From assembly GCF_019112545.1 (NCBI RefSeq), contig NW_025064890.1:1451783-1515782 (forward strand): 64,000 nucleotides of DNA, read 5' to 3'. How positions within the stretch are numbered: position 1 is the first letter of the stretch; the number at the start of each line of letters is the position of its first letter. Below the pieces are notes generated by a model. That model made no database searches. It was not told the DNA's origin and worked only from the letters and a program-made list of their open reading frames with translations. Positions 1 through 64,000 of the stretch are shown piece after piece. Made by a program: the position numbers and the translations under genes. The stretch is from Guyanagaster necrorhizus. Its lineage: Eukaryota; Basidiomycota; Agaricomycetes; Agaricales; Physalacriaceae.

Positions 1-29
1 TCATTATCATTTCTTATATATCTTGATGA

Positions 30-520
30 TTTGTTCCTTTCATTCATCATATTCTTTCAGGATGAACTTCTTGATATCTAAAATCATTTTGATGTAGGAT
101 GAGAGAGCCCCATGTTTGAGAGCCTTCACCATTCTTTCTTCATCAGTGACATCATCCTGTATTCCAGTGAGTTTGGTGAGTTATTCCAACTTGTCAAAGT
201 ATTCTGTAGCCACTTTGTCATCCATCTTGAATTCTTTGATCTTTGCTTCATGGACCTCTTGTATAGCAAGATCAATGAATTTATCATTGAGCATTTATTT
301 AAAAATGGGCTATGATGGCAGTCAGTGATGCTGTTGGGTGGTTGAGTAGAAGTTTAAGGAGATCAAAATCCACCATGTCTTAGCTTTATCTTTGAGGTAG
401 GACAAGGCAAATATGACTTTGTTTATGTCAGTTCCTAGGTAGGCAATGTAGACCTCAAAATACTGTTTGCAGTCTATCAAGAATCAATCAATATTATCCA
501 AGACACTCTTAAATAGGCAG
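30..520 (-). mobile_element. Ty3/gypsy gag-like remnant
   Basis: The minus strand here reads, with stops and frame changes, like a Ty3/gypsy Gag core. A segment near 431-371 contains VIFALSYLKDKAKTWW, the 'length of the polyprotein helix then W' signature of retrotransposon gag proteins. A segment near 235-38 reads like the helix after it (KVATEYFDKLE..LTGI..DDVTDEERMVKALK). No intact frame exists, no CG remains, and the left part may continue outside the window. The family call rests on motif resemblance only. Confidence 0.5.
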
Positions 521-993
521 GACTTTCAGAGTAAGTCTGGTTTGCATTAGAGAATGGTGGCATTCTCTAGTAATATGCTCATAGAATTGGACCATTGATT
601 GAAAAGCAGGTATCATCACTCAGTTGGTGGGCTGGAGAATGAATAGAGAGATTCATCATTGGCAACAGGACTTTCCATGAGGGCTGCTTCTTTTTGTACT
701 ATTACCCTGTTCCAGACCATAAATCTAAGTTTGATGGCTTCTGGGTTATTCTTTTCTGGCTTCTTGCTGCTTCCTTCAGCATTGTCAAGTGGCAGTTGTC
801 TGCCAAGTAATCAGCTTCCTTTGCTAGTCCATGGGTTTCTGAAGCTGGTAGGCTGAGTAATCAGCTGTAGTCAGGATCAGGATAGCCAGGTTGCTGAGGA
901 TTGGAATGACAGCATAGTGTAGGAATATCAGCTCCTGTTAGTTCAGATTGATAGAGCTGTATAGATGGCTTGCTTTAAGGTCATGGACAGAGT

Positions 994-1800
994 CTATGGT
1001 ATCAGTTGAATATCAAACTTTGACTTGTATTTTGGCAAGTCATTAAGTTGATCTTCAGAGTGTCTCCTGTTATAAACTAAAATAGTATGTTTAGTGGCAG
1101 AATATTGTAAAATATTCCACTGTTTCAAGAGTTCTGCATTAATATATTTCTGCCCCATGCTTGATGCTAACCACTTAGTGTCTTGCCATAGAAACATTAC
1201 TTCTTCTTTATATAAATTCTGGTATTCTCCCTCTCTGGCCCTCTGCATTTTCTCCTCCAGCACTTCTTCATCTGTATTGTCTTTTGCATACTTCATGAAA
1301 TCTTTCAACCTATAGGAGCTTTCTTTCTTATCCTCATTATCCTCAATCTCACTGCTCCCCTCATCCTTGCTGTCCTCAATGAGGAAGCTCTCTAGCTGGT
1401 CATAGATGGACTGAGTGGGAGCTTTGACAGTGGCTGACAAACTGGTCATCAACTTGGTTACTGGATCTGACTTTGTTGGTGGCAGACCAAGGAGAAGACT
1501 GGTCAATAGGTCAGCCAGTGCTGATTTTGACATCTCTACAATGTCCACCATGCACTTGGTGTTCCTCCAGTTCTTGGTGATAAATGCAAAAGTTTCAATA
1601 ATATTAGGGGTTAAAGAAGAGTGCTGCAACTCTTCCACCCAGGAATTGCCTGAGGCTGTGGTCAGAGACATAAGCATTTCCAGAGACTCAAAGCCTATAG
1701 GCATCAAGTATGGATTCAGCATGGGAGAGGATGGTATCAGTGTCAGTGATACTGCCAGTTCAGGGATGGAGAGGATATGTGGTGTGCCAGATAGCTTCAC
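994..1800 (-). CDS. hypothetical ORF, 268 codons, probably part of a transposon
   Basis: This is the longest open frame in the CpG-free island (268 codons from the ATG at 1800). I do not recognise the product. It has an acidic, low-complexity centre (a run of E/D/K near residues 145-170) followed by a charged, probably helical part and a tail rich in Q, N and Y. It lies upstream, on the same strand, of the gag-like remnant at 520-30, so it could be the N-terminal region of a retrotransposon gag frame or an unrelated element. No splice sites or promoter are obvious. Because C-to-T decay removes CGA, CAG and CAA codons first, its survival as an open frame is mildly surprising but does not prove that it is expressed. 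Confidence 0.3.
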   Translation of the reverse strand: MKLSGTPHILSIPELAVSLTLIPSSPMLNPYLMPIGFESLEMLMSLTTASGNSWVEELQHSSLTPNIIETFAFITKNWRNTKCMVDIVEMSKSALADLLTSLLLGLPPTKSDPVTKLMTSLSATVKAPTQSIYDQLESFLIEDSKDEGSSEIEDNEDKKESSYRLKDFMKYAKDNTDEEVLEEKMQRAREGEYQNLYKEEVMFLWQDTKWLASSMGQKYINAELLKQWNILQYSATKHTILVYNRRHSEDQLNDLPKYKSKFDIQLIP

Positions 1801-3300
1801 TAGCAGTGACTGCCTTGGCTGATTTTGCCCAGGGATCAGTTTTACTTTATGCAGAAGTGCTAGGCTCTCTGAATGAGAAACCTGAGGTTCCTCATCTATA
1901 TCATACTGGGAAGCTCAATTTCCAGGCAGTGGCTTCTTAGTGGCATTGTTCTCATTACCACCATTTGTTGTATTGCTCTTCTTCATACTAAGTGAGAGCC
2001 TGGTCAGCCACCTCCATAGCAGCTTTCCAGGCAGTGGTGCTGTTACTGTTGTTTCTGACTGTGTTAGGATATTGGAGCCTCTCTCTTGTGTAGGGCTGGG
2101 CATGAAGCCTTCTGCTCAAGTCAATTCTGGCTGTGAGGTACTCTCCTCAGGGTTCATGCAGCTCCTCATGACTAGAGATCAGTCACTCTATGACTATTAT
2201 AGTTGGTGTGAACCAACAATATAGGACTTCCTGCTGGTATAGCATAGAGAGAGTTGTGGCCTGAGTTTGATGAAACACTTTGAGGTCTTAAAGCCACTTA
2301 AGAGGCATCAAGAGAGTTCTAAGCATAGTCTCCAATTCCAGGCTCTCTTGAAGTGATGAAAGAGTCAGAGGATGGTGAGTCATTAAAGAAGTTCTCAGAA
2401 AAATCCTCATTCTTGTGGTTAAAGACAGGAGGTGGAATCCATGGGTTCCTGAATTCTGTGAGATGAGGATTATTGTTTCAGCTGTTTGATCATCAGGGTC
2501 AAGGGGAGTATTAGTGTCTCTCTTCCTCCTGAACATTTCTGAAATGTAAGCTGCTAGGCTCAGCTTCAAATATAGTTCCTGATGGGAGCTAAAAGAAGAC
2601 TCTAGCAGAGGCAGAGATGTCATGTAGAGGGAGATCAGGTGTGATATTTTGTAAGATGTGCTAGATGTGCTGAAAAGCTTGGTAGTGCCTAACTATCCAA
2701 GCAGTAACTGATTGTCATCTTTGGCACAATTGTATGATTGCCAATAAACCTAAAAGCATGCCTATGATAGCCACTAGAAGTTTAAAGGAGTCATCAGTTA
2801 GATCAGGAGTTGTAGGAGGTACAGATGACATTCAGTTTCCTTTGCACTTATTGTGCATAAGAAAAGGGAAGCAGAAAGCTTCAAGCTAATTGTTAGACTC
2901 AAGTTGCATGTGATTAAAACATGTGATAAACTAGCACTGTATCATATTTGTACAGTCATGCTAGAGTCCACTTATTGTGCTTTGTTGACCAATATACTTC
3001 AAGGCCTTTACACAAAAGCTCAAGAGTGAAGTAATATGAATAAACTTTAGCTCAAAGCTGGGGTTACACCAGTGAGAACTGTCCTGCTTATATACAAGTT
3101 GATTATCAAGATAAATATACTACTGCCTATTGTACTAGTTCTTATCTTTGTGCTCTTATTCTTAGGTATCATTATTGTCTACAAAAAAGTTGTTGTGCAT
3201 CATTGAGAGTTATTGTCATGTTGAAAGACAATGATGAACATGGCTTATTGTGATGACTAAGCCAGTCCCATGATCCTAAGCACTGGTATAGGCACTCTGA
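1801..3300. other. gene-free stretch of the CpG-free island
   Basis: No gene is recognised. A 111-codon open frame on the minus strand (2623-2288) has no recognisable domain and may continue the same degraded element as the ORF at 994-1800. No tRNA, terminal repeat or coding signal was seen. Confidence 0.5.
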
Positions 3301-3309
3301 CTAAGCATA

Positions 3310-3640
3310 AATAGGAGTTAAAGCAAGAAAAAAGATGGAAAAACCATAACAATACTGGAATGTGCAGCAAAATGCTTAGTCTTGATTAATAGTAATAGCT
3401 TTATAAGAGTATTGGCAATCATACTCTCTGTAGAGCAATATATCAGTTTGACTTTTCCTTCCTGTATAATCCAGCAAATGAAATGGAAATTAATATCAAT
3501 GTGTTTCATGCAGGAATAGTAACAATAGTCCTGAGTTAGCAATCACTGCTTGATTATCTAAATTGAGCAGTATTAGTGCTTGAGCTATTGATTTGGCATA
3601 TGGTCTGAAGATTTCTGAGATGAATATGTGCAGTCACAAT
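3310..3640 (-). mobile_element. Ty1/Copia RNase H fragment
   Basis: The minus strand encodes KHIDINFHFICWIIQEGKV followed by KLIYCSTESMIANTLIKLL, matching the end of Copia RNase H, where the usual text is KHIDIRYHFIR..G-V-L-Y..T..-ADILTK. Just upstream, in another frame, DNQAVIAN matches the catalytic 'DN(Q/K)SAI' block. Frame changes and stops separate the pieces, so this is a dead fragment. Nearby bases (3,640-4,750) show no other recognisable Copia domain. Confidence 0.7.
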
Positions 3641-5340
3641 ATCTTTTTTATTATATGTGTCATTATCACATATTCTGCTTCTACCATTGACAATATGATA
3701 ATTTCTTGATTTTTGCTGCTTCAATAGACAGCTCTCTATATATTAACAATAAGCAGAGTGCATGGCCTAGTGATAGACTAATACCAGAGGGGTTAGACTG
3801 CTCAGAAGGTCTTAGCACTTGGCTCTAAATGTGTCAATACTATTACAAGAAGATATACTAAAAATAAAAAAATATAATCAAAATATGATCAGCACTTCTG
3901 ATCATATTGATCAAGAATGCATATCCATTGATGCACTGATGGGACATGCTTTAAGACAGAGAACTGAGACCTAAAGAAAGATATCTGAATAACTGAGTGT
4001 TGAACAGAGAAATAGAATGATGACAACAAAATAATAAATAGAAAAATACTATTAAAGGGTGAATAGCATGCATAACACTCAGAGACTTGCATGCATAGTT
4101 ACAGTGTCTTTGCATGTATGACACTGCAAAAGGCTCCATATTATACTAAGGTATAACACAGACCCATTGAATGAGTTAATTGATGTGTGCTAAACCAGAA
4201 ATGGCATATATAATGAGTCAGATAGAATGTTTAGATGCTGAGAAAGAGAATATAGTCATTATAGCTGACTTCAGACATGAGAAATAACACTGGAGTGGGT
4301 CTGGAACATGCTTCACCAGGAGAATAAGAAAGTGAGCAGACCTGGCTAGATCAGCTAACTAATATCAGATCATAAGAAAATGGCAGGCACTATTCTAATC
4401 CAGAACAGAATAAGCATGTTGACTGTGATATGCATACAAATAATATCCATAGGATCCAGAACATAGGGTTGTATTAGTAAGTACCACAGCAGAGTATTTA
4501 AATACCATATTGTATGAGTAGAATAGAAGTTTCTAACCTCTTACAGTTGTAGTATATTAGGCACAGAAAGCCTTACACTCTAGCTCTGGATTTGTGTTTG
4601 TAACTTTGAGCAAGAGAATAGACTTATTATTGATATCATTAAGAGAGATTTGAGAACTGAGTGAGATATAAAAGCTTGTGAGAGACTTGAGTTCAATTTG
4701 ATAAGAGGTTTTAGATTGCACTCTAGCCTGAAAATAGGAGTATCTGAAGGGCACTATCTGATGTGTGGCACTACAGGTGGCAGAGGTTCAAATCCTTTGG
4801 CCTGTCAGATAGTGTTTACTGTATTTTGTGTCTCTGGATTGCATAGGTTTGAATTCTGGGAGTCTATGATCAGTTTGTAAACTTGTGTACAGAGATCTGA
4901 GCTCTTTGGCACTTGTAGATATGTTTGTGATTGGTTTCTGCTTAGAGTGAGAAGCTTTGAGTCATATATTGTGTATGTTAGAGATTTGAAATTGATCTGA
5001 GTGGTGCTTAGGACCTTTTTGAGAGTTGTGAGATTGTTTTAACATATTATATTGAGCTACAATACTCTTTGCCTTAAGGCCCAGCAACATCTGTTGCTAT
5101 ATCTTGTTTTGAGTGAAAAGGTTTGAGACTTAGAGAGATCTAGGATGATTATACATGTGCTATTGCTATTTACACACAGTGGATTCATTGAAGAAGACAA
5201 TTATATCTGCTGTTACTACTCTTATTGCATTATAATCTTCCCATAAACTAAGAGTATTGTGTGTATGTTGGTGTGAGTGTGATCAGTAGATAGCACTCTG
5301 CTGTATCCATTTTCACCTTGTGTGCATGCAAGACCTGTTC
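3641..5340. other. no recognised gene
   Basis: AT-rich, CG-free sequence with only short open frames. It contains the tRNA-like element at 4752-4814. About 30 bases further on, at 4826-4866, is a shorter T-arm-like sequence (GGTTTGAATTC), which could be a decayed second copy. Confidence 0.5.
4752..4814 (+). repeat. degenerate tRNA-like element
   Basis: The 63-nt element starts CACTATCTGA and ends with its exact complement TCAGATAGTG, a 10-bp closing stem. Inside is a perfect box-B core, GGTTCAAATCC, set in a 5-bp stem (AGAGG/CCTTT). A box-A-like TGATGTGTGG lies after the first stem. There is too little room for a normal anticodon arm. It lies inside the CpG-free island; TTCAA where TTCGA is usual would fit CG-to-CA decay. 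Confidence 0.6.
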
Positions 5341-5669
5341 ATCATTGCTTCAAGGCATATTATTGGAATGCTATATGTATCCATGCACTTGATCTCAATG
5401 ATCTTGGAGAGTTTGAGATCTTCAAGCTTGATCTTCTTGAAGCTATGACTATTGTTCATGATGCTTGGGCAAATGTCAGCAGTGAAATAATAGCAAACTG
5501 CTAGAAACACACTGGTATAATTTCTGATAATGCATCTGAGTCATAGTCCATCACACCATCTAATGATTTCTAAGGCACCTCACTTCTCAAGTCTGTATAG
5601 AATCTTATTTGTGACTTTGCCTCAACAGATAAATACATGCTTCCAGAGATCAAACAGACATTGCTGATC
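5341..5669 (-). repeat. inverted repeat, left arm (transposase C-terminal region)
   Basis: About 325 bp here are the near-exact reverse complement of 6167-6490. The right arm is the copy that is contiguous with the transposase body. The left arm is a partial second copy lying beyond the gene's end, so together they form a long hairpin with a ~500-bp loop. Confidence 0.85.
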
Positions 5670-5699
5670 ACCTTGTGAAACACAAAATACCTTCAGCTT

Positions 5700-7544
5700 T
5701 CAAATAAGCTCAAATCCTTCTCTTGTAGTTATCAAGGTCTGTACTTCTTCATTCTTCTCATTCTTCTCATCCTCCTCATCATTGTCAATGACAGTTATTT
5801 CCCTATTTTCTACTGCAATATCATGCTTAACAGCAGCAACAATCTCCTCATCTGTTGGCATCACCTCAAAATCTTCAATATACTCCTCTGCAATAGGTTT
5901 AACCATCTCTTCAATAGTTGGAATGAAACCAAACATGTGATTTTGTTGTTTCAATTTGACAAGATAGTCCTTCAACATTATCTCTGCTATCTTGAGCTGT
6001 TGAATGAGGGCAATCTGGATGGGAGGTGTGTTTATTTTTGACTGTGATGAAAGAGCCAACTGATTGACTGTCTCTAGTGCTTTACCAACATCATTCTCTA
6101 CATTCATAACAGCTATAAGAGCAGGATGCCAGTCAGCATCAGCATATTGGCTTTCAAGCAGATTCTGCAATGCCTGTTTGATCTCTGGAAGCATGTATTT
6201 ATCTGTTGAGGCAAAGTCACAAATAAGATTCTATACAGACTTGAGAAGTGAGGTGCCTTAGAAATCATTGGATGGTGTGATGGACTATGACTCAGATGCA
6301 TTATCAGAAATTATACCAGTGTGTTTCTAGCAGTTTGCTATTATTTCACTGCTGACATTTGCCCAAGCATCATGAACAATAGTCATAGCTTCAAGAAGAT
6401 CAAGCTTGAAGATCTCAAACTCTCCAAGATCATTGAGATCAAGTGCATGGATACATATAGTATTCTAATAATATGCCTTGAAGCAGCAGATAGTACCAGC
6501 ATTGAGCAGCTGGACATATAGAGTCATGTTGGACTTGAAAAACTCCAGCTTTGTGTTATAGAGTGTATAAGCAATGAAATGCTCTCAAAAGTTGTCCAAG
6601 ATCAACAGAATCTGCCACATCTCCTTCTTCATCTTTAAATCAAACATCTTCACCCACTCTGTAAATAGTTTGCTCATCATTCAGGCCTTCTGATTATTCT
6701 AATAATAGAATTCTATTGCTGTGAGACTCTTTTTCTTAAAACACTATAGTTGCTTTGACTTTTCAATAAAAACAACTGGCATCTGCTCACCTCTATCTGC
6801 ATTCATAGCAAAACACATAGTGATACAGAACTTGTCCTGTTTCCATCCACTCATAGGACCAAATGCCAAGATACAATCTGGAATGGCAAAGATGATAAGA
6901 CTGGATTCATCAATATACCATCTGTCCTGCATCACATATTTCACCATAATGCTGTGAAGATGCACATGTTCTTTTTCCACTACTACCATATCTACTGAGC
7001 CTGCTTCTCTATGCCACTGAACCTTCTGAATCTTTCATGCCTTGCAGAATGATCTCAACCATCTCTCTCCTTTCAAACACTAATCTTCTGAAATATCTAT
7101 TAGATTTTCAATCTAATTTTACTTCTCTATCAGCATTGCATTAGTCACAGTCTCATCTTAGAGCTGCATATTCTGATACCAGGATGCAACAGTATACTCC
7201 ACTTCAGATCAGATGATAATGTAAAACTTTTTGAATGATAGTGCATTAGGGTTCTCATTTGTATGCTGTTTGATTTCTGTATGAGATGCTAGTTTCCATG
7301 AAAGATTTGGTTGGATAAAGAGCAGTGCACCTTTCTTTTTGTTTGTAAAATGTGTCACAATGTCAGCATGTCAATGGAAAGGATAATCATCAACATGTTT
7401 GAATACTATGAGCCAGTCTTCTGTTGTGAGGTGTGAGTGGGAGATCTGCTTTGGAGGCTGAGCCAATGATATGTATATCAGGACTTTCTTCTTCTGTTTT
7501 GTGTGCTCATATGGATTTTCAGGTTTAGCATGTGGTTTTTGCAT
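5700..7544 (-). pseudogene. pogo/CENP-B-like DDE transposase (Tc1-mariner superfamily), decayed
   Basis: Read on the minus strand from the ATG at 7544, the sequence follows the layout of basidiomycete pogo-type transposases. An N-terminal DNA-binding part ends in KGERWLRSFCKA, typical of CENP-B-like HTH domains (~7090-7030). The DDE domain follows: DRWYIDESSL (first catalytic Asp, ~6910), MSGWKQDKFCITMCFAMNA, then IEKSKQ, ILLILDNF (second Asp, ~6600) and the C-terminal LLEAM block. The long open frame 6194-5700 is the acidic C-terminal tail. Many stop codons interrupt it; several are TAG or TAA where a Q or W codon is expected, which fits C-to-T decay. Terminal inverted repeats were not identified. 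Not functional. Confidence 0.75.
6167..6490 (+). repeat. inverted repeat, right arm (within the transposase)
   Basis: Partner of 5341-5669. Both arms share a run that includes the block read as LNDLGEFEIFKLDLLEAM in the transposase direction. There are only a few mismatches over about 325 bp, so the duplication is young relative to the decay of the element. Confidence 0.85.
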
Positions 7545-8400
7545 TAGTTTAGAAGATATATTTATAGAGATATAGGCTGCACTACTTTACAATAATTTTT
7601 TTTTGTGTTTGTCATAGTTTATATAAATTATGTTCTTCATTGTTCTAATATATGCATAATATCATATTGGCTTACTATAATTTTGGATCTTTTTTTTTTT
7701 TTTGTCCTCAGCATTTGATTAACTGCAACAAGTAAGCTAACTACTAAGATGCAGTGGAGGTACAGGGCCTCAGGATCCTCTTTCCCTCTTGTTCCAGTCC
7801 CTCCATTCTTCCTTCTGAGTTCTCCAGGTGTTTTGGCATGTAGTGTGGAGTAGAGTAACAGACATGTATGGTATTTTGTGCCCTTGTGGTGGGCTAATTG
7901 GTTCATTTGATCCTGTGGTTGGCTGAAGCCTGGGGTGTTTTGTGAGCATGTCTTGGGTGCTGGCTGTGCTGGATATGGTCTATGGTGTGGTGGGTGCACA
8001 GCAGTTATCCATGCTCATCTTCAATTTTGGATCTGACAATGTATATTCTTAACTAAAACTATATATATTATATGATATGCATTTCTGCCTATTTTTCTGC
8101 TCTCCAACTGCATTCCAGTCCAATCTGTATACAACATCAGAACTATGCATTTTGACATTATGCATTGTGAGATAGTCAACTGTATCTCTACAAGTATTCT
8201 AGTAAGTTCTACTGTTGTCTCATAATTATAGCTAAGTACATAATATAGAATCTTTGAGTATCAATATGACTTTATATGCATAGGTAAAGTCAGTTCACCA
8301 GTATAATTTTGGTGCATTGGCTTGTTTGGCTAACAAATCAGAGAGGAAATGGTAATGAAGAAATTGTCATTCTCAAGCCAGAGTTATTCTATATAAATGT
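7545..8400. other. no recognised gene
   Basis: CG-free sequence. A 120-codon minus-strand open frame (7999-7637) begins proline- and histidine-rich and ends in a lysine run encoded by the poly-T tract near 7691-7702. It matches nothing I know and is probably chance. Confidence 0.5.
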
Positions 8401-9830
8401 AGTGATTTTTCCCATAGCCTTATAAACCCTGAAGAAGGTTTACAGAGAGAAGAAGTCAGTGAAGGAGATGGTACAGCTGGCACTTGATAAGAAGGAGAAT
8501 GGATGGACTCTTGAAAAGGAGGTGTGCTATTTTTATGACTGACTGTACATTCCTGCCAACAAAAAGCTATATGAGAAATCATTGTAATATACTATGATCA
8601 TGCAATGGCAGATCATCCAGAAATTGCTAAGACACAAGAATTAGTCACATGCAATTATTGGTAGCCTAATCTCAGGCAGTCAGTGGAAGCATATGTCAAA
8701 GGATGCAAGACATGTTGGAGGGTGAAACCAAACACTCAGCAGCAAGCAGCACCACTACACCTCAATGAAATCCCTTCTGATAAGTGGAAAATAATCTCAG
8801 TCAACATAATAGAGCCTCTTTCTGAGTCCAAGGGGTATGATGCTGTCTCAGCAGTGGTAGATCAATTTTTCAAAGAATTAATTCTGATTGTGACAAACAC
8901 AAATTTAAATGCTGAGGGCTGAGCATGTTTATTCTGAGATCATGTATACACCCATCATGGACTTCCTAACAAGATAATCTCAGATTGTGGCTCACAGTTC
9001 ATATTGCAGTTTATCAAAGAACTTTACAAGTTGCTCAAAGTCACTGGAAATCTCTCCACAGCATATTATCCTCAGACTGATAGACAGACAGAGTGAGTCA
9101 ATCAAAAAATTGAAAAGTACCTCAGGATTTTCATAAACCACCAATAAGATGACTGGGTGAAGTGGCTCCCAATAGTAGAATTTGCTTATAATAATTATGA
9201 AAATTCCTCAACAGACTATAGCCTATTCTATGTAAACACTGGAATCCATCTGAATACTGGAATAAACCCCTCACAAAGGGAAAGCTAAGTACCCTGAACA
9301 AAGAACTTTAGCACAGAGATAAAGAAAATTCATGATGAGGCTGAACATGTATTACACAAGACAGTAGAGTCTATGAAGAGACAGTATGATAAGGGAAGGA
9401 CATTGGCAAGAGACTCTCAGCTAAGTGACATGGTTATGCTTAACATGAAGAATCTAAAGACAGACAGAAAGATGAAGAAGTTGGATAACAAGTTCAAAGG
9501 TCCCTTCAAGATTGTGAAGAAAATAGGCAATAGAGCATATGAATTAGCTATCTCAAAGACATGGAAAATTCATCCTGTCTTTAACAAAACCCTCCTTAAA
9601 CTGTTCTAAACAGCAGAGTTTTCCAATCAGAGAGTGCCACCACCACTCAAACCAATAGTCATAGATGATGATAAATATGAGATTGATGTGATTCTTAATG
9701 ATAAAATTCATTATCAAAAACAATGGTTTCTTGTCTATTTCAAGGGATATGATAATGAGGAGAACTAATAATATGCTAAAAAGAATCTCCCACATGCAAA
9801 AAGGCTCATTGCAAAGTACTGTGCACCACA
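8400..9830 (+). mobile_element. Ty3/gypsy (chromovirus) integrase and chromodomain, decayed
   Basis: The plus strand reads as the end of a gypsy polyprotein. From about 8595 comes the integrase zinc-binding part (HAMADHP..LV..NYW..VEAYVKGCKTCWRVKP, an HHCC-type finger). The catalytic core follows, with DGSQF-like 'DCGSQF' near 8990 and STAYYPQTDRQTE near 9060. Next is the C-terminal GPFKIVKKIGNRAYEL (GPY/F-like module, ~9500). Last, LNDKIHYQKQWFLVYFKGYD is a chromodomain (~9695-9750). Stops occur throughout, so it is inactive. Chromodomain-bearing gypsy elements are known to target heterochromatin, which agrees with the CpG-free setting. Confidence 0.8.
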
Positions 9831-10126
9831 AAACCCACTTGCTGCAATGAACAATGTCAGGCTTGGATGACTGATGTTTGACAAGCCAGACTACATCAGA
9901 ACTCAAAAGCTCTTCTTTGAACTCAAACAACACCCATTCAAAGCCAAGAAGCTTTACATGTGAAAAGACACCAATGAAATCAAAGTAGAGACACTCATAG
10001 TCCAATTATTTTCCTTAGACCAGACATGCAACATCTCAGTAGGGATCAATAGGAAAGACAAAGCTATCACCTTGTTTTCAGAGCTCTTCTGATCAACTGA
10101 GGATAATTGCCTTGAAGAGAAGGTAA

Positions 10127-10400
10127 TGTTATGATTTTAGCCTCTAAATTGTGCCTAGCTGCCTTGGCTTGTGGCTTAATCAGAGACTGATCATGCTCAG
10201 CTGTCTTGGCTGGGTTTGAGGCACTGAGACACATTTCTATACAGTATATAAGTCAGTAGTATACAGAGATATGCTCCAGTCTCAAGCTAAGGTCAATATA
10301 CTGATCAAACTCCTAAACTCTTAGTGTGACTACCACTTCAGTACCAACACTGGCAGTCATAGTCTATCAACCTCTATACCTCCCTTCTCTTATCATCATT
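10127..10400 (+). repeat. candidate 3' LTR of the gypsy element
   Basis: A purine-rich run (GAAGAGAAGG) at about 10,115 is followed by TGTTATGATTTTAG, a typical start of chromovirus LTRs. A TATA-like TATATAAG lies near 10,243. The right end is not defined because no second LTR copy is visible in the window. Confidence 0.4.
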
Positions 10401-10481
10401 CTAAATATCATTACCCTCATCCTTCTGCTTTACCTTCAGTTAGTGTTGGACTCTGGCTGTTGCAGTGCATTGCATTTGTGA

Positions 10482-10925
10482 TTGTTTGATTGTCATCTGA
10501 CATTAGCCCTTCCTTCATCAAAGACAGACTCTTTTCAAAAAGGTGTTACCATCCTAATCTCAGGGTCACCAGGCTCTTCCACATGCACAGTCTATGCATT
10601 GCATAATCTCTTTACCATACACCCTCTAGACAGGTGGCCACCACTGTTTGCAGATGCAAATGTCAACCCACTTCATCATAACACCTTCATACAGACTCTC
10701 AAAACTCATCTGACAGTTTTAGACATTGACTTGTTGAAATTCTCTAGTCACAGTTTCTGCCATGGTGCTGCATCCTCTGCTGCTATCATGGGATTTTCCA
10801 ACTAAGAAATTCAGCTCTTATGATGTTAATGCAGCAATGCATACAAGCTATATATTGATGTTCCCTATGATTGCATCATCCACCTGTCTACTAGACTTCA
10901 TATGGCTATGCCTCATACTCCTTCT
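10482..10925 (+). pseudogene. tyrosine recombinase fragment (Crypton/xerD-like), catalytic half
   Basis: The frame at 10,482-10,805, continued in a shifted frame to about 10,925, reads like the C-terminal catalytic domain of the tyrosine recombinases common in basidiomycete mobile elements. It shows HLTLALPSSKTDSFQKGV, then a PLFAD-type loop, then HSFCHGAA where the family has HSFRRGAA (the HxxR box), and AYKLYIDVP with the final tyrosine. The HxxR arginine is replaced: TGC CAT stands where CGN CGN codons are expected, exactly what CG-to-TG and CG-to-CA changes give. The N-terminal half is missing and at least one frame change occurs, so it is dead. Confidence 0.65.
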
Positions 10926-11322
10926 TCCAATCTGCTGGATCTCCATATCATACCCATGGTGGCTTGAGCATGGCTTCCCTTTGGGGGCCCGCATGAGAGA
11001 GCTGTGGCAACCAAACAATGTTTGTTTGACCCCAACCTCTCACATCCATGTCATGCAACTCCAGTCTCTCCAATCCATCATTGACATCCAGCCTCTCCTC
11101 TCAAACTCAAGCAGGCATAGACAAGACATGTTTAGCAAGATTGACTTAGGCTGCTGTCTGGCTTATTCGGAGGGAGCGCCGGTTTAGACACGTTGTCGTC
11201 ATGGTCACACTATACGTCACTCACTCTCTTCCCTAATTATCAGTTTCTTGCCTGCGTATCCGGCGATGAAAATTATCATCCCTCGCTACAACAAGCCTTT
11301 GAACACATCTCTCAGACAAGCG

Positions 11323-11387
11323 CCCTGTGTGGTGTATCGATTAGTATACATGCACGTCTCCGCTAGGTTCGACTCCCAGCTACAGGG
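11323..11387 (+). repeat. tRNA-like element, family A
   Basis: 65 nt. The acceptor-like ends CCCTGTG and TACAGGG pair over 7 bp (one G-T). A D-arm-like GTGT..ATAC stem (4 bp) holds a 10-nt loop. The T-arm CTAGG/CCCAG carries the loop TTCGACT. Only 13 nt separate the D- and T-arms, against about 23 in a true tRNA, so no normal anticodon arm can form. Confidence 0.7.
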
Positions 11388-11999
11388 TTTAGGATGGTAT
11401 CAATGTTTCTTTTTGCAAATCCATATCCTTCTCATGTTCACAGTTCATGCCGCTCACGTATAATTGAATTGGATGTAGCGCAGGCCGCTCATGACTTCTG
11501 TTATACTCCTAGCCCTAGGTCCTGCTTCAACATCGGCTTTGATGAGTAGAATCGAGTACTGCCCACCCACTCAGGAAACATTGCTTGTTTGGAATTGTTC
11601 TTTTTTCGTCAGTTTGTTTGCGGACTTGAACCCGGGGCCATTGAAAAGAGCGCGTGTTTCTGTCATGGTGGTTGCTGCCTTCTATCGCTGTGTATATCAA
11701 TGAGCTCAATCAGGTTCGTTAGCACGTTTCCAATGTCCAAGGGACTTGTTACCAGCAGGCACATGAACATAGCTAGCCCATGCAGGCGGTACTCGTTAAA
11801 TCAAAATAATGAAGCTGTAACCATATTGTTAGCATTACCGGCATTGCGAGAACATGACAAGCGTACATCTCCCTGTTCCTTCTCCTAGACTCTGTCCTCT
11901 GGTAACCCATAACAGTCATATTTAAATAACCCTTCTTCACCCCACTGACGCAGTCATTCTTCAACTGCACTATATATCTAATCCCTCACCAGAAGTTCA

Positions 12000-12061
12000 T
12001 CTCTGCAGTAGTACATCTGTCACTGCAATGTACTATGCTGGGTTCAACTCCCAGTCAGAGA
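12000..12061 (+). repeat. tRNA-like element, family C
   Basis: 62 nt. TCTCTGC and TCAGAGA pair at 6 of 7 positions. A GTAC..GTAC stem encloses the middle. A 5-bp T-arm CTGGG/CCCAG carries the loop TTCAACT. The anticodon arm is absent or fused with the D-arm. Confidence 0.65.
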
Positions 12062-12203
12062 GTAGAGCAAGGAGTGGCTAGATTATCTTTTTAAATTCCT
12101 TTCAGTAGACATCCTCAAACCTGAATCAATCTTCCCCACACCAGCTGGTACCCACAATTTTTCGTGAAGCTCGCGAATAAACTTGTTCGTCTGATGTCTA
12201 ATA

Positions 12204-14067
12204 TGCTAATTTTGGTCTTTAATTTTGTCTGCGCATTTTCAAAGACTCCTAGTCAGATGCTGGCATTCCGTTTCCTGGCTGGTATTGGCGGAAGTGCACC
12301 GCTGGCCGTGCGTATGCGAGCCACAATAGGCGAGCCGTACCTAGTTAATTCTAATTAGCTCGGTGGGGGAGTCATTAACGATTGCTGGAGCGTCAAGGAA
12401 CGTGGTCGGGCAGTGACTTTATATGCCCTGGCGCCTCTCTTGGGTCCAATCATTGGGCCGATCGCTGGCGCATGGATTGCCATGAAGACGACGTGGAAAT
12501 GAATTGTGAGCATCACCTTTATCCCTAGATTTTTTTCCAGTCATTACTTTTCTCCAGTTCTGGTCTATATCCATCGCTACTGTCTTCGTCCAAGCCATCT
12601 CTTTCTTTTGGCTCAAAGAGAGTAAGCGCGATGCCCAAGTAGCTATATCTCACTCAGATTGTTGCCACTGGCCTTTGCGCCCCATTTACTGGCTCGAAAA
12701 GCAAGGAAGCTGCAAAATGCTAGCAGCGGGGAAGGGAATGTCAGATATATTACGAGACATCAACAGAATCCAATCAAGTACACGATGACTGACACCCGGG
12801 AATTACTTCTGACCTCTATCTTACTGGGCCTCTCGTCCAAAAGCTTCTACTCTACCCGGTCGTTTTACTTCTAACCGAACCTACGGCCCAGCTACTAGGA
12901 ATATATCTAGCCTATATGTAAGGTGTATGTCATCGTCTGTCATAATATGCTAATTATTTCATCGATTGTCTTCAGATACGGTAGGACATTGCGGGAGAAC
13001 GTTTCGTTTAATTGCTTACTGACTCCTCTTGATTATCTAGGGCTGGTCTATCGTATGCTCTACCTTCTCACTTTCTGGGACATCTCTCTCACCGTGTTTA
13101 CAGTGATACTGACGTCGATCCCTGATATATACGTCGTTGTATATCACGAGAGTATCGGAATTGCAGGATTGCATTACATCGCCTTTGGAATTGGCCTTTA
13201 CAGTGGAGCGCAAATCACGAATGCGATCCTGGATGGACTGTATCTCCGCCTCAGCGCTCACTACGGGACCGAAGGCCGTCCTGAATTTCGAATTCGCAAG
13301 TGTCGTCCGTTACTATGTACATCATTGTTACTTACGAGCAACTGTGAAGCCATTATGCTGCCCGCCACCCTGTTCGTGCCTATAGGATTGTTCATTACAG
13401 GTGCGTCAGGGCAGAAGCTTTGCACTCTGTACGACGTTATGGGGATATTTCATTTCCAGGATGGACTGTGTCAAGCGGAGTGCACTGGATTGTCCCAGAT
13501 ATTGTGAGTGTCTTTGCCCGTGAGAACTTCAAAAGCTTACAGCGCCCTGAGCAGGGACTTGTTATCACCGGGTGAAGATTTATTTTACTGACGGTTGTAA
13601 GAGACTGAAACCTGATTCTTATCTACAAATAGAATGGGCATCGCCGTGAACTGGCAAGCGATACAAACATATATCATCGATACCTACACCGTTCATGCAG
13701 CACCAGGTAAGTCAATGGCCTGTACAAGTACTGATGCCGACCTAACCAATTATACAGCTCTCGGAGGGCTCTATTTGCTTCGCTAGCTCGTCGGTTTTGC
13801 CTTGCCATTAGGCTCTCCTAGCTTGTCAACGATCATGATCTTTCGTACTTTTTCCCGATACCGAGCTCCGAACGTAGGTACCAGCATTTAGGGTATGGGA
13901 AAGGAAACACCATACTAGCTAATTACACTTTGGGCCTGGAATTCCCGATGTAAGTCCTCGCTCCAATCAGGCTCATTCTCAGATTCATCGCGCAAGCTAG
14001 GGTCTTGATTTTCTGGTTTTGGGGGACCGTTCCACGTGGAAAAAGTGCAACGGCTATCCATAGTTAG
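12204..14067 (+). pseudogene. MFS multidrug transporter, 5'-truncated second copy
   Basis: This copy is homologous in inverted orientation to the fuller gene at 60,544-62,877, and the homology runs past the stop to about 14,140. It lacks the first exons: homology begins at about 12,204, exactly where the 1-kb module ends. It keeps TPSQMLAFRFLAGIGGSAPL, LYALAPLLGPIIGPIAGAW, VVVYHESIGIAGLHYIAFGI and the C-terminal SATAIHS plus stop. It has nonsense changes the other copy lacks: TGG to TGA at about 12,500 (in TTWK-W) and TCG to TAG at about 13,784 (in LLR-S). It is therefore a pseudogene made by a duplication that was later disabled. Confidence 0.85.
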
Positions 14068-14735
14068 GTATCCATAATGGTTTCAGAATGGACCCAGATA
14101 AGTTAGCACTTACTTGAAGGATGAAGGGCCTAGACTGCACAATAAGTACTTACCTAGAATTTTGAATTGCTTTCTTCTGCCCTAATAAAGGTCGAGATCA
14201 CTCTCCCAGAAGATCGGACCTAGGGCTTCATCGACATCTCGGAAAAATGGAGACGGATGTTTTTTGGCATGGAGATGTTACATATGTGAAATTGCAAAAA
14301 AAAAAAATAGGGCTACCACCTTGCTAGGTTTTGGTAGCATTAGAGTCTATCTGACGGAGCCCAGAGTGAGATTCAATTTGACCAATTATAATGTCTATCA
14401 TCATAACTCTTACTCGGCGTGGTAGCACTTGGACACAAACAACTGGAATCTCCTCAGAAGGACGTGGACCATCATTTCAAGATGAAAACTTTGGTTATGA
14501 TTCATACTGGATGGAACCGATGGGTAGGAACCTAGGGAAAATATAATGAGTGACTAACGACAGCCGCAGATTGCCCATCCGTTCGTCCATCAATCTGTGG
14601 ATCGACATTCAGATCCATAGGAGGGACAAAATACAAACATATTAGACGTCATAGCTTGACATGAAAATTGCATAATTCGAGAAAGGTATTGTACTCTGCC
14701 ATTGGTCAATCTGCCTGAGTCGTAGTCATCCCTCG
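14068..14735. other. no recognised gene
   Basis: The first ~75 bases still match the region downstream of the MFS gene at 60.47 kb. The rest holds no recognisable gene; an A-run lies at 14,287. Confidence 0.5.
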
Positions 14736-15092
14736 TCTTACCCCCTTCAGCATCTCTGTCGACGAAACGGTTAGTGTACATCTTGATTCCCTCTCAGAGA
14801 TCGTCAAGCGGTAGGCCCGGGAGTTGATTTCAAACCTTTCATCTTCCGCTTCTCTGGTTCCTGATTTTCGAGGGGACATGTGCAGGCTCGGACGGTCAGT
14901 GGGCCAGCGCGCCGAGAATTAGACGTATATATAGAAATGTTTAACCAGTCGCACATGTGAACTTTCGGCATAGAATGTGCTGCCTTGAATAATTAGATGG
15001 AGCAATAAGACATACAACTACAAGTGCGATCTGAAGAGCGTAGACCGGGTTCTTGAAGAGACACAAGACCTGCTCGAAGAATCTCTATCCCG
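14736..15092 (-). pseudogene. fragment related to the Zn2Cys6 factor gene (copy a)
   Basis: It is nearly the same as 16,671-17,012. Near 15,040-15,092 the minus strand matches the exon of the transcription factor that reads SSGWRFFEQVRIFKNAIYTPP (36,570-36,660). The remainder of the shared block is not recognisable as coding. It is a short, truncated fragment. Confidence 0.55.
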
Positions 15093-15230
15093 ATAATGTT
15101 AAAACTTGGCCTGAGCTCAAGGTGACAAAAGCCAGTTTGTAGAAAGAAATGATCAGCTTAGCAACAGAGAAAAAAAGAAACTGTCGCTAGAATCTCAGCT
15201 GAGCTGAGATCAAGGAGCTGCTAAGCTCAC

Positions 15231-15335
15231 CCATTGATTCCCATCCCCCCGGCCCCGGCGGGAAATTCCGTCCGAGATATATTTCTCTTCGCCATCAAAA
15301 GGCCTTATGCACTACACCGAGGTCCATACAGGATT
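15231..15335 (+). pseudogene. F-box domain fragment
   Basis: ATTCCGTCCGAGATATATTT and the following ~40 bases match the F-box exon start of the gene at 17,573 (ILSEIFLFAITRPYRMF), preceded by a disrupted PPIDS-type lead. The fragment stops at about 15,335, where unrelated sequence begins. Confidence 0.6.
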
Positions 15336-15407
15336 TCTCCTAAGACTTGTCCCAAACTTTTTGTCATTCTCCACCAGTGTATAACATGATGATTTCTCCT
15401 CTTTCAT

Positions 15408-15474
15408 ATATCTCATAGTGTAATGGTCATGCAAAGCAAAGCCCACTGGGTTCGACTCCCAGATGAAAAGATAT
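15408..15474 (+). repeat. tRNA-like element, family B
   Basis: 67 nt closed by ATATCT and AGATAT. It contains a box-A-like TAGTGTAATGG and a perfect 5-bp T-arm CTGGG/CCCAG with loop TTCGACT, followed by a few extra bases before the closing stem. The element at 48,465-48,526 has the same layout and similar text. Confidence 0.65.
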
Positions 15475-15773
15475 CTGTCCAGATTGTGTACCTTTTATTT
15501 AAAATTACTAATCCTTTTTGGTGCCCACCTCTGCTGATAGGTTCCTGGTTAGCTGGGTCGACTTGCCCAGCGCACACTTCCTTCTTGCTGTTTGTAGCCA
15601 TAACAACTGAGATCTTGGAAGTTTATGCCAGGTCAACGGGCGGCCAGGGCGCGTTCAAATTTGGGAGCGCGGGTTTAGACGCGTCGTCGTCATGGCTGAA
15701 GGGAAAATCCGATGTGTAACAGTCACACATACCTCACTAAAAAAAGCCTTTGAACACGTCTCTCAGACAAGCA

Positions 15774-15838
15774 CCCTGTGTGGTGTATCGGTTAGTATAC
15801 ATGCACGCCTCCGCTAGGTTCGACTCCCTGCTTCAGGG
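15774..15838 (+). repeat. tRNA-like element, family A (copy 2)
   Basis: 65 nt, the partner of 11,323-11,387. Box-A-like TGGTGTATCGGTTAG and T-loop TTCGACT are kept. The closing stem has decayed to about 5 bp (CCCTG/CAGGG) and the T-stem has a mismatch. Confidence 0.65.
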
Positions 15839-16462
15839 TTTAGTATGGTGACATTATTTCCTTTTGCAAATCCATACCCTTCTCATGTTCACAGTTCACT
15901 CTGCTCACATATAAATTGAATTGGAAATTAGCGGACATGACCTCGTCACCGCTCATGACTTCCGTTATACTCCCAGCCCGAGGTCCTGCTTCAATGTCAC
16001 GGACGGATTTGACTGAGTGGAATCGAGTATTACCCACCCATCCCCTCGGGAGACATTGCTTGTTTGGATCTGTTCTTTGTTCTGTCAGTTTGTTTGCGGA
16101 CTCGAAGCCAGTGCGCCATTGAAAAGAGCGTGTTCCTGTCATGGCGGTGGCTGCGCTTTATTACTGTGTATGTCTGTGAGTTCAATGCGTCAGGATTCGT
16201 TAGCTCGTTTGTTGCCAGCAGGCACGTGGAAATAGCTAGCCCATGCAGGCGGTACTTGTTAAATCAAAATAATGAAGCTGTAACCATATTGTTAGCATTA
16301 CCGTCATTGCGAGAACAGGGCAAGCGTACATCTCCCTGTTCCTTCTCCTGGGCTCTGTCCTCTGGTAACCCATAACAGTCGTATTTAAATAATCCATCTT
16401 TACCCCACTGACACAGTCATTCTTCAACTGCACTATATATCTAATCCCTCACCAGAAGTTCA

Positions 16463-16524
16463 TCTCTGCAGTAGCACATCTGCCACTGCAATGTACTCCG
16501 CTGGGTTCAACTCCCAGTCAGAGA
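16463..16524 (+). repeat. tRNA-like element, family C (copy 2)
   Basis: 62 nt, the partner of 12,000-12,061. It keeps the same TCTCTGC/TCAGAGA ends and the same CTGGG/CCCAG T-arm with loop TTCAACT. Changes fall in the middle region. Confidence 0.65.
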
Positions 16525-16670
16525 GTGGATAAGATCCTCTAGGCTAGCTTTTTAAATTTCTTTCAGTAGGCACCCTCAAGCCTGAATCAATCTTCCCCAC
16601 CCCATCTGGTACCCACAATTTTTCGTGAAGACCGCGGATAAACTTGTTCGTCTGATGTCTAATGCGCTAT

Positions 16671-17012
16671 AGTCTTACACCCCCTTCAGCGTCTTTGTCG
16701 ACGAAACGGTTAGCATACATGTTGATTCCCTCTGAGATCATCAAGAGGTAGGCCCGAGAATTGATTTCAAACCTTTCATCTTCCGCTTCTCTAGTCCCTG
16801 ATTTTCGAGGAGACATGTGCAGGCTCAGACGGTCAGTGGGTCAGCGCGTCGAGAAGTAGACGTATATATAGAAAATATTTAACCAGTCGTACATGTGATC
16901 CTTTGGCGTAGAATGTGCTGTCTTGAATAACAGCTTCAAGAGCAATCCGAAACTCTGGAGGAGCGTAAACTGGGTTCTTGAAGACACGGGACCTGCTCGA
17001 AGAATCTCCATC
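16671..17012 (-). pseudogene. fragment related to the Zn2Cys6 factor gene (copy b)
   Basis: The minus strand encodes RSRVFKNPVYAPPEFRIAL, matching the intact factor's EQVRIFKNAIYTPPSLYEL (about 36,600-36,655). It is the second copy of 14,736-15,092. It is joined directly to an F-box fragment at about 17,012, so both genes are truncated at one junction. Confidence 0.65.
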
Positions 17013-17215
17013 CCCCCCCTCCCTCAATCGAAGGGCCTTGAAGATCTGCACCGAGTTTCATGGCTGCCGGGAGAGGTATGTCGACGATGGCGCGACATCG
17101 CATGGGGCTTGTCATCCTTTACGCTGGCCATGGCGTCGAATCACAGACAGTGCCGGGAGAAATCCTGAGGCTGCTTCTAGATGCCGAGGCCAGGGTGTAC
17201 TTTCCATGAAATTAT
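17013..17215 (+). pseudogene. F-box gene fragment
   Basis: The text around 17,060-17,110 encodes the WLPGEVCRRWRDIAWGL block. It matches WLLGRVCRRWRDTAWSC in the intact F-box gene 700 bp downstream. It lacks a start and is frameshifted afterwards. Confidence 0.65.
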
Positions 17216-17572
17216 ATTTACGCGCGAGATCTTCACAGTACCAAGTTGGACGAAGAATTGGTTTTATGTTCGTGTCGGCGAAGGCCGCCGTGATCCCCGA
17301 ACCAATCAACGTTCGATGACGATTTCTCTCGAAATAACGTCCATCTCTTCTAAGCGGCGGCAATTCCGTTACTGGCAAAGGGATACATAAAGGCGGATCT
17401 CGTTTCCTGAAATTCAATACCGATAAAGAGGCAAAGGGTAGTGGTGGCAGGCGATCGAGACAGTCAGTATTCAGGTGAGCAAACGAACTAGGTCTGGCGT
17501 CTGTTCGATAAGCAATGTCTTTCCTCCATCCTGCTTTGATAGGCATCAATACGAGAAAAGTATCATCGTAAT

Positions 17573-18970
17573 ATGTGCTTCACCGCGATGTCAGCTGAAC
17601 CTGCGATCCAAGACCGGGTGAAGCCACCCATCGATTCTCTTCCCCCCGAAATTCTGTCCGAAATCTTTCTCTTCGCCATCACAAGGCCCTACAGGATGTT
17701 CGGAGATCTATATCGCGGACCGTGGCTACTAGGAAGGGTCTGCCGACGATGGCGCGACACCGCATGGAGCTGCGCTGCTCTGTGGTCGTCATTTTCGGTT
17801 CATTGGCCTGAACACGGGAAAGAAGACGTCGGAGAAAGGCTGCTCATGGACGCGCTTCGGCATACTGGACACAAGGGGCTTTCGATGACGATACTGTTAT
17901 CCAATGACTTCCCAAATGCCATCATCCAGGGTCTGGTCCGGCATTCATCGCAGTGGGAAGACGTCCATATACCCACTCCTTCCTGTCTTCCATGGACCCA
18001 ATTAACGCTATCCAATCCTCCTTCACTCCATCTTCCATCTTTAAAATCACTTGTCGTGGGTAGGCAACCAACCGTGGACAGCCTCGCCGCCATCTTGAGC
18101 ATGTTCTCACACACGCCCAACCTGCGATCCTTCAAATTCAACATATACCACACTCGTTCTGATTTCGACCCGAGCGCCATCGGAGTGCCGTGGTGGCAGC
18201 TCACGTCCTTGGTCATGGTTTTGGGGCCGATGCGAGATTGTCCCGTGGAGGCGAGCATCAAGGTTCTCCGTCTCTGCTCAAACCTCGAAACGTTGAGAGA
18301 AGAGACTATACTCCACTCTGTTCCAGAATCCATCATGGTGACGCTCCCGAGACTTGGCTCGCTCAGCGTCAGGTCCCCTGAGATACTATACTATCTCGTT
18401 TGTCCAGCGCTAGAACACCTGTCAATCCTTCCGCGATACGATGCCCCATTCTCTATACCGCCCCTCTCGCAGCTCATCGCTCATTCCAGATGTCAACTCC
18501 GCTCTCTCGATATTTGGCTATGGCGCCATCTGGCAGACCCAGGAGAACTTTTCTCGTGCGTGCCGCACCTCCGCAAATTGGTTCTTCGCGTGGAATGCTA
18601 CGACAAAGACGTGGCAGAGCTCCTCAAATATCTCACCTTGGGTGACACGAGCATGATGCTCCCCAGTTTGAACATCTTCGAGCTGAAGGTGCAGGAGCTT
18701 TTCACGGGAAAAACACACTTGGAGGAATTGGACGAAGTACTGGTTAGGATTATCGACGCGCGCTGGAACGTTCCTAAAGAATTATCGGTCGCCCAGTTGC
18801 GTCAAGTGCGAATCAGGTGCAGTAAAGCCGGTATTGAAGGGACGGTCGTTGACGTAGAGAAGCAAGAAGACCAGGCTACTCGGAACCTTAGGACGTTGTC
18901 TCGTGTCGACCGTCTGAAATCCTTCAAGACAGAAGGATTGGATATATCCATCATTTTTGAACAGGGTTAG
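17573..18970 (+). CDS. F-box protein with LRR-like C-terminal region
   Basis: This single long exon encodes 465 aa. An F-box occupies about residues 20-75 (PIDSLPPEILSEIFLFAIT, then RVCRRWRDTAWS). The rest has irregular leucine-rich repeats (for example SLHLPSLKSLVV, HTPNLRSFKF, LCSNLETLRE, CPALEHLSIL). F-box proteins of this layout are substrate adaptors of SCF ubiquitin ligases, with the F-box binding Skp1 and the repeats choosing the target; the target here is unknown. The frame could also start at the second ATG (17,588). It is one of several F-box relatives in the window; those at 15.2, 17.0, 39.1 and 42.4 kb are broken. The gene ends at TAG 18,968-18,970. Confidence 0.8.
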   Translation: MCFTAMSAEPAIQDRVKPPIDSLPPEILSEIFLFAITRPYRMFGDLYRGPWLLGRVCRRWRDTAWSCAALWSSFSVHWPEHGKEDVGERLLMDALRHTGHKGLSMTILLSNDFPNAIIQGLVRHSSQWEDVHIPTPSCLPWTQLTLSNPPSLHLPSLKSLVVGRQPTVDSLAAILSMFSHTPNLRSFKFNIYHTRSDFDPSAIGVPWWQLTSLVMVLGPMRDCPVEASIKVLRLCSNLETLREETILHSVPESIMVTLPRLGSLSVRSPEILYYLVCPALEHLSILPRYDAPFSIPPLSQLIAHSRCQLRSLDIWLWRHLADPGELFSCVPHLRKLVLRVECYDKDVAELLKYLTLGDTSMMLPSLNIFELKVQELFTGKTHLEELDEVLVRIIDARWNVPKELSVAQLRQVRIRCSKAGIEGTVVDVEKQEDQATRNLRTLSRVDRLKSFKTEGLDISIIFEQG

Positions 18971-20183
18971 TTCTGCTTTTCACAGGCTTACTTTTGCTGA
19001 CGACTTTTGTAGAGAACGGATACGGATGGATGGAAGACCGTGTCTTTCTGTGATGCAGAGCGTATTGTATCGTCCATTCAAAGGCTTAAAATATGCGCGA
19101 AAGCGCTTTATTTTGCACCAGTGCGTAAGAGCCAGCCAACGCTAAGTTTATGGAGCCACCCATGACAGTACCGACTACCATTTGGAACCGTAGAACCTCC
19201 TGGTGCCGTCAATCATCGGTACATACCCGTGAGCATGCGAACACGCTCTTTTCGGTGTGGACACTCTTCAAGTCTTCGTCGATCGACGCTCAGCCCGTGT
19301 ATCGCACACCATACCTTCAATTCATCGCGGCAGTTCAAGCCCGTGCACGATAAATTTGTCATCATCCGTGAATCCGTTCTTGCTATCTGGGGTGCAGAAC
19401 GGTGTCTCCAGCCCGATTTCAATTCTTAAGCTGCCCGGGAAGCTATAGACGAACAGTCTAGGGCTTACGTTTAAGATGCTTTCTTGCTCCCCATCAAGAA
19501 GGAGACCAATTTTCACGCATCGAGCAACAATTTGTCTTCAACTAACGCAACTATGCTCAAATGTATGCTAAGGAGGAGAGATATCGCGGATACGATTTAT
19601 TTGGATAAATGGGAATAAAAGGGTACGATGGGGAGACCGCCTTTACATTATCAGCGCGACGGAGGCGAGGATCTATCCATTTCAATACAGTGCATACATA
19701 GCGATGGATTGTGTAATGAATTCGAACTGAGCGGGGTGTCAATGCCCCATGCCCAACTAGCGCCAAAAGACATAGGGTCGAGCCTATTAAATTCATTTGC
19801 GACGGCGAAGAGACACAAGCGGTGATAGAAAAGAGTTGCGTACAAAACCGCGATGACCGCGCGTCCGTCTGTGACATTTTTCTTTAGCGAAGGCACCCGA
19901 ATAAGCAAGCAAGCAGTAAAGCATTTAAAAAAAATTCTCCATGACCAAAGATTTTTCTTTTTTTTTTAAAAAAAAAAAACAGCGCTCAGGTCAAATCGTA
20001 ATCAATGCAAGTTTACAATAAAAATCAACGTCTATGAAACTCCCCGCCAAAATAAAAAAAGAAATGTAGTGTGCAAAAACGAAAGTGACGGGGTAAAATG
20101 AATGGGTTTTCGGGCTGTAATAAAGAATTGAATGCGATAAGGAGTCTCAAATGCAAAAAGTGTTCGGGTTCTTGTACTATCTC
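18971..20183. other. intergenic, no recognised gene
   Basis: Several short open frames on both strands, none with a recognisable domain. A T-run then A-run at about 19,958-19,978 is low complexity. Part may be the 3' UTR of the small secreted protein gene. Confidence 0.5.
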
Positions 20184-20741
20184 TTAAAGAAACTGGGCGG
20201 CCTGGCTCTGGAGAAACCATCAGGTTTAATCCAGAAGGACTACCAAGAAAATGGAACAGGACTCACCGACCCACGAAGAATAGGAACGGGAGCTGGTGCA
20301 GCCTCCGGGTCCCTCTTCCTCCTGCCCGAGTAGGTGGCGTACGACGGGCACCTCGAGTCCTGGCCAGAAGCACATTGTCCAGAGTTCTAAACCGCTATCA
20401 GACTCAAAAGCACGAGTCCGGAGCTGTGGGTAACACTCACGGTGTCAAACGAGCACGAATACGACCCCGTAGAGCCCGTGCGGAATCTAAACGAGGAATG
20501 AAGACAATCAGCCAAGGGGGCCCTGAAACGGACGACGAGCGCGACGATAGACTTACGTGCAGCCAAAGTGAGATCCACTGTACGGTGGGGAATCGCATCC
20601 CCAGCTGGCTTTCCAATTGCCATGTCCATCGTGGTCTGGGCAGAGCCACCCCGGATTCCCGGGTGTAGAGGACGGGTACGAGCCACCCGCCGCGACGGCA
20701 GACACGAGCGCGAGGAGAGAGATGCAGCTAGTGAATCGCAT
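20184..20741 (-). CDS. small secreted cysteine-rich protein, 124 aa
   Basis: Four exons (20557-20741, 20441-20486, 20267-20386, 20184-20207) sum to 375 nt and give 124 aa. The introns are 70, 54 and 59 nt with GTAAGT, GTGAGT and GTGAGT donors. Residues 1-19 form a signal peptide (MRFTSC..LLALVSAVAAG). The mature part has six cysteines (positions 34, 49, 61, 73, 82, 90), is rich in G, S, W and D, and then shows a Kex2-type GRRKRDP site at 98-104 with a Pro-rich tail. I recognise no family. It resembles fungal small secreted, effector-like proteins, but role and target are unknown. A TATA box lies 54 bp upstream and the start sits in CCCACCATG. Not flanked by repeats within 1 kb. Confidence 0.8.
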
Positions 20742-20794
20742 GGTGGGGATGAACGGCCGAGCTAAGGAAGTAAAACAACGTGCTGGGTGGGCCC

Positions 20795-20802
20795 TTTTTA
20801 TA
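20795..20802 (-). promoter_or_regulatory. TATA box of the small secreted protein gene
   Basis: TATAAAAA on the minus strand, 54 bp upstream of the ATG, suggests a short 5' leader and strong, focused initiation. Confidence 0.6.
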
Positions 20803-23339
20803 ATGTGACGAGAACGCGGGTAGATATCCACCGATCAAGGGATCACACACCAAGGGCCTCGGGCTATTTCAAAATCGATGTCATGTTTAGGACCCAGGGC
20901 GTTTTGATGGGCGGTGTTGGGGCGTGGATGTAGCGTGGAGGATGCACGAATGGTGCATTCATGGGTAATCGACCATGCGTGCTAGTGTACGCCATTAATA
21001 GGCGCGCTTTTTTCCAAAAAAAAAAGGCGAGGTATCGCATCAGGATCGCCAGCTTTCGGCTGCGCTGAGGGGGATCCTCGTTTACCACAAAACTGCGCGA
21101 AAGGATCGATGGACAGAAAGCGGATTTTAAGTTCACCTCCCGACATGTCACCGGGCGTAGAAGGTAAATACTATGACTATGAAAGAAGAGCACGACAAAT
21201 TGCTCACCAATATCACGAACGTTCTCAAAAATAAAAGATAACTGAGATCCAAGTTCATCTCAGCTACGGGATAAGGAGCCCGCCATGCGATGGTTGTGAT
21301 AGAGACCAACACGGTAATGATAATTAAGAACTTCAACAGTTATGAATCTCCCCCCCCCTTGTCGTCATTCAAGGCGTAAGATCGCCGTGACCTGAAATTC
21401 GTCAAGCGTGAGGTAAGTTGAATGGATAAACCGAGTCCGCTTACTACTAAGATGAACGGTCTTAACGCGGTGGACCCTGGTGGACCTTCATGTTGCATTT
21501 GACTAGATGGGTCAAGCGCAACACCACCGGCGGCCATATGATCTATCATCCATGCCAATCAAGAGGAGCCTTGTTTGGACTATTGAGGTAGAGTGGGAGG
21601 GTCATCGATGCGTCGAGAGCCCCAGAAACCGCGCACCTCGATAGCGATTGAATGTCAACAGTTTCAGCTATAATAATACAAACAGAGCTGTATCATCAAG
21701 GTACCTGATGCGAACGGTTGCACTGATCGAGAGAAGCTTCGGTAGAACAAGGGACGTGATGTTGCGTGGGCCTTCTTCCGAATCTACCCAAGTTCGACAT
21801 CACAGCATCAGGGGCCGCCTAGCACGGTAGATATACGGCAGTTAATCGATCATACGCAGGGTCAACAATGATCCATGGAGAGCGAAGTGACGAGATCTGT
21901 GCTTCTCTGATTGCTAAGAATCCAAGCGCGTTAAATGGAAGGAAGAGGGATGTACCTTCCACTGCTTCGCGTCTCCTAGTATCACGGTATACCACATGGG
22001 CGCTGATGATGAAACACGCTGGAGTACGTGGTTATTCACGATTCGTCTGAACGTAAGGAATGTACCGTACCGTTGGTCATGCCGGCTGTAACAGAACGTG
22101 CAACTTGAAATAGTAAGGAAGCTTTTCTGCAGGTAGGAGCCGCGCATATGAACATCGGCCCGAAGAGTCGAACGATACAGCAGTAAAGTATCAGTGCACC
22201 CGAAATAGTCTTAGGCCAAGGCAAGGAACGTAATTTTCGTTATCGCCAGATATCCAAATATAGAGAGTACGGAGGCCAATCAGCGGACCAATGTGTTGGT
22301 TGCTTTGGACTGAAACGGCGCTAACACTGCACATAAGAACCATGTGCTACAAGAAAGAATTCATCAGCAAGGGAAAATAAACAAACGAGTGAATAGAAGT
22401 GTCAAGGAACATTGATATCAACGGAGGAGGCCCAGAAGCCATGGAGGAGAATCTTGGCTTGTGATCAGCAAGGAAAGGACGAGTAACAGGGCGTACTCAC
22501 CTATCCATGTCAACAGTCCTGGATTCATTAAGGTCCAGGGAGCCGTAGTCTAGTCTTCCGAGAGAAAAGTGGCCGTAAGGTTGTGTCCAAGTAGTTGGAA
22601 CACGTTGTGCCAGATATGATAAAGGGCGAGAGTGATGAATTGCAGAACTACAGAAAATTTAAATCAGACGATAGGCAGGGAGTATCACACACGCACCCAT
22701 CCATCCCGCCATCTCGATACCATCCCGAGTGGCCAACCGGTCATCAACGTCCTGGCACCATGCGGGACACAGGGCAAGAACACGTACGGATCTCCGAGTC
22801 TAGCTGAATTCGAGTCCATTCCTCCTGGCTAATTGCACCTGCAACATGTTCCTTTCACGTCCTCACCAGTAGTTTTTACTGAAATGCATGTGGATCTGTG
22901 AGAGCGCGTTATCATGCAAGTAGGTCTCTGCGCGTGATGTAGAGGAAGAAATGTCAACGGTTCATCGGGCCGAAATGCCGATTCCTCTCAAACAATCCTT
23001 AATGGGCCCCGATACCACCACCATGGTCGACTTCAAGTGCTGAATCAAAAGCTCTTCTGAATAGAGAATCTTTCCAGAAAATTTTTGGGTGAAGGATCAA
23101 CCCCTCTTGGCGCTCGGGCTACATGATACTATCTAACATTATTCTGGCACAAAGAACTGTAAATTTCGCGCATTGTAGGATTCACACTCTATACACATAA
23201 GAATAAAAAAGTTTTGCTTACAAATGTCCGTTCTGACCGGCTCTTGCAGAGAGACCGCGTCCTGGACGCAGAGACGGCTCTAAAGTTGTTATTCGGCTTC
23301 ACTCGAATCTCGCTCCATTCTCTCGGAACTTTTGAGCGA
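20803..23339. other. long stretch with no recognised gene
   Basis: The minus strand between about 22,350 and 21,150 has hydrophobic open pieces (for example ISGALILYCCIVRLFGPMF at 22.2 kb and FLIIITVLVSITTIAW at 21.3 kb) with possible splice sites. This could be a decayed multi-exon membrane protein, but I could not join them into one frame. Nothing else is supported. Confidence 0.4.
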
Positions 23340-23906
23340 TGTGAGCCTGCTCAACTTGAAAGTCTGTACCAAAAGGTATCATTACGCCTTTGTTATAAAT
23401 ACCTCCTCTTTCGAAGATCCGTGATGTCGCATCGGGACAATGAAGTACTACGACATCGATTTTGAAAGCGCCTAAGAATGCCCTGCATGCAAGGAAAACC
23501 CTCTAACAACTAGGAATCTGCGTTGCGGCACACGATCTTCGCCAGTGTTTTTTTCAGGGGGGAAAATGCAATGCCTTCAGATCGAGTGTGTACAATGCCA
23601 GTGTTACATTCTTTGAGCTGTGCGAGGTAATTCCTCTGTTTGTCATTTGACGTCGCTTACTCTGCCATTAGGAATATCAAGGATTGGACGATATCAAACC
23701 ACTTTTGCTTGACATGATGTCTGAGCATCTGCTTGCCCGGCCTGAGATGGAAGAGGCTCAGGCTCGACGATCTAGTGTCTTCGAAGGACAAACTATGGCT
23801 CTGCGGTCGGATCTGGAAGCTTCGTAGATGGATAAAGCCTCCTCCAGATTTTGTCCAATATTTGTGGCGAAAATTCCCAATACTTCTTCCTTATTTCGGA
23901 CCTTGA
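23340..23906 (+). pseudogene. kinase-like protein, C-terminal part (copy 1)
   Basis: This is homologous in direct orientation to 27,310-27,868. It keeps the C-terminal block (LLLDMMSEHLLARPEMEEA-like, then YLWRKFPILLPYF) with an intron in the same place. It is 5'-truncated and frameshifted (a base is lost in the EALRRLDEL block), with no N-lobe or catalytic loop in frame. Homology to copy 2 extends about 900 bp further downstream, so a larger segment was duplicated. Confidence 0.6.
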
Positions 23907-24273
23907 CCGCTCTATTCGCTTTCATTGCTTTCTGCCTTACAGCTGGAGTTGAACTGCTGTCATTCACCTTTCTTCTCGAACCAAAGCTATCCAATTTATT
24001 ATCGGGGACTTATATGTATACCGTTATCGGCAATACTAGCACGTTTTTTCTAGACAATTGGAGTTGTCAAAATTTATGACTCGACAATTGATCATACCCT
24101 AGACCGCGTCACCGTGTTAACTCCTTGCAATTTTCCTGATATTGACTCGCTCATTGGGAGGCAAAACTGTTGGATTAGCAAGCAGGAGCTCCGTCGTATC
24201 CCGCCGGCCAAGCTCGATGCCCCTTTATGTCGGGATGGACTATATATATTAAATATGGTCTGTCGAGCACCCT

Positions 24274-24394
24274 CACCGCGTTTCTGCTTATCGCTACGCT
24301 GTGTGAGGGTGAGTATCTACTTATATTACTTCGTTTATGTCACTGATTGGTATTCTGTAGTCTACGTTATAGCTAACAGCATACTCTATTAGGT
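24274..24394 (+). repeat. tandem repeat unit with a 52-nt intron
   Basis: 121 bp, made of 35 bp, an intron-like insert 24,309-24,360 (GTGAGT...CACTGAT...CTGTAG) and 34 bp. The joined sequence encodes a hydrophobic run (TAFLLIATLCE/VYVIANSIL then stop), like the last helix of a membrane protein. The same text recurs without the insert 13 bp downstream. Confidence 0.8.
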
Positions 24395-24407
24395 ACAGTG
24401 AATACAT

Positions 24408-24476
24408 CACCGCGTTTCTGCTTATCGCTACGCTGTGTGAGGTCTATGTTATAGCTAACAGCATACTCTATTAGGT
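24408..24476 (+). repeat. tandem repeat unit lacking exactly the intron
   Basis: 69 bp, identical to 24,274-24,308 joined to 24,361-24,394 apart from one C/T difference. The 52-nt GT..AG insert is missing with no extra or lost base (121 minus 52 is 69). Confidence 0.85.
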
Positions 24477-25207
24477 GCTACAAACGCGCGTCACTTTCTT
24501 AGAAAAACGTGGTTTGCAGGATCGTAGGTAAGGGTCACAAGTTTCTCTGCTACTAAACTAGTTACCTGGTATGTACCTAAGTTCGCGTTCATGTTGTTCT
24601 CTGTGGTGTGCGGAGCTGGTTCCTGAGGTCCGATTGGAAATTAATCTTGCGGTGTACGCGGGAAAGAATATTGTTGTGGATATGCACACAGGGTATTGCA
24701 GCGCGTTCAAAGAGGAGAACATCATCTGTTGTCGTGTGCTACGGTCCATTCGAACTGGTTCATAGACTGCACTATGGTCTTTGAGGCTTCTTTCCTTAAG
24801 CTTATTTGTCGAGTCTCTGTTTCGGAGGCACGCGCCGAGCCACATACACAATCTTTAGAATGGGGATGATATTCGAGAGTAATGATACATAAGAGAGCAT
24901 ACAATGAAAGCAGTTGCACAAAGCACAACAACGACGGACAATCCAAAAAGCAAAAGCGAAAGGGAATTCTGCGAGCACTTCTCTCACGTTCTGATATCCT
25001 CCGCGGTAGGAATCTTTAAAGACGGAGGTCTGAAAGCCCATTTAATGAGACTTACCTAAGGGGAGAAAACCAACCTCACCTTCAGTTGCCAGGGGCAATG
25101 TTAGAGGCATTTATGGTTCTCAAGCTCGACTGAGAGTTATTATAATTCATTCTAGGACTGTCAGTGACAGCTATCAATCAGAGGGCTATAGAAGGCAAAG
25201 GAATTAC

Positions 25208-26190
25208 TTACGTCGGACGGTGATGCCCAAAGGCGAAAGTACTGTCGCTGCGTTTGTGAGACTTTTCCTTTCCCTTTCCCTTGCCGTCATCAATTGTCTC
25301 AGATGCTTGGTCAGTGGTGTCGCCAGCCTCCCTGTCGAATAATCGGTCGCTGTATTCAGTCAAGATATGTTCATACTCACCTAGTTGATCTCCCGGACTT
25401 CCACAGACGATGGCTGAGGAGTCGAATAGGCGACGCTGAGAGTGAGGGTCCAGCTAGGCACTCGAGGCGAGATATATACATTTCAAGTCCGGAGACATTG
25501 GCAGGTACTTCGTTACGGACGCGGTGGGCTTTTTTGGGAGGTCTCAAGAGATGAAGGTATTTGGGCCCATTGACGTCAACAGGGTAGCGCATTCCGGAAA
25601 GGTTGTGCCCATCGACACGACGAAAGTTGGTCATATCGAATCCAGGTCCTCGCGTGAACTGGCTATTGTCGACATGAAGATAGGGATTCACGGGACCATC
25701 GTTCAACGCCTGTGTCGCAGCTGTAGCAGCAGTGGCTTCCATTCTCTTCTTCTTGTCTTGTTCTTCTTTCAACTTTGCTTGGCGAACTCGCTCTGCACTG
25801 GATACCTTCTGTAAATAAAAAATGGGAAAGATAAGCCAATCACGACGGATGTAAGAAAAAAATTACCCTGTAGTTGTGATAGATGGTTTCAAAGCTTTTA
25901 CTGATAGTAGCACGGCTGGGAGATTTGATCAAAACAATGGTTTTCTTCAACATTTGAAGGAGATTGTCTGGACTAGTAGTGGCGGCGGTGATTTTGGTTC
26001 TAACATCTGTTAACAAACTGACGTCGCTCATCACCGATCGTAGCCTCAAACATAGAGGATGCACATACGTGACAACGATCTTGAGATTTTTTGCTCTTTG
26101 ATCATCAGTGATAGTATTATCCTCGTCTATAAGGCCTTTGAGTTCTCCGAGTTTCTTGATGATGTCTGCCAGTTCTTGTTGTTGAAGCAT
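25208..26190 (-). CDS. unrecognised protein, 266 aa, helical N-terminal half
   Basis: Four exons (26069-26190, 25867-26017, 25509-25808, 25208-25435) sum to 801 nt. The introns are 51, 58 and 73 nt. The start MLQQQELADIIKKLGELK is a likely coiled coil. Residues 105-135 are strongly charged (AERVRQAKLKEEQDKKKR), then comes an Ala/Thr-rich linker and a Pro/Gly-containing middle. The tail is KGKGKEKSHKR..HHRPT. No known domain is visible. The first intron is a multiple of three and has no stop, so the unspliced form would also be open. The charged C-terminus suggests a nuclear or RNA-linked protein, but that is guesswork. It is flanked on both sides by kinase-like pseudogenes. Confidence 0.7.
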
Positions 26191-26509
26191 GTCAGTAGGG
26201 AGTAATTATGGATTGAGGAGGAGACTTGAATGGTCGAAGCTGGCTAGTAAGTACCAGTGATGGAAAAGGTGAAGTCCCTTGTTCGGTGGGGTCCTTTTGT
26301 ATCATTTTTCGAGTGAGTCAAGTAAATACAAAGTAGGCAGTCGGAGCACCAGAAATGGATCCAGCTAAGCGCAGGAACCGGCTCACGAGTTTATTTCCGA
26401 CACTTGTTCGCCGATCTCCAAATTATTTTCTTGGCTAACGCCGGCGCTGATCCACATGATTTAGACCTTAACGTCAACCAGCTCAACCAGCGACCACCAC
26501 TAGGCAGAG

Positions 26510-27868
26510 ATGGCGACTACAAATTCGGGTACATCTAATTCCGAAAATTCAGTCTTCTTGCGTCCTTCTGACTCAGAGACCTGTTTGAGTGATTTTGACA
26601 AGCTGGATGCTTCGGATATGTTCTGGGCGAGCCACCAGCCCTTTTTAGCCAATGTGGGGTACATGTTGCGCCCTCGATACCACCCTGGCTGGCGCCCTTC
26701 TTGGATCCGAAAAGACGGGACGAAGAGACGGAGAAGAGACGGAGATTTCGTGCATCATTTGAGGACCAACATACCCCCATGGTAAGAATGATGCTATTTT
26801 GAAAATATTCGAATTGCCGCACTGGTATTTTGCCGTCGTTATAGACGCCGCTCGTCCTGGATGCCATCAGAATGAAAGACAAGACCAAGTCGTCCTCCGC
26901 ATTACACGTACAGACACTAACGAGCTGTCCTTGGCGAAACGTCTGTGTGACCCTACTCTACTACAGAATTCCCGAAACCATACGGTTCCCATCCTCGATA
27001 TAATACCGATTCCTGACGACGAAGAGCAGCGTGTTTTCATTGCCATGCCAATGCTTAAAGTCTTTGATGATCCACCGTTTCATTGTCGGTCAGAATTTGT
27101 TGATGCTTTTCGTCAGCTTCTGGAGGCAGGTATCTGTGCCCTGATATCTTTATCTTCTAACTTTCGTTTGAAGGGTCTCGACTTTATGCACAGCCTCAAT
27201 ATAGCTCATGTGTAAGTGTGCTGTGGTCTTTATCTTCTATATCTGATGCAGAGTTCTGTAGCGACGTGAGTCCACTCAATTTTCTGATGGACTCGTCGAA
27301 AGTGTGTCTCAAAGGCTACCATTATGCCAACGATCTGAGTTATGACGGCGTACATTGAAGCCTTCCGACTCGTCCTCGATGTCGCGTTGGGCCAGTACGA
27401 TATTATATCATCGACTTTGAGAGCGCTCAGGAATGCCCGGAAGGCAAAGAGAATGCCGAGGCTAAGAGGCCTCTCCGATGTGGTACAAAGACGTCACCCG
27501 AGTTTTCTCTCTGTCTTCCGTGCAATCCATTCAAATTAGATGTGTACAACGCTGGCGCCACATTCTTCGAACTTTGTGAGGTAAGGATCTATGGACTTTT
27601 ATATCCGCATCGCGTCGATTTACTCTGCTAATAGAGATATCATGGGATGGATGATTTAAGGCCCCTTCTACTCGAGATGATGTCTGACGATCCGTTCGTC
27701 AGACCTAATATGGCAGAGGCTCTAAGAAGGCTCGACGAGCTCGTGTCCTCGAAGGACAAATTATGGCTTCGCGGTCAGATCTGGAAGCTTCGCGGATTGG
27801 TAAAACCTTCTTCACATATGGTCCAGTATCTGTGGCGGAAGTTTCCGGTACTTCTTCCTTATTTCTGA
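26510..27868 (+). pseudogene. kinase-like protein, near full-length copy 2, frameshifted
   Basis: Layout matches the degenerate protein-kinase-like genes common in Agaricomycetes. There is an N-terminal SDFDKLDASDMFW..HPGWRPSWI lead, a catalytic-loop relative split by an intron (SLNIAHV..DVSPLNFLMD), YYIIDFESA in place of the DFG segment, NPFKLDVYNAGATFFELCE, and a C-terminal YLWRKFPVLLPYF. It is damaged. An 11-bp tandem duplication near 26,725 shifts the frame, and near 26,890 one G is missing where copy 3 has AAGGTCGT. The start is taken from the ATG in GAGATGGCGAC. Even intact copies lack the DFG aspartate-glycine, so they may be pseudokinases. Confidence 0.7.
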
Positions 27869-28974
27869 CCTTAATCGCTCTTTGTCAGTTTGCTATCGTT
27901 CTCTTTCATTGCTTTCTGTCTTGCGGTGGGAATTGAATACTATCATTCATATCTTTTACTTCCCATAAAGCTCTCTTTATCATCGGAGTTTTATATGTAT
28001 ACCGTTACATGTAGTACCACGTTCTTTCGGACACCCTTCATAATTTATGACTTGACAATTAATCCTACCTTTCCTCGTGGCACCCTGTTCCTTTTTTGCT
28101 CGAAGCCTCGCCATTTACCTGATATCGACTGGCTAGTCGGGCGGCAAAAAAGAGGGTTTTCGGGATCATAGAAAAGGGTCGCAACTTGGCGATCCTTCAA
28201 ACTAAGGGACCTTCAGCAGGTACACAGGCAACTTTTCGGTGCTATTAAACTAGGTACCCGGTACCTAGGTGGGCGTCCATGTTCACTGTCGTAATGTGGA
28301 GCTGATTCCTCAGGTCCGTGGTTTCGAAGTTAGTCTCGTCGTGTATGTTTCAATGACGTTATTATGGATATTGAGCACATGATATGTAGCGTAGAGAAGA
28401 ACATCATTCACCATCATGCTCCACGGTGCATTAGAACTGGCCCATAGACTACGCGATCATCTTTGAGGCTTCTTCATTAAGATGGATTGTCGAATCTCGA
28501 TGCAAGTACAAACAAAGCATCCATTCATCCCCTTCGGCTCAGACACATGGATCTCCTCTCAAATTTCGTCACTTCACAAGCGCCTCGAGGTTCGCGCCTG
28601 TTCGACTGACTCATCGGTGCCAATGTCGAGGGGCAGGGTTAGAAGCGGCGATTCTACAGTGAAGATAAGGATGTGCTTGGGAATTAAGGTGTTGTATACA
28701 CGTATATGGTACCTCTGTAGATGTTAAGGGCTTCTTGATTGTGGGATCGGTGCGCAAGCTCGGGATGGCGCAAGGGTCGTAGGACCGTTTGTATGCATTG
28801 TGCCTGATGTTTAGTAACAGCTACGTTTGCGAACAATAATGGCCCAATGGTCCTTGAACGTTGAGGTACAGCATCTTTTTCCCGGCTTCAGAAAGTATAC
28901 CACCGACTGAGGATCTGAGAGCCAATGGAAGAGAAGCTGCCACACTATTCGATACAGCAAAAGGGTGGCCAAGG
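27869..28974. other. downstream segment shared with copy 1; no gene
   Basis: About 600 bp after copy 2 (27,870-28,500) match the bases after copy 1 (23,907-24,840). They contain hydrophobic frames on the plus strand that look like remains of a small membrane protein. No intact gene is supported. Confidence 0.5.
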
Positions 28975-30327
28975 TTAGAAATAAGGAAGGAGCACTGGGA
29001 ACTTCCGCCACAGATATTGGGCCGACAGCGATGGAGGTTTTACCAATCTCTGAAACTTCCAGGCCCGATAGCGAAACCATAATTTGTCTTTCGAAGAGAC
29101 GAGCTCGTCGAGTCTCCGTAGAGCCTCCGCCATATCGGGTGTAGCGAACGGGTCTTCGGACATAATGTCAAGTAGAAGAGGCCGGAAGTCGTCCAATCCA
29201 TGATATGTCTGATAGCAGAGTTAACCAACAGGATACAGATACAAACGACAATAGATCCCTACCTCACAAAGTTCGAAGGATGTGGCGCCAGCATTGTAGA
29301 CATCCAATTTGAACGGATTGCACGGAAGACCGAGAGACAACTGTGGAGATGTCTTTACACTACATTCGAACGGCCTATTCGCCTCAGCATTCTCCTTGCC
29401 TTCCGGATATTCTCAGGTGCTCTCAAAGTCGATGATATAATATCGGACTGGTGCAACGTGACATCGAGGACGAATAGGGAGGCTCCAATGTACGCCATCA
29501 TACATTGTGGGGTCGGCATAATGGTAGCCTTTGAGACAGACTTTCGACGAGTCCATAAGGAAATCGAGCAAACTCACATCACTACAGAAACCCAGGATCA
29601 GAGATAAGCCGTGTCACATAAGACAAGGAACTTACGTATGAGCTATGTTGAGGCTGTGCATGAAATTGAGACCCTTTAAACAGAAGTTAGAACATGGGTG
29701 GTTGTAAGGGGACAGATACTCGTGTCTCCAGAAGTTGACGAAATGCATCGATAAATTCAGACCGGCAATGAAACGGCGGGTCGTAAAACTTTCTGGGCAT
29801 TGGCATGACCATGAAAATGCCCAGTTCATCACCGTCGGGAATGGGTATGACATTAAGGATTGAAACGGTGTGATTTCACGGATCCTGCAGTACCATAGGG
29901 TCGCACGGACGTTTCGGCATGGCAAGCTCGTCAGTGTCTGTACGAGTAACTCGAAGAACGACCTTGGCCTTGTCTTTCATTCTGACGGCATCCAGGATGA
30001 GTGGTGTCTGAGGCGACGACAAAATTTCAGTAGGGAAATCCGAATATTAATGAGAGCATTATTCTTGCCGTCGTGAAATGTTCATCCTCAAATGATGCAC
30101 GAAATTTCCATCTTCTCGTTCCATCCTTTCGAATCCAAGAGGGGCGCCAGACAGGATGGTATCGAGGGCGCAGCATGTATCCCACACTGGCCGGAAACGG
30201 CTGATGACTTGCTCAAAAGTTCTCTGAATCATGCCGTTTGTCAGAGATACTCGTAATTCTCGGAGTCAGGAGGGGATTAAAGAGCTTGAATTTCTGAGTC
30301 AGAGTGAGTCGAATTTGAAGTCGCCAT
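28975..30327 (-). pseudogene. kinase-like protein, copy 3 (inverted)
   Basis: Read from the ATG at 30,327 on the minus strand, it carries the same blocks as copy 2: FLANVGYMLRPRYHP, KVCLKGYHYAD, YYIIDFEST, DDFRPLLLDIMSEDPFATPD and the stop after YLWRKFPVLLPYF. It keeps the G lost in copy 2 (about 29,965), but it has its own stops and indels in the N-terminal half and in the catalytic-loop exon. With copy 2 it forms an inverted pair about 1.1 kb apart. Confidence 0.65.
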
Positions 30328-31040
30328 CTATGTCAAGTGTTAGTTGCTGGTTAAGCATCGCATTTGTCCGGTATTTTGTACGAATGTTCCCAGTACTCTT
30401 TCCGTATTTCTGACCTTAATCACCCTTTACAATTCGCTATACCTGGGAAGCCCAGGACCATTGACGGATGTCGGGCGTCCAATATTTTTCCCGCCCTAAT
30501 AGCTCTGAAGTAAGAAGACCGATCCTGAGGAACTTGCACAAGAGTTCGTAATCTCCCGAGACTTCGGCTTGTATCATCAAGGTCTTACGATGTTGGAACT
30601 CGTAACGACAACTGCCAAACACTGCTGGCATATCACCCATATTTCTTCAGTGCTATGTTCAAGTACAACATCAAGATGAGTTTCAGCTATTTATGCTTTG
30701 GCTTATACTCAACTTTTTCCCCGAAAGTAGTCAGATTCATGGGATTTTCTAACGTCCCGTTATTCAAGCACTCCGATATGTAAACGTGGCCCGTGAATCA
30801 TGTAAAACGTTTAATGTTCAACGCTGAATCTGACGTGAATGCCGAGCCTACCGGGCCGAAGTGCTATCCAGCCCTGTTGTTCATCCATCATATTACACGA
30901 CACGGCCCGCTGATTCAGAAGACCAACTTCTTTACTTCACTCTGTTTCTACTTCGGCCGCTGTATGAACGGGTAAGTAACGTAACCGGAACTGTAAGTTG
31001 CGACCCGGGGCAGCAATCACACCGTGATTTGCTTCAGCCG
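30328..31040. other. intergenic; short unrecognised frames
   Basis: A 67-codon minus-strand frame (30,640-30,437) is open but matches nothing known. The right part is probably the promoter region of the epoxide hydrolase. Confidence 0.4.
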
Positions 31041-31042
31041 CC

Positions 31043-31050
31043 TATTTAAA
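31043..31050 (+). promoter_or_regulatory. TATA-like box before the epoxide hydrolase
   Basis: TATTTAAA, 28 bp before the ATG. If it is used, the leader would be nearly absent, so another start site further upstream is also possible. Confidence 0.35.
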
Positions 31051-31077
31051 CCATTCGTCACGGCGCCTAAAGCCATC

Positions 31078-32265
31078 ATGGATTCCTCCCTGTACAAAGA
31101 CTTCACGACCTCTAACAGCCATACTTATCATTACTTCTTCTCTCCCCCAAAGGATGACGCCAAGCCGTACCTGCTCTTTCTTCACGGCTTCCCCAGCACT
31201 TCTTTCGACTGGCGACACCAGGTTCCATTCTTCCTCAGCGAGGGCTATGGACTCATAGTCCCAGATATGCTCGGCTATGGGGGGTCCTCGAAACCTGCCG
31301 ACGCAGCAGAATATCGTTCGACCGTTCTCACGAAAGATCTAGTGGAGTTGGTAGACACGGAAAGCGCTACCCGGGTGGTCGCCATTGGCCACGACTGGTT
31401 CTTCTTTTCTTTCGATTGTTCGTAATCCTGAGTGTTCTTACCGTTGTCCTCAAGGGGCGCCAAAATCATCAGCCGTCTTGCCAATTACTACCCCGATCGA
31501 TTCGTCGCATTCGGTCTCTTGGCTGTCGGATATGTCTCGCCAAGTACGGAGTATAATTATGAGCAGTTCCTGGTCATCGTGAGTACACTCTTCTTCCATC
31601 TAGCCATAAATTGAAGTGTCTTCTAGTCCAAGAAGACCTTCGGCTACGAACTCTTCGGATACTGGTCCTTCTTCTCCTCAGAGGGCGCCGACAAGATTAT
31701 CGAAGACAACATGGAATCCTTCTTGCGTCTCTTGTACGCTCAAGACCATAACTTGATGGCCTCCGATTTCGCGCCCATCGGCGCTCTGAAGGCCTACCTC
31801 TTGCAGGGAAAAACTGATGGTTCTCTGGCTTCGTATATCACCGAGGAAGTTCGTCGTGCTCATGTTCTCAATGTACATTTCTCACCTTTCATTTAGGAGA
31901 AGGACTTCCACAAGAAAGAACTCCTCGACGGCGGCATGGCCAGTTGTCTGAACTGGTACAAAGTCATGACTACGGGGATCGATGCTGAGGATAACAAGGG
32001 TGCGCTAACTCGCAATCTCTTGATCGACCTTTGTTTCTTACGTCCGATTTCAGCTGTCCCGGAGGCAAACCTCGAGGTTACGAAGCCCGTTTTCTACGGT
32101 GGCGCATTGAAAGACTTAGTCGCCCTCAACGCCCTCAACAAAGCAGGGACCGCTGGGAAATGTAAGAACGCAACTATCCATGAATACGATGGATGCCATT
32201 GGGTGATGTGGGAGGCAAAAGATGAAGTTAACCGGGATTTGTTGAGCTGGCTAAAGGCACTGTAA
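31078..32265 (+). CDS. soluble epoxide hydrolase, alpha/beta-hydrolase fold, 326 aa
   Basis: Five exons (31078-31397, 31455-31578, 31627-31848, 31897-31999, 32054-32265) sum to 981 nt, a normal length for the family. It shows the oxyanion HGFP motif at residues 36-39 and a GHDWG nucleophile elbow (Asp106) split by the first intron. The cap domain is at about 135-250. The catalytic histidine is in DGCHWVMWE (His305). Enzymes of this type open epoxides to vicinal diols through an Asp-His-acid triad with cap tyrosines. It is probably cytosolic; no signal peptide is seen. The first donor is GTTCTT and the third is GTTCGT, both weaker than usual. All frames are open, so the gene looks functional. 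Substrate unknown; it could detoxify, or act on lipids or a metabolite. Confidence 0.88.
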
Positions 32266-32621
32266 TTGCATGACTTTGATTGAATGGAAAGTGGAAAGTG
32301 CTGCGATTGGCTGACTACGTTATGTAAGCAACTTAGCTAGGTAAATATACACTAACTCATCAGCTCGTAGTAGAATAAGAGGAAGGGAGGGAGTATGATG
32401 AGAGACACTGAAGCCGTCATTAGAAGCAGCGACATTGCACCTAACCCGAAATGTTTCCCGTGAGCTGAATCGCAATGGTATGCCAGGACTGAGCTAGTTT
32501 ACACAGGAATAGTTCTCGCAGTACCAGGGACCAAGCAGCGTGAGCGGGAACAAATGCATGTAGTTGGGGGACCAGGCTGACGTAGTAATAAGACTGACCC
32601 AGAGGCCATACGACAACGTTG

Positions 32622-32818
32622 TCTGAAAACAATGTATTATGAAGTGACACAAGTTCATGCTGTCACAAAGGCAGGAAGTCTGCATTGGTTATCTTTTCAA
32701 AAATGGGGGGGTCCACCTTCTGAGATTCATGTTAAATACTGTTCTTTGTTCACATGTACAGTACAGTCAAGACTTGAGGCAAGTCAGCATGCCACAAAGA
32801 AAAAGTTGGTGGCTTCAA
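32622..32818. repeat. short CpG-free patch next to a tRNA-like element
   Basis: About 200 bp without CG, in contrast to both flanks. It ends where the tRNA-like element at 32,824 begins, so the two could be parts of one small inserted repeat. Confidence 0.4.
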
Positions 32819-32823
32819 CGTCA

Positions 32824-32893
32824 TCTTTTGAATGGGATTCGAACCCAAGTCGGGGACTGACATCAGAAATAACTGGGACACTACCAGATACCT
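32824..32893 (-). repeat. tRNA-like element (isolated copy)
   Basis: About 70 nt. The minus strand has box-A-like TAGTGTCCCAGTTA and a perfect box B, GGTTCGAATCC, in the stem TGGG/CCCA. The ends share only about 4-5 pairs (ATCT/AGAT). The spacing between the boxes is near that of a true tRNA. Confidence 0.55.
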
Positions 32894-33086
32894 GAGGAAT
32901 CTACTTAGCTTATTGATTTTGGTGTTGTCATGGAAAACACATTCTTATCCAGCCACTAACCTCCGCGGTACAGCTTAAGAATACAGGGAAAATAAACATT
33001 CGTGTAGTATCGAAACGTTCATAATGCGTGTTCTGTGACATTCGGTGATATCTATACAATTTACAAAGCAAGCAGCACGGAAAGCC

Positions 33087-33805
33087 TCATACTCTAACCG
33101 TCACATACTTGTACCTCGCGAACCTTTCCTCTTCCAGTTCCCGAACGTAGCTGTGCACAATAAAGAGACCATCTGCAAGAACAGAAGAAAAGTCAGGAAT
33201 TCGTCGAGAGGGCGCTAGAGGGTCCACGGACAGAATTGAATAAGCCATATAATGGCATAGATAGTTGTAATAGCAGCTTTCGATATTTTGAGCGTTGTGT
33301 CGCAGACTTGCTTCGCAGTATCGGCGCTAACATCGACAGAGCTTATGCAATCAGAGGTGTCGTACTTGTTGCTGAATAGGAGGTACAAAGAGTAGGCACC
33401 AATCGCCAAACTGACGATAAATGACCCTTTTTGTAGACCGTTGAACGTGGACACAAGGCCTTGCCTCGTGGTCAAGACACCAATCAGGCTTTATGAGCGT
33501 CAGATTCAGAACGAAGATGTCAATGGAGGACACTCACCCGAGAAGGGATATAAGGGCAGCAAGGGTGTACACACCAGCGATGGCGTACATGGTGATTTCT
33601 CCTGACTTGGAGAGCTTGAGCGTCTTGTTAATGATATCGTGAACATTGAACCAAGCGCCTAATGCTACAAGCGCGCTTCCAGCAAGGGTTAAAGTAGCGA
33701 TGATCTATGAGACATTCATATTGGTCGACAATTATAGGTGGAGAGTGTGCCTACCAAAGCACCCAAACGGAGGGGCAGACAGCAGAGGAAGTGATGCCAA
33801 CGCAT
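33087..33805 (-). CDS. four-helix membrane protein, 186 aa
   Basis: Four exons (33755-33805, 33538-33704, 33232-33488, 33087-33172) sum to 561 nt; introns of 50, 49 and 59 nt have usable sites. Four hydrophobic segments are seen: LGALIIATLTLAGSALVAL, MYAIAGVYTLAALISLLGL, FIVSLAIGAYSLYLLFS and AAITTIYAIIWLIQFYGLF. They are followed by a charged cytosolic tail (SYVRELEEERFARYKY). The layout resembles small tetraspan (MARVEL-like) fungal membrane proteins of unknown role. Two cysteines lie in the loop before helix 4. No partner is evident; it lies between the epoxide hydrolase and the transcription factor. Confidence 0.75.
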
Positions 33806-35178
33806 GATTAGATACAGAAGTCGCTGGTGGTAGGTGCAGACCCAAGGATGAGAGAGGAAGAAGGATGACTAGGCGGGGGCTGGATTCACTCAACTTGAAG
33901 GTTTTATAGCGATGTGCGGTGTACAGCCTTGAGTAAATCCAGTGCATCGCTCCGAGATAGTCAGGCGGGCGGAAGTTTCATTCCCATTATAATGCGAGAT
34001 TGCCTTGATCGCCGGATCTCCATTTAAGTAGAAGCAAATATAACCTCAACACGTTTTCAAGATATTATTACTTTCAAGGTAAGTGAAAGCTCTATAGTGC
34101 CCCCTAGAGAGCTCAGCGCAGGAGAACATGAGATTGAAGAATGAACGGGCCTGTACTAAACTTACTGCGAGCAAAGTGTCTCGTAATAATGCTTTCGTTA
34201 GAGTCACATGAAGATTTGTGCTTGGCGAACCCTGACTTGGCTAGTGATGGTGAGTCGCTACCTATAACAGTTGCTAGCGTCCGGAGTTTTAACCGAGTCT
34301 GAATGAAGCCGATATTTCCCATTTGAGGCACGATGCTGTTCACTTGCGGTTGATAAGGGTTGGTAGTGGCCGTCTTCCTGCTGACCTCAAAGAATTTAGC
34401 AGTCATAAGTCTGCCACATTTTTTAAGTTGTAGCCTAGCAGTTCATGCACTTTAGCTTATACGTGAAATGGTAGCTTTCAGGAGTGCTTCCAGTCTCATG
34501 AGAAGAAATTTCCTATTATTAGAAGGATACTGACTACATCTGTATGAAGGATGCCGACAGCAAGTCGACGCTGAGCGCTCTCAGTATTGATGATGACGAG
34601 CCCCGCAGTCGACCGCATTTGGCCTAAAATTCAAACCCCGGTCAGTAGCAACTGAATTGCTACCATTCACAAAAGACTGACAAATTAATGCCTTGCCCAG
34701 AGGGCCCAAAAATTTTGGGGCATATTATCTTTGCATGAATGAGTTCAAAATAAAATTTTGAGGGCCGGAAACTGATTGCATCTCATATGTTAAATGAATC
34801 CATACCAGTGCATGGCCGGCTTGATCGTGGCTGTGCCCTGGGCATCGCACCACTGTCTTTGACATCGGGACACACAAAAAATCACTTTAGATTACACTGG
34901 TAGGTCTTGTGAAACTTCCTTCTTTCCCTTCCTTCTCTCTCTTTTTCTCTTTTCTTTTTATTTTCTTTTTATTTTATTTCCAGACCGACCCACAAGCATC
35001 AGTGGCGAGCCTTCAAGCACTGTCTAGCAGGCGATGTCGGTTGGACTCGGATCTCGCCGGAGGCTAGCATTGGTTTGACGCGTGATTGATGTATAATAGA
35101 ATTTCAATTTCAACTTCCATTTCCTGACTCTTGTCTCTCCAAACATGGACAGCCTCTTTCATTTTCCGAACCACTACG
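33806..35178. other. intergenic
   Basis: No gene recognised. A strong polypyrimidine tract (C and T almost only) lies at 34,916-34,982. The right end is probably the promoter region of the transcription factor. Confidence 0.5.
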
Positions 35179-38100
35179 ATGAACCACGACACTCAGGTAA
35201 TACCGGCTAAGAAGAGGAGATTGGCTGGCGCATGCGATAGGTGTCGTAGAAAGAAAGGTGAGCTCGTTTAGTATAGATACGAGGACACGTTGGACTACGA
35301 TCCGTGCCGAAATCCGATATGGCGACGCGTTTCGGCAACACGATGTCCATGGCGGACCAATGCCAGAGGCGCGTCCATAAAGCAATAATCTGCTCGGATT
35401 TCCAGCCCAGCGACAATGTTATTCTTGCTAATGTTATTTTCTGTCGCTGACCTCTTTTTTCGTAGTCAAATGTATAAATTATAAGTTTTTCTCAGCCTTG
35501 AACAAATTCAAACGCTGTCTCTCTGTACAGGTGATAGCTCTACCACGTTAGGCAATCGTTGTTCAAACTGTGTCGCATTCGATGCAGAGTGCACGCATGG
35601 GGATCTGATCAAGGTACGCCTGCATTCTTTGATGGAATATACAATATCAAGAACTCTGTAGAAACGTGGGCCAAAACCAATGTCCGTCTTATCTGTATCA
35701 ACGCTCAACTTGATGCTGATCTTGGCAGGTATACTCAAGAGTCCCTTCCTGCCGCATCGCACACAGAGAGAGATGGGTCTGACATTAGGTGCGTTATATA
35801 TCATGTGATTCTGCTTAAAGTAATGAACTGGTGAACAGCTATGTACAGCACTTGGAAAGACGCGTGAACCAGCTGGAAAGTACGCTTAAAGAGGTGTGAA
35901 TATTATGTCTGGTCTCCGACTTTCTCTCACTCATCATAGCTCAATCCGGATGTCGAGCTACCAGAAGCAGCAGCAGGACGAGACATATCACCCGATTATA
36001 TGCCGATATACTCGTATGCAAGTACATCCCGACGATCGAGTGAATCACTCGAACCAGCCCAGCCTGAAGATGACTTTTCACATCCCGATCTCGTGGAAAA
36101 TATGAAAAATATGTCGATTCGTGAAGGCAAACACTTTAGCGAGAGGTATTTTGGACCGTCAAGTACCTTTTCGCTGCTTACCAGTGTCCTATCCATCAAA
36201 AAGAAATACACGGGTAGTGACAATACGATGCAGCTGAAAGACTACTTCAGTTTACAGCCTGTGTGTCCTGTTTCGGCTTTGAGTCTCTCTTGTGCTTACG
36301 ATCCTTGACCTTGTTAGTGGGAGCGTGCGACGGCGGACGCTGAAACCCCCCGTTATATATATCCCGACAATGACCTCATCCGGAGCCTCGTTGCCATCTA
36401 TTTCGAAACAATTAATCCAATTTTTCCTATTCTGCACCGACCTACATTCGAAAAGCACGTTGACGAAGGATTGCATTTCCGAGATTATAATTTCGGTGCT
36501 GCACTACTTCTTGTTTTGGCTGTTGCTTCGCGATATTCTGACGATCCCCGAGTATTGGCACATCCCAGCTCCAAGCTTTCTTCAGGATGGAGATTCTTCG
36601 AGCAGGTCCGCATTTTCAAAAACGCCATTTACACTCCTCCATCCTTGTATGAGCTCCAATTCGCTGTTGTATGCTCGATCTTTTTCCTTTTCTATTCGTA
36701 ATGATGCTAAGGCGTTCTCTGACAGCTCGGGGCCATATACTCAATTGGAACATCTATTCCTGACTTTAACTGGACAATGATTGGGATTGGCCTACGTTCT
36801 GCGATAGAGATAGGGCTGCACAGACGAAAGCCTGAAGGTCACAAGTTAACAGTCGACGACGAACTCAAGAAGCGATCTTTTTGGTACACTTACTCACCTG
36901 AGTGTCAAAGCGAGATGTTGATGGAATGTCATATAGGGCGCTTACCATATTCGACAGACTCATCAGTATATATTTTGGACGCCCTACCATGGTACATGAA
37001 GAGGAGTATGTTGTTTCTACGATTACGATTTTTTCGCTGAACGATCCGCTACAGCTTCGACCTAGAGCGGCCAATTGAATGCGATGACGAATATTGGGAA
37101 ATAGCTCCAGATGGCCAAGTACAGTTCCATCAACCGGCCGCCAAACCTTCAAAAATCAGTTTTTTCATTGCCTCGATACGGTTAAGCGAGATAATCTCGT
37201 TTGTCGTGAAGACATTGTATTCTATTAAGAAAGGTCAAGAAATGTTAGGTCTCACAGGAAAAGGTTGGGAGCAGCGAATAGTTGCTGATGTAGACTCATC
37301 CCTGAACGCGTGGGTGGATTCGATCCCTGATCATCGTATGTGTCTGGTCGTCTCTATTTAACACGCTACTGACGCTGTCGTCTTAGTACGCTGGGATCCC
37401 AAACGCGAGAACAGAGAATTTTTGTATCAGTCCGCGGCCCTATATAGCATCTACTACATGCTCCAGATACTCATACATCGACCCTTCCTACACACAGACT
37501 CTCCATTATCGATACCCTCCCTCGTCATTTGCACGAACGCGGCCAGATCGTGCTCTCGAATCCTTGAAGTTCACATGACTAGAATGAAGACCGTCACTCC
37601 TCACATAATTGTACGTGTCAAACCCTCCTCCTGTTCCATTGATTTACGCTTAACGCAGATGGGTGCGTTCACCTCTGGTGCCGTGCTCGCTATGAATATC
37701 TGGAGTGGCAAACGGGCGGGTCATGCCTCTAATGCAAAGGACCTGGCCGGTTTCGATTTGTGTCTAGCCATCTTCAAAGATGCCGCCGATACGTGCGTAT
37801 TGGACCTTTCTGTATTTTGATGGAATTAACATTGTCCTGTCAATAGGTGGAACGTAGCTGGACGTTCACTGTGAGTACTTCGAAGATCTGCACTTGCATG
37901 ACCGCTGATAGGTCCCTAGCACCTTGTTTAAGCTTATGGCTGCCGTGGAGAGCGCCAAATCATTAGATGACTCTACCGTTCCCCCAACACGACCTGAAGA
38001 AAGAGCTACTCCCGTTCCAGTGGCTTCTCTGTGGAGCTTGTACGATACTGTGCCAAGCGTTACACGTCTTCAAGGAGTTCAACCCTTTGGTACCAAAGCC

Positions 38101-38474
38101 TTTTCCTCTTCGTCGGTAATATTTACTCACGATATCTTACCTCTTAGTTGAGCAACCATCCTCTGACACTTACACGGCGAGTCAGCTCGACCTTGGCCTC
38201 CCCTTTGACTGGAAAAACGAAGCCAACGAAGCCAACCTTGGGTTCTCAACTTCCCCCCAGCCGCCATTTCTCAATATGGAATCAGGGCTGTCTGGGGAAC
38301 TTTCGAACAGCACGATCGACATGTGGACCGGTGCTCCTCTTGGATTCAGGTAGGATATCCCTGTTTTTTTTTTCTTTTTTCGGTGAGGTTTGTTGATGTT
38401 TCGCGGAACCTAGCTTGTCGGAGTGGAATGCCTATATTGCCAACATGGCACCCGGAAATAATGGACAACCTTGA
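35179..38474 (+). CDS. Zn(II)2Cys6 transcription factor with fungal_trans domain
   Basis: Exon 1 opens MNHDTQVIPAKKRR and leads into a binuclear zinc cluster C-X2-C-X6-C-X10-C-X2-C-X6-C (Cys 19, 22, 29, 40, 43, 50), assembled over three exons. A six-base exon at 35,466-35,471 is needed between introns of 208 and 59 nt. A short dimerisation coil follows (YVQHLERRVNQLESTLKE). The fungal-specific transcription factor domain runs from YPDNDLIRSLVAIYFETIN (about 36,355), through FGRPTMVHEE and FDLERPIECDDEYWE (about 37,055), to about 37,900. The tail ends WNAYIANMAPGNNGQP and a TGA at 38,472. About ten or more introns. Members bind CGG-type DNA sites as dimers and switch metabolic genes. Fragments of relatives lie at 14.7, 16.7 and 43.1 kb. 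Targets are unknown. Confidence 0.85.
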
Positions 38475-39079
38475 CAAGTCGTGTACATGGGTCGGCGAGG
38501 TTACATGCGCCGGTACAGACATGCCTTATCGTATAAATGCAGATGTATACTAACACAACTGTATCATAGTTCTATTACAGTGCTCTTATGTATAAAGATA
38601 GTGGCTTATAGATTTATAAGAGGCCGTGCAAGACATGACATGCTCGAACCTCACTTCTCTGTCTCAAACCACAACATTGCACTCCAATATTGGCCCATGC
38701 TTGGTGCATATCTACTCTTTTGCAGCTGGTAAAAGGAATACCACTTTCCAGCTATTGCTAGACGACTCAGAGCAATCTACACCCCGCTCAAACCAATTGG
38801 CAACCGTTGGTACGTCTCCTTTAGAGTCGTTCTAGAAGCCAAAGTTTACTCAGTCAATGGGGTTGAAGCCAATCCCCGTAGCATTCCTTTATTTATACAC
38901 CGACCTAGGTACATTCCTTTATCTTCTACTCTTATATTTCAACCCGACAGTATATATATCCCCTGGTTACATGTGCTACCTCAGTCGTTTCACCCTTACT
39001 GCGCCGACTAAGTTCTAACTACTCCGTTCACTTACTTTTAAATACATATAAGCAGTATACATCCCTGGTCTCATACACC
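38475..39079. other. intergenic
   Basis: No gene or repeat recognised. Confidence 0.5.
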
Positions 39080-40660
39080 ATGGCCCAAGTGTCACCTTTT
39101 CCCTATCCTTCCTGCCATCTTCGCTCATTGAAAGATGGATGCAGAATCGTCGGTCGACCTCCCCCCTATGAAGCCCTGCTAGGATCTGACATATCGCCAG
39201 ACTCTCCAAACACATTCAAACACTCTATTCTCTCTCTTATTCGTGAAGCACGTATGGAGCTTTCTCAGTACGAGACGAGTCCATTATTCGCAATCTGGAA
39301 TCGACTATAATAGAGGCTGAAGCCCAAAAGTTCATCGACGACCACGTGTCGCTCCCTCCACCTGTCCATGCACTTCCTCCCGAGGTTTTGACAGAGATAT
39401 TCCTGCTCACTTGCACGAGGCCATACACTGTGTTTGGATCTCGCAATTGTGAGCCCCAGTGGATAGGAGGGGGTTTGTCGACAATGGCATGATATTGCTT
39501 GGAGCACTCCCACATTGTGGGTCATCTTTCATACTCTCATGGAACCCACCCATGACAAGAGGAAAGTGTCAACTAAAAACTATTGGACAACACACTTGAG
39601 CAAAGTCATCAAAGCCAGTTAGTTGTCTGTAGGCCAAGCCATATTTCTAGACCCATCCATCATCGAGAATTTGGTTCAGTGCTCATCACACTGGGAAGCC
39701 ATCTGTCTGGACAGCTCTTTGATAAACTCTTTCATTTCTATTTACCCTCCTTGATCTAAGTTCAGTACAGTATGATAGAATGGCCACTAACTTGAATCCA
39801 TTCCATTCCAAGAAGCATCTAACCTGAAATGCCTCACATTTCAGATATATTTGCTTTCATGCCATGATGCCGATCAAGCATCCATTGGTATAAGCTGGTC
39901 CAGGCCAGTGGCCGCAGATTACACATTTGAGTATATAGAATATATAGAACCTAGTGCTTAAACATTTATATTCTTCATCACTTCCCTAACATCGAAGTGT
40001 TGGAAGAATCTGCTGCTATTTTAACCCTGAGCACTACACCATGGCCGCTTACTCTGTCGAAGCTTCGTTCACTTAGCATCAGCTCCCCACGGTTGCTACC
40101 CTTTCTCATCTGTCCCTCACTGGAGCACGTATCATTCGAAGGACACACTGATGTCTTCCCTACAGGATTCTTCTCTCAATTCATCCTCAAGTCCGAATGC
40201 CAGCTACAGTCCCTTGAATTTCAAGGGATGTGCAATGAAGTATCTTCAAACCCAGTCGAGGTTTTCTTATCTGTGTCTAGTCTCAGTAAACTTGTATTAT
40301 TCATGGAGGGTTATGACGGGGAAGCCGATGAAATCTTCAAATGTCTCACGGCAGTCAAGTCCACAGGATTGGATATATTGCTTCCCAACTTGGCCCTTTT
40401 TGAATTGAAGATGCATGCAATCTTTCCGGGCGACGAAAAAGTGGATTCGGCTCTGGTCACAATGATTAACAGCCGTTGGAATAATCCCCTGGAATCGAGA
40501 TCGTATCGACTCATCATCCTCAGGTGCCACAGAGCCGGCATTGGAAGTAGGGATGAAGATGGAATGGTAGAAGATGAAAATGAACGAGTCACGCGAAATC
40601 TCATAACTTTGTCCCCACATTGATCACCTTCAAACTTTAAAAAGGGAAGGATTAGATATA
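39080..40660 (+). pseudogene. F-box protein, broken copy
   Basis: It contains an N-terminal lead (39,080-39,307), then after a one-base frame change near 39,275 the F-box (LPPEVLTEIFLLTCTRPYTVF at about 39,375). A disrupted, partly CpG-poor middle follows, then a 208-codon open frame (39,997-40,623) matching the second half of the gene at 17,573 (SPRLLPFLICPSLEHVSF; compare SPEILYYLVCPALEHLSI). The last recognisable text is DISIIVKG at about 40,670, right where a Copia remnant begins. Stops and frame changes in the middle make it non-functional. Confidence 0.75.
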
Positions 40661-40675
40661 TCCATCATTGTCAAA

Positions 40676-42120
40676 GGTGATGTTCAGGAGTTTTTATCCT
40701 CTCCTCATGGTTTCTTTGTATTTCAATGCCTATAATCTTCTCTGGTCTCCCAATGTCCTTCACATTGAATAAACCCTTTAGCTGTTTCTTGACTGCATCC
40801 AATTCTTCAACTGTCTTCATAAAAATGAGTAAGTCATCAACCCAGACTGTTACTACAGTCTTCTTTCCACTGATAACTTATTTGTAGACACAATGATCAG
40901 CCTGTTGCTTTGAGAATCCAATTTCTGACATTTTTCTATTGACTTCCCAGTTCCATTGTCATCCTGACTGTTTGAGACCATATAATGTCTTGTGTAGTCA
41001 ACAAACATGGCCTGTACCATCATTATAACACTCTGGCTACTGCATATAAATTTCCCCCTCAAGTCAGCCATTTAGATATGCTTTTCTGACATCTATCTGT
41101 GCAATTTCAAGGTCCTCTATGGCTGCAATTCCAAAGGCTGCTCTGACAGATTCTAGGCATACTACTGGTACAAATATCTTGAAGAAATCAATTCCTGGAA
41201 TCTGAGAATATCTCTGTGCTATCAGACGTGCTTTGTATCATGAAACATGCCCATTCTGATTGAATTTCTTTGTGAAAATCCACTTGCTGCCTATAGGAGA
41301 TCTTCCTGAAGGTAAATACTCTACAGTGTATATCTCTATTGCTTCTATAACACTCATCTCCTCATCCATAGCTTCCTTCCATTTCAGCCATTCTCTTGAT
41401 ACTTTAGCTTTGTCTAAGGTTCTGGGTACATCATCAAAGTCAGTGTCCTCTCTGGCCAAGTAACTCCATACTAGATTTGCAAAATGCTTCTCTGAAGTCA
41501 TTTCTGTATGTGTTTTAGCTTCCCTGGGTATAGCTGGAGGCCTGGAATCAGGGTTTCCAAGTGCCTTATAATTATAGTCTTATAAATTTCAAGGTGAGTT
41601 GTGAGGTTTTTCTTCTTGCAACTTTGTGTTTATAGATGCAGTTGGATGTCTTGATGGTATGGATTGCCTCTGTACTTCATTAGGATGCTTGGAATATATT
41701 TCTGTTGGGTTAGTATGACTACTGGTGTCATTTGGCTGAATTCCTCCTTCACTATTCAATTCCTGAAGTTCAGAGATGAGTTGTGGGTCATTTGACTCCA
41801 ATTCTGCCTCTCAATCCATGACTTGTCCCTGCTTATGAATGCAACTGTCTTGCATTGTTCTGCAAATATAAAGTTTCTTGATACATATATGAATTGAGTT
41901 TTGGGATCATAAATGCAATATAATACTTTGACCCCTGAGTCTTGTATTCTATACCATAGACAACATAACATATCCCTGTACTCATACAGCAGCAGAACAG
42001 TCAGGACATACATATGGAATCCTCTATAATGATTCAAGATCAAGATCTGCTTAGATATCAACATATAAGTGATCAAAGCAAAAATGAACAAATGAATCTT
42101 ATTTTAAGTACCTGGGAAAG
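40676..42120 (-). mobile_element. Ty1/Copia remnant (post-integrase and reverse transcriptase)
   Basis: On the minus strand, GVKVLYCIYDP..FIYVSRNFIFAEQ (about 41,940-41,850) is the segment after the integrase. WLKWKEAMDEEM..PIGSKWIFTKKFNQNG (about 41,390-41,240) opens the reverse transcriptase, and VVTVWVDDLLI (about 40,850) is its YVDD-type active-site block. It stops after the next helix, so the RNase H and LTR are missing. Only one CG (41,227) occurs in about 1.45 kb, against many in the flanks. It adjoins the F-box pseudogene on the left. Confidence 0.85.
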
Positions 42121-42212
42121 CAACAAAGTTTGAGCACGGATTTCGGATCTCTAATGCTTGCAGTAACAATTCCGTAAGATTCATATCAAAAAAAGTCATT
42201 CTTCAACTTGAC

Positions 42213-42285
42213 TCTCTCACTAGGAATCGTACCCAGCTTTCGGACAACAAACTAAGGTGTGCTGACCAATTGACCACCAGAAAGA
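42213..42285 (-). repeat. tRNA-like element, 73 nt (isolated copy)
   Basis: Full tRNA length. TCTTTCT and TGAGAGA pair at 6 of 7 positions. GTGGTCAATTGGTCAGCAC lines up with a standard tRNA box A and D-arm over 19 nt. The T-stem CTGGG/CCTAG pairs at 5 of 5 (one wobble), but the loop is TACGATT with T55 changed to A. Closest of all copies to a recent tRNA pseudogene. Confidence 0.6.
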
Positions 42286-42429
42286 CATTTATTTCTGGCC
42301 ATTTTCTAATATTCTGTTTACCCACGCCAATCAACTTGAACTGAAGTGCCGGCTGTCGTGCCCACAGGTTTGGTTGCAGATGGCCCTAAATCATATCACC
42401 CAAAAAAATTGTGCTTTCCTCTGCTTTCA

Positions 42430-42870
42430 AGACACTGAACTTTGAATGTTCTGTTTTGGCATCTTTGAATAACCTCTTCTCAACCAGAACCTCTTCCTCC
42501 ATAGTGTAGGAGTTGAGGGGACCAGACACTGAGCGAGTGTCAGCAGGGCAACATCTGCCTTAAAGCTAAGCATAGGATAGTCACTCGTCTTCCTCCAAGG
42601 TCTCAAGGCTCGGACAGAGATGGAGAAACCTGAGTGTTGGCTCAACCTCATGCATCTCATCTTCCCACCATACGGTCAGGTATGTAATTTGGGACCATTG
42701 CGCTTTCACCAGGCCTGGATTGAAGTCGGTGAATGCTTTGTAGTATGATATGCGCAATTGAAGAGATCTGAGATTCGGTGTGTTTCTGAAGACACCCAAC
42801 GTAGTGGAAAGTGCATATGTGTCTTGCGCACCCACAGCGGTTCGCAGTTTGGAACAACGCGCACACCAGT
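42430..42870 (-). pseudogene. F-box protein fragment (LRR part)
   Basis: The minus strand encodes VFRNTPNLRSLQLRIS, then TDFNPGLVKAQWSQITYL and LRFLHLCPSLETLEEDE. These match MFSHTPNLRSFKFNI, DFDPSAIGVPWWQLTSL and KVLRLCSNLETLREE of the intact gene at 17,573. It breaks after the last block. Bases 42,425-42,510 also resemble 50,190-50,280. Confidence 0.75.
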
Positions 42871-43059
42871 TAAAATGTATGCTGAAAGAGGGTCCGACTG
42901 CGAGTTTCTTAAGATTTGCCGTAGCTCAATCTGGACGCAAGTCTACCCAAAGGAAGTTTAAGGAATGGCAGGGAGAGAGACCTTGCCCGAATGTCTACCA
43001 ATATCCATATACCCTTGCACACCTGGACAGGGCCATGAAGTTTTGGTGCCGAAGGAGGT

Positions 43060-44030
43060 CTTTTCATGTCTGGCCTTGGAAAGCTTGAAAAAATTGTCAC
43101 TTCGCTATTTCCAGAGCTTTAGCCAGAGGTATTTTGGGACCATCAAGCAGTTCTCACTCCTCTCAAAGATCATATCTATCAAAAACCGTCCATGAGAAAC
43201 AATATTGTAGTATGACTCCCAGAGCATTTCGATTACATCCTGTGTATCTTGCTTTGCGCTATGTGCTCATGATTCACAAACGTCGACTCTGATAGTGAGA
43301 GCGGACAACAGCCGGCGCTGAAACTTCTCATTATGTATACCCCCGACCATGACCTCATCCGGGGCCTCGTTGCCATCTATTTCGACGCAATCAATCCAGT
43401 TGTTGCTGTTCGTCACCAACGCACATTCGAAACGGATGTTGATGATGGATTGCCTTTGATTTCGTTGCTGCGCTACTTCTTATCGAGCCGTCGCTTCATA
43501 GGATTCCGATGACCCACGAGTTTTGGCTCCGAGCTTTTTCTTCAGGATGGAGATTCCTCGAGCAAGTCCTTGTCTTCAAAAATGAAGTTTATGCTCCTCC
43601 ATGCTTTTATGAACTTCAGGTCACTGCTCTAAGTCTGGATTACCTACATGCTCCATCTGACTAAAGGTCAATCTAGCTCGGGGCCGTAAACACTTCTGTT
43701 CCTAAGTTTGGCCGAACCATCATGGTGGGACTGCGACAGGTATAGGACTACATAGACGGGTGCCGGAGGGTTGCAAGTTAAAATCCAGCGACAAACTCAA
43801 GAAATGATTCCTTCTGGTGTGCATAATCTTTTTACGGGGCAGCGCGGGACGTGTATGAAATTATACACAGCCAACTGATTCTACTCGATCGCCTCCTAGC
43901 AGTACAGGTTGGTCAACTTGCCACGGCGCACCAAGAGGAGCATACCACTTCAACAGAATATAAAACTTTCTTTTGAAAAATCTTTAATAGAGCTGCCAGT
44001 TGAATGCGACGGTGAATAGTTTAAGAGAAT
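43060..44030 (+). pseudogene. Zn2Cys6 transcription factor, broken copy (middle part)
   Basis: The DNA closely follows 36,110-37,080 of the intact gene: SERYFGPSS-type text near 43,120, the DLIRGLVAIYFDAINP block near 43,350 and RFLEQVLVFKNEVYAPP near 43,555. LPVECDGE near 43,995 marks the end. Frame changes are frequent and the zinc cluster and tail are absent. It faces away from the F-box fragment at 42.4-42.9 kb. Confidence 0.8.
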
Positions 44031-44399
44031 GGGATCGACAACCAGTTCTTGCACCTAGTAATCTTTTCGCCACGAGTCTGAGACTCATGATTGCCAATAT
44101 GCACGTTGCAAAAAATGAGGGGGGGGGCAAGCAAGCCATTTTCGTTTGCGGTTCGAAACCGTTTACATATCCAAAACCTTGACTGACACCTCGCCTTCAC
44201 AAAATAGACCAGGACCCCCTTCCGGTGCTTAGCCACACTTGAAGATAAATCGTAGCGGTCACAGCTCACAAGGCAGTCAAAACCGATGACTTGATGAAAA
44301 TCTACTCCACACATTTGAAAACCAAACGGCATGCATGCGATTACCCCCGCCCTTCTATGAAGGGCAGACAAAAGAATGCCATGGACAAATGTCACCAGC

Positions 44400-44454
44400 T
44401 CTCTGGTTGGGAGTCGAACCCGACAGCATGTAGTGGCCGATGCACTATCAGAGA
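44400..44454 (-). repeat. tRNA-like element (array 1), family C-like
   Basis: 55 nt. Ends TCTCTGA/CCAGAGA (6 of 7). Box-A-like TAGTGCATCGG; T-loop TTCGACT in a GGG/CCC stem. The same end sequences occur in the family C elements at 12,000 and 16,463. Confidence 0.6.
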
Positions 44455-44807
44455 ATGAGTCCTGGCAGGAATCAGATCAAGTAATGAGGGTATTATAAAA
44501 TGTTGGGTGTGCAGGAGACACAGCTATGATGAATGTGTTTAGGAATTTAGAACGAGCGAGTGCCAGGGGAACGGAATAGATTACTTATTGATGTTCTTCT
44601 GTAAGAGATGGGTCTTGCACCTAAAGTCCTATCGGCGCCACCCGGTCCAGCCCAAGAGTTGAAAGAACTAGATATAGTCGTTGATGCGCTCATTGTAAAG
44701 TTAGTTATGTAATGAATCACCTATGTGTTTTGCTCGAAAATCAGAACTTGCGAGCCCTAGCAGAAACGACAGTGGAGACACAAAACCATTACCAAGTTCT
44801 TCAAGAT

Positions 44808-44870
44808 GATCTTTTGGGGAATCGAACCCGAGATGTGATGTAAAGTACTAACCGTTGCGCTACAGAGATC
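44808..44870 (-). repeat. tRNA-like element (array 2), family E
   Basis: 63 nt. Ends GATCTCT/AAAGATC (6 of 7). GTAGCGCAACGGTTAGTAC is close to a true box A and D-arm. T-loop TTCGATT with box B GGTTCGATTCC intact. Confidence 0.65.
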
Positions 44871-44994
44871 GTGGTAGGGTTTAGGACAAAGACAAGTTCT
44901 TGCCTGAAGAACCGCATCCGTCTGCATTTTTCTTCTGAAATCAGAAATGTAACAGACAGAAAGGCAAGAAAAAGTTCTCACCGGTGATATTATT

Positions 44995-45055
44995 AATCTC
45001 TGAGGGAACTGAACCCATGACGCGATGTACACTAACCATTGTACCGACAGAGACC
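44995..45055 (-). repeat. tRNA-like element (array 3), family E; unit 1
   Basis: 61 nt. Ends GGTCTCT/AGAGATT pair over 7 bp with two wobbles. GGTACAATGGTTAGTGTAC forms a box-A-bearing D-arm. T-loop TTCAGTT. The first element of composite unit 1. Confidence 0.65.
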
Positions 45056-45180
45056 GTAGTAACGTATGAAACAACTTGAAGAAGATGAGGTCTTCCTGAA
45101 TAAGTTGCCGCACCCCTGGCGGAGAATATCTCTTGATGTAGAGGAAATGCCAAAATAAAAATGATAACACCCTTCTGATT

Positions 45181-45234
45181 TTCTCGCTGGGAGTCGAACC
45201 CGGCAGACGATATCCTGTTTCCAGACAGTCAAAG
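45181..45234 (-). repeat. tRNA-like element (array 4), family G; unit 1
   Basis: About 54 nt with a clear T-arm (GGG/CCC, loop TTCGACT) but no good box A. The equivalent in unit 2 is 45,927. Confidence 0.5.
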
Positions 45235-45521
45235 CTGACATTAAAGTGAAGTGAAAAGGAACGCACCAAATCCCGTAGACTGGAAGTAGGAGTATAATAG
45301 AAGAGAAACGGTTCTACGTTCGCGCTTTCAAAGTCAACGTATATGGATCGAGCCATATCACTCCGACACATATAAGCATACCAAGTTGATTGCTTGGTTT
45401 AATCTTTAGCGAAGACAGTCCATGTGAACACGGATTGCTAGCTAGATGATCAACTGGAACCTGGAGTCGTCGCTGGGTTTGCCAAAAAAAAAAAACAATC
45501 AAGCAACAGTAAGAAGGAATA

Positions 45522-45582
45522 CCCTGTAGCTGGAGTCGAACCTAGTGAATGTGTGTGTACGGACCGATACACCATTAAAGGG
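45522..45582 (-). repeat. tRNA-like element (array 5), family A; unit 1
   Basis: 61 nt. Shares CTAGGTTCGACTCCAGC and the end TACAGGG with the family A elements at 11,323 and 15,774. Box-A-like TGGTGTATCGGT. Closing stem CCC/GGG plus mismatches. Confidence 0.65.
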
Positions 45583-45692
45583 ACAAAGAAAACTAGTCAA
45601 GGAAGCGTACATCTTCTCCGTAAATTCAGAACAGCAGAAGTGGAACGGAGGCATGACAAAAAGTTTGAAAGCCTTCAATCGTACTGGGCATT

Positions 45693-45753
45693 GATCTCTA
45701 AGAGAATCGAACGCATGATGTGGTTTCCACTAACCGTTGCACTGAAAGAGACC
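45693..45753 (-). repeat. tRNA-like element (array 6), family E; unit 2
   Basis: 61 nt, the same size as its unit-1 partner at 44,995. Ends GGTCTCT/AGAGATC pair over all 7 bp. Box-A-like CAGTGCAACGGTTAGTG; T-loop TTCGATT. Confidence 0.65.
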
Positions 45754-45926
45754 ACGGTGGAGAAAGAGGGAGAGGGGGAGAGAGACTAGAAGAAACAAGA
45801 AGACGAGGTCCTTGAACCTTGCCGAACAAATTGCGGTACTTCAAGTGGAGAATCGTGGAGAATAGTTCTTGCTGTCTATCGAACAAAAAGCCGAATAAAA
45901 TATGGAGGCTACAGCATGTGCAGATT

Positions 45927-45981
45927 TTCTCACCTGCATTCAAACCCAGCAGATTGGGTGCTTATTTCCAGTTAGTCAAAA
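45927..45981 (-). repeat. tRNA-like element (array 7), family G; unit 2
   Basis: About 55 nt. T-loop text GGGTTTGAATGC in place of GGGTTCGACTCC; the flanks match the element at 45,181, including CCAG.CAGTCAAA on the plus strand. Strongly decayed. Confidence 0.45.
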
Positions 45982-46207
45982 GCGATGTTGAACACAGACC
46001 AAAGAACCCCGCAGGCTGGGAATACAACAAAAATGCCCACTCTTTCAGTTACCCCAAAGTCGATTTATAACTGAGCGGTGAGCACAAGTTGTCAAGTGTC
46101 TGCAGTGAGGACAACCAGAAGATTATGAAAGAGAGAACTTGAATTCGGGCTCTGGGACTCTAGAGTCATCTCCGGGTTTGCGAAAACGATGACAACTCGC
46201 GGCATAA

Positions 46208-46280
46208 CCCTGTAGCTGGGAATTGAACCTAGCTTCCGTGAAGGAGATGCGAGTGCACGAACCGATGCACCATCAAAGGG
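46208..46280 (-). repeat. tRNA-like element (array 8), family A, 73 nt; unit 2
   Basis: Full-length member of family A. CCCTTTG/TACAGGG pair at 6 of 7. Box-A-like ATGGTGCATCGGTTCGTGCAC is present. CATCT-CCTTCAC-GGAAG forms an anticodon-arm-like hairpin whose loop holds TTC (the Glu anticodon) but with C in place of U33. T-arm CTAGG/CCCAG with loop TTCAATT. It suggests that family A came from tRNA-Glu and that the shorter copies lost the anticodon arm. Confidence 0.6.
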
Positions 46281-47079
46281 ATGGAAATCTACGCAGAGGA
46301 GTGCATACTATCTCCAAAGTACAAGTACAAGCCTTCGGCGAGGGAAAGATCAGACACAATTCGCGCAGTTCAAATAGCTAGTCATTATGTACTTGTTCAT
46401 CGAGTTCAAAAGACTGGTTGTTCGCGAGGAGTCGCGTTTTTTTTGTAACCAAGTCGCCAGAGAAGTTTTGGAGCACGGTACGCAGGCTCTCGTCCAGAAA
46501 CCGTGGTCCAGTGCATACTCAGACAGTCACTTCAAGGAAGATGTCCTGCCAAATCTGCTGAATTGGGGCGCCAATGACACTGGAGAATAGAGTAAGATTG
46601 AAGCGGGACCATGATGTAGATACCATTCAACGCCGCGTAAGCGACGGTAGTAAATGCGCCTTCGCACATAGAATTGCCACTGCCTGTCGGCGATAAACCA
46701 GAAAGGTTGTGACCGTTATGGCTGTGTGACAGTTCCGATTTTGAATTTGCAGTTTCTCCTTGAATCTCATCCAGCATAAGCTCGCACACTCCCTGTTCCT
46801 CACGCGTCATCTTTCTGTTTGATGTTGGCCGGCGAGTAATGCCTCTCGCTCATCTTCGACCGAGTCAGGCTGCAGCTCACCAATCGCATAGCAGCATTCC
46901 GTGTACCGTTTGAGATGACTTACAGTACAAAAGGCAGGGGAACTGGTGGCAGGCATCCACCAAAATATGGAGAAATTTGCAGAGATCCAAGGGAGAGAAA
47001 TCAACGATGATACCCTTCAATAGCACTAAACGCGTTCGTTCCCCATCCTCGAAACGGAACGCGCGTCAATCGAGAAGAC
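46281..47079. other. no recognised gene
   Basis: Two minus-strand frames (46,810-46,532 and 47,004-46,807) are open and could be exons of one gene (IGELQPDSVEDEREALLAG, then REEQGVCELMLDEIQGE), but neither shows a known domain. Confidence 0.35.
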
Positions 47080-47830
47080 CGCGCGAGAAACACACCAATA
47101 TGGTCCCACAGACCGCCATGCCTTCGACGCTCCCAATCCTCAGCCCGACACCCCGATCCTCGTCTTCTTATACGGTGGCGGATTCAACACAGGTGCACGC
47201 ACGCTCCCGGCCCCCGCGTCCATCATCTACCACAACCTCGGCTCCTTCACTACCCGCGGGTTCATCACCGTCGTCCCCGACTACCGCCTTGCCGACTCTC
47301 GTGTACAGTTCCCTGGCGAGCGCGATGCAATGCAATGGGTCATGGACAACCTGTCCTTCCCCGACTCTGACACTATCTCCTCGGCCATTCGGCGGGGGCG
47401 ATGAACATGTTCACCATCCTCGCCCTCCTGGAGCTGCTGTACTCTTCCACTTTGCAACCCCCGTATCAAAGGCGCGGCCCGTACACGTTTGAGGACATGC
47501 CAGCAGATATGAAAAAATTCCCGTCGGGCTGTACTACGGTGCAGGCGTTGAGACCAAGCAGAGAGTGCCATTAACGTTGTTAGATTCGGCGAGTGTACCG
47601 AATTCGAAGCTGTTGCTCGATATTGGTGAGAGGGATATCCCTGTTTGCACCCCGCTCTGGAGAAATTCGGCGGAGCTTTGAAGACAGGAGGCACGTCGTA
47701 CGAGGAGTTTATCGCCCAGGGGGTATAATCACGTTAGTTTGGTGTTTGCGCTTGGGACAGGGCAGGGTGAGGAGTGGGCGGAGGACGCGGTCAAGTGGAT
47801 TTATGCCCCGCGGGCCTTCATTACATGACC
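47080..47830 (+). pseudogene. alpha/beta hydrolase (carboxylesterase-like), frameshifted
   Basis: One frame reads LVFLYGGGFNTGARTLPAP, with the GGGF oxyanion motif of the hormone-sensitive-lipase/esterase type, then FITVVPDYRLADSRVQFPGERDAM. After a frame change near 47,375, another frame carries the nucleophile elbow GHSAGAMNMFTILALLELLY. Later blocks (ALEKFGGALKTGGTSYEEF) are in yet another frame and lead into stops. At least two frameshifts and no start make it dead. It has higher GC than its surroundings and sits between tRNA-like elements, so it may have been carried in as a fragment. Confidence 0.7.
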
Positions 47831-47986
47831 TATCACATTCTGTGGACGCGTTAGACCAGCATGCAGAGAGCTCCTGAATGAAAAATAGCATGTTGCGATA
47901 CTACATAGCCCAATAGCAATAGCTTTCCTCTAATCGGTGCGAGGATTTACATCCATAAAATGACGCCAAAGTTGCCGCAGAAATAT

Positions 47987-48045
47987 CGCTCCAGCTGGGA
48001 GTCGAACCCATCCCTCTGTCCGCAACAACCAATGCACAAGGAACG
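47987..48045 (-). repeat. tRNA-like element (array 9)
   Basis: 59 nt. Ends CGTTCCT/TGGAGCG pair at 6 of 7. T-loop TTCGACT in GGG/CCC. Box A is weak (TGCATTGGTTG). Confidence 0.55.
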
Positions 48046-48205
48046 TATAACCTATGGCGCAATGGAATTACCTTTCCCCGAGGTCTCGAGGGCTAACATA
48101 AACATCCTGGGTGTGGATTTGCAATTCAAGTGTTACCACGAGATAAGGTGGAAGTACGTCGACCCACATGGCCCCAAATTAAAAAGATAGCCACAACGCT
48201 TCGAG

Positions 48206-48265
48206 GTCTCTTTGCCTAGAAGTCGAATCCAGTGCCCATCACGTAACCGATATACGACGGGAGAC
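48206..48265 (-). repeat. tRNA-like element (array 10), family B
   Basis: 60 nt. GTCTCCCGTCGTATATCGGTTA and T-loop TTCGACT are shared with the next element; the ends GTCTCCC and GAGAC pair over 4-5 bp. Confidence 0.55.
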
Positions 48266-48464
48266 AAATGCTCTAGTATATATTACCATGATGGCAACAA
48301 CGACGTCGCCTCTCCATCAAAGTCTTCTGTCTTTTTGTTTCATGGATACAAGAAACGGATCGGCTTGGGGGAGAGAACTATGTCTTGTAGTCCCTTGAAA
48401 TGGGAGTACATTCATATTAGTAGAGGCGTGCAGAGTCCGCCCAGGCAAAAATGGATGCATTGAG

Positions 48465-48526
48465 TATCTCCTTACCTGGGAGTCGAACCCAGAAGCGTTT
48501 GCATAACCTTTATACTACGGGAGACA
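48465..48526 (-). repeat. tRNA-like element (array 11), family B
   Basis: 62 nt. Ends TGTCTCC/GGAGATA pair over 7 bp (one wobble). Box-A-like GTAGTATAAAGGTTATGCAAA; perfect T-arm CTGGG/CCCAG with TTCGACT, then four extra bases. Text close to the element at 15,408. Confidence 0.65.
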
Positions 48527-48680
48527 GGACTCGAGCCACAAACGTAGCCATGACTCCACAGCAAATCACTACGGCACAGTCCTGTTTCCTTCCGCATTTT
48601 TGTCCTGGCCAAAGATTGGACAGAGTAGAATCTCCGTCGAAATACAGAAAAGGACGAACAGCTCAAGTAGTGTTGGATAA

Positions 48681-48733
48681 TGTCTAGTTGGGAGTCGAAC
48701 CCAGTTCTCATGCCAATGCTATACACCAAGAAA
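48681..48733 (-). repeat. tRNA-like element (array 12)
   Basis: About 53 nt. Box-A-like TTGGTGTATAGCATTGGCAT; T-arm GGG/CCC with TTCGACT. Closing stem unclear. Confidence 0.45.
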
Positions 48734-48734
48734 T

Positions 48735-48801
48735 TCAAATTGCAGCCAGTGTCCGAACCGAATTCCTTGCTCGCAGTAGCCGATACACTACATAAATCGC
48801 A
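48735..48801 (-). repeat. tRNA-like element (array 13)
   Basis: About 67 nt. Box-A-like TGTAGTGTATCGGCTACTGC; box-B-like CGGTTCGGACAC is altered. Closing stem weak. Confidence 0.4.
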
Positions 48802-48999
48802 GCGGGGTGAGGCCAGGTTCGAATTTTCCCAGGAAGCTTCAGCCAATGGGCCGTAAAGGGCAAGGACTGCATGGCCGACGGATGCGGGGATCAGGTTCCC
48901 GATTCTTGGCCTGCAGCTATGGACAGAGGAAATGTACGGGAAAGGAACAAGCAGGTAAGCAAGCTTCTGCTTGAAAGAAAAGGGCGATTGAGAATTTCC

Positions 49000-49043
49000 C
49001 ATATCTCCAGCCAGGAATCGAGACCAATTCACTACCGGAGCAC
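49000..49043 (-). repeat. tRNA-like element (array 14), truncated
   Basis: Short copy: GCTCCGGTAGTGAATTGGTC next to CTCGATTCCTGGCTGGAG. The T-loop core is present, the middle is deleted, and GCTCC/GGAG close it. Confidence 0.35.
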
Positions 49044-49197
49044 AGCGAACCTCGAACAGGGGGTGGTACTCCCGTGTGTTGTTGAGAGCGGCGGGAAGAG
49101 AAAAATATACAGAGTCGAACAAGGAGGCAGAGATACGAAACCTCTCGGGATACATCGCACATCCAGGATGGTAGTATAACTTAGAGGCGATCCTGCA

Positions 49198-49221
49198 AGA
49201 GAGAGAGAGAGAGAGAGAGAG
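49198..49221 (+). repeat. (GA)n microsatellite
   Basis: About 12 GA units in a row, within the tRNA-like array. Confidence 0.9.
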
Positions 49222-49375
49222 GGCAGTGGCAGAGCTGATAATCGAGTGTGTGGCAGACTTGGGGATTCCATGTCGTTGAGCGGAAAGAAAGAAGGCCAGG
49301 TTTTGCTTCAGAGTGCTGGCAGTGTGGAGCAAGTTCGACGATTGCTGTCCTATCCAAAAAAAATATCCATCCCTC

Positions 49376-49433
49376 CATGCTTCGGTTAGGAATCGAACCC
49401 AACATTCCAATATACCACCGACGAACAGAGACC
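49376..49433 (-). repeat. tRNA-like element (array 15)
   Basis: About 58 nt. Starts with the family E text GGTCTCTGTTCGTCGG, keeps box B GGTTCGATTCC, but the 3' end (CCGAAGCATGG) does not pair with the 5' end. Confidence 0.45.
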
Positions 49434-49692
49434 ACCATCCAGAAGAAACGTTCTGTCTCTTGATCTCGCCACACAAAATCTCTCCTTTCGCGATAAGAAT
49501 AAGGTTTATGATGGTGTGCTTAGAGAAACAGCATCGTCCGTTCGGGACGTTGGTTGAGGGCCGAGTCTCGACTCCGACGCTCAAACGATGCATTGTCGTT
49601 CATTTAATGAAGCACCAGCGCTTGAAATAGATGGTGTACTAGTGGCCAGCCTGACTCTGACTAAAAACAAGAGCGCTGCGCATTGTCAAAGA

Positions 49693-49761
49693 TTCTCGCA
49701 GGTTGGGAGTCGAACCTAATATATACACGTGGCTTGCTGCACCCGATATACAACCAGAGAA
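49693..49761 (-). repeat. tRNA-like element (array 16)
   Basis: 69 nt, with near-normal spacing. TTCTC/GAGAA close it (5 bp). Box-A-like GGTTGTATATCGGGTGCA; T-arm TAGG/CCCA with TTCGACT. Confidence 0.5.
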
Positions 49762-50030
49762 CTGGAAATGGGAGAAGATATCGGCATGGCTTTTACTCCT
49801 CAGTGAGTCAGGAAAGGGTTACCAGTCCAGCGTCTCAGAAAGGACGCGGCACGGTAAACGAATTATTCTTCCCGCGACTCGGCGCTAGTGTGTTTGTGGG
49901 AATAAAATGAGCATCTGACGTTTGAGCTCCAGAGTGCCTTGCTCACTGCTCAGGTTTTGGTTTAGATGTAGCCATTGGAGACAAACCAATTTCGCGCCAA
50001 AGACGTGTTCCGGCTTCTTAAACTCTGGTT

Positions 50031-50080
50031 GTGCAAACGCTAAAACAGGCGCGTGCACTAACCGATAGACTATCAAAGAC
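50031..50080 (-). repeat. tRNA-like element (array 17), 5' half only
   Basis: TTTGATAGTCTATCGGTTAGTGCAC is a clear box-A-like D-arm; the expected T-arm is missing. Confidence 0.4.
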
Positions 50081-50099
50081 AGCTTTATCGCCGGTTACT

Positions 50100-51504
50100 C
50101 ATCATGTTTTTCTTTCTCGCCTGTTTTTCACCCACTGCAGACCGGTCAACTGCAGCGCTATTTTCCAGAAAACTGCAGGGCCTCGTGTCCTCTGCTTTCG
50201 AGATGCTGAGCTTCGAATGTTCTGTTGGGCATCTTCGAATAACTCTTCTCAATCGAAAACCGTTCCTCCATCAAATAAGACGAAATCAAAACTAGAGTCC
50301 AAATCAGATCGACAATAATGTTTTGCCGAAAAAAGGTGACCACGGATTGGAATGCGTTATTTGAAGAATGTGACGTGATATGTGGAGGCGAACGAGACAC
50401 GTACCTCACGAAGACAAGAGTGAGCTCCTTTGACTATGTAGAAATCGCACGTCCTTACCTCTGTCGTCAGAGTTGTTGCCTGTACTCACGGTTCGTTTTT
50501 CTTCACCAGCACCTGCTGGAGCGATGAGCGATGAGCTTGAACTTTCAGGCTGAAAGGCCTGCATGGTTCATGTCCGTCTTTTGTCAAACTTAGCAGCAAG
50601 GCAGTAATACACACGGCCAGCAGCCCTTTACCCGACTTGTTTATCCCTACAGTATAGATCCCGAACGGTGAGAAACCAGTATCTCATGATCGCGTCATCG
50701 TCCGGAGGTGTCGCTTCCTTCTCAGGGAGTTCCGATATTTAGGAAGGGGACATTGTCAATCTTCCGTAAATGATGAACCCGAGTTCAAGTCATAGGAAGA
50801 ATACATTGCGACCCCGGAAATTTGTTGCTTCGCGATGGGGGCGACAAACCAATCGGCAAGAGGACCATGGTACGTATCGATTTCATAGACGTGAGATTGT
50901 AAATCTAAATTTTGTCATCGATTAACACTATGTTCTGCTCGTCACGAGGCGCCAATCACCTCAACCAGCATACGGACCTAATAAGACTTCTACTTCTCGT
51001 AATTAATGTGGCGCAACGTGCGCACCCATTAACGAGTCTTTCTCTTTTTTCAATATCGACGGCGGGTACAGGTAAAAGATAAAGAACCTTGCGTGTGCAG
51101 AAGGTGTGGTGAGGACGCGGAAGAGAATCTATCTATACATCGCCCAACCACTGACGCGGGGACTCGAAATATGTCGGCCGAAACTATCGTGGCGGAACCG
51201 GTCCGACTCGTTTTTCGATTTCAAATGTTTTTTCTTCAAAGATTTCCCGCGCTTCTCATGTTCGAGCTCGTGCCTGCAATGCAGCGTTTTGTTTACTCCT
51301 TCCACGTAACTCATGATCTAGTCACTCTCCTGACCCTTTAACCGCCGATTTTTCTCGAGTCTATGCGTCGAGAAACAGGAGGGGACGCCAGCTTTGGTTT
51401 ACGACAATCACCCTGACTCGGAAGGCACTCGGAAATCGCAGCAGAACAGGGTATATCTGAACGGAACTCGATAACGGACGACCACCCCTTGCTACCGTGC
51501 AGAA
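50100..51504. other. no recognised gene
   Basis: 50,190-50,280 resembles 42,425-42,510 (edge of an F-box fragment). A small box-B-like element (GAGTTCAAGTC) closed by TCTTCC/GGAAGA lies at 50,760-50,800. The right end is likely the promoter of the next gene. Confidence 0.4.
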
Positions 51505-53678
51505 ATGGGTTATTCTGTGGGGTTTCTCATCTATTCGGGCGTGATGCCCTTGCTGAAGATGTAAGGTGTCATATTATTGCGCATGCTTGCGGCTTAGAGT
51601 TGATTACAGGTTCCTCACCATCTTCTTCGGGTTCTGGCTGACGCGAAAGGGTTTTTTCACAGCTGCAGCGTCCAGGGGAACATCCCAGGTATGATATTAT
51701 AACGAGTGCCCCTACTGTTCCATTTCAATTGCGAAAACAGGTAACGATGAATGTCGCGCTACCCGGTCTGCTGTTCTCGAATATCGTTCCTTCCTTTAAC
51801 ACGCAAAACGTGTCGGCCATGGGTCCGCTTTTCTTGGTCGCCTTTGTGAGTTTAGCCACCTACCTTTTCATTCGCTCACTCTAAGCCACTTAATCAGGTC
51901 TACATGGCTTGTGGACTCTTATGCGGCGCACTTATCCGTGAATTCTGCTATGTTCCACGTAACTTTTGGGTTGGGATCTTGATGGCAACGGCTATGAGCA
52001 ACTGGGGCAACTTGCGTACGTTCACCAAATATCTTTTTCTTGTCTTGGGATGAACTATGACCTCCCTAGCCACGGCCGTGGTCCTTACTGTCACGGAGGA
52101 AAAACCCTTCAATGCTGATACAGACCCTGAGCGTATGGGCTTTTCCATGTTCTTTGACATAGTATCTAACATTCTGTATCTAGTCGGTGTATCATATGTC
52201 TCGATCTTCATTCTCGCCTACAACATCGTCATGTGGATTGGTGGTGCAGCCAACACTCTTGCATGGGACTACGCTCCAGGTGTACCCCAAGGCGACGCGG
52301 CGAATGTCCATGTCGGCTGGCGCGAAAAACCCATAGCCGCTTTCTTCCTGCGTATGCGTGAAAAACATCTTGCCCAGCGCAAGCATTCTGACTGCGAGAA
52401 GGCTGAGGACCAGAAAGAGGCCGACGCAGAGAAGGACGAGGCACTATCAGTCGCCGTGGAAAAGCAACCTGAGAGCGACCTCGGAGAGATGGAGACCGAC
52501 CCTGAGATACAACTTGCACGCCGCGCTTCGCGGTTGTCCGCCAACTCCTTTCGGCCACGGCTGCCTTCCACTGGTATTAGTACTCGTCCGCGTGCCAGCT
52601 CGTTGCTTCCACCGCCAAATGCGTCGCAATCTTCCTTGAAAGAGCTCCCAGATACCGCTGTACAGAGTTTGAAGAGCCCGTCAGTAACGGACAGACAAGA
52701 ATCTGAGCAAGGGGAGCAAGGGGAGGAGAAACCCGGTCGTCTCGCGTCGCTCTTTCCACCTTTCGTGCGAAGAACGGCCAAACCTATATTGAGCCTGTTC
52801 ACACCTATCACGATGAGCATGTATATTGCCATTCCAGTGTCGCTCATCCCGCAACTCAAGGCGCTGTTCGTGGAAGTTACCGGAGGTCCATACTATCACG
52901 GTCCGGATGGGAACCCGCCGTTGGCGTTCATTATCAATACAGGCAAGCCCCCCTTCCTCCCTTATGTGTCTCGTCGACTTCTCTTCCTGCTCTAACGTGC
53001 TATCTTCGTGTGCAGCCGAGTTCGTCGGAAACATCACTGTTCCTATGGCTCTGATCCTATTGGGTGCTTCATTCGCACGCATGAAGATTCCGCGTCCATT
53101 CAGTAAGATGCCGTTGCCTGCGATGTTCTGGGTGTCATTTTGCAAGCTGGCTTTGCTCCCGGTTCTTGGTATACTTCTCACACAAGAGCTGACTCACCGT
53201 GGTGTTATACCTAAGGATGCTCTCGTCGAAGTATGAAATATTTTTCTCTGGCTGTGTCCGGTGTTGATGTTCTACTGCGCAGCGTTTTGTTTCTATGCTT
53301 CTAAGCGGAACGCCGTCAGCTGTGAAGTAAGTGTATGCTTCGACAGTGCTTTGAGAGGCGATGCTGACCATCTTTTCGTGATAGTCAACTCATCGTCACA
53401 CAACTATATGCGAAGGATCATGATCTAGATACGTTATCTGTGAGCTCTGTACTGGCTTTCTTGTCATCCTTCCTCACGCATCCTTACAGGCATTCTTATT
53501 GCTCCAATGTAAGTTCCTTCGATGCTTGGATTTGGTTGTTCTAAAACGGTTGCCCAACAGATATCTTCATGTTCATCTCAACTGCGTATGTAAACACCTA
53601 AAATTCGTGAACGCCATTCATTAATCAACATTGCTTTCATATAGAGCTATAACCGCGATATCGATTTCGCTTTTATAA
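51505..53678 (+). CDS. auxin efflux carrier-family membrane transporter (PIN-like)
   Basis: Multi-exon gene from the ATG at 51,505 (MGYSVGFLIYSGVMPLLKM) to the TAA at 53,676-53,678. The layout follows the Mem_trans family: N-terminal helices (FLTIFFGFWLTRKGFF; VTMNVALPGLLFSNIVPSF; MACGLLCGALIREFCY; FWVGILMATAMSNWGNL; then the long exon from TAVVLTVTEEKPF), a long hydrophilic loop rich in E, K, S and P (about residues 210-350), and C-terminal helices (YIAIPVSLIPQLKALFVEV, then NITVPMALILLGASFARM, FCKLALLPVLGILL, AITAISISLL). About nine introns of roughly 50-70 nt; the last exons are very short. Fungal members sit in the ER or plasma membrane; substrates are mostly unknown. It converges tail to tail with the P450 (about 170 bp apart). 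Confidence 0.85.
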
Positions 53679-53850
53679 GTTCCACCGAGACGCGTTGATG
53701 AATGCATAGAATTCATACAACTAGACCCATAGACAGATTGTTATTTGTACACAGTAACTTACCAGAGCAGGGGCAATGGTAAAACTGATATATTCATTAT
53801 GTAACTGCATTCCTCTCCACTGGCAAAAACAGTCTTCCTAGATAAAAATC

Positions 53851-55870
53851 TCACGCTTCCCTTTCGCGGACTCGTACCATAAACGGATCCGCCATCTGGT
53901 TCGTCAAGAAGTCGCCAGTGGTTCTTTTCGAGGTATCAAGAAACTCGAAGTCGAAAAGACGGAGCAATGTGGACCAGATAAATACCCATTCGTAGGGGAC
54001 AATGCTGGCAGCAGGGCTGGACAAGATGGGGGCGATTTATCGTTGGCTGTCCTAGGAAGGTATGAGGACTTACCAATAGCGCGGTCCCGCACCGAAGGTT
54101 ATAAACTCGGGAGCAGAAGGCTTGACGAATTTTCCATCGTCAGAGATGTGCCTCCCGGGATTGAATTCGTCTGCATCTGGTCCCCAGACCTGGAGGTTAT
54201 GATTGTCATTGACTATTTCCCCTGTGAAATTGAGCTTCAAAGGCTCACCAAAGGATCTCTCATGATTATTTTGTCCGACCATAGGACATACGTTCCTTTT
54301 TCAATGTTGGTCTCGGGAATGGAAAGCTCAGGTACTGCTGGGAGTATATCATCGACAGTGGCGTATCGCGCATTCTTAGGCAGGCCAGGCCACAGACGAA
54401 CTGTCTCGTAGAACACCGCCAAATGGATTACATAAGACTGTGTTAGATGACAAGAAGTTAGTTCGTCTGCACCTAGAGAAGCAAGGAGAGCACACACCGG
54501 TAATGTCGCAAAAGTGGGATGTTGGCCCGACTGTCCCAATGCGATGGCCTCTTCCCGCATTCGGTTCAGCCACTCCGGTTGCCTTGACAATTCATACAGC
54601 GCCCATGAGATGCTGTTCTGTGTATTGTCACGACCTCCGAACAAAAGGGTAACCATTATGTTCCGGGTGAAGATAGGATCAGTCTCTGAATGCGATTTCA
54701 GAAAGGTGGAAAAGAAATCGGTCTCTTGGCTGTCGACATCTCCAGCGAGAGCGAGAGACTTTGATCGTTCTTCGATGAGGCCGTCGATCGTTTTCCATAG
54801 GACAGATATAGTCCTTCTGAATCTGAACCAAGTTCCGTCAAGCTGTTCATCGCATGTTAAAACGGTGTCGCAAGTGGGTCATAATGCAAGGACAAAACCT
54901 TTTCAGTTATGTACCAGTACGGATTGAATAAACGCCTGGCGGGTGTGGATTAAGCATGGACTCAATACAAGAGAGAAAAACATACGCACGCGGCGGAGAT
55001 CTCGTTGAGTTCACAGATAGACGAAATCAGCTCATGAGAGTCTGTCAAGGCTTTGGGGTCCTCTTGCAGCATCGTTGTATCGAGATTAAAGTTGCTCTTG
55101 ACAAAAATTGACAGCGCCAAGCGCCCAGAAAAGTCTGTGTTCAGAACGTCATTGTCGTCGGAGACACAGTTAACTGTATCGTATACCGTTCCAGTCAAAC
55201 GGAAGTTGATCCTTCGCGGCGTTCGCCAAAAAACGTGTCGTAGTCGGCATAAGCTTACGAATAGTCGTTAGGATTGGTAGTCGATAAAGATCTTAAGGAG
55301 CGCTGCTTACATCACTCATAGCAGTAGCGAGGTGGTCTTGAAAGGACTTTACTCCAAAAATGGGTCTGAGTGGTCGTTTGGGTGAGTCGGTGCCAGAGAT
55401 AAACGCGCGAGACTTACTGTATGGCCTTGCGAGAGGCTCTCCATTTCTCTCCTTCGGAAGCAACAGGCGTTCCTAACCCAGGGAACTGCTCGAATATAGA
55501 TACGGCCACTGGTCCTCTGGTGTACATTGAAATGTCATCTGATGCCATCCACCGTTAATAAAATATACGTAGATTCATATGAATAGACGATACTCTTTTT
55601 GACATGCGCAAGCCATTCAGGACGGTTTATCACAACCAGACGACCCCATCCTGGGATGGTAAAAGTTGACAAGGGACCGTAGACCTTGTTCAAAAGTTCC
55701 ATGAAGGATATCATTCGTCGCCTGTATGGAAAAACTTGTAGTAGATTGCCAATACAGGGAAGACCGCTTGGGCCAGGGATATTATTTCGAGCTGACACCC
55801 CGACTGAACGGTTGGGATACAGGATAATAAGAAGCGCGAAAGCACAGAAAAGAGATACGGTCAAGAACAT
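53851..55870 (-). CDS. cytochrome P450 monooxygenase
   Basis: Read on the minus strand from the likely ATG at 55,870 (MFLTVSLFCAFALLIILYP, a membrane anchor), then the proline hinge NNIPGPSGLPCIGNLLQVF. The I-helix reads MVTLLFGGRDNTQNSISW (about 54,640), the K-helix FYETVRLWP gives the ExxR motif (about 54,420), and FGAGPRY-C gives the haem-binding FxxGxRxC. The haem cysteine codon is split by an intron: TG at 54,071, then C after a 56-nt intron. The frame then runs to a TGA at 53,851-53,853 (FEFLDTSKR..FLTNQM). Several introns; the segment between about 55,300 and 55,200 is the least certain. It would oxidise a small hydrophobic substrate at the ER. It lies head-to-tail behind the mpaB-like oxygenase (280 bp). 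An upstream ATG (56,101) is possible. Confidence 0.8.
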
Positions 55871-56150
55871 TTCTTGTGGTACACAGAGAAAAGAGGTAGC
55901 AGTGATGAAGAACCAAAGCCTTTCCGTAAAGAGTTTTAACAGTTCTAGGAGGCCTTGAAAGGATACGAGAATCAACGGGCCCAAGGTTTCTCGACCGGTG
56001 CTCCATATAGTTCTTCGGCTTCCTTCATCACTTCTTTGTGTCCATCTAGGAACTGTTAAAACCTGTAGTTGACCTAAATTTAGAATACATACGTTGCTCA
56101 AACCTAATTGGCCCCTGTAATTTCAATAGCCCATCAGTCACGGCCCAACG

Positions 56151-57725
56151 CTACGAAGATGACAGAGAACAAACCAGTTCCTCCAAGCGATATCCCTCCG
56201 ACTGGAACGTGGCTCCAGGATAAAGATCGCCTTTGGTAAGGCCAAGCAGCCGATCAAAAATCTGGCGCCAACCTGTTGGGATAGGATAATACCATGGATA
56301 GTGCCTTCGGCTGTGAAATTTTTTTTTAATTACATCCGCATGACGCAAAGGGAAAAAAACAAGCTCACACAACCATATGAAGACGCATGAGACCATCAGA
56401 GTCTATGCTATATGGAGGATTCTCGACAACGATGTATCCCTGAGGTTTGAATTGAGGAAGCATGAAATTTCTGACGATAAAGGCTCGAACTGCCAGAGCT
56501 GTCTTGACGAAGGTCTGTGCATATTTTGACGGTGAAGGGAGCCTGGATAGACCCGAGCCTCTCAGATCTCTGTAATGATGAGTATCAAGGCGCTCACATC
56601 ATAGCATTTCGAAGCTAATCATCCAAAAGGCATAAACACATCTTTGACCAACGATCTTGCACCAGGTATATTTGGCACTCGGGTGCTCATGTACTCCAGT
56701 GCCATGTTGGCCAGCTGATGACTACTCTCTGACGGGACCATATGGGTGCTTTCATATTGCTTGATCATAGAAGTCAGAGATGATAGTTCATTAAAGACGC
56801 AACAGACTTACTCTGCTCCGATCCTCTAATTCACCAAGAGTCCCAGGGATCTCTTTGATGTTCATGCGCCAACCGATATCCTTCCACATGAGGAAGTTAC
56901 ACTTTCACGGCTTAAATTAGCGCAACGAGGCAGTGGAGTGGCGGTGGTGCCTTACGTTTGCTTCCTCCGGGCTGTACGGACGCCAATCGAGGCGTGCTAC
57001 TAGACGCTGAGAAAATTATGAGTCGTAGGTAGCGGTAGCAGATCCGGGCGAACCATGGGCTCCAAAATAAGAGAGCCAGAGTATGCAACATATCATCATT
57101 TGACTACGAAAGTTCTAATTAAAAAAGCGCAATTGATCACACTCGAAAGATATGCTCACGATGTTGTAGCGTCTATGCAGCCAATTCACTCGGGCAAGCG
57201 CAATATTGCCCCTCGGCCCGAGACACGGTGTTGATTCCGCTGTCGTTAGCGAATGCTCCAAGGGACAAGAGATGAAAGTGGAGATAAGCAAGGCCGTCTT
57301 AACAAATTGTGATCAATGCTCTGGACACCAGAGGTGCAGGAAATGCATTCATATCCGTAACCCTCTTCGTAAGTTTTCGTTCTGTGGAAAACTCCCCAGT
57401 TTTCAAAAGCAGAGCGGGGATGGAAGGCTTTCGACATGAATACAACTAAAAAAAAATGGGGCGCATAGCAGCTTACGATCCCATATGTTTTGAGGAGTGC
57501 AACTTGAGCCCCAAGACGCGTAAAGAAGGGCACGTCGTACAACAATGCTCCCTGTAAAGCAGACTGGGCTTCAGAAGGACTAGGTTCCTTAGCGCTAGCA
57601 CGGATCCTGGTTTGCACAGCATGCAGACGCCGGTACCTAAGGTAGCAAACTGTAACAAGGTAGACAAGAAGAACAGAAGCAAGAAGTGGGATCATTATAG
57701 TCAACAGGTGAGAGGAATCCAGCAT
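56151..57725 (-). CDS. ER-bound oxygenase, mpaB-like (DUF2236-type)
   Basis: The start MLDSSHLLTIMIPLLASVLL provides an N-terminal anchor followed by YLRYRRLH. Then ALQGALLYDVPFFTRLGAQ and ALLKTYGI match the opening of the family. The diagnostic block GNIALARVNWLHRRYNI is at about 57,205-57,155. VARLDWRPYSPEEA and WKDIGWRMNIKEIPGTLGEL follow at about 56,990-56,850. The C-terminal HYPWYYPIPTGWRQIF and FQSEGYRLEEL end at a TAG (56,151-56,153). About six introns. Members are haem-type oxygenases; MpaB is known for oxidative chain cleavage in mycophenolic acid synthesis, but most fungal homologues are uncharacterised. Transcribed in the same direction as the P450 next to it. No stop was seen in the blocks I could place. 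Confidence 0.8.
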
Positions 57726-58236
57726 TGTCGAACGAGTAGTAAATGAGCAGCGGGGACGCGCTCGCCGTCAGGTATTCCAAGATTGTCCTTAGCACGACGC
57801 CTGATCAATTCAACTTTTACGGACGTCAATGACTGTCACGAAATAATGTGTTCCCGCCAGGGGTTCTTGAGGCGCATTGCTACTGTTAGAAGGGGGTTTT
57901 CAAACTCAGCACGGCGAGGGACCGGCTTTTCTGTCAGGGCTGGGATGCAGATCTGGTTCGATTTCAATCAATCATCTCTTGATTTCCCCCAGGTTTCAGG
58001 GAAAGATTGCTTCTCGTGACCGTGACCTTGGCTCGAGAACTTTCTTTCTCTCGTGTATGGGAACTTCCTGTCTGATGATGAACCAGGCACCGCAGGCAGA
58101 TGGTACTTCTGCACTCTTTGGATACCCTGAAACACCTGGTAGTATCTGATCACCCCGAGTTTTGGTTCGCGCTGGTAACCAGAGCCGAGGCATAAACCCT
58201 TCATCTGGCAGCCAATCCCACAAGAACTACACTTCC
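57726..58236. other. divergent intergenic region
   Basis: It separates two divergent genes (mpaB-like oxygenase and DUF6533 protein) and probably holds both promoters. No clear TATA box was found. Confidence 0.4.
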
Positions 58237-59900
58237 ATGGACGCCCTCGGAAACCCAGCGAGCGCTATTATACAACGTCTTTTGACTGCTTATCGCTGGC
58301 ACAAAATCACTATCACAACAGCAGGTAGAATTTTCGTCTCTTGTATTACCCCAAATGTCCCATTTAACCCTCATACAGTCTTCTCATTATCTTGGACATG
58401 GTGGGAGTATGCGATCACACTTGACGATGAGGTAAATTCTTCATTGACATGTACGTGAATCGACTTGACAATACCTTTAGATTTCTCTCATATGGGTAGG
58501 AAACCATTTGCCTCTTAATGCTTGCTCCGATATGCTGAACGAATCTTCCAGCAATCACGATGGTCCTGGATCAAGTTTCTATTTCTCGTGGTGCGCCTTG
58601 GCTTTACTGGCTCAGTTCAGGTTGCTAATCCGTGTCTAGAATCGATATCTTGTACTTTTCTCACAGACATTTGACGTCGTTGGTATGTGCATAATCCGTC
58701 GATAATTAGCCCAAGGCTCAATTTTGGGCATGAATTCAAGGGTATCTTCTTCCAAAACCCACTTATAACGTAAGTGCCCCCCCGCCATCATTTTTATCCT
58801 GAATGACGACTAAAAGACCTATCGCAGTTGTACGTGCACCTTGTATCGTTTCAGACATAAAATTCCTTACCTTTGGAATTTGGATAGTTGTGCGTATTAT
58901 ATGACTTCATTGATCGATTGTTCGATCGGAGATCGCAGGTCTCGCATGGGTCGGATACATCACCGTCATCAACGGTACGCTAAAATCATTATTGCTTGTC
59001 CATGTTTTCCATCGAACTTATAATGATTTCAATTTCCCAGGAACCCTACAAGTTTTCATCGCTGATATCATCCTTATAATTCGACTTGGGGCAATATACG
59101 GTCGAAAGAAGCGCATTGTAGTGCCCGTGATAGTCTTGTATATTCTCACCGTGGCCGCCAGCTCGACGGTGTTGGGAATCCAGGCACATCATGCGACAGG
59201 TGCTCTGAGAGATTTACTGAATGCTTTCTGTAACGAATACTGATAAAAACTCTCCTGGATAGGGACTAATGAACCGGTGCCTGGCTTCTATCTCTGCTGG
59301 TTGACCAGTAAATTGAATATCCTATATGCCTATTGGCAAGTACCCTCTTTTGGATGGCTTGGCTTATGCGAATTAATATTTCTGCTTGAAGGATACCCAT
59401 AGCCGTTTTCGAATCAGTGATGTTCCTCCTTGCTGCATTCAGAGTCATAGATGATTTCAATGTGCCTAAGATGGAGAGCACATATGGCCCTCGGTCGTTA
59501 CTTTCCCTTGTCGTCCGTGATTCGTTGTGGTACTTCGTAGTGTACGTACCGCTCCCTCTTTGCATCGTTTACCGGGCTGACTTGCAAAAGTGTCCTTACA
59601 ACTGGCCTCGCTAATGCGCTGGAATACCGTTTTGCCTCTGTATGTATTCTCCATCGAACTTGTGCTTGCACTGACAACCTTATACCCCAGCCGGGGAAAT
59701 ACAACGTTCTTCATGGTCCAACATCAGCGGCGTTATCGATCTCTATATCTCGTATGATCTTAAATTTACGCAAAACGGGGCGGGAAGAAAATCCTCTCCC
59801 AATCTCGCAGTTGTCCGGTTTGCGTTTCCAGGCCGATCGTACTCGGGGAACTACTATAGACACAGGGGATGATGGGATGACTACGACCCAGGCAGATTGA
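58237..59900 (+). CDS. DUF6533-type multi-helix membrane protein
   Basis: Start MDALGNPASAIIQRLLTAYR. The second exon gives WTWWEYAITLDDE, matching the DUF6533 signature (Y-xx-T-x-D-x-E). Then come LALLAQNRYLVLF-like text, GLAWVGYITVINGTLQVF..ADIILIIRLGAIYGRKKR, a helix VVPVIVLYILTVAASSTVLG, and late helices with MFLLAAFRVIDDF and LLSLVVRDSLWYFVV. The last exon (VLHGPTSAALSISISRMIL to MTTTQAD) ends at TGA 59,898-59,900. About nine introns. DUF6533 proteins are abundant seven-helix-like membrane proteins of mushrooms with no known function. Whether every exon is intact could not be confirmed around 58,480-58,760. Confidence 0.7.
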
Positions 59901-60543
59901 CCCATGGCAGTGTACAATACCTTTCTCAAATGATGTGATTTTCATGACAAGCTATGACGTCTAATATGTTTGTATTTTGACCCTCCTATGATCCTGAATG
60001 TCGATCTACAGATTGATGGACGAATGTATGGACAATCTGCAACCGTCTTTTAATCACTCGTTACTTTTGCACCAGCGCTCCCGCCCAGCGCGGATGAGCC
60101 AAAGCTTTCATCTCGAAAAGATGGCCCGTGTCCTTCTGACGACATCCTAGTTGTTTATGTCCAAGTTGTACCACGCCGAGTAATGGTGATGATGTGGGTC
60201 CTGATGGTTGGTGAGATTGCATATCGCTACTATTCTCGGGCCCCATCAGACAGGCTCTAATGCTACCGAAGCTCGGCGAGGCAAAGTACCTTTTTCCCAA
60301 CCTCACGTATGTCACCTACACCCCAAAGCGTCTGCTCCATTTCTCCGAAGATGTTGACAGATCAGGAGGCTCAGGCTCGATCTTCTCGGACAGTTGTCGC
60401 GGCCTTTATTATAATACGAACACCGCCAGTCCAAACAATGACCTTTTAAAATTCTAGGTACTAGTCGTGTATGCTAATACGCCCTTCATCCCTCAAGAGA
60501 GAGTGTCTACTTATCTTAGTCCATTCTGAAACCATATCAATAC
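59901..60543. other. intergenic
   Basis: No gene recognised. 60,470-60,543 is the 3' flank shared with the duplicated MFS copy at 14,068-14,140. Confidence 0.5.
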
Positions 60544-62877
60544 CTAATTGTGGATAGCCGTTGCACTTTTGCCACGTAGAACTGTCCCCCAAAACCACAG
60601 AATCAAAACCCTGCCATATGTTACTATCTATCTAAGAAAGGTCTGGTAGGAGTGAGAACTTACATCGGGAATCCCAGGCCCAAAGCGCAACTAGCCAGGA
60701 TGGTGTTTCCTTTCCCGTAACCTAAGTGCTGGTACCTATGTTCGGAGCTCAGTAATGAAAAGAAGCAGGAGAGATCATGATGGCTGACAGGCTGGGAGAG
60801 GCTAACGGCAAGGCAAAACCGACGAGCGAGCGAAGCAAAGAGAGCCCTCCGAGAGCTGTATAATAGGTCAAGTCCGCATCAGTACTTGTGCAGGCCATTG
60901 ACTTACCTGGTGCCGCACGAACGGTGTAGGTGTCGATGATATATGTTTGTATTGCTTGCCAGTTCACGGCGATGCCCATTCTATTTGTAGATAAGAATCA
61001 GGTTTCAGTCTCTTACAACCGTCAGTAAAATAAATCTTCACCCGGTGATAACAAGTCCCTGCTCAGGGCGCTGTAAGCTTTTGAAGTTCTCACGGGCAAA
61101 GACACTCACAATATCTGGGACAATCCAGTGCACTCCGCTTGACACAGTCCATCCTGGAAATGAAATATCCCCATAACGTCGTACAGAGTGCAAAGCTTCT
61201 GCCCTGACGCACCTGTAATGAACAATCCTATAGGCACGAACAGGGTGGCGGGCAGCATAATGGCTTCACGGTTGCTCGTAAGCAACGATGATGTAAATAG
61301 TAACGGACGACACTTACGAATTCGAAATTCAGGACGGCCTTCGGTCCCGTAGTGAGCGCTGAGACGGAGATACAGTTCATCCAGGATCGCATTCGTGATT
61401 TGCGCTCCACTATAAAGGCCAATTCCAAAGGCGATGTAATGCAATCCTGCAATTCCAATACTCTCGTGATATACAACGACGTATATATCAGGGATCGACG
61501 TCAGTATCACTGTAAACACGGTGAGAGAGATGTCCCAGAAAGTAAGAAGGTAGAGCATACGATAGACCAGCCCTAGATAATCAAGAGGAGTCAGTAAGCA
61601 ATTAAAAGAAACGTTCTCCTGCAATGTCCTACCGTATCTGAAGACAACCGATGAAATAATTAGCATATTATGACAGATGATGACATACACCTTACATATA
61701 GGCTAGATATATTCCTAGTAGCTGGGCTGTAGGTTCGGTTAGAAGTAAAACGACCGGGTAGAGTAGAAGCTTGTGGACAGGAGGCCTAGTAAGACAGGTC
61801 AGAAACAATTCCCGGGTGTCAGTCATCGTGTACTTGGATGGATTCTGCTGGTGGCTGGTAACATATATAACATTATCCTCCCCACTGCTAGCATTTTGCA
61901 GCTTCCTTGCCTTTCGAGCCAATAGAAGGGGCGCAAAAGCTAGTGGCAACAATTTGAGTGACATATAACTTCTTCGGTGCTGCGCTTACTCTCTTTGAGC
62001 CAAAAGAAAGAGATGGCTTGGACGAAGACGGCAGCAATGGATGTCGACCAGAACTGGAGAAAAATAATCACTGAAAAAACATCTAGGGATAAAGGTGATG
62101 CTCACAACCCATTTCCACGTCGTCTTCATGGCAATCCATGCACCAGCAATCGGCCCAATGATTGGACCCAACAGAGGCGCCAGGGCATATAAAGTCACTG
62201 CCCGACCACGTTCCTTGACGCTCCAGCAATCGTTAATGACTCCCCCACCGAGCTAATTAGAATTAACTAGGTACGGCTCGCCTATTGTGGCTTGTATACG
62301 CACCGCCAGCGGCGCACTTCCGCCAATACCAGCCAGGAAACGGAATGCCAGCATCTGACTAGGAGTCTTTGCAAATGCGCAGACAAGATTGAAGACTAAA
62401 AATAGTTAGCGCGCGCTTAGAGTGCTGATGAACCGAAGAGTACTCATGTAAAACACATTGCCCAATTGCACCACCCTCGACCGGCCGTAGACCTGAGAGA
62501 CCGGGCCAAAAAATAGGGGACCGAAGGCTGGGTGGTGTGTTTTCGATAAGTTTGACTATTAGATCGTGTTTGGCCTTACCGTACGCCAAGATAAATATCG
62601 AAGTTAGCAGAGGTTCAAAAATGTGGCTGGTGGCCCCGAGATCTTTGGCCACGTCCCTAGCAGCTGGAGCAATCATGGACGACGTAATGGGAGACAACAT
62701 CGTGTATGTGGATATAAGGCCAGTTGCGATCCATTTTTGAGAATAGCTCCAACTGCACAAACACAATATAGATGAAAGCGGCTCAGAAGTGGGTAACAGA
62801 GCTCACTTTTTTGGATTTTCTGGGTCGTCGTCGCCGTCCCAGGACACTACGATTATTTTCTCCTCTTTGGATGTCAT
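60544..62877 (-). CDS. MFS multidrug/polyamine-type transporter (DHA1-like)
   Basis: Starts ACCATGACATCC (MTSKEEKIIVVSWDGDDDPENPKK), then WSYSQKWIATGLISTYTMLS opens helix 1. The DHA1 pattern follows: FGPLFFGPVSQVYGRSRV (motif A), MLAFRFLAGIGGSAPLAV, the LYALAPLLGPIIGPIAGAW motif C, and ELFLTCLTRPP..LLLTEPTAQLLGIYLAY. A tiny exon gives YGLVYLILTSIPDIY, then VVYHESIGIAGLHYIAFGIG, HWIVPDI, WQAIQTYIIDTYTV, LRSLVGFALP and QHLGYGKGNTIL. The C-terminus is GTVLRGKSATAIHN, stop 60,544-60,546. About ten short introns; a splice near 60,790-60,720 needs a weak GTTAGC donor. Proteins like this export drugs or metabolites across the plasma membrane. A truncated inverted copy lies at 12.2-14.1 kb. It looks intact but not beyond doubt. 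Confidence 0.8.
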
Positions 62878-64000
62878 GGTACTGTTGACGCAAGTTGAAC
62901 AGCCTGTCTCCTGATTTCGAATGGGATTTTCCCACGAGAAGCGAAGTGAGACGACAGACCGCCTTCTAGGCGAAAGAATCTGGTTGGACGTTCGGCACGG
63001 CATTCAAACATCATTCAAAGGAGCTGTTTTCGTAGCTCGACCGTTCTAAGACAGAGATCCATCAAATCTGCAGTGGGGATGGAAAGATTTATTCTGCTAG
63101 AACATATGTGTTCAGAGCTTAAAAAAGCCCGCGAGATAGAACTATCAGAAGATATCGATTGCAAGGTACGAAATGGTCGCATTCGCTGCTACTCTATATA
63201 TATAGAGTTGTATCGTGGATGTACCCTTCGTAGTAAGTTTGGTGCACCACAAATATCGCCAAGGCCGTGACTGACGGAAGGTGAGGGGAAGCCAAGATAC
63301 TTGTCAGGTATACATCATGCACTTGGGAAGCTACATCGGAATTTCTCCGTGTGAATTGCGGCGAAAGTGCGTGGAAGATTGTCTGTAGACAGTAGTGCGA
63401 GATCCGTGTGTGACGGAAGGGGATACGAAGCAAAAATACGACCCCGGTGTTCAAATATGTGCCGAACTGACAGCTGCATCAATCTCAACTTTGGAATTTA
63501 TTTGCTACTTCAATCACGGCGCTACACCAGGCCCTTATCATTCGAGACTCTACTGATTCGATAGTGTCACTACGGTTCTCCCATATTTCCGGATGAATCA
63601 TGATGCATGTTGCAAGGATCATGAAACAACTCGGTTGCATTTCCGAGTCTTTTCAACAACTTAAGTGCCCTAGGCCCTTCAAGCTTCAAGCTTCATTTCC
63701 CGGTCTCAAAAAATGAAGGATGTCCTTCTTACCTCCTTCTTGTTCACAAAATCAGATTTGAAAACAATCTTTTTCCCTGTGGTACATTCTGGTGTCCTTC
63801 TAGGCTGGAAATCACCCTCTGATATAGTTACTAGATGCTCTTCGCGGCGGCATCATCATCGTATTCATTTGGGCTCAGTTCGCTTGTAAAAACAAGTATA
63901 TGGGTCTACCTTCATCTCTTGCAATTCTGCGTCTCCAATCAGATTATCGGAGAAGCGGAGGATTTGCTCAACAAGCCTTGGAGACCTATTGCCGCGAGGC
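62878..64000. other. no recognised gene
   Basis: Only short open frames without domains. The left part is presumably the MFS promoter; the right end may lead into a gene outside the window. Confidence 0.4.

Follow-up and report, generated by a model that had tools for sequence, protein, structure and literature searches.

An array of tRNA-like elements, mostly without anticodon arms and probably derived from host tRNA-Asp(GUC), in Guyanagaster necrorhizus

Guyanagaster necrorhizus is a wood-rotting fungus related to the honey mushrooms. Within the 64-kb stretch of its DNA analysed here (the window), we confirmed that a real array of tRNA-like elements lies at 44.4–50.1 kb. A covariance model (R1), the check proposed in an earlier sequence-only reading of this DNA, was built from 18 seed elements picked by eye (12 from the window, six from other loci) and gave 23 matches at E≤10 in the whole window. 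Fourteen of these lie at 44.4–50.1 kb with E<0.01, all of them on the minus strand and 49–73 nt long; nine of the fourteen score E<1e-9, although these nine strongest members are seeds and their matches are thus partly by construction, while none of the five weaker ones is among the seeds. A fifteenth array match, at 48739–48798, is weak (E 0.38). The sequence-only reading had counted about 17 such sequences on the minus strand in 5.7 kb; it was right about the single strand and slightly high in its count. When, as a specificity control, the model was run on 30 host tRNA loci with their surroundings (92 kb), nine matches were obtained at E≤1, and the three with E<0.01 are at host tRNA genes; the best reaches 26 bits, so that array members scoring 19–26 bits are no stronger than tRNA genes of other isotypes.

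The first array element (44399–44455) is 57 nt long, lacks an anticodon arm and scores 60.1 bits, and a T4 run follows it after 25 nt; a copy at another locus (L018) differs at 1/57 positions in a comparison that counts pairs from both sides. Family A is represented at 44808–44870 (acceptor GATCT/AGATC; 46.3 bits, T4 run downstream), 44996–45054 (42.4 bits, T5) and 45693–45752 (52.3 bits, T5), and family E at 45522–45582 (51.3 bits, T12) and 46208–46280, the latter being 73 nt long and still carrying part of the anticodon region (52.3 bits, T4). A short family C element with a weak D arm is found at 45180–45228 (19.3 bits, E 0.0021, T5). Further elements lie at 48208–48265 (52.3 bits, T5), 48468–48525 (acceptor TCTCC/GGAGA; 54.7 bits, T5), 49379–49432 (24.4 bits, T8) and 49695–49761 (49.3 bits, T5), together with weak ones at 47987–48044 (22.5 bits, T4) and 48681–48734 (22.4 bits, T4). 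The element at 50023–50080 (23.4 bits) is decayed: it has lost its T arm and has no T4 run within 40 nt, and it keeps a D arm and the start of the tRNA-Asp anticodon arm. Array elements keep the acceptor stem, the D arm with box A and the T arm with box B, and most are without an anticodon arm; both the armless alignment and the model matches bear out the earlier description of short units of this kind.

The families recur elsewhere in the window, as had been proposed. Five plus-strand relatives lie at 11.3–16.5 kb with E<1e-11, three of them being seeds and two copies of seeds, so that these matches too are partly by construction. A family E relative at 11322–11387 (49.3 bits) has blast homology to 46206–46280, and elements at 12001–12062 (55.8 bits) and 15408–15470 (50.7 bits) accompany it; 15773–15838 (48.0 bits) and 16464–16525 (48.9 bits) are copies of those at 11322 and 12001, respectively, in a duplicated segment (84.5%). 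There is a weak extra match at 14752 (E 0.08), and two further minus-strand matches are found at 42212 (E 1.5e-5) and 32825 (E 5.3e-5). Allowing at most one mismatch, the T-arm motif GGTTCGANTCC occurs 25 times in the window compared to 3.1±1.8 times in shuffled sequences, none of 100 shuffles reaching 25. Eleven of the 25 sites are on the minus strand at 44.4–49.8 kb, where ten are T arms of elements and one, at 48527, is not.

ARAGORN reports no tRNA in the window whether or not introns are allowed, and Rfam gives no matches at gathering thresholds and nothing useful in the array region at E≤10. Taken with the armless alignment, these results show no full cloverleaf with an anticodon arm, and we reject a reading as intact tRNA genes, in agreement with the earlier view that these are not ordinary diverged tRNA genes. 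Nor is there a regular monomer: a tandem repeat finder detects no array period in the region, spacing is mostly 170–400 nt with one 1.7-kb gap, and no common spacer is present. Telomere repeats are absent from the window, whose end is the contig end.

The likely source of the elements, within the isotypes compared, is the host tRNA-Asp(GUC). The intron-bearing host tRNA-Asp(GUC) is the best match for 19/20 elements compared, in a set of 29 entries from 31 host tRNA genes (two same-named pairs merged) that is without Phe, Tyr, Trp, Cys, His and Pro; gene strings in this set are partly doubled, by which only non-Asp reference scores can rise, and array members 45180, 47987, 48681 and 49379 stand outside the comparison. 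Derivation from a tRNA gene, as in tRNA pseudogenes, is thus indicated for 19 of the 20 within these isotypes. Elements and host tRNA-Asp(GUC) genes share the D arm GTATATCGGTTAGTAC, the T arm CTGGGTTCGACTCCCAG, the acceptor TCTCTGG/CCAGAGA and a trailer followed by a T-run. They differ in that the anticodon arm and intron are missing or reduced in the elements, whose acceptors and linkers vary from unit to unit.

The elements have multiplied through tandem and segmental duplication of DNA. The segment 43210–48166 (minus strand) has a copy at C65:108.6–113.5 kb with 89% identity and is largely duplicated also at C9:693.7–698.1 kb, in two pieces of 87% and 92%, the smaller being inverted. Within it, a three-element unit E-C-A is tandemly duplicated at 44992–46313 (minus strand; 44992–45614 versus 45690–46313), as seen from three blast self-matches with the order kept. 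We detected no mobile unit whose copies share a body.

A survey of 264 kb, comprising the window and 20 loci (L002–L021), yielded 85 model matches at E≤1; the loci were chosen around T-arm pattern matches, and element density there is accordingly not that of the genome. Terminators were scored on the 69 matches with E<0.01, leaving out the 16 weaker ones. In 67/69 of these, a run of at least four Ts begins no more than 40 nt after the 3′ end, compared to 12.7±3.3 at random positions (the largest of 300 draws being 22) and 6/69 in the mirrored upstream interval; for runs of at least five Ts the figures are 39/69 and 4.8±2.1. Forms under 80 nt are terminated in 53/55 cases. Box A, box B and a T-run terminator therefore occur together in the model matches, with 50023–50080 as an exception. 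Host tRNA gene trailers are similar (24/31 at 10–28 nt), a T-run follows 27/48 T-arm matches lying outside model matches, and as to an upstream TATA-like signal there is a mild rise in A+T only. Genome-wide, the T arm plus terminator pattern gives 336 rows versus 16 in the control, albeit with overlapping rows and with true tRNAs included among the matches listed; a box-A-like pattern gives 81 versus 173 in the reversed control, and no count was taken from such sites.

The two acceptor strands have changed together. Among 34 non-redundant rows (taken from the first 56 of the 85 by removing five near-intact tRNA-Asp rows and any row sharing >72% identity with one before it), own strands pair in 166/238 positions versus 147.4±4.0 with shuffled partners (0/2000), and in the 85-row alignment both sides have changed in 94 cells versus 43.6±5.7 (0/500), exceeding every slid control; both tests lean towards structure, since the covariance model favours paired sequences, both are inflated by kinship among sequences, and some of the 34 rows are seeds. 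A second set, for which T arm and terminator were the sole criteria, reduced from 67 candidates to 54 without close copies and still including intact tRNA genes, has a matching 5′ strand in 33/54 versus 16.8±3.1 (maximum 24 of 60). When the 18 seeds are simply aligned with MAFFT, the signal is only moderate, with 70.9% of cells paired versus 67.1±1.4 (5/500); pairs changed on both sides number 8 versus 6.2±1.5 (100/500), and further pair types are no more frequent than in shuffled alignments. Fold energies are unremarkable, with z below −2 in 2/12 elements.

We favour, with moderate confidence, the interpretation that the array consists of Pol III transcription units that go back to the host tRNA-Asp(GUC), which would encode anticodon-less tRNA-like RNAs and have spread by duplication. 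The typical unit would have box A in the D arm, box B in the T arm, a trailer of 9–39 nt and then the T-run terminator. Its predicted product is an RNA of 50–75 nt made up of acceptor stem, D arm and T arm, with a short linker replacing the anticodon arm; such an RNA would be unable to decode, and would be expected to be acted on by La, RNase P and tRNase Z, with tRNase Z freeing a U-ended trailer. Tandem and segmental duplication would make new copies, some of which later decay, and the family would be held to a working promoter, a terminator and a paired acceptor while its flanks became unrecognisable. We infer that the units are transcribed and processed and that selection acts on their RNA from what can be read in the DNA itself: the tRNA-Asp origin (isotypes compared), the armless form, the terminators, the co-varying acceptors, the duplications and fast-changing trailers. 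The last of these emerge from 22 duplicate pairs, each counted once (alignments ≥80% identical and ≥250 columns long; T-run no more than 60 nt from the unit) and partly dependent because some L002 and L019 units recur. Trailers diverge by 0.190 versus 0.099 for flanks (odds ratio 2.15, p 4e-8), more than the flanks in 18/22 pairs, and T-runs by 0.045. Transcribed Pol III genes would be expected to show such fast trailers and retained T-runs, and the trailer divergence matches the elevated mutation adjoining tRNA genes that the cited extract describes (PMC8113476).

Alternatively, the array could be a graveyard of birth and death, in which copies of tRNA-Asp decay without function and terminators and stems persist because a scan sees young copies. 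We judge this to be on the unlikely side. It accords with the arm divergence of recent duplicates, 98 mismatches in 1091 aligned positions (0.090, close to the 0.099 of flanks), in which purifying selection on arms is not clearly seen; T arms differ by 0.112 versus 0.143 for the remainder, counting pairs from both sides. The graded size series, from near-intact genes of 90–95 nt through forms of 80–97 nt to forms of 42–73 nt, and decayed members such as 50023–50080, with T arm and terminator lost, also fit. However, every member is terminated in 38/40 flank families that hold no intact gene and whose flanks are unalignable with one another, whereas a neutral simulation at 20% per-lineage divergence gave 0.55–0.61 for T4–T5 ancestors and 0.79 for T8, a comparison that equates unalignable flanks with a change of some 20% or more in each lineage. 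Low scorers are likewise terminated (7/7 below 22 bits, 12/14 at 22–30 bits), and acceptor co-variation also shows up where pairing played no part in choosing the sequences. To us, then, the elements do not look like simple wreckage. The sequence-only reading had offered a spreading repeat or a decaying tRNA cluster: local expansion in families and some decay (50023–50080) stand, but both proposals miss the terminators and the acceptor strands that changed together.

A chromatin or replication barrier, with arrays of TFIIIC/Pol III sites that keep heterochromatin from spreading or make forks stall and with any RNA as a by-product, is quite improbable. Retention of box A and box B and the head-to-tail arrays amid duplicated segments would suit it, and clustered boxes A and B are shared with fission yeast Pol III and B-box barriers, where, as far as the cited extract goes, both TFIIIC and Pol III are required at the cen1 tDNA barriers (PMC2040200). 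B-box barriers are described in the same extract as bound by TFIIIC without Pol III (PMC2040200), and terminators would therefore not be needed; the present elements, known from their sequence, differ from the barriers described there in retaining a terminator and an acceptor stem, and acceptor co-variation is unexpected for an element acting at the DNA level. A tRNA-derived SINE or other retroposon is exceedingly improbable: the promoter part is tRNA-like and many clustered copies occur across several contigs, but dispersed copies have no common body or tail beyond the tRNA head (among 2346 match pairs, sharing that clearly exceeds chance is seen over the downstream 150 nt in 34 and over the upstream 150 nt in 26, and most of these pairs are copies of duplicated segments), the terminator is right behind the tRNA part, and the array runs head to tail on one strand.

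In nematodes and mites, truncated mitochondrial tRNAs retain their anticodon and are missing the D or the T arm. The elements described here likewise miss one arm, but in the reverse sense, the anticodon arm being gone, and they are nuclear. Viral TMERs and mascRNA are examples of non-tRNA transcripts that are made by Pol III or resemble tRNAs; a tRNA-like fold and expected tRNase Z cutting would be common ground, whereas here we have a nuclear fungal multigene family that is arrayed and apparently tRNA-Asp derived. Tandem tRNA-derived units are also seen in tRNA pseudogenes and gene clusters such as the Arabidopsis SYY cluster, to the extent described in the cited extract (PMC12308677), but here terminators and co-varying acceptors persist and the anticodon arm is gone. 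The extract on 3′ U tRFs places their origin in pre-tRNA trailers (PMC3899978); judging from anatomy, each terminated unit is predicted to yield a comparable U-ended trailer after tRNase Z, although trailers here are less conserved than flanks.

If the Pol III gene family reading holds, the RNAs could serve as structured decoys or regulators of tRNA-processing or Asp-tRNA partners, or as a source of U-ended trailers, and loss of the anticodon arm would stop transcribed extra copies from misreading codons. More tentatively, and in our view unlikely, the elements might represent a new nuclear class of stable anticodon-less tRNA-like RNAs from tRNA-Asp, encoded by dozens of diversified Pol III genes and performing a dedicated cellular job through the acceptor-D-T body or the U-ended trailers. 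If the units are transcribed, this genome would make non-decoding tRNA bodies in bulk and under structural constraint, tRNA processing and binding functions would be separated from decoding in a natural system, and tRNA finders and family models built around an anticodon arm, ARAGORN and Rfam among them, would be missing a class of Pol III genes.

On the minus strand of the window (G000:C11:1451783-1515782; C11 is one of the 109 contigs of the 53.3-Mb assembly), short sequences follow one another from 44.4 to 50.1 kb, mostly at a spacing of 170–400 nt and with one gap of 1.7 kb; they are characterised by complementary ends, a T arm of the GGTTCGANTCC type and a D arm resembling box A. The T-arm motif occurs 25 times in the window, compared with 3.1±1.8 by chance, and neither ARAGORN nor Rfam finds a tRNA in the array. 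A covariance model (7-bp acceptor, 4-bp D stem, 5-bp T stem) was built from 18 aligned units, 12 from the window and six from other loci. At E<0.01 it identifies 14 array units, all 14 on the minus strand, in agreement with the single orientation described in the sequence-only reading; the relatives which that reading placed at 11–16 kb are recovered as five plus-strand units at 11.3–16.5 kb, and two further units lie elsewhere in the window. In the array, the top nine matches were themselves used as seeds of the model; the five weaker ones were not, and their scores do not exceed those of normal tRNA genes for other isotypes. When the model was run on the surroundings of 30 host tRNA loci (92 kb in total), three matches passed E<0.01, each of them at a host tRNA gene. 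A ∼40-nt unit at 48998–49042 (minus strand), in which a D-arm-like part directly abuts a T-loop-like part between paired ends, shows no match at E≤10. One protein of the window, named F-box by its sources, shares 98% identity over 89% of its length with a protein of Guyanagaster necrorhizus, a relative of Armillaria, and the window very probably reaches the end of its contig. No report of such arrays is among the matches listed for the fungal literature (Guyanagaster, Armillaria and others), with subscription journals mostly outside the library searched.

tRNA-Asp(GUC) is the best match for 19 of 20 units when compared to entries from 31 host tRNA genes, a set from which six isotypes are absent. 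The sole exception is 48998–49042, and for the unit at 45693 the margin is narrow and holds for the intronless form only. The tRNA-Asp D-arm-to-anticodon stretch occurs at 10 places with at most one mismatch. With introns allowed, ARAGORN calls four fetched host loci as tRNA-Asp(gtc) with introns of 19–22 nt (L021:4910-5002, L009:4951-5041, L014:4898-4992 and L006:8235-8328), and a fifth, L016, as tRNA-Asn. L006 and L009 carry a reduced unit within the same 10-kb stretch as the intact gene, L014 has only a weak one (E 0.09), and the model finds none in the fetched 10-kb stretches of L016 and L021. The hits form a size series from near-intact (90–95 nt) through those with a damaged anticodon arm (80–97 nt) to those with the arm replaced by a short linker (42–73 nt). 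The four intact genes have common exons and different introns, and thus intron turnover in this tRNA gene family is, judged from sequence, fast.

In 34 non-redundant, non-intact rows of an alignment fitted to the structure, and hence biased, standard pairs were counted against a control in which 3′ strands were reassigned among units: 166 of 238 in the acceptor versus 147.4±4.0 (0/2000), 92 in the D stem versus 81.7±3.6 (7/2000), and 154 in the T stem versus 147.2±1.8 (4/2000). Changes on both sides of a pair occupy 94 cells of the whole 85-row alignment, which carries the same bias, versus 43.6±5.7 (0/500), and slid controls are lower. A plain alignment of the 18 seeds gives only a moderate pairing signal. 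Because of this bias, we used a set of T arms followed by a T-run, chosen regardless of pairing; a matching 5′ strand (at least 6/7, wobble pairs scored half) is present in 33 of 54, versus 16.8±3.1 (maximum 24 in 60 shuffles). Relative to the tRNA-Asp acceptor (TCTCTGG/CCAGAGA), both strands are changed, for example, at the host loci L013 (TCTTTGG/CTAAAGA), L015 (TTTCCGG/CTGGAAA) and L017 (TGTCTGA/GCAGACA).

In 67 of 69 hits, a run of at least four Ts, the predicted Pol III terminator, begins no more than 40 nt past the 3′ end (distance 9–39 nt), compared with 12.7±3.3 at random positions on the same loci (maximum 22 in 300 draws) and 6/69 on the mirrored upstream side. It is found in 5/5 near-intact genes, 9/9 others of at least 80 nt and 53/55 shorter hits; host tRNA genes have a similar trailer, 24/31 at 10–28 nt. 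When hits are grouped by flank similarity, 38 of 40 families without an intact gene have the T-run in every member. Simulated neutral retention at 20% drift is 0.55–0.61 (T4–T5) or 0.79 (T8), assuming flank drift of at least 20% per lineage, as inferred from the families' flanks not aligning. We are inclined to read the units as genes transcribed by Pol III into tRNA-like RNAs that lack an anticodon.

Within the array, a block of three units is duplicated in tandem, and the 43.2–48.2 kb segment is also present on contig C65 (89%) and, largely, on C9 (87–92%). Among 22 duplicate pairs the trailer is the fastest-changing part (0.190 per site), exceeding the flanks (upstream 0.084, downstream 0.110) in 18/22 (Wilcoxon p 0.0006). 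The linker (0.146) diverges more than the arms (D 0.105, T 0.086; p 0.012), the leader shows 0.103, and the acceptor 0.060 (5′ strand) and 0.094 (3′ strand); the T-run value, 0.045, is low partly by construction, since the T-run served as a selection criterion. According to a passage of PMC8113476, transcription-associated mutagenesis raises mutation rates directly beside tRNA genes, with the gene bodies themselves conserved, and the rapid change of the trailer therefore agrees with real transcription of the units. Arm and flank rates are about equal, which does not allow a claim of strong present-day constraint. The main rival, a graveyard of duplicated tRNA-Asp genes observed while young, we regard as distinctly less probable than Pol III genes, and a role as barrier elements is doubtful. 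Units of different families have no common body (2346 pairs compared), and shared flanks (34 downstream, 26 upstream) are mostly copies of duplicated segments; SINEs are a very improbable reading.

A broken alpha/beta hydrolase-like gene (46450–47900; Pfam BD-FAE, 24.9 bits in one piece, just under the 26.8 cut-off) lies between the array halves and is duplicated with the array on C65. Elsewhere in the window, inverted 2.5-kb copies (12206–14732 and 62405–59874; 86.8% identical) each hold a 198-aa reading frame, with no Pfam match for the one copy tested, and one copy sits among the plus-strand units at 11–16 kb. An inverted 322-base pair (5346–5667 and 6485–6164; 98.4%) in the low-GC first 10 kb (0.36–0.41) is perhaps a young mobile element, and a 1.4-kb inverted repeat spans 26481–27872 and 30356–28971 (76.7% identical).

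At host locus L007 (C40:235-245 kb), T arms at 2813, 3041, 3168, 4506 and 6177 are each followed by a T-run and have no tRNA-Asp-like model match at E<0.01; these may represent an additional family of reduced Pol III units, one derived from a different tRNA. If the tRNA-Asp-like units are indeed Pol III genes, tRNase Z cleavage of each terminator-bearing unit would release a U-ended trailer, as is likewise described for 3′ U tRFs in the excerpted text of PMC3899978, the trailers here being predicted from sequence. As they change fastest, such trailers would be either free of constraint or diversifying.
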